From a virus: a stretch of 22,524 nucleotides of DNA. A model generated the notes under the pieces. That model was not told the DNA's origin and made no database searches. It saw only the letters and a list, made by a program, of their open reading frames with translations. The DNA is taken from IMG/VR virus record IMGVR_UViG_3300050015_000148, positions 1-22,524 of that record, one strand, 5' to 3'. The position numbers were made by a program, and so were the translations under genes. Below are positions 1 through 22,524 of the stretch, one piece after another (positions within the stretch are counted from its first letter, which is position 1; each line of letters starts with the position of its first letter).

Positions 1-4659: not shown

Positions 4660-4786
4660 ATTGTGAAATCCTTTGAATAGAGATAGATGCATAGAAGAAA
4701 GTAATGGTTCAAATCCGTTCTTGCCCACCAAACGGGCGAGTAGTATAACGGCAGTACAGCAACTATGTAGAACAATGTGAAATCCT
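4660..4786 (+). tRNA. Second permuted tRNA type, flanked by direct repeats
   Basis: The T arm AATGG-TTCAAAT-CCGTT (4703-4719), acceptor strand CTTGCCC, A and CCA (4728-4730) are followed after AAC by acceptor strand GGGCGAG (4734-4740), TA and D arm GTAT-AACGGCA-GTAC. The acceptor strands pair over 7 bp, and no other 5' or 3' half exists nearby. CTATG (4763-4767) and CATAG (4690-4694) could be the anticodon stem. The direct repeat TGTGAAATCCT occurs at 4662 and 4776, and ATTGT/ACAAT can close the element. The anticodon is not readable. The flanks differ from those at 3903 and 4103. Confidence 0.7.
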
Positions 4787-4805
4787 CTTTAATTTCCTTT
4801 TAGAT

Positions 4806-4833
4806 TTGACAAAAACCTAAAATATGGTATAGT
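4806..4833 (+). promoter_or_regulatory. Sigma70-type promoter
   Basis: TTGACA, 16-nt spacer, TATAGT, 45 bases upstream of the HNH gene at 4879, which is followed by tRNA-Leu(TAG). Confidence 0.7.
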
Positions 4834-4878
4834 TACAAATATATGATAACAAAAAAAGAAATTTAATTATATATTAAT

Positions 4879-5370
4879 ATGAAATATACCAAAGAGATAC
4901 TAGAACCACTTACAAGAAAAAGTGAATGTATTGTTGATATAATACGAAGACTTGGACTTCGAGAATCGGGAGGAACTCATTCTCATATTTCTAGAAAACT
5001 AAAAGAATACGAAATTGACACCACACATTTTGTTGGAAAGTCTATTGCAAGAGGAAGAAATCATCCTAATCAAAAGCGAGGATGGAAAGATATTCTCGTG
5101 TTACGATCCATAGGAACACGGCAACACGCAACTTATTTGAGAAGGTCTCTAATTGAAAGTGGTCGAAAATATGTATGTGAAACTTGTGGTCTTAATCCAA
5201 TGTGGAATGGCAAAGAATTACGATTTCAAGTTGACCATAAAAACAAAAATTGGTTAGATGACCGTGCCGAGAATTTACAATTTATTTGCCCAAACTGTCA
5301 TACACAAACAGAAGGATATAATGGATCAAAAGGAAAATCGTCGATTATAGCAGGACATTGGGGGAAATAA
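4879..5370 (+). CDS. HNH endonuclease, paralogue of the gene at 3341
   Basis: A 163-residue protein. The N-terminal third probably binds DNA and ends in IDTTHFVGKSIARG. A basic stretch (NQKRGWKDIL) leads to the HNH domain: Cys100/Cys103 in CETCG, WNGKELRFQVDHKNKN with catalytic Asp119-His120, and the ENLQFICPNCHTQT block with Cys137/Cys140/His141. The family is a common phage HNH nuclease. It is driven by the promoter at 4806. The stop codon ends one base before tRNA-Leu(TAG), so the gene fills the space up to the tRNA exactly. Confidence 0.88.
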   Translation: MKYTKEILEPLTRKSECIVDIIRRLGLRESGGTHSHISRKLKEYEIDTTHFVGKSIARGRNHPNQKRGWKDILVLRSIGTRQHATYLRRSLIESGRKYVCETCGLNPMWNGKELRFQVDHKNKNWLDDRAENLQFICPNCHTQTEGYNGSKGKSSIIAGHWGK

Positions 5371-5371
5371 T

Positions 5372-5448
5372 GGCACCTTAGACCAAGAGCAGGAGTCACC
5401 ACCCTTAGAAGGTGGACAGTGCGGTTGCAACCACCGCAGGTGCCACCA
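5372..5448 (+). tRNA. tRNA with Leu anticodon TAG, short variable loop
   Basis: The acceptor GGCACCT pairs perfectly with AGGTGCC. The D region TAGACCAAGAGCAGGAGTCA is near-identical in layout to the tRNA-like gene at 3032. The anticodon arm is CCACC-CTTAGAA-GGTGG, anticodon TAG. The T arm GCGGT-TGCAACC-ACCGC has G55. CCA is encoded. The variable loop is ACAGT (5 nt), unlike the long arm of bacterial tRNA-Leu, so the amino acid it carries is uncertain. Confidence 0.85.
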
Positions 5449-5459
5449 ATTTAAAATTT

Positions 5460-5603
5460 ATGGAAGATATATGTCAATATTGTTATTTACCAATCGGTAG
5501 TTGTATATGTTTTGATGAAGATGACGAAACCGATGAAGAAAGATTAGAACGTCAACAAGCAATGGATGGATTAATTAATGCTTGGGAAATGTCAGGATTT
5601 TAA
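5460..5603 (+). CDS. Small acidic zinc-binding protein, 47 aa
   Basis: I do not recognise the family. The 47 residues open with MEDICQYCYLPIGSCICF: a CxxC plus CxC arrangement that could bind one zinc ion. A strongly acidic stretch (DEDDETDEERLE) and a helical tail follow. The start at 5460 is chosen because the longer frame runs back into the tRNA-Leu. It is followed after one base by the gene at 5605, probably in one transcript. Confidence 0.65.
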   Translation: MEDICQYCYLPIGSCICFDEDDETDEERLERQQAMDGLINAWEMSGF

Positions 5604-5604
5604 T

Positions 5605-5826
5605 ATGAATAGAAATATACAAATTAAACAAACAAAAGAGTATATTGAATTTCTGGAAAAGAGATTAAATAGTAAACACTTTTTATCTCGGGCAACTCCC
5701 GAAGAAATTACAAAAACAAAAGACAAGCTTAAAAAAGCAAGATTGGTTGTTAAAGTTTCATCGGAACAACTTGCTTCCGAAAATATACGGTCAGATCGTA
5801 ACCATCGCAAAAGACTACCATTTTAA
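5605..5826 (+). CDS. Unknown basic helical protein, 73 aa
   Basis: Not recognised. The sequence is highly charged with heptad-like leucines in the first half (IEFLEKRLN, KTKDKLKKARL), suggesting a short coiled coil or helical hairpin, and a basic tail (RSDRNHRKRLPF) that could touch nucleic acid. The start codon lies one base after the stop of the preceding small gene, so the two are probably co-translated. Confidence 0.65.
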   Translation: MNRNIQIKQTKEYIEFLEKRLNSKHFLSRATPEEITKTKDKLKKARLVVKVSSEQLASENIRSDRNHRKRLPF

Positions 5827-5856
5827 CATTCTATAGATATATTAAAATAATTTATA

Positions 5857-6219
5857 ATGAGAACTTGGATAAAACAGTTACCAAAAAAACATAATTGTGG
5901 ACCCATTGCAGTTGCCGTAATTGCAGAAGTATCATTGGAAGAAGCTGTTAAAGCAATTGGAAAAAAAGGTTCTACTACAACCAAACAACTAGCTAATGGA
6001 TTAAGAAAATTTGGATTTAAATGTCCAAACAAATGTCGAAGAATACCAAATCCATTATTAGGAATTGGACAATTAAAAGATCCAAAACGTAAAAGTGGAT
6101 GGCATTGGATAGTTGTAGATGGTGATAAAATCTTTGATGGTATCCACGGTAATCCAGATGGAACTGTTAATTGGCAACCATCGTGGAAGATTACATCATA
6201 TCTTCCAATAACAAAATAA
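5857..6219 (+). CDS. C39/papain-like cysteine peptidase domain protein
   Basis: A 120-residue protein with the hallmarks of a minimal papain-like fold: NCGPIAVAVIAE, where Cys14 would be the nucleophile at the start of the central helix, and GWHWIVVDGDKIFDG, where His83 and a following Asp would complete the site. Peptidase C39-like proteins and related transglutaminase-fold enzymes have this layout. There is no signal peptide. It could process a phage or host protein, or be an inactive relative. The neighbours give no clear hint: small unknown genes upstream and a tRNA downstream. Confidence 0.65.
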   Translation: MRTWIKQLPKKHNCGPIAVAVIAEVSLEEAVKAIGKKGSTTTKQLANGLRKFGFKCPNKCRRIPNPLLGIGQLKDPKRKSGWHWIVVDGDKIFDGIHGNPDGTVNWQPSWKITSYLPITK

Positions 6220-6224
6220 TTTAA

Positions 6225-6325
6225 CGTCCTGAGTCAGTTCATAAGGGCAGGATGAATAGTGGAATATATAAATGTGAGGCAATCACAACTTGTTCGAATT
6301 ATCCTCTCCACTCGGGATAATTCTA
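6225..6325 (+). ncRNA. Structured intergenic region before tRNA-Arg
   Basis: It contains TCCTG/CAGGA, hairpin TGTGA-GGCAA-TCACA, AGTGGA/TCCACT and, at the 3' end, a perfect 9-bp stem GAATTATCC/GGATAATTC. A T-loop-like GTTCGAAT lies in the middle without a T stem. It may be a rearranged tRNA-like RNA or a terminator for the upstream gene; no full cloverleaf can be drawn. Confidence 0.35.
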
Positions 6326-6336
6326 TAAAATTTAAT

Positions 6337-6412
6337 GGTCTGATGGTGAAAATGGATATCATAACGCACTTCTAATGCATAGTTCTGGGTTCAATTCCCA
6401 GTCGGACCACCA
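6337..6412 (+). tRNA. tRNA-Arg (TCT)
   Basis: The acceptor GGTCTGA pairs with TCGGACC. The anticodon loop CTTCTAA gives anticodon TCT; its stem has one C-A mismatch (ACGCA/TGCAT). The T arm CTGGG-TTCAATT-CCCAG is canonical. CCA is encoded. AGA is usually the dominant Arg codon in AT-rich phages. Confidence 0.85.
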
Positions 6413-6420
6413 TTTTAAGT

Positions 6421-6448
6421 TTGACATTCTAATAAAACAAAGTATAAT
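6421..6448 (+). promoter_or_regulatory. Sigma70 promoter giving a near-leaderless mRNA
   Basis: TTGACA, 16-nt spacer, TATAAT. The ATG of the next gene is only 8 bases after the -10 box, so transcription should begin within a base or two of the start codon. Confidence 0.8.
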
Positions 6449-6456
6449 AGTTACAT

Positions 6457-6963
6457 ATGATTGAAACCTTAAGTACAATATTTGTTGTAGGAACCGTTTG
6501 GTTCTGGATTACCTGTTTAGTTGCGAGTGTAATAATCACTGCCACTGTAGAAAATGATAATTATGTTGCTCCCACTATAATTTCTATTATTTTAGGAATT
6601 GCATATTGGAAATATCTTTCATTAATTTCGTGGCAAGCATTTGTTATCGGAATAAGTGTTTATATTGTGGTTGGAATGATATGGTCCACATATAGATGGT
6701 ATAATTGGGTTTGTAAAAGAGTATCGGAATATAAAGAAGATCATGGAAGAAAATCAACATTTACTACAGATCAAAAAGAATATTTAATAAGTGACGTTAC
6801 TGTTTATCATCACAAAGATCAAATTATTGCGTGGATAATGTTTTGGCCATGGTCAATGATATGGAATTTAACAGGAGACTTTTTCAATATGGTTTATTAC
6901 TCTATGATTGGTATTTATGATAAAATATCAAAGAAAGCATTGAGTAAATTTGATATAGAATAA
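6457..6963 (+). CDS. Multi-pass membrane protein, 168 aa
   Basis: No family recognised. Hydrophobic segments at about residues 5-28, 38-56 and 60-78, and a fourth (IIAWIMFWPWSMIWNL) near 126-141, suggest four membrane passes, with a charged loop between passes three and four (SEYKEDHGRKS). A membrane role in the infected cell, such as exclusion or lysis support, is possible but not shown. The ATG sits 8 bases after a consensus -10 box, so its mRNA should be leaderless. The tRNA-like gene at 6969 begins 5 bases after the stop. Confidence 0.75.
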   Translation: MIETLSTIFVVGTVWFWITCLVASVIITATVENDNYVAPTIISIILGIAYWKYLSLISWQAFVIGISVYIVVGMIWSTYRWYNWVCKRVSEYKEDHGRKSTFTTDQKEYLISDVTVYHHKDQIIAWIMFWPWSMIWNLTGDFFNMVYYSMIGIYDKISKKALSKFDIE

Positions 6964-6968
6964 ACAAT

Positions 6969-7051
6969 GGGCGTGTAATGGCACTCTTTCCTAAAGAGTA
7001 AGTGCATAATTGGAACTGAAAATGTGGGTTCAAATCCCACCTAGCCCACCA
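6969..7051 (+). tRNA. tRNA-Arg (CCT)-like gene with the arms out of order
   Basis: The acceptor GGGCGTG pairs (five of seven) with CTAGCCC, then A and CCA. The T arm GTGGG-TTCAAAT-CCCAC is canonical. The anticodon arm ACTCT-TTCCTAA-AGAGT (anticodon CCT) starts only 7 nt after the acceptor strand, with no D arm before it. Instead, a D-arm-like AGT-GCATAATTGGA-ACT follows the anticodon arm where the variable loop should be. The order is acceptor, anticodon, D, T. Confidence 0.65.
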
Positions 7052-7065
7052 ATTTAAATAAAATT

Positions 7066-7269
7066 ATGATGGAAATAATAGGATGTAAAAATTGTGGGAA
7101 GGAACATATTCCAATGGATGAAATAAGTGTTAATGTAATATTTATGAAACATTCTTGGTGTAAAGAATGTTATCAAACTAATACAGTTAAACAAGAATAT
7201 TTTTTCTGTTCACCCGATTGTTTTCAAAAATATATAAAAAATAATGTTTTAGAATGGGATTCTAAATGA
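7066..7269 (+). CDS. Small zinc-ribbon protein, 67 aa
   Basis: Six cysteines in pairs: CKNC near residue 7, CKEC near 33, and C-SPDC near 48, plus nearby His. This spacing fits one or two zinc sites of a zinc ribbon or treble clef. No catalytic motif is seen. It overlaps the next gene, also a CxxC protein, by 4 bases (ATGA), so the two are probably translationally coupled. A second Met follows the first directly. Confidence 0.7.
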   Translation: MMEIIGCKNCGKEHIPMDEISVNVIFMKHSWCKECYQTNTVKQEYFFCSPDCFQKYIKNNVLEWDSK

Positions 7270-7502
7270 AATCATTTCAAACGGTTACAACAAAAACATA
7301 TACCCCTATCTGGATTCACCAAGAGTTTTCGGTATATGATAAACAATTCATTAATATTCGGAGCAGAATGAAATATAAAGCAGATACATGTATTAAATGT
7401 AATCATAAATTTGAGTTAAATGAAATGATAGGGTTAGGTTGTTTTGAAAATATTGGAAATAAAATGTTATGTCAAAAATGTGCAAAAGAATTAATGGAAT
7501 AA
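7266..7502 (+). CDS. Small zinc-binding protein, 78 aa
   Basis: The C-terminal half has CIKCNHKFEL and CQKCAKELME, two CxxC knuckles about 25 residues apart, the usual layout of a zinc ribbon. The N-terminal half (ITTKTYTPIWIHQEFSVYD-like, beta-rich) has no recognised motif. It starts inside the stop codon of the gene at 7066. The role is unknown; a partner or adaptor for nucleic acid or protein binding is plausible. Confidence 0.7.
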   Translation: MKSFQTVTTKTYTPIWIHQEFSVYDKQFINIRSRMKYKADTCIKCNHKFELNEMIGLGCFENIGNKMLCQKCAKELME

Positions 7503-7503
7503 G

Positions 7504-7531
7504 TTGACATCATTTGAATTTTAGATTATAT
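7504..7531 (+). promoter_or_regulatory. Sigma70-type promoter for the tRNA-Ser cluster
   Basis: TTGACA, 16-nt spacer, TTATAT (weak -10), 17 bases before tRNA-Ser(TGA). Confidence 0.55.
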
Positions 7532-7548
7532 TTATACACAGATAGAAC

Positions 7549-7638
7549 GGTAGGTTAACTGGACAGGCGTGCCAGGACCGACTTGAAATCGGATCGCACC
7601 CGAAAGGGTGTGGGTTTCGACTACTCAGCCTACCGCCA
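7549..7638 (+). tRNA. tRNA-Ser (TGA)
   Basis: The acceptor GGTAGGT pairs with GCCTACC, discriminator G, CCA encoded. The D arm is CTGG...CCAG. The anticodon arm is CCGA-CTTGAAA-TCGG, anticodon TGA. The variable arm has the GAAA hairpin ACCC/GGGT. The T arm is TGGGT-TTCGACT-ACTCA. All are standard class II Ser features. Confidence 0.92.
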
Positions 7639-7649
7639 ATTTTATAAAC

Positions 7650-7747
7650 GTGCCGCACAGTGACCGAGGAAGAGCCGAAAGGTCAGTACACGTTAGACAG
7701 AGTAGTAAGTCGAACTCTAGGGCAGGTTAATATCTGCAATGCGGCAC
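7650..7747 (+). ncRNA. 98-nt cloverleaf-like RNA that is not a tRNA
   Basis: A perfect 8-bp outer stem GTGCCGCA (7650-7657) / TGCGGCAC (7740-7747) encloses three arms: TGACC/GGTCA, AGAGT/ACTCT and GCAG/CTGC. There is no anticodon loop, T loop or CCA. The last arm holds GGCAGGTTAATAT (7721-7733), shared exactly with the 23S-like ncRNA at 1298. AGTCGAA precedes it in both. From memory, CAGGTTAATATTCCTG is a conserved 23S rRNA hairpin, so this may be a second rRNA mimic. Confidence 0.6.
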
Positions 7748-7758
7748 ATTAAATTTAT

Positions 7759-7834
7759 GCGCCAATGGCACAGTGGCTACTGCGTCTCTCTTACACGGAG
7801 ATTCCCACAGGTTCGAGTCCTGTTTGGCGTACCA
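7759..7834 (+). tRNA. tRNA-Val (TAC)
   Basis: The acceptor GCGCCAA pairs with TTGGCGT. The anticodon arm is TCTCT-CTTACAC-GGAGA, anticodon TAC. The T arm ACAGG-TTCGAGT-CCTGT is canonical. CCA is encoded. Confidence 0.9.
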
Positions 7835-7855
7835 TCTTAAACAAATCATTCTAAT

Positions 7856-7918
7856 GTGAGCATGAGCCGAGTGGTTCAATCTACAGGCAAAGAACTGTGC
7901 CAAACTTTGAATGTGACT
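7856..7918 (+). pseudogene. Orphan tRNA 5' half, class II type
   Basis: TGAGCAT is followed by GCCGAGTGGTTCAATCTACA and GGC, a clear Ser/Leu-type D arm. CAAAG/CTTTG could then be an anticodon stem around a 12-nt loop. No T arm or acceptor 3' strand follows before tRNA-Ser(GCT). It is either a remnant or half of a split gene whose 3' half lies outside the window. Confidence 0.5.
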
Positions 7919-7940
7919 TATTATTTCAATATGAAATTAT

Positions 7941-8032
7941 GGAAACGTGGCAGAGTTTGGTTTATTGTATCTCTTTGCTAAAGAGACGTGGCGTTAAAAC
8001 CACCGCTGGTTCGAATCCAGCCGTTTCCGCCA
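7941..8032 (+). tRNA. tRNA-Ser (GCT)
   Basis: The acceptor GGAAACG pairs perfectly with CGTTTCC, discriminator G, CCA encoded. The anticodon arm is TCTCT-TTGCTAA-AGAGA, anticodon GCT. The variable arm is GTGG/CCAC. The T arm GCTGG-TTCGAAT-CCAGC is canonical. Confidence 0.92.
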
Positions 8033-8053
8033 ATTTAAATAAAGTTATATGTT

Positions 8054-8323
8054 ATGAGTAAAAAGAAAAACAAAAAACATAAACGCAAAGCACTTAAACC
8101 CACAATTGGAGATTTACATGTTAATGGTACAAATGGTGATTCACAATGGTATGTATTTGAAGTTGTGGATGTTATAGAACCAGTTAGTGAAAATGGAAAA
8201 ATATTTTCTTGGATGGTTAATGCTAAAAATTTAAGGACGAACGAAATACAATTAATGCAAGTTGGATTAGCAATTTTTAAATCCCCACTGTATGAAGGTA
8301 GAAGAGATTTAGCAAAGTTATGA
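8054..8323 (+). CDS. Unknown protein with lysine-rich N-terminus, 89 aa
   Basis: Not recognised. It starts with a very basic tail (MSKKKNKKHKRKALKP) followed by a compact beta-rich domain (WYVFEVVDVIEPV, FSWMVNAKNLRT). This suggests a small nucleic-acid- or ribosome-binding protein, which is inference only. Its stop codon overlaps the ATG of the next gene (ATGA), showing an operon with 8320, 8482 and 8809. Confidence 0.68.
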   Translation: MSKKKNKKHKRKALKPTIGDLHVNGTNGDSQWYVFEVVDVIEPVSENGKIFSWMVNAKNLRTNEIQLMQVGLAIFKSPLYEGRRDLAKL

Positions 8324-8478
8324 ATGAAAATAAGAATGAAAACATTGCATTAGATGATGTTGATATATGTCCTCATTGCGGAACAATTATTGGTATGTTT
8401 AAAAACCATAATTGTTTCATGAAACATTTACATGAACAAATGGAAACAAAACGTAAACGTAAAAAACACCACAAATAA
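8320..8478 (+). CDS. Tiny C2H2-like zinc-finger protein, 52 aa
   Basis: A short frame with ATGA overlap to the gene before it. Residues 17-20 are CPHC, followed by His30, Cys32, His36 and His38 (NHNCFMKHLH), a zinc-finger-like set of ligands. The tail KRKRKKHHK is very basic, so nucleic-acid binding is likely. Small size and the perfect 4-base overlap support translation. It ends 3 bases before the next start. Confidence 0.65.
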   Translation: MNENKNENIALDDVDICPHCGTIIGMFKNHNCFMKHLHEQMETKRKRKKHHK

Positions 8479-8481
8479 GTT

Positions 8482-8805
8482 ATGAAGACTGTTCCTTATA
8501 CTACAGAACAATATATTACGTGTTTTGAATATGGTGCCACGGGTGAAGGTCAGACATATGAAATAATGTTTTGTTATGCTAAATCTATTAAAGAAGCAGT
8601 AAGTAAACATTTTAAAAAGTTTGAGTATAAAACCAAAGAACAACGTGAGTTTTGTAAAATTGGACTTTCTATAATGAAGGCAGATTCTGCTCCTGCACGG
8701 AAATTATTATCACGATTTTTTAATGATAGTAAACAAATGGATTATGCAATTAAAGAGAATGCAATGTTCGAATTTTATTATAAATTTCACTTTAATTTTA
8801 GTTAA
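8482..8805 (+). CDS. Unknown protein, 107 aa
   Basis: Not recognised. It is a mixed alpha/beta protein without cysteine pairs, signal peptide or membrane segment. The N-terminus (VPYTTEQYITCFEYGATGEG) looks like a strand-turn region and the rest is helical. Tight spacing on both sides (3 bases before, 3 after) places it in the small-gene operon 8054-8997. Confidence 0.65.
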   Translation: MKTVPYTTEQYITCFEYGATGEGQTYEIMFCYAKSIKEAVSKHFKKFEYKTKEQREFCKIGLSIMKADSAPARKLLSRFFNDSKQMDYAIKENAMFEFYYKFHFNFS

Positions 8806-8808
8806 TAT

Positions 8809-8997
8809 ATGAAATCTAAATGGCCAACTTTGGAAGGAAGACTGAATAATCCATTAAGTTCTAGAAAAGAAGCATTATTACAACTAAAACAAAATGGAAT
8901 GATACTTTCAAAATCGGCTCAAAAAGAGTTAGATAGATTATTAAAAAAAGATAAATTAACGGAGGATGCTATGTCAATGCCAAACGCAGATCAGTAA
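8809..8997 (+). CDS. Unknown small helical protein, 62 aa
   Basis: Not recognised. The sequence is helical and charged (RKEALLQLKQNG, SAQKELDRLLKKDKL), without cysteines or a membrane segment. It follows the previous gene after 3 bases and is the last tightly packed member of the operon that begins at 8054. Confidence 0.6.
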   Translation: MKSKWPTLEGRLNNPLSSRKEALLQLKQNGMILSKSAQKELDRLLKKDKLTEDAMSMPNADQ

Positions 8998-9011
8998 TTA
9001 GGGAAACATTT

Positions 9012-9380
9012 TTGGAGAACTGGAATTTATATATAAATTTTCCAAGAATGTTACAATGTGGGAATCATGAAATACCAATATATGACCCCGAAGGTGAAGA
9101 TGGAAAATACAGTTTTGTTTGTTTAGAAAATGGAATGTTCGTTCCAACAAAAGAATGGGATTTAGTTAAAAGAGTTATGGAAGGTAAAAAATCTGTTAAT
9201 TTACAAATAAAATTGTGGGCAAATGATTTAGGATATTTACTGATGCCTGATGAATTATCTAATTATTGTAAAGAGTATCCTAAATGGGTATTCAAAGCAA
9301 CAATGGAACAGGCTCAGAAACGGATTATAAAAGAAGTAGGATTTATCCCTTCTTTTGTGAGGTTTGGAGACGTTACCTAA
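9012..9380 (+). CDS. Unknown protein, 122 aa, possible TTG start
   Basis: Not recognised. The frame opens at a TTG (9012), 14 bases after the previous stop. The first ATG in frame is at 9048 and would drop 12 residues (MENWNLYINFPR). The body (PIYDPEGEDGKYSFVCLENGM near the N-terminus, a helical C-terminal half) looks globular and soluble. No Shine-Dalgarno helps choose the start. It ends just before a tRNA-like hairpin region. Confidence 0.6.
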   Translation: MENWNLYINFPRMLQCGNHEIPIYDPEGEDGKYSFVCLENGMFVPTKEWDLVKRVMEGKKSVNLQIKLWANDLGYLLMPDELSNYCKEYPKWVFKATMEQAQKRIIKEVGFIPSFVRFGDVT

Positions 9381-9384
9381 ATGT

Positions 9385-9436
9385 CGCTCCTCACCGCCTT
9401 ATGGCGTGTGATAAGGCTTCAATTCCTGTGAGCCGG
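9385..9436 (+). ncRNA. Collapsed tRNA-like hairpin
   Basis: CTCAC (9390-9394) pairs with GTGAG (9428-9432) around GCCTTAT-GGCGTGTG-ATAAGGC, a 7-bp stem with an 8-nt loop. GGCTTCAATTCC in the 3' part resembles a T arm with one extra base, and GTGAGCC resembles an acceptor strand. It is probably a tRNA remnant or a miniature tRNA-like RNA. Confidence 0.35.
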
Positions 9437-9453
9437 ATTTAATCATGGGATAT

Positions 9454-9527
9454 GAGTAAGTAGTATAAAAGTAGTACATTACAGTGACAATGTAAAAACA
9501 ATGGGGCGGTACCATTCTTATTCACCA
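9454..9527 (+). tRNA. tRNA-Val (GAC)
   Basis: The acceptor GAGTAAG pairs with CTTATTC; the D arm is GTAT-AAAAGTA-GTAC. The anticodon arm is TTACA-GTGACAA-TGTAA, anticodon GAC. The T arm AATGG-GGCGGTA-CCATT has the same odd GGCGGTA loop as tRNA-Ala(CGC). CCA is encoded. Confidence 0.85.
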
Positions 9528-9534
9528 TTTTTAG

Positions 9535-9562
9535 TTGACTATATTCTAAAATGTGGTATTAT
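9535..9562 (+). promoter_or_regulatory. Sigma70-type promoter for the 9574 operon
   Basis: TTGACT, 16-nt spacer, TATTAT, 11 bases before the ATG at 9574. Confidence 0.65.
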
Positions 9563-9573
9563 GTTTTATTAAT

Positions 9574-9819
9574 ATGAATGAAAAAAATCTATCAGAAGAA
9601 ACTCGTGCTTTAGTAGAGAAGTGGGAAAAGTCGGGATTGCTTGATAAAAATGCCATTGACAAAAATCAAAAAATGGCTATACTATTGGCAAGTTATTCAA
9701 CCTTAATCATGGAAGATGGTACAAGAATAGATTACATGAATGAGGAAGAGAAACAGAAAAAATTAAAAGAATACAATTATGGGAAATTTACGAAAAATGC
9801 AGCGCAATCTCCAACCTAA
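9574..9819 (+). CDS. Unknown acidic protein, 81 aa
   Basis: Not recognised. It is helical and charged (LSEETRALVEKWEKSGLLD, MNEEEKQKKLKEYN), soluble, with no cysteine. The start at 9574 is chosen because it lies just downstream of the promoter at 9535; an upstream ATG at 9553 would fall inside the -10 region. First gene of an operon that runs to about 10663. Confidence 0.68.
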   Translation: MNEKNLSEETRALVEKWEKSGLLDKNAIDKNQKMAILLASYSTLIMEDGTRIDYMNEEEKQKKLKEYNYGKFTKNAAQSPT

Positions 9820-10111
9820 AAAAGTATGGATGGCAGAAGAAACACATAATCAACGTATTAAACTGGTGCAAGAGATTATTGCTAAACGAGTAAAAGAAGA
9901 TGTTAATTTTGCTAAAGATGTGCTTCAAGCTGTAGGAGACAATCTTCCACCAGATATTAAGAAAGCAGCGGAAGATAAAATTGCGGGGTCAAATAATAAC
10001 TCAATTGAGGGAGAAGAGTATCCTGAAACAGAAATTTTTATGGAAACTGATGGTGGAGATCCAATTCCAGTTCCCGAAACATCTGATCCAGATTATCCAA
10101 GAGATATATAA
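9779..10111 (+). CDS. Unknown protein, 110 aa, acidic C-terminus
   Basis: Not recognised. The N-terminal two thirds are helical (KLVQEIIAKRVKEDVNFAK); the tail is acidic and proline-rich (EGEEYPETEIFMETDGG, VPETSDPDYPRDI), typical of a disordered end. The first ATG overlaps the upstream gene by 41 bases. ATG at 9830, starting MAEETHNQ, leaves a normal gap of 10 bases and may be the true start. Confidence 0.6.
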   Translation: MGNLRKMQRNLQPKKVWMAEETHNQRIKLVQEIIAKRVKEDVNFAKDVLQAVGDNLPPDIKKAAEDKIAGSNNNSIEGEEYPETEIFMETDGGDPIPVPETSDPDYPRDI

Positions 10112-10115
10112 TATT

Positions 10116-10358
10116 ATGGGATTAGAAACTATAAATAAACTTTATCTTGAGTTATCTCAGGTTGCCACGGCAAAAACTGAGAATGAAATCAGGCTTCAAA
10201 CGGTTGTTGATGAAGCAGCAAAAAAAGCACTTGATTTATCTTGGCAAATTGAAAAATGTGATGCATCTGCTGCATTAACAAAAGCAAGTTTAATGGCATT
10301 TGAATTAAGACAAGATTTATTATTTAGTCGAGAAAAAGTATTAGTTAATAAAAAATGA
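10116..10358 (+). CDS. Unknown coiled-coil protein, 80 aa
   Basis: Not recognised. It is almost entirely helical with heptad-like spacing (INKLYLELSQVATAKTEN, AAKKALDLSWQIEKCDASA). The start MGLETINK at 10116 lies 4 bases after the previous stop; the longer open frame upstream overlaps a real gene. It overlaps the next gene by 4 bases (ATGA). Confidence 0.68.
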   Translation: MGLETINKLYLELSQVATAKTENEIRLQTVVDEAAKKALDLSWQIEKCDASAALTKASLMAFELRQDLLFSREKVLVNKK

Positions 10359-10663
10359 AATACTATCCTGAAAATGATACAACCCCGTTTTATGTAGAAT
10401 TTGAACGAGGGAATAAGAATAATGAATTTACTCTTTTCAGACGACAATATATGTATTCTGAAGAAGATTTTGATAAGTTGAGTAAAGATAATCCAAAGGA
10501 ATTTATATTCATGCAGAATGAACTTCATCCGTGGAATTTATTTACCTCTACGTATGGACCAGATGGTTGCACTCCAGATCAAAAGTGGATTTGTTGGATG
10601 GTAGATGCTCTGAACGAAAAAGTAAAAAACGATAAAATTGTTTTTCCACCAATTATCAAATGA
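10355..10663 (+). CDS. Unknown protein, 102 aa
   Basis: Not recognised. It is rich in aromatic and acidic residues (YYPENDTTPFYVEFERG, ELHPWNLFTSTYGPDG), soluble, likely globular. The ATGA overlap with the gene at 10116 indicates coupled translation. An imperfect terminator-like hairpin (10703-10729) follows 40 bases after the stop. Confidence 0.66.
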   Translation: MKYYPENDTTPFYVEFERGNKNNEFTLFRRQYMYSEEDFDKLSKDNPKEFIFMQNELHPWNLFTSTYGPDGCTPDQKWICWMVDALNEKVKNDKIVFPPIIK

Positions 10664-10702
10664 TATTTAAACATATGAAAATTTATATTAATAGGAATTA
10701 TG

Positions 10703-10729
10703 AGTTTTAGGTTAAATAACCCTAAAACT
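10703..10729 (+). terminator. Hairpin between 10663 and 10731
   Basis: AGTTTTAGG and CCTAAAACT form a 9-bp stem with a 9-nt loop ending right at the start of the next gene. Without a U run it is either a weak terminator or a structure over the 10731 start codon. Confidence 0.4.
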
Positions 10730-10730
10730 T

Positions 10731-11087
10731 ATGAGAAATAAAAACAGATACCAACGTAATCAATCGTTTCGTAATAAATATTGGAACCGTGTTCGTTCTA
10801 AATCACATCCTTATGAAACACATATGCCATATTTCTGCGGAGATTATTCTGAACCATGGAGTTATGAAAATCAAATTAGAGATAAATTTGATTGGATTAA
10901 CAAACAAGCTCGTTATATGGATAGTGGATGCCACAAAGGAATATTTCACGCAACATCTGGATTTCGTCGAAAAGAGAACAAGATGTATAATGCAAAAAAC
11001 AATGCCATAATGAAAAAAATCAATAATGGTAATTATGATGCCGAGTTTATTCCATTCAAAAGAAGTGCTGATTGGAATTATTTTTAA
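10731..11087 (+). CDS. Unknown basic protein, 118 aa
   Basis: Not recognised. The N-terminus is very basic and aromatic (MRNKNRYQRNQSFRNKYWNR), and further basic and aromatic residues continue (GIFHATSGFRRKENKMYNAK), suggesting nucleic-acid contact. There are only two cysteines, no zinc motif and no signal peptide. The start codon abuts a hairpin that could control translation. Confidence 0.65.
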   Translation: MRNKNRYQRNQSFRNKYWNRVRSKSHPYETHMPYFCGDYSEPWSYENQIRDKFDWINKQARYMDSGCHKGIFHATSGFRRKENKMYNAKNNAIMKKINNGNYDAEFIPFKRSADWNYF

Positions 11088-11098
11088 AATTATAACAA

Positions 11099-11896
11099 AT
11101 GGAACATAAAATTATAAATGGAGATTGTATTATTGAATTAGATAAGATTCAATCAGATAGTGTAGATATGGTGTTAACAGATCCACCGTTTAATATCAGA
11201 AAAAAATACAATTCGTATAAAGATAATATAAAACATAAAGATTATTTATCGTGGTGCCAAGCGTGGATTCTTAAATGTATAAGAGTAATGAAACCAGGAG
11301 CATCATTATATTTAATAAATTATCCAGAAAATAATGCATACTTAATGCCATTTTTAGATGAACATTTAACATTCAAACGTTGGTTAACGTGGCATTATCC
11401 TACAAATACGGGTATGTCTCCAACCAATTATACAAGAAGTCAACATTCTATTTTGTTTTATATAAAAGGAGAAAAATCAAATACATTCAATCGGAATGAT
11501 ATTGCAGAACCTTATAGAAATTTAACTGATATTAGAATAAAAGAACGCATTAAAAATGGAAGTAAAGGTAAAACCCCATATGATGTATTTCAATTTAATA
11601 TTGTAAAAAATGTTAGTAAAGAAAAAATAGATCATCCTTGTCAAATACCAATTTCATTATTATCTATATTTATTAAAGCATCATCCAATTTGGGAGATAC
11701 AATATTAGATCCATTTGGTGGAAGTTTTTCTACCGCATCAGCATGTAAACAATTAGGGAGAAATTCAATTTCAATAGAAATAGATAAAAAATATTGTGAA
11801 AATGGAAAAACACGATTGTCTCAAATTCAATATTTAGATACATCCGTGGCAATATCTTCAGACGAAACATTATTTAACGAAGATGAAACTTTTTAA
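11099..11896 (+). CDS. DNA methyltransferase (amino-methyltransferase, N6-A or N4-C)
   Basis: A 265-residue protein. The catalytic motif IV TDPPF is at residues 27-31, near the N-terminus. The SAM-binding motif I (ILDPFGGS, 202-209) is near the C-terminus, the beta-class order seen in many phage and restriction-type enzymes. It transfers a methyl group from S-adenosylmethionine to an adenine N6 or cytosine N4. No cognate restriction enzyme lies next to it, so it is probably a solitary modification enzyme that shields phage DNA or marks sites. It overlaps the next possible frame by a few bases; the promoter for the next gene lies just after its end. Confidence 0.88.
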   Translation: MEHKIINGDCIIELDKIQSDSVDMVLTDPPFNIRKKYNSYKDNIKHKDYLSWCQAWILKCIRVMKPGASLYLINYPENNAYLMPFLDEHLTFKRWLTWHYPTNTGMSPTNYTRSQHSILFYIKGEKSNTFNRNDIAEPYRNLTDIRIKERIKNGSKGKTPYDVFQFNIVKNVSKEKIDHPCQIPISLLSIFIKASSNLGDTILDPFGGSFSTASACKQLGRNSISIEIDKKYCENGKTRLSQIQYLDTSVAISSDETLFNEDETF

Positions 11897-11897
11897 T

Positions 11898-11925
11898 TTG
11901 ACTTATTTTTTAAAATCTGTATTAT
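11898..11925 (+). promoter_or_regulatory. Sigma70-type promoter
   Basis: TTGACT, 16-nt spacer, TATTAT, directly after the methyltransferase stop codon and 11 bases before ATG 11937. Confidence 0.6.
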
Positions 11926-11936
11926 TCAGTAAACAT

Positions 11937-12287
11937 ATGACAAACGACGAAAAATTTAATGCAATTATTGACAGAATGAAATCATTCGGGATTGATTTAG
12001 ATCCTTCACATGTATCTGCAATGGTTATTATAGGATATTTAACTAATTTAACAGAACTTGGACTTATTCAAACCGAATTTAAAATTACTCCACTTGGAAA
12101 GAATGTTCAATCAATTTGTGAAGAATTCGATTGGAAACCATCAAATGACGACATTAAAGCGTTTGTTATGGAGATGGCAGAAGATACTGATAGAGCACCA
12201 ATGATGTTTATGATATTAAAATATCGTGACGATAGAGAAGGTTTGATTGAAGAAGTTAAGAAGTTTAAAAAGAATAATCCAGAATAA
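11937..12287 (+). CDS. Unknown helical protein, 116 aa
   Basis: Not recognised. It is helical and acidic (TNDEKFNAIIDRMKSFGID, FVMEMAEDTDRAPMMFMIL) and soluble. The start at 11937 follows a promoter at normal distance; a longer frame from 11883 would overlap the methyltransferase and the promoter. Followed after 7 bases by the gene at 12295. Confidence 0.65.
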   Translation: MTNDEKFNAIIDRMKSFGIDLDPSHVSAMVIIGYLTNLTELGLIQTEFKITPLGKNVQSICEEFDWKPSNDDIKAFVMEMAEDTDRAPMMFMILKYRDDREGLIEEVKKFKKNNPE

Positions 12288-12294
12288 TTTATAT

Positions 12295-12648
12295 ATGTCG
12301 AATAGAGAATTATTAATATCCAGAATTACAACTAAAAAAATTCCATCTAAATTGAAATTGGAGTTACAACACTATATGGAAGTTGATAGGGATGAACCTG
12401 AAGAAGGCGATGCTCCATATGATATTGCTAATGCTTTCTTTGATGCGATGGATTTTGCAGAAGATAATCAAGATACTGGGTTAGAAAGAATATGTAAACT
12501 TATTTTAATAGATGTTGGATTTTATAAACCTATGTCTCAACAAGATATTAATAATTCATATGTTACGAGCGGTAGAGTATGGGATTTTAAAATGAATGGT
12601 ATTCCATATAGAGGAACTGATTCTATCGAACAATGGTTATCAAAATAA
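12295..12648 (+). CDS. Unknown protein, 117 aa
   Basis: Not recognised. The N-terminal helix is basic (SNRELLISRITTKKIPSKLK), then comes an acidic stretch (EVDRDEPEEGDAPYD) and a mixed C-terminal part. It is soluble with no known motif. It is the last gene before the RNase P RNA, which starts 5 bases after its stop, so RNase P RNA could be made from the same transcript. Confidence 0.66.
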   Translation: MSNRELLISRITTKKIPSKLKLELQHYMEVDRDEPEEGDAPYDIANAFFDAMDFAEDNQDTGLERICKLILIDVGFYKPMSQQDINNSYVTSGRVWDFKMNGIPYRGTDSIEQWLSK

Positions 12649-12652
12649 TTTT

Positions 12653-12912
12653 GCCGTAAGCGACTCTACGCTGGCCGAAAGGCTAGAGGAAGTTCGCTAC
12701 TCCAGAGCAGGTGATTGGGAGAACATCGGAGTCCGAGCCGAGTCTATAAAGTGCTGATGTTCGCTAATACCACAAACTAGGAGCAACTCAAACAGGGAAA
12801 AGGATAGTGCTCTCTAATGTAAAACCCGGGTTGAGGCACCTGTCATGGGCATACTTGTCATGAGTATGAGAAAAATGTAGAGATAGAACAGAATAGCGGC
12901 TATAGCTGCGGC
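12653..12912 (+). ncRNA. rnpB: RNase P RNA
   Basis: Catalytic RNA that removes 5' leaders from pre-tRNAs. Helix P1: GCCGTA (12653) with TGCGGC (12907). P2: CTCTAC (12664) with GTAGAG (12877). P3: CTGGCC-GAAA-GGCTAG. P4: AGTTCGCTA (12691) with TAGCGGCT (12894), including the hallmark bulged U. P5/P7: GCAGGTG with CACCTGT. Conserved blocks are GAGGAAGTTCGCTACTCC (CR-I), GAGCAACTCAAACAGGG (CR-IV, 12781) and ACAGAATAGCGGCTATA (CR-V). About 260 nt is shorter than most bacterial forms (350-400). tRNA-Ala follows after 6 nt. Phage-encoded copies are rare. Confidence 0.88.
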
Positions 12913-12918
12913 AAATAT

Positions 12919-12996
12919 GGGGCACGGAAATGCATAGCGTGTTTGAGACATTCGCAATGTCTAATCAGTCGGGGGCGGTACCCGAGTGCTCCACCA
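12919..12996 (+). tRNA. tRNA-Ala (CGC)
   Basis: The acceptor GGGGCAC pairs with GTGCTCC and has a G-U pair at position 3-70, the identity mark for Ala. The anticodon arm is AGACA-TTCGCAA-TGTCT, anticodon CGC. The T arm TCGGG-GGCGGTA-CCCGA lacks T54-T55. CCA is encoded. Confidence 0.85.
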
Positions 12997-13057
12997 ATTT
13001 CTATGTGTCAAGATGACCCATGGGTAGAACACCCCCATATAGAATAAGTTTATTTAT

Positions 13058-13066
13058 TATATTTAT
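13058..13066 (+). promoter_or_regulatory. Late-promoter-like start box TATATTTAT
   Basis: TATATTTAT, four bases, ATG 13071. It supports this start over an upstream in-frame ATG at 13020. Confidence 0.5.
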
Positions 13067-13070
13067 ATAC

Positions 13071-13829
13071 ATGAGTATAATAAATGAATTTTCTAAATCA
13101 CATAATGCGTTGGAAAACCGTATTGATGTGTCTATCAAAGGAATTTCTGAAAATATCCATTCAGAACATTCTAATGATAATATTATCAATATGTTAAATA
13201 GAATTCTTCATGAATTGAAAGAACTTGGAGAAGCTCATAAAAACGGATATACATGTATTAAGTCCCATGAATTCGCAACTAAACACGACTTAAAAAAAAT
13301 GAAAGAGGAAATTATGAGTAAAATTAGTGAATTCGGAAAGAAACAAAATGCATTTATTGACCGTATGGATGTTTCTGTAACAAATTTACAGAACACAGTT
13401 CAAACGTTGTTAAATGCAAGTGGTTCCAACAGCGGTTCTAACAGTCCTGAAGATCAAGCAATTCTTGATGCTATTGAAGTCAGAGCCGAAGAAATAGCTG
13501 TTAAACTTGAAGCATTAGATGCATTAAGTAATAGCTCTGGATCAGTCCCAAGTGGATCAGTCCCAAGTGGATCACAATCCGTAAGTGGATCTGTTACTGG
13601 AACATTTACTGGAACAACAGTTTCAGCAATTGATAATGCAGTTGTAGCATTTACAAACAATACTATTAATGGAAATGTAGTTGGAACATTCGAAGGATTA
13701 CCAGAAGGTAACTCTTATAGTGGATCGTATTCAGGTTCTTATGACGGAACTTTTAGCGATACAGCAGGTAATGTATTTTCTGGTTCGATAAGTGGTAGCG
13801 TAGTCGTTACCTATTCCCCAGCAGTATAA
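13071..13829 (+). CDS. Fibre-like structural protein with coiled coil and Ser/Gly repeats
   Basis: A 252-residue protein. The first 130 residues are helical with heptads (NIINMLNRILHELKELGEA, DLKKMKEEIMSKISEFGKK) and probably form a trimeric coiled coil. Then come a short tandem repeat (SGSVP twice) and a C-terminal beta-rich Ser/Gly/Thr region (SGSYSGSYDGTFSDTAGN) that reads like a fibre shaft or a bacterial adhesin-type domain. A virion or tail-fibre role fits. The start is fixed by the TATATTTAT box. A strong terminator follows 24 bases after the stop, so it is a single-gene unit. Confidence 0.75.
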   Translation: MSIINEFSKSHNALENRIDVSIKGISENIHSEHSNDNIINMLNRILHELKELGEAHKNGYTCIKSHEFATKHDLKKMKEEIMSKISEFGKKQNAFIDRMDVSVTNLQNTVQTLLNASGSNSGSNSPEDQAILDAIEVRAEEIAVKLEALDALSNSSGSVPSGSVPSGSQSVSGSVTGTFTGTTVSAIDNAVVAFTNNTINGNVVGTFEGLPEGNSYSGSYSGSYDGTFSDTAGNVFSGSISGSVVVTYSPAV

Positions 13830-13852
13830 CCTGATAATTGGTATTAATAACG

Positions 13853-13882
13853 AAAATGCCAATCGTTGGATTGGCATTTTTC
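13853..13882 (+). terminator. Rho-independent terminator
   Basis: AAATGCCAATC and GATTGGCATTT form a long stem with a short loop, followed by a T-run. It ends the 13071 gene. Confidence 0.88.
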
Positions 13883-13899
13883 ATATATAAAGGAATAAT

Positions 13900-14101
13900 A
13901 TGTCTGTAATTGCTTTAATTATTACATTGGGGAATCATAGGAGTTTTGTTATGGTTGATCAATGTTTATGTTCCAATGGATGGAACAATAAAAAAAATTA
14001 TCAACGTGGTAGTATTAATAATCGTAATAATGTGGTTATTAACTGTATTTGGAGTTCTTCCATTAAATCATATTGGAAATTTTCAAGTCCCACATCTTTA
14101 A
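13900..14101 (+). pseudogene. Frameshifted Thivi_2564-type small membrane protein
   Basis: Frame 1 starts MSVIALIITL after an AAAGGAAT Shine-Dalgarno-like site, then runs into unlikely sequence. Frame +1 picks up at once: GIIGVLLWLINVYVPMDGTI, KKIINVVV and WLLTVFGVL. The combination is the usual 55-65 residue, two-pass membrane protein found in many bacteria and phages (LLWLIN.Y.PM...IKKI.N.VV). Removing one G from GGGG at 13930-13933 would restore a single frame ending at 14101. Read straight, frame 1 would end at 14115. It could be a sequencing indel, a pseudogene or +1 frameshifting. Confidence 0.75.
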
Positions 14102-14120
14102 TAAATAAATTGTAAAACAC

Positions 14121-14143
14121 AAACCCGCTACGGCGGGTTTTTT
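14121..14143 (+). terminator. Rho-independent terminator
   Basis: AAACCCGC-TACG-GCGGGTTT followed by TTT. A strong GC stem with T-run, ending the small membrane gene. Confidence 0.92.
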
Positions 14144-14148
14144 CGTAT

Positions 14149-14176
14149 TTGACATATTCCTTATATCTGCTATACT
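14149..14176 (+). promoter_or_regulatory. Sigma70 promoter giving a near-leaderless mRNA
   Basis: TTGACA, 16-nt spacer, TATACT. ATG 14185 is 8 bases after the -10 box, the same spacing as the promoter at 6421. Confidence 0.8.
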
Positions 14177-14184
14177 TTGGTCAT

Positions 14185-14466
14185 ATGAAAAAATTTACAT
14201 TGGAAAACAAACCAACATTCGATGACGGAGACATTGTCAAAATTGATATGAATGGTTTTGGATTACCGCCAGAAATAAGGAGTGGTAAAATTGTTGGAAA
14301 AGGAATGACAAATATAATTGATATTTGGTATATAGAATTTGAAAATATGTTTGGACCAACATACCCATATAAAGTGGTTGGTATTCCCCATACATTAATA
14401 TTGGATGAAACTGAGAATTTGAATGAATATAACCCTGGAAGGTTTCAATTTAATAAATTGGATTAA
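14185..14466 (+). CDS. Unknown small beta-barrel-like protein, 93 aa
   Basis: Not assigned to a family. PTFDDGDIVKIDMNGFGLP and SGKIVGKG-type strands with a later VVGIPHTLIL give the pattern of a small SH3/KOW-like barrel (entry 'DGDIV', then 'GKIVG'). It is the first gene after a strong promoter and leads into the kinase and CoaD-like genes, with 3 bases to the next start, so the four genes 14185-15606 probably share one transcript. Confidence 0.68.
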   Translation: MKKFTLENKPTFDDGDIVKIDMNGFGLPPEIRSGKIVGKGMTNIIDIWYIEFENMFGPTYPYKVVGIPHTLILDETENLNEYNPGRFQFNKLD

Positions 14467-14469
14467 AAT

Positions 14470-14925
14470 ATGATTTACTGGTATATTGGACAACCTGGAT
14501 GTGGTAAAACCACGTTAGCAAAGTTACATCAAAAATATTTTTATGATGGCGGATCTAGAGTTATTCATTTAGATGGTGATGATTTACGAAAAATATTTTC
14601 AACATCATATAAAGATAAAGAAAATTTTACCAAAGAATATAGAATTGAACAAACTAGAATTCTACAAAAAATGGTGGCATATATTGCAGATCAAGGATTT
14701 AATATTATTATATCAACAGTAAATCCATATCGGGAAGTTAGAGAAGAATTTAAAAAATCTCGAAAAGATGTTAAAGAGATTTATGTGACAACGTCCGATG
14801 TTCGTGGAAGAGAAAGTTACTGGGTAAAAGATTTTGAAGAACCATTGGATAATTTTACTTCCGCAGTTACAGGAAATGGAAAAACTCCGTTTGAAGTATT
14901 ACAAAATTTAAAATGGAATTTATGA
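14470..14925 (+). CDS. APS-kinase-like P-loop kinase
   Basis: A 151-residue protein. The Walker A motif GQPGCGKTT is at residues 7-15, and HLDGDDLRKIF at 33-43 matches the DGD-x-LR signature of adenylylsulfate kinase (CysC) and related small-molecule or nucleic-acid end kinases. The later part (NIIISTVNPYREVREEFKK) fits the substrate-side loop (S-x-xxPYRxxRxxxR in CysC). It should transfer a phosphate from ATP. The true substrate is unknown: APS, a nucleotide, a sugar or an RNA end are all possible. The last bases ATGA overlap the start of the CoaD-like gene. Confidence 0.78.
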   Translation: MIYWYIGQPGCGKTTLAKLHQKYFYDGGSRVIHLDGDDLRKIFSTSYKDKENFTKEYRIEQTRILQKMVAYIADQGFNIIISTVNPYREVREEFKKSRKDVKEIYVTTSDVRGRESYWVKDFEEPLDNFTSAVTGNGKTPFEVLQNLKWNL

Positions 14926-15401
14926 CTATAAACAAAAAAACATTAGGTCTTTATGCTGGAAGCTTTGCACCATTTCATGTTGGGCATTTAGATATAGTTA
15001 AACAGGCATTACAAGTATTTAATGAAGTATGGGTTGCTCGAGGTGTTAATCCAGAAAAAGTTGCTATGCCCGATTCATACCCACTCCCAACACAACACAT
15101 TTATAGTATTGGAGCGGATGTATCTTATTATGATACATTGTTATCAGATTATGTTAAATTATTAGAAGTAACATATAATGTGACTCTTGTTCGTGGGCTA
15201 CGTAATGGTGCAGACCTTGAGTATGAGCAAAATATGATAGGTTTTTTAAAAGGAATGTATCCTGAAATAAAAGTGGTAGCATTCTATTATGACCCTCAAT
15301 ACAGACATATTAGTTCCAGTGCTTTAAGAGGAATTGAAAAATTTTCCAAAGAAGAATATAATAAATATATTGTTTCAGATAAAAATTATGAAAAAGTTTG
15401 A
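14922..15401 (+). CDS. coaD: Phosphopantetheine adenylyltransferase-like protein
   Basis: 159 residues, the usual CoaD length. YAGSFAPFHVGHLDI carries the HxGH nucleotide-binding site (19-22). RGLRNGADLEYEQNM (91-105) and ISSSALR (130-136) are CoaD signatures for pantetheine and ATP binding. CoaD joins ATP and 4'-phosphopantetheine to dephospho-CoA in coenzyme A synthesis. In the NPEK region and near the GSF-APFH start (the usual Asp is Ala) it differs from typical CoaD, so the substrate may have changed. The start at 14922 (ATGA overlap with the kinase gene) is preferred over 14913. Confidence 0.82.
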   Translation: MTINKKTLGLYAGSFAPFHVGHLDIVKQALQVFNEVWVARGVNPEKVAMPDSYPLPTQHIYSIGADVSYYDTLLSDYVKLLEVTYNVTLVRGLRNGADLEYEQNMIGFLKGMYPEIKVVAFYYDPQYRHISSSALRGIEKFSKEEYNKYIVSDKNYEKV

Positions 15402-15606
15402 ATTTAAACTGGGTGACAAGACTAAAGATGTTTGGAGTGGAGACCTTGTAAGTGAATGTGAATATCTTGGAGATTTAGGACAAGGACGTATGTTATTTTA
15501 TGATACCACGTCTAAATGTTTTAGAAGAGTTTATATAGAAATGGCGGATGGAAACCCTTGTTTAAATGGTTGGGACTGTGCAAATAAACCATCCAAACTA
15601 TTATAA
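15388..15606 (+). CDS. Unknown small protein, 72 aa
   Basis: Not recognised. It is beta-rich with DKTKDVWSGDLVSECEYLGD and GRMLFYDTTSKCFRRVYIE, giving the look of a small barrel. Three or four cysteines are not in a zinc pattern. It starts 14 bases before the end of the CoaD-like gene, so it belongs to that operon. Followed after two bases by another short gene. Confidence 0.65.
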   Translation: MKKFEFKLGDKTKDVWSGDLVSECEYLGDLGQGRMLFYDTTSKCFRRVYIEMADGNPCLNGWDCANKPSKLL

Positions 15607-15608
15607 TT

Positions 15609-15779
15609 ATGATATCGGAAATTGAAATAGATCGTGAAAACCTTTATAAATTATATATGGTTGAAGTAAATCGTATTAGCAATGATTTAGATTGGAAAAG
15701 TAACTTCGGTCCATTTGAAATTGTAAATATGATTTCAACCATACTTGAAAATAATCCACAGTTAATTAAAAAAAGTTGA
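15609..15779 (+). CDS. Unknown small protein, 56 aa
   Basis: A short frame that starts 3 bases after the previous stop. The protein (MISEIEIDRENLYKLYMVEV, then SNFGPFEIVNMISTILENNP) is helical and acidic and not recognised. Tight spacing supports that it is real. It ends 5 bases before the convergent homing endonuclease gene. Confidence 0.58.
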   Translation: MISEIEIDRENLYKLYMVEVNRISNDLDWKSNFGPFEIVNMISTILENNPQLIKKS

Positions 15780-15784
15780 AAAAA

Positions 15785-16462
15785 CTATTTGACTTTTTCA
15801 TCTATAATATTTGTAATAATATCTAAAAATTTTTTATCTCTTTCTTTTTTAAGATATTTTACATTATGGGTATCTATTACACATAATCCAATGGAATTTT
15901 TTAAACAAGTAGAAAATTTATGAGTATCATTTGTCTGAGTCTTATAAAGTTTTTCATCTCCATATATGGGTTCATAATGAAAAATACCATTTAATTCAAA
16001 GGCAAGTTTGAGAGAAGGAATATAAATATCTAACTCGGAGTTTATAGCAGTTGTTTTATTGTATTCAATAGGAAGGTTTGGATATTTTTCGGTAAGTTTG
16101 GTTTCTAACCATACTTCCAATTTAGAACGACGAGTTCCTTTAGTTTTATGAGTGTTATTATATTTTGCGGCACAAGAATTATTACAAAATAAATGTTTTG
16201 ATTTAGTGTTTTGACTAGGAGTTCTTATAAATGAATTATTACATTGTTTACAATAATATGTGGTATTAATTTGACTGGATACTCCACTACACTTTATTGA
16301 ACAATAATCAATTGGGCGGTATGATGGATGTTTTTTTATGTAATTAACATATTTTTTAATTATATAAAATGTTTTTTTACATATTTTACATTCAAACGGA
16401 ATTTTAATATTAATATTATATTTGGAATTATTTAATTCAGTTTCGGAAATAAGCATTTTCAT
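15785..16462 (-). CDS. PD-(D/E)XK-type homing endonuclease with zinc fingers
   Basis: A 225-residue protein. The N-terminal half has three Cys-pair zinc modules (CKIC at 25, CSIKC at 54, CKQC at 71, CNNSC at 93), probably for DNA binding. The C-terminal half is a Vsr/PD-(D/E)XK-like nuclease: RRSKLEVWLE (111-120), then ELDIYIPSLKLAFELNG (143-159), with Glu143/Asp145 and Glu156 as likely metal ligands. This family includes phage homing enzymes. It is the only clear minus-strand gene in the window, which fits recent insertion. The start at 16462 is set by the GATATTTAT-N4-ATG signal on the minus strand. The 3' end of a tRNA-Met lies as a remnant just beyond. Confidence 0.78.
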   Translation of the reverse strand: MKMLISETELNNSKYNINIKIPFECKICKKTFYIIKKYVNYIKKHPSYRPIDYCSIKCSGVSSQINTTYYCKQCNNSFIRTPSQNTKSKHLFCNNSCAAKYNNTHKTKGTRRSKLEVWLETKLTEKYPNLPIEYNKTTAINSELDIYIPSLKLAFELNGIFHYEPIYGDEKLYKTQTNDTHKFSTCLKNSIGLCVIDTHNVKYLKKERDKKFLDIITNIIDEKVK

Positions 16463-16466
16463 ATGA

Positions 16467-16475
16467 ATAAATATC
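16467..16475 (-). promoter_or_regulatory. Late-promoter-like start box GATATTTAT, minus strand
   Basis: On the minus strand, GATATTTAT is followed by TCAT and ATG (16462), matching the plus-strand boxes at 214, 1786 and 18999. It shows that the signal moves with the gene direction. Confidence 0.52.
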
Positions 16476-16504
16476 ATACTTGAAAATGAAAAATCAAAAA
16501 TAAT

Positions 16505-16516
16505 ACTCCGCAACCA
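16505..16516 (+). repeat. Remnant of a tRNA-Met 3' end
   Basis: ACTCCGCAACCA is identical to the last 12 bases of tRNA-Met at 16659-16670. The rest of the tRNA is absent here. It suggests duplication or partial replacement when the homing endonuclease gene came in. Confidence 0.6.
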
Positions 16517-16524
16517 AGAAAATG

Positions 16525-16553
16525 TTGACACTTTTGAAATTTTCGAGTATAGT
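16525..16553 (+). promoter_or_regulatory. Sigma70-type promoter for the second tRNA cluster
   Basis: TTGACA, 17-nt spacer, TATAGT, 34 bases before tRNA-Met; it points into the tRNA/ncRNA cluster 16588-17300. Confidence 0.75.
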
Positions 16554-16587
16554 TATAGATAGATAAGTAAATGATCTTTGATTTTAT

Positions 16588-16670
16588 TGCGGGTGAGTGG
16601 AACAGATATATAAACCATACTTGTCTCATAAGCAAGTGATACCAAATGCGACTTTTGGACTCCGCAACCA
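16588..16670 (+). tRNA. tRNA-Met (CAT)
   Basis: TGCGGG pairs with CTCCGCA over six pairs; the D stem GTGG/CCAT has a 14-nt loop. The anticodon stem ACTTGT/GCAAGT closes CTCATAA, anticodon CAT. The T arm CCAAA-TGCGACT-TTTGG has G55. CCA is encoded. Confidence 0.82.
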
Positions 16671-16681
16671 ATTTTATAATT

Positions 16682-16770
16682 TGCAGGGACAAGCCATGGG
16701 ATGCTAAGGTGGCTCATAACCACCGCACTTAATTGTGCTATGTGAGGTTCAATTCCTCTCTCTGCTACCA
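16682..16770 (+). tRNA. tRNA with CAT anticodon and long variable arm
   Basis: GCAGGG pairs with CTCTGC; the D arm is AGC-CATGGGAT-GCT. The anticodon arm is GGTGG-CTCATAA-CCACC, anticodon CAT. A class II variable arm GCAC-TTAATT-GTGC follows. The T arm GAGG-TTCAATT-CCTC is canonical, and CCA is encoded. Bacterial CAT tRNAs (Met, fMet, Ile2) have short variable loops, so its identity is unclear. Confidence 0.78.
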
Positions 16771-16774
16771 ATGT

Positions 16775-22524: not shown

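What the first reader, a model, noticed from the sequence alone, without database searches (positions are those of the whole stretch)
4660..4786. Another permuted tRNA with different flanks and an 11-bp direct repeat
Seen: CTTGCCC-A-CCA-AAC-GGGCGAG with a T arm before and a D arm after; the acceptor pairs over 7 bp. TGTGAAATCCT occurs on both sides exactly 114 bases apart, and ATTGT/ACAAT can close the unit. Inference: the repeat looks like the scar of a tandem duplication that later lost its outer halves, the proposed origin of permuted tRNAs. It may instead be part of a processing signal.
Basis: partly seen in the sequence, partly recalled or inferred. Interest (0 to 1): 0.8.

Follow-up and report, generated by a model that had tools for sequence, protein, structure and literature searches.

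The report
Framed permuted tRNA in phage array
A phage carries a tRNA-shaped RNA whose two halves are encoded in swapped order and clamped inside a conserved RNA frame; related phages carry many such framed, permuted tRNAs, a gene form I found described in algae and archaea but not in phages.

Summary
At window 4690-4767 a T arm, acceptor 3' strand and CCA precede a 7-bp-complementary acceptor 5' strand and a D arm; a strict scanner finds 0 such arrangements in 1.05 Mb of shuffled DNA. The 11-bp repeat, 114 bases apart, is also real, but it is not a duplication scar. It is the conserved 3' strand of an RNA junction motif, called M2 here (P0-AT-AGAY-P1-GGAACA-P2-GTGAA-AT-C-P0'), present as two tandem units (4545-4676 and 4679-4788). 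M2 recurs in related phages and covaries. The tandem pair, with the permuted tRNA always in unit 2, occurs in six phage records. A second frame, M1, carries further permuted tRNAs in this window (3902-4019, 4102-4234) and relatives. In all I read 22 permuted units in 12 records. Rotated M1 units fold as ordinary cloverleafs (Asp, Phe, Arg, Tyr, Thr, Pro). The unit in this finding lacks an anticodon arm and has the topology of the tRNA mimic in bacterial Y RNA (YrlA), without YrlA's basal stem. Best reading: a structured phage RNA with a permuted, non-decoding tRNA-mimic domain, probably a decoy or scaffold. Function is inferred, not shown.

The parts
4545..4676 (+). M2 unit 1: P0 TCAGAG/CTTTGA, AT-AGAC, P1 carrying a complete tRNA-like cloverleaf joined through its acceptor stem, GGAACA, P2 hairpin, GTGAA-AT-C. 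Its anticodon-type loop is GATTCAA, with A instead of U33
   Evidence: (minimum-energy fold reproduces P0, P1, the three tRNA arms and P2)
4679..4788 (+). M2 unit 2, the finding: P0 AGAG/CTCT, ATAGA, P1 TGCATAG/CTATGTA, permuted tRNA body, GAACA, GTGAA-AT-C
4690..4730 (+). 3' half of the permuted tRNA body: P1 strand, linker, T arm, acceptor 3' strand CTTGCCC, A73, CCA
4731..4733 (+). intervening AAC between CCA and acceptor 5' strand
4734..4767 (+). 5' half: acceptor 5' strand GGGCGAG, TA, D arm, linker, P1 strand
4662..4672 (+). first copy of TGTGAAATCCT = 3' strand of unit 1
4776..4786 (+). second copy of TGTGAAATCCT = 3' strand of unit 2
3902..4019 (+). M1 frame A (AAGATACG/CGTATCT, ACAGCAAGAAAAA, GNRA hairpin, A-rich strand) with a permuted tRNA-Asp(GUC)-like body that lacks the acceptor stem
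4102..4234 (+). M1 frame B with a complete permuted tRNA (acceptor GGGGAGG/CCTCCCC, A73, CCA, spacer AAT; rotated anticodon AUU)
16774..16873 (+). third M1 frame, without a tRNA body, just downstream of tRNA-Met

Best explanation
The element is the second of two tandem units of a structured phage RNA. Each unit is a conserved junction motif (M2) closed by helix P0 and carrying cargo on helix P1. In unit 1 the cargo is a tRNA-like cloverleaf joined through its acceptor stem; in unit 2 it is a tRNA upper half (acceptor, T and D arms) joined through what would be the anticodon stem, so the tRNA order is circularly permuted and the acceptor end is a closed loop containing CCA. Shown: sequence, pairing, covariation, recurrence, position in tRNA arrays. 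Inferred: the RNA is transcribed with the array and acts as a non-decoding tRNA mimic, in the way the tRNA-like domain of bacterial Y RNA does, offering an elbow and acceptor surface to tRNA-binding or tRNA-cutting host proteins while M2 anchors the RNA. RNase P and 3' processing may open the CCA loop to give a two-piece RNA. The likely benefit is decoy or scaffold activity against host tRNA-targeting factors.
For: Scanner 0 hits in 1.05 Mb shuffled. The permuted body on M2 recurs in L083, L088, L136, L203 and L157. M2 covaries: 38 both-side-changed cells against 13.8 in shuffles, covariation score 0.518 against 0.184, 0/500 shuffles reach it; slid structures score at most 0.148. A sequence-only M2 test gives 13 perfect 5-bp P0 helices where 1.4 are expected. 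Doubled M2 unit-2 sequences of the window, L083 and L136 are read by ARAGORN as tRNA with intron; 0 of 590 shuffled. Unit-2 bodies of L083 and L157 match the YrlA model at E 2.4e-4 and 5.5e-6, and an M1 body in L190 over positions 27-81 at E 5.9e-5. M1/M2 lie a median 20 nt from a tRNA, 48 of 49 on the same strand. The unit-1 bodies I read (window, L083, L088, L136, L203, L022, L221) lack U33 or have 4-6 nt loops. YrlA as a circularly permuted tRNA mimic: PMC8394870, PMC11472068.
Against: No expression data. No YrlA match reaches the gathering score of 69 bits (best 37.2), and the same model gives weak hits in 13 of 14 control genomes at E<=1. The window itself has no YrlA hit at E<=1. No Ro60 gene was found in the window or the nearest relatives, though all are fragments. 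P1 of unit 2 is weak in L088, L136 and L203. CCA is kept in the window, L088 and L136 but not in L083, L203 or L157. Decoy function is inference only.
Confidence: 0.5

Rival explanations
1. It is a true permuted tRNA gene: RNase P and 3' processing release the acceptor ends, the frame is cut out (or stays as an unligated two-piece tRNA), and a decoding tRNA results.
For: M1-framed permuted tRNAs in the same phages keep whole anticodon loops and fold as ordinary cloverleafs when rotated: Asp GTC (L083, L088, L249), Phe GAA (L083, L088), Arg ACG (L180), Tyr GTA and Thr TGT (L245), Pro TGG (L236). Own halves joined give a tRNA in 5 of 8 cases against 1 of 56 for swapped halves. CCA and discriminator are kept in many. 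T4-type RNA ligase in G033.
Against: For the unit in question no anticodon arm or U33 can be found in either half. The sequences at the junctions are A-rich and vary in length, so no splice site is apparent. No RtcB in the searched records above the cut-off. No bulge-helix-bulge.
Confidence: 0.22
2. It is a degenerate tRNA pseudogene left by HNH-driven rearrangement of the tRNA array.
For: HNH genes interrupt the array; several tRNAs in the window look damaged; M1 A has lost its acceptor stem.
Against: Same unit order and closing structure in six diverged phage records, with compensatory changes in P0, P1 and the acceptor.
Confidence: 0.1
3. M1 and M2 are DNA-level ends of small cassettes that move tRNA-like cargo, and permutation is a by-product of cassette circularisation.
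For: Frames enclose varied cargo; eight M1 frames lie in tandem in L090; a G follows P0' in 61 of 65 M1.
Against: P0 differs from copy to copy with compensation, as expected of RNA helices rather than of shared ends; conserved unpaired nucleotides (AGA, GAAC, GTGAA); same strand as tRNAs in 48 of 49.
Confidence: 0.08
4. A permuted two-piece tmRNA-like RNA.
For: Same local order (T arm, acceptor, CCA, loop, acceptor); the permuted tmRNA model aligns over the T arm and acceptor of M1 B, 22.2 bits.
Against: Far below the gathering score of 47; units of about 110 bases leave no room for a tag reading frame or pseudoknots; D arms have real stems.
Confidence: 0.04
5. One reading: a tandem tRNA duplication that lost its outer halves, with the repeat as scar.
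For: Exact 11-bp repeat 114 bases apart.
Against: The repeat is the motif's 3' strand and occurs once per M2 unit in other phages with unrelated cargo; no un-permuted ancestor in syntenic relatives.
Confidence: 0.03

Closest known systems
YrlA bacterial Y RNA (Rfam RF02553), tRNA-mimic domain
   Same: Order T arm - acceptor 3' - closed loop - acceptor 5' - D arm, joined to the rest through the place of the anticodon stem; a circularly permuted tRNA mimic
   Different: CCA in the loop, full 7-bp acceptor with discriminator; closing stem is M2 or M1, not the YrlA basal stem; no gathering-level match; no Ro60 gene found nearby; sits in phage tRNA arrays, in tandem with a second tRNA-like unit
Circularly permuted tRNA genes of red and green algae and crenarchaea
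   Same: 3' half upstream of 5' half, short intervening sequence between acceptor ends (1-74 bp there; 3-71 here), CCA sometimes encoded
   Different: No bulge-helix-bulge motif at the junction; conserved M1/M2 frames instead; phage, where no tRNA-splicing endonuclease is known; this unit lacks an anticodon
Permuted two-piece tmRNA (Rfam RF04321)
   Same: CCA end upstream of the 5' end, separated by a processed loop; works unligated
   Different: No tag frame or pseudoknots; has D stem; far smaller
Phage-encoded tRNAs that evade tRNA-targeting defence (PMC10264068, PMC11555353)
   Same: Phage tRNA arrays with altered anticodon loops, proposed role against host tRNA nucleases
   Different: Those are ordinary linear tRNA genes, not framed or permuted

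Membership tests
YrlA Y RNA | Permuted tRNA-like domain (T arm, acceptor-like stem closed by a loop, D arm) | tested here: met
   L083 unit 2 aligns to YrlA 26-82, L088 unit 2 to 30-81
YrlA Y RNA | Rfam gathering score (69 bits) | tested here: not met
   Best 37.2 bits in any related record; no hit in the window at E<=1
YrlA Y RNA | Basal Ro60-binding stem | tested here: not met
   The unit-2 matches in L083 and L088 and the M1 match in L190 stop at the tRNA-like domain; the closing helices here are M1/M2 motifs
YrlA Y RNA | Ro60/Rsr (TROVE) partner in the same genome | tested here: inconclusive
   None in the window, G001-G003, G033, G039; one in distant G015; records are fragments and a host protein could serve
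Permuted tRNA genes | 3' half precedes 5' half, with complementary acceptor strands and proper T and D arms | tested here: met
Permuted tRNA genes | Halves join to a complete cloverleaf with anticodon in the proper position | tested here: not met
   Not met for this M2 unit (ARAGORN gives an undefined tRNA). Met for several M1-framed units: Asp, Phe, Arg, Tyr, Pro
Permuted tRNA genes | Bulge-helix-bulge at the junction | tested here: not met
   Read on the sequence: P1 is a continuous 7-bp helix, no 4-bp helix between two 3-nt bulges (definition from PMC3978253)
Permuted tRNA genes | Circular RNA intermediate and mature tRNA | not testable with these tools
   Needs RNA from infected cells
Permuted tmRNA | Gathering-level match to RF04321 with tag reading frame | tested here: not met
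   22.2 bits against 47, only T arm and acceptor of M1 B aligned
Any Rfam family for the frames M1/M2 | Match to a described RNA family | tested here: not met
   No match to the frames at E<=5 in window 1-9600, and only chance-level matches in the permissive scan of 3880-4820; none in L090, L203, L209, L190 at E<=1 beyond tRNA-like parts

The most novel reading that the evidence does not exclude
Large phages of this group express a whole set of circularly permuted tRNAs, clamped by two new RNA frames (M1 and M2), that are charged and used or displayed as two-piece tRNAs without ligation. These would be the first permuted tRNA genes in the phage or bacterial world, with a maturation route unlike the algal and archaeal one.
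Probability: 0.3. Interest if true: 0.92.

Novelty: new variant of a known kind. Interest (0 to 1): 0.8.

Why it matters
Permuted tRNA genes are reported from a few algae and archaea (PMC3978253, PMC3218864), and the bacterial relatives of that form are permuted tmRNA and the Y RNA tRNA mimic. A recurrent family of framed permuted tRNAs in phage tRNA arrays would make the evolution and processing of permuted tRNAs testable in a bacterial setting, and would add a new kind of tRNA mimic to the contest between phages and tRNA-cutting defences. It also names two conserved RNA motifs that a covariance search could now trace widely, and shows why tRNA finders miss these genes.

Tried and rejected
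Tandem-duplication scar: rejected, the repeat is the M2 3' strand. ATTGT/ACAAT closing helix: not kept in most relatives. Halves belonging to different tRNAs: the acceptor and P1 pair and covary, and own halves beat swapped halves for M1. A supposed third frame (GAGATAGATTAGCG in L082 and L088): turned out to be the D loop of tRNA-Phe genes. Group I intron or permuted intron-exon: no Rfam intron match and the frame is only about 50-60 bases in all. Ribozyme identity of M1/M2: no Rfam match; not excluded. Pattern scans that gave mostly coding chance hits: AGATACGNACAGCAAGA (3 of 14 loci real), AATCCTYTGAN{2,6}GAGATAGA (2 of 25 real), ACAGCAAGAAAAN{3,8}TATGTYAA (no new real loci). A first, loose M1 detector gave 43 hits in shuffled DNA and was replaced by a strict one with 0. 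No near relative among sequenced phage isolates. BLAST of the window unit's two halves found no parent tRNA in the same genomes. The search for related loci with the 684-aa protein found nothing.

Full report
WHAT IS THERE. The window is a 22.5-kb IMG/VR viral contig with no near match among sequenced phage isolates. Its first 9.6 kb is a tRNA array broken up by HNH endonuclease genes. At 4690-4767 the sequence reads P1 strand, linker, T arm, acceptor 3' strand CTTGCCC, A, CCA, AAC, acceptor 5' strand GGGCGAG, TA, D arm, P1 strand. A scanner that demands T arm, CCA, acceptor pairing, D stem and a closing stem finds this unit and its neighbour at 4102-4234 in the window, and nothing in 1.05 Mb of dinucleotide-shuffled sequence of the window and three relatives. 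TGTGAAATCCT occurs at 4662 and 4776.

WHAT THE REPEAT IS. Pattern scans and three syntenic contigs (G001, G002, G003; PhoH about 75% identical at protein level in G001 and G002) show that GTGAAATCC is half of a conserved motif. Its layout is P0 (..NNGAG), AT, AGAY, P1, (G)GAACA, P2, GTGAA, AT, C, P0' (CTCNN..). I call it M2. The window holds two M2 units in tandem, 4545-4676 and 4679-4788, each ending in GTGAAATCC. So the direct repeat is one copy of the motif's 3' strand per unit. Seventeen M2 units from ten records were lined up. Over 16 of them P0 and P1 pair in 86% of cells, with 38 cells changed on both sides against 13.8 in shuffles and a covariation score of 0.518 against 0.184; every slid structure falls to 0.148 or less. 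P0 pairing was part of the detector, so I also chose candidates by sequence alone: 13 of 74 have a perfect 5-bp P0, where 1.4 are expected from shuffled partners.

WHAT THE UNITS CARRY. In unit 1 the cargo on P1 is a tRNA-like cloverleaf joined through its acceptor stem; RNAfold reproduces P0, P1, the three arms and P2. In unit 2 it is the permuted body. The same tandem order is read in L083, L088, L136, L203 and L157. Acceptor strands of the permuted bodies change together: GGGCGAG/CTTGCCC, GGGGAGG/CTTCCCC, GGGGAAG/CTTCCCC, GGGCAGG/CTTGCCC, GGGCCGG/CCGGCCC (L203 has one mismatch). CCA is present in the window, L088 and L136 and absent in L083, L203 and L157. By my reading, anticodon-type loops of unit-1 bodies lack U33 or are only 4-6 nt long, and unit-2 bodies have no anticodon arm at all. 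M2 also occurs almost empty (L135: GAGATAGACATTTGGAACAGTGTGAAATCCTC), so the frame has a role apart from its cargo.

A SECOND FRAME. M1 has P0 of the form AGRYRC/GYRYCT with a G right after it in 61 of 65 cases, then ACAGCAA and A-rich strands. A strict M1 detector gives 0 hits in 1.6 Mb of shuffled DNA and 42 in the first set; one or two of these may be chance. M1 P0 counts are partly circular because pairing was demanded; L083 3784 and L090 show clear compensation. M1 encloses short hairpins, other structured RNA, tRNA-like bodies and permuted tRNAs. L090, a contig filed under a Clostridia genome, has eight M1 frames in tandem. M1/M2 elements lie a median 20 nt from the nearest tRNA gene, 48 of 49 on its strand.

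THE M1 PERMUTED UNITS LOOK LIKE REAL tRNAs. Putting the 5' half before the 3' half gives ARAGORN tRNA-Asp(GTC) for L083, L088 and L249, Arg(ACG) for L180, Tyr(GTA) for L245, Phe(GAA) for L088 (and for L083 at relaxed score), Pro(TGG) for L236, and a Thr/Tyr-ambiguous TGTA loop for a second L245 unit. The join points were chosen by me. As a control, own halves give a tRNA in 5 of 8 cases and swapped halves in 1 of 56. Doubling whole units and allowing introns, ARAGORN reads the window, L083 and L136 M2 units and one M1 unit as tRNA across the junction; 0 of 590 shuffled units do. The anticodons named in that test are not consistent and I do not rely on them. By reading I count 16 M1 and 6 M2 permuted units in 12 records.

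COMPARISON WITH WHAT IS KNOWN. The order T arm, acceptor, closed loop, acceptor, D arm, mounted where the anticodon stem would be, is that of the tRNA-like domain of bacterial Y RNA, which is described as a circularly permuted tRNA mimic (PMC8394870, PMC11472068). The YrlA model aligns to that domain in L083, L088, L157, L190 and others at E 5e-9 to 6e-3, never at the gathering score, and the L083, L088 and L190 matches stop at the domain borders. Control genomes also give weak hits at E<=1, so only the low E-values count, and the window itself has none. Ro60 is absent from the window and its near relatives, which are fragments. So it works like a Y RNA tRNA mimic in shape, but it is not filed as YrlA. 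Permuted tRNA genes of algae and archaea need a bulge-helix-bulge junction, absent here, and yield a ligated tRNA (PMC3978253). Permuted tmRNA functions unligated in two pieces, which is a precedent for how framed permuted tRNAs could act. No paper found in the library describes permuted tRNA genes in phages; the library is partial.

MECHANISM. For this unit I favour a non-decoding mimic: no anticodon, partner unit without U33, optional CCA, a conserved frame. Phage tRNAs are known or proposed to counter tRNA-cutting defences (PMC10264068, PMC11555353), so decoy or scaffold use is plausible but unproven. For the M1 units a charged, perhaps two-piece tRNA is quite possible. The A-rich, length-variable linkers between frame and tRNA argue against precise splicing. 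RtcB was not found above its cut-off; T4-type RNA ligase only in G015 and G033.

LIMITS. All records are metagenomic fragments; there are no transcripts; several structural readings were made by eye and are marked as such.

Noticed in passing
window 1301-1357: Sequence GGAAGTAGGCTTAGAAGCAGCCATC resembles the GTPase-associated centre of 23S rRNA (LSU_rRNA_bacteria positions 1093-1148, 14.4 bits, E 0.019 in a 311-base search); relative L083 near 13392 has GTAGGCATAGAAGCTGCC, the same loop with a compensated pair. A possible rRNA mimic.
   Followed up: partly
window 2905-3013: tRNA-like sequence with CCA and about 40 extra bases inside the anticodon loop.
   Followed up: no
window 4238-4399: tRNA-like ends (GGGGATG ... 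TGTCCCCACCA) with about 90 inserted bases; its first 28 bases are 96% identical in L088 6024-6051.
   Followed up: no
window 6969-7052: tRNA-like gene in which an anticodon-like hairpin with loop TTCCTAA seems to precede a D-arm-like hairpin; kept at 78% identity in L083 12951-13041; Rfam tRNA 28.6 bits.
   Followed up: no
window 3206-3284: tRNA-Phe-like gene whose T loop lacks TTCRA; Phe tRNAs in L082 and L088 also have an unusual T loop, AGCGTTA.
   Followed up: no
window 4022-4096 and 3033-3109: Unframed tRNAs with altered anticodon loops: tRNA-Glu(TTC) with C33, and an Asp-like tRNA with a 6-nt loop.
   Followed up: no
L090 4840-6085: Eight M1 frames in tandem, each with different RNA cargo, on a contig assigned to a Clostridia genome; the last encloses a tRNA-Phe-like body.
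   Followed up: partly
L174, L138, L202, L099, L118, L084 (M1 instances): A subset of M1 frames encloses a longer conserved RNA ending in CTCAGA(G)TAAACTGTAAATC or similar before P0', with no tRNA likeness.
   Followed up: no
L180 7148, L082, L083 3784, L088 10221: Permuted M1 tRNAs share an extra base in the T stem (GGTG-T-G/CCACC type).
   Followed up: no
G015 (L227, L229): A distant 229-kb phage record carries a Ro60/TROVE gene and a T4-type RNA ligase gene.
   Followed up: no

Follow-up and report, generated by a model that had tools for sequence, protein, structure and literature searches.

A phage-encoded type-A RNase P RNA with a complete catalytic domain and a nearly lost specificity domain in a viral tRNA cluster

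Few ribozymes are near-universal; RNase P RNA is among them and has been regarded as a cellular gene. The type A RNA is marked by P6, a long-range pseudoknot connecting J5/7 with loop 17. In bacteria the GGU of L15 pairs with the 3' CCA of tRNA, and CCA binding has been established for the E. coli RNase P RNA. The bacterial catalytic domain alone, together with the protein, is able to cleave pre-tRNA.

Reduced forms of the RNA have been described: the specificity domain is reduced in RNase P-T of Pyrobaculum, CPR RNase P RNAs lack P12, P13, P14 and P18, and some of the CPR RNAs are also devoid of the UGG/GGU loop (PMC8172020). In gut phages, the theta ribozymes, small self-cleaving HDV-like RNAs, act at the 3' trailer of tRNAs, and the paper describing them assigns the 5' ends to RNase P in general (PMC10879173). 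No report of a phage-encoded RNase P RNA was found in the open literature, with subscription papers and preprints outside the search and priority hence uncertain, and the accessible parts of the RNase P RNA finders and reviews do not mention one.

The DNA analyzed here (the window) is a 22,524-base IMG/VR record of a virus that infects bacteria. It encodes proteins of phage families, PhoH, an HNH endonuclease and a DNA methyltransferase among others.

Structure and covariation of the RNA

The plus strand of the window encodes at positions 12650-12915 a type-A RNase P RNA of 266 nt with a complete catalytic domain, as established by structure, alignment, covariation and a covariance model. The initial annotation placed it properly at 12653-12912 but made it slightly too short, since P1, supported by covariation, is formed by UUUGCCG at 12650-12656 and CGGCAAA at 12909-12915. 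P2 pairs CUCUAC (12664-12669) with GUAGAG (12877-12882) and shows double changes in all six pairs; P3 is a hairpin with a GAAA loop (CUGGCC-GAAA-GGCUAG, 12671-12686), visible in both structure and covariation. Conserved region I (GAGGAAGUUCGCUA) and the 5' strand of P4 occupy positions 12686-12699, identified by alignment and covariation, whereas conserved region V (ACAGAA) and the 3' strand of P4 (UAGCGGCU), identified by complementarity and covariation, occupy positions 12888-12901. P4 has eight pairs and a bulged U, and region I (GAGGAAGUUCG) and region V stand in the order and at the spacing of an RNase P RNA. The bulged U is position 12693 or 12694, of which the length-matched alignment equates 12694 with U69 of E. 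coli.

Further downstream, P5 is formed by CUCC (12700-12703) and GGAG (12780-12783), P7 by 12712-12716 and 12775-12779, and the P6 pseudoknot by GAGCA (12705-12709) and UGCUC of loop 17 (12808-12812). According to the alignment, a lone hairpin (AACAUC...GAUGUU, 12722-12761) takes the place of the specificity domain, the conserved CCACAA (12770-12775) precedes the 3' strands of P7 and P5, and the latter strand with J5/15 (12780-12795) reads GGAGCAACUCAAACAG, its counterpart in the RF00010 consensus being GGAGCAAGGCCAAAUAGG. P15 (CUC/GAG, 12787-12835) encloses P16 (12795-12798/12824-12827) and P17 (12802-12804/12813-12815), all three supported by structure and covariation, and L15 (GGGUU, 12828-12832) contains the GGU. 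A P18-like hairpin (CAUAC...GUAUG, 12850-12868), which varies between relatives, is followed by conserved region IV (12869-12877), aligned as AGAAAAAUG in the window, AGAUAAAUG in the relatives and AGAUGAAUG in bacteria. All the elements listed in the initial annotation (P1, P2, P3, P4 with the bulged U, P5/P7, and regions I, IV and V) are present as judged by structure and covariation, and P6, P15, P16, P17 and the L15 GGU add to that list. The proposed length of about 260 nt with reduced peripheral helices also agrees with the 266 nt and the single-hairpin specificity domain. This domain has been shed nearly completely: P8-P14 and the T-loop-binding conserved regions II and III are missing. 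We did not take the loss to exclude membership, because the domain varies among the known RNase P RNAs (PMC8172020).

The structure was evaluated on an alignment of 19 sequences, including the window, with 51 pairs of the type-A structure with the P6 pseudoknot being counted. Paired cells amounted to 91.5%, versus 70.6% in shuffled alignments and 35-43% when the partners were slid, and double changes occurred at 37 of the 51 pairs. The covariation score of 0.57 was reached by none of 500 shuffles (shuffle mean 0.19). Altogether, the covariation support for the type-A structure is overwhelming. P5 and the P6 pseudoknot were paired in every aligned sequence, the latter with double changes at all five pairs, and P4 was paired in 99.3% of cells. 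P2 (91%) and the five main pairs of P3 (99%) showed double changes, and P15, P16 and P17 were paired in 93-95% of cells. P7 (80%) and P1 (74%) were weaker, which is partly an alignment effect. The GGU of L15 was invariant, region IV and the J5/15 adenines were invariant or almost so, and a U-G pair (E. coli 68-358) stood beside the bulged U of P4 in every aligned sequence.

The 3' half of the RNA was modeled from ten relatives, with the window left out; in a search over 206 kb this covariance model scored the window with 99.3 bits (E 6.8e-17). The same model gave full-length but weaker matches on L026, L102 and L109; L026 and L102, both of which carry a recognizable bacterial-type RNase P RNA, were placed correctly, if weakly (20-23 bits). 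Folding of the window RNA as a single sequence was unremarkable (z -1.8) and is not decisive alone.

Viral relatives and the link to bacterial RNase P RNA

The Rfam search of the window returned no RNase P match, even at an E value of 10, and no match to any Rfam family (tmRNA, GOLLD or others) within 12650-12915; the comparison of the window with RF02357 and RF00373 gave no match. The initial annotation proposed a model-score check, in which a low score with a broken catalytic core would count against it. The Rfam score is indeed low, yet the catalytic core is unbroken; we ascribe the low score to divergence combined with the loss of the specificity domain.

Relatives were sought with a pattern derived from the window RNA (GAGGAAGTNCG, a gap, and ACAGAA NNNN GGCT), which leaves free three pairs of P4 and one further base. 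When run on 2.9 million viral contigs, it matched 16, 17 and 39 loci over three gap ranges, 72 altogether. P4 was complementary in all 72 at the positions left unforced by the pattern: each locus had the required C and no fewer than two of the three free pairs, and 66 loci had all three. In 84,980 cellular genomes (gap 185-214) the pattern was never found with a paired P4; it matched three times, each time with P4 broken, and the three genomes concerned have their own rnpB at another site. The window and its relatives make up 61 distinct sequences, falling into 52 clusters at 85% identity, with a mean identity of 51%. These viral relatives, at least 60 phage sequences, are mostly too divergent to be recognized by Rfam. 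BLAST of a phage collection with five family members found no phage with the RNA, and the only BLAST matches of the window region were to the tmRNA-like T-arm, found in Ruegeria phages, and to short, unrelated stretches.

Since the window copy escapes Rfam, and host rnpB does occur at the ends of some viral contigs (L086, L092, L105 and others), one could think of contamination with host rnpB, a misassembly or a dead relic. Such an origin does not agree with GAGGAAGUUCG...GGCU accompanied by a paired P4 in 72 viral loci and in no cellular genome (gap 185-214), with a terminase in 20 of the 48 phage records (one Pfam family searched), or with a structure maintained by compensatory changes. For the family as a whole this explanation is refuted, and we assign it a practically negligible probability.

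The link to the bacterial RNA is provided by whole phage records scored with RF00010, whose cut-off is 100 bits. Three were above it, L026 (189 bits, on a 332 kb contig), L020 (178) and L023 (165), and nine further records scored below it (64, 63, 54, 52, 45, 44, 39, 28 and 27 bits). The 45-bit record is L036, whose RNA shares 69% identity with that of the window; the RNA of L026 is 71.5% identical to an annotated Salmonella RNase P RNA over 136 nt. L006 aligned with the RF00010 consensus over its full length, with the length of region I and P4 conserved. In E. coli numbering, its P4 retained A66-U360, U69 and C70-G357 of the Rfam consensus, and three pairs were altered on both sides: 67-359 from A-U to G-C, 68-358 from G-C to U-G, and 71-356 from C-G to G-C. 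The idea that the phage P4 is short of one adenine was dropped, as the aligned sequences agree in length and differ by paired substitutions. Judged by sequence comparison, the descent of the phage RNA from bacterial type-A RNase P RNA is strongly supported, with three relatives recognized by Rfam.

A pattern for the canonical bacterial rnpB core, positive in nine of 40 genomes, picked up 28 viral contigs, some of them representing host flanks and others phage tRNA arrays. Canonical-core RNase P RNAs lay in phage arrays of 10-26 tRNAs on L089, L090, L096, L099, L101, L102, L103, L109, L111 and L112, and many such RNAs had a tRNA 13-41 nt away on one side or on both. The uptake of rnpB by phages may not have been a single event. 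On L086, L092, L105, L106 and similar contigs, a near-identical rnpB was situated about 150 bases or less from the end of the viral stretch; these copies are probably host flanks of prophages residing near rnpB.

tRNA neighborhood and proposed function

ARAGORN called eight tRNAs in the window, every one on the plus strand, and seven of them terminate with an encoded CCA. The G+C content goes from about 30% to 45% between the end of a gene at 12648 and a tRNA-like gene at 12919. No clear promoter was found. One of the eight tRNAs (16683-16766), called as Met (CAU), has a long variable arm of class II, an unusual feature in a methionine or Ile2 tRNA. HNH-endonuclease-like ORFs are interspersed with the tRNA genes at 227-808, 2425-2841, 3326-3811, 4879-5370 and 17281-17853, the PHROGs comparison having covered 4879-5370 only.

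The adjoining tRNA noticed at the outset is a real cloverleaf at 12919-12996 (plus strand), but neither ARAGORN nor Rfam calls it. This tRNA-Ala-like gene abuts the RNase P RNA and has the anticodon CGC, G3-U70, an encoded CCA and a tmRNA-like T-arm. The arm (UCGGG-GGCGGUA-CCCGA) matches the acceptor arm of alphaproteobacterial tmRNA, and the D-loop reads GCAUAGCGU. A second such gene, with the anticodon UGC, the D-loop GCAUAGAGU and a T-arm identical to that of the window, is located on L079 (4307-4384), a 78 kb phage contig on which no RNase P RNA was detected. The two genes may represent a class of phage tRNA-Ala whose elbow resembles that of tmRNA. An apparent unannotated permuted tmRNA was also seen in Ruegeria phage vB_RpoS-V10 (L076, 1500-1900; MH015255.1, about 9239-9640), whose acceptor piece, ending with CUCCACCA, is followed by a coding piece starting with GGGGCCGAAAUAGGAUCGACAGG. 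Other RNAs were noticed in phages that also have the RNase P RNA: a permuted tmRNA on L005 (6659-6983), an ordinary tmRNA on L009 (10189-10574) and a GOLLD RNA on L015 (8285-8748).

In the representative loci, 568 tRNAs were encoded on the strand of the RNase P RNA and a single one on the opposite strand. Of 51 loci, 14 had a tRNA that started no more than 30 nt past the end of the core (just after P1); random placement predicts 0.5 such loci and gave at most four in 2000 trials. Most relatives were located among ordinary tRNAs of many kinds. Adjacency and co-orientation are consistent with co-transcription with the phage tRNAs. Structure, covariation, gene neighborhood and the homology to Rfam-recognized relatives lend strong support to the proposal of a phage-encoded RNase P RNA beside its tRNAs.

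With a probability of about 0.83, we propose that this is a phage RNase P RNA that has kept the catalytic domain, shed the specificity domain, and matures phage pre-tRNAs with the host RnpA. The rnpA gene (PF00825) was found in none of 48 and none of 10 further phage records, many of them fragments, in a search whose control was positive in 10 of 14 genomes; because the phages lack rnpA, the host RnpA is the likely partner. The RNA would be transcribed along with the phage tRNAs and would assemble with the host RnpA, the phage supplying none. L15 would hold CCA-ended pre-tRNAs, and their 5' leaders would be removed during infection. Where a tRNA abuts the ribozyme, the cut before the tRNA would also free the mature 3' end of the ribozyme itself. 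The benefit may lie in tRNA-processing capacity at a time when phage tRNAs are being produced by the dozen and the host RNA supply is perhaps disturbed. Such activity is plausible, given that the bacterial catalytic domain with the protein can cleave pre-tRNA. With the T-loop-binding specificity domain almost gone, substrate binding must rest on the CCA, the acceptor stem and RnpA. This loss weighs against the proposal, as does the U-G pair beside the bulged U in the P4 of all aligned sequences.

The absence of a phage rnpA, which implies competition for the host protein, and the lost specificity domain would also suit a decoy with an RNase P-like fold that does not cut but captures the host RnpA, or obstructs the host RNase P, and thereby stops host tRNA or RNA processing. 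That role would need neither the bulged U69 and C70 nor regions IV and V, the L15 GGU and the J5/15 adenines, all of which are conserved across highly diverged phages, and it leaves the tight tRNA linkage unexplained; we consider it very unlikely.

The substrates could also be special ones. According to the initial annotation, the RNA is perhaps adapted to pre-tRNAs that are odd or permuted, a suggestion that found no support: the relatives reside in ordinary tRNA arrays, and the elbow of the window tRNA-Ala is the one hint. An active RNase P RNA acting mainly on tRNA-Ala with a tmRNA-like elbow, on permuted tmRNAs or on phage mRNAs would fit the abutting gene with its abnormal T and D loops and the joint presence of the RNase P RNA and a permuted tmRNA on L005. 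The ordinary tRNAs of many kinds that surround most relatives, and L079, where the odd tRNA-Ala occurs with no RNase P RNA detected on the contig, make that specialization highly improbable. Rather unlikely, in our estimate, is a viral lineage devoid of T-loop recognition that is partly cis-acting and has co-evolved here with the tRNA-Ala of tmRNA-like elbow. The RNA would then be joined to the next tRNA in the transcript and would itself make the cut between them, generating both mature ends, and in the phage of the window the D and T loops of tRNA-Ala would have been remodeled like those of alphaproteobacterial tmRNA.

Comparison with known RNAs

A widespread viral RNase P lineage would mean that phages bring their own enzyme for tRNA 5' maturation, and it would explain the processing of large phage tRNA clusters. 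It provides RNase P RNAs, dozens of them and all reduced by nature, for testing which parts the ribozyme needs. The family also exposes a clear gap in RNA annotation, most of its genes being under the Rfam cut-off or scoreless.

The window RNA shares with the class A rnpB RNA (RF00010) P1-P7 including the P6 pseudoknot, P15-P17, the bulged U69, C70-G357, the L15 GGU and regions I, IV and V. It differs in the length of 266 nt, the single-hairpin specificity domain and the changed P4 pairs 67-359, 68-358 and 71-356, as well as in being below Rfam detection, phage-encoded and placed in a tRNA cluster. Like RNase P-T and the CPR forms, it is a shortened RNase P RNA overlooked by standard models; those forms are cellular and some CPR RNAs lack the GGU loop, whereas the window RNA is phage-encoded and has kept the GGU (PMC8172020). 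GOLLD and other large phage non-coding RNAs share the setting of a phage tRNA cluster, and L015 carries both GOLLD and the RNase P RNA, but the GOLLD structure is unrelated to RNase P RNA and the window has no GOLLD match. The nearest analogue is found in the theta ribozymes, which, like the window RNA, adjoin phage tRNA genes and have a proposed role in tRNA processing (PMC10879173).
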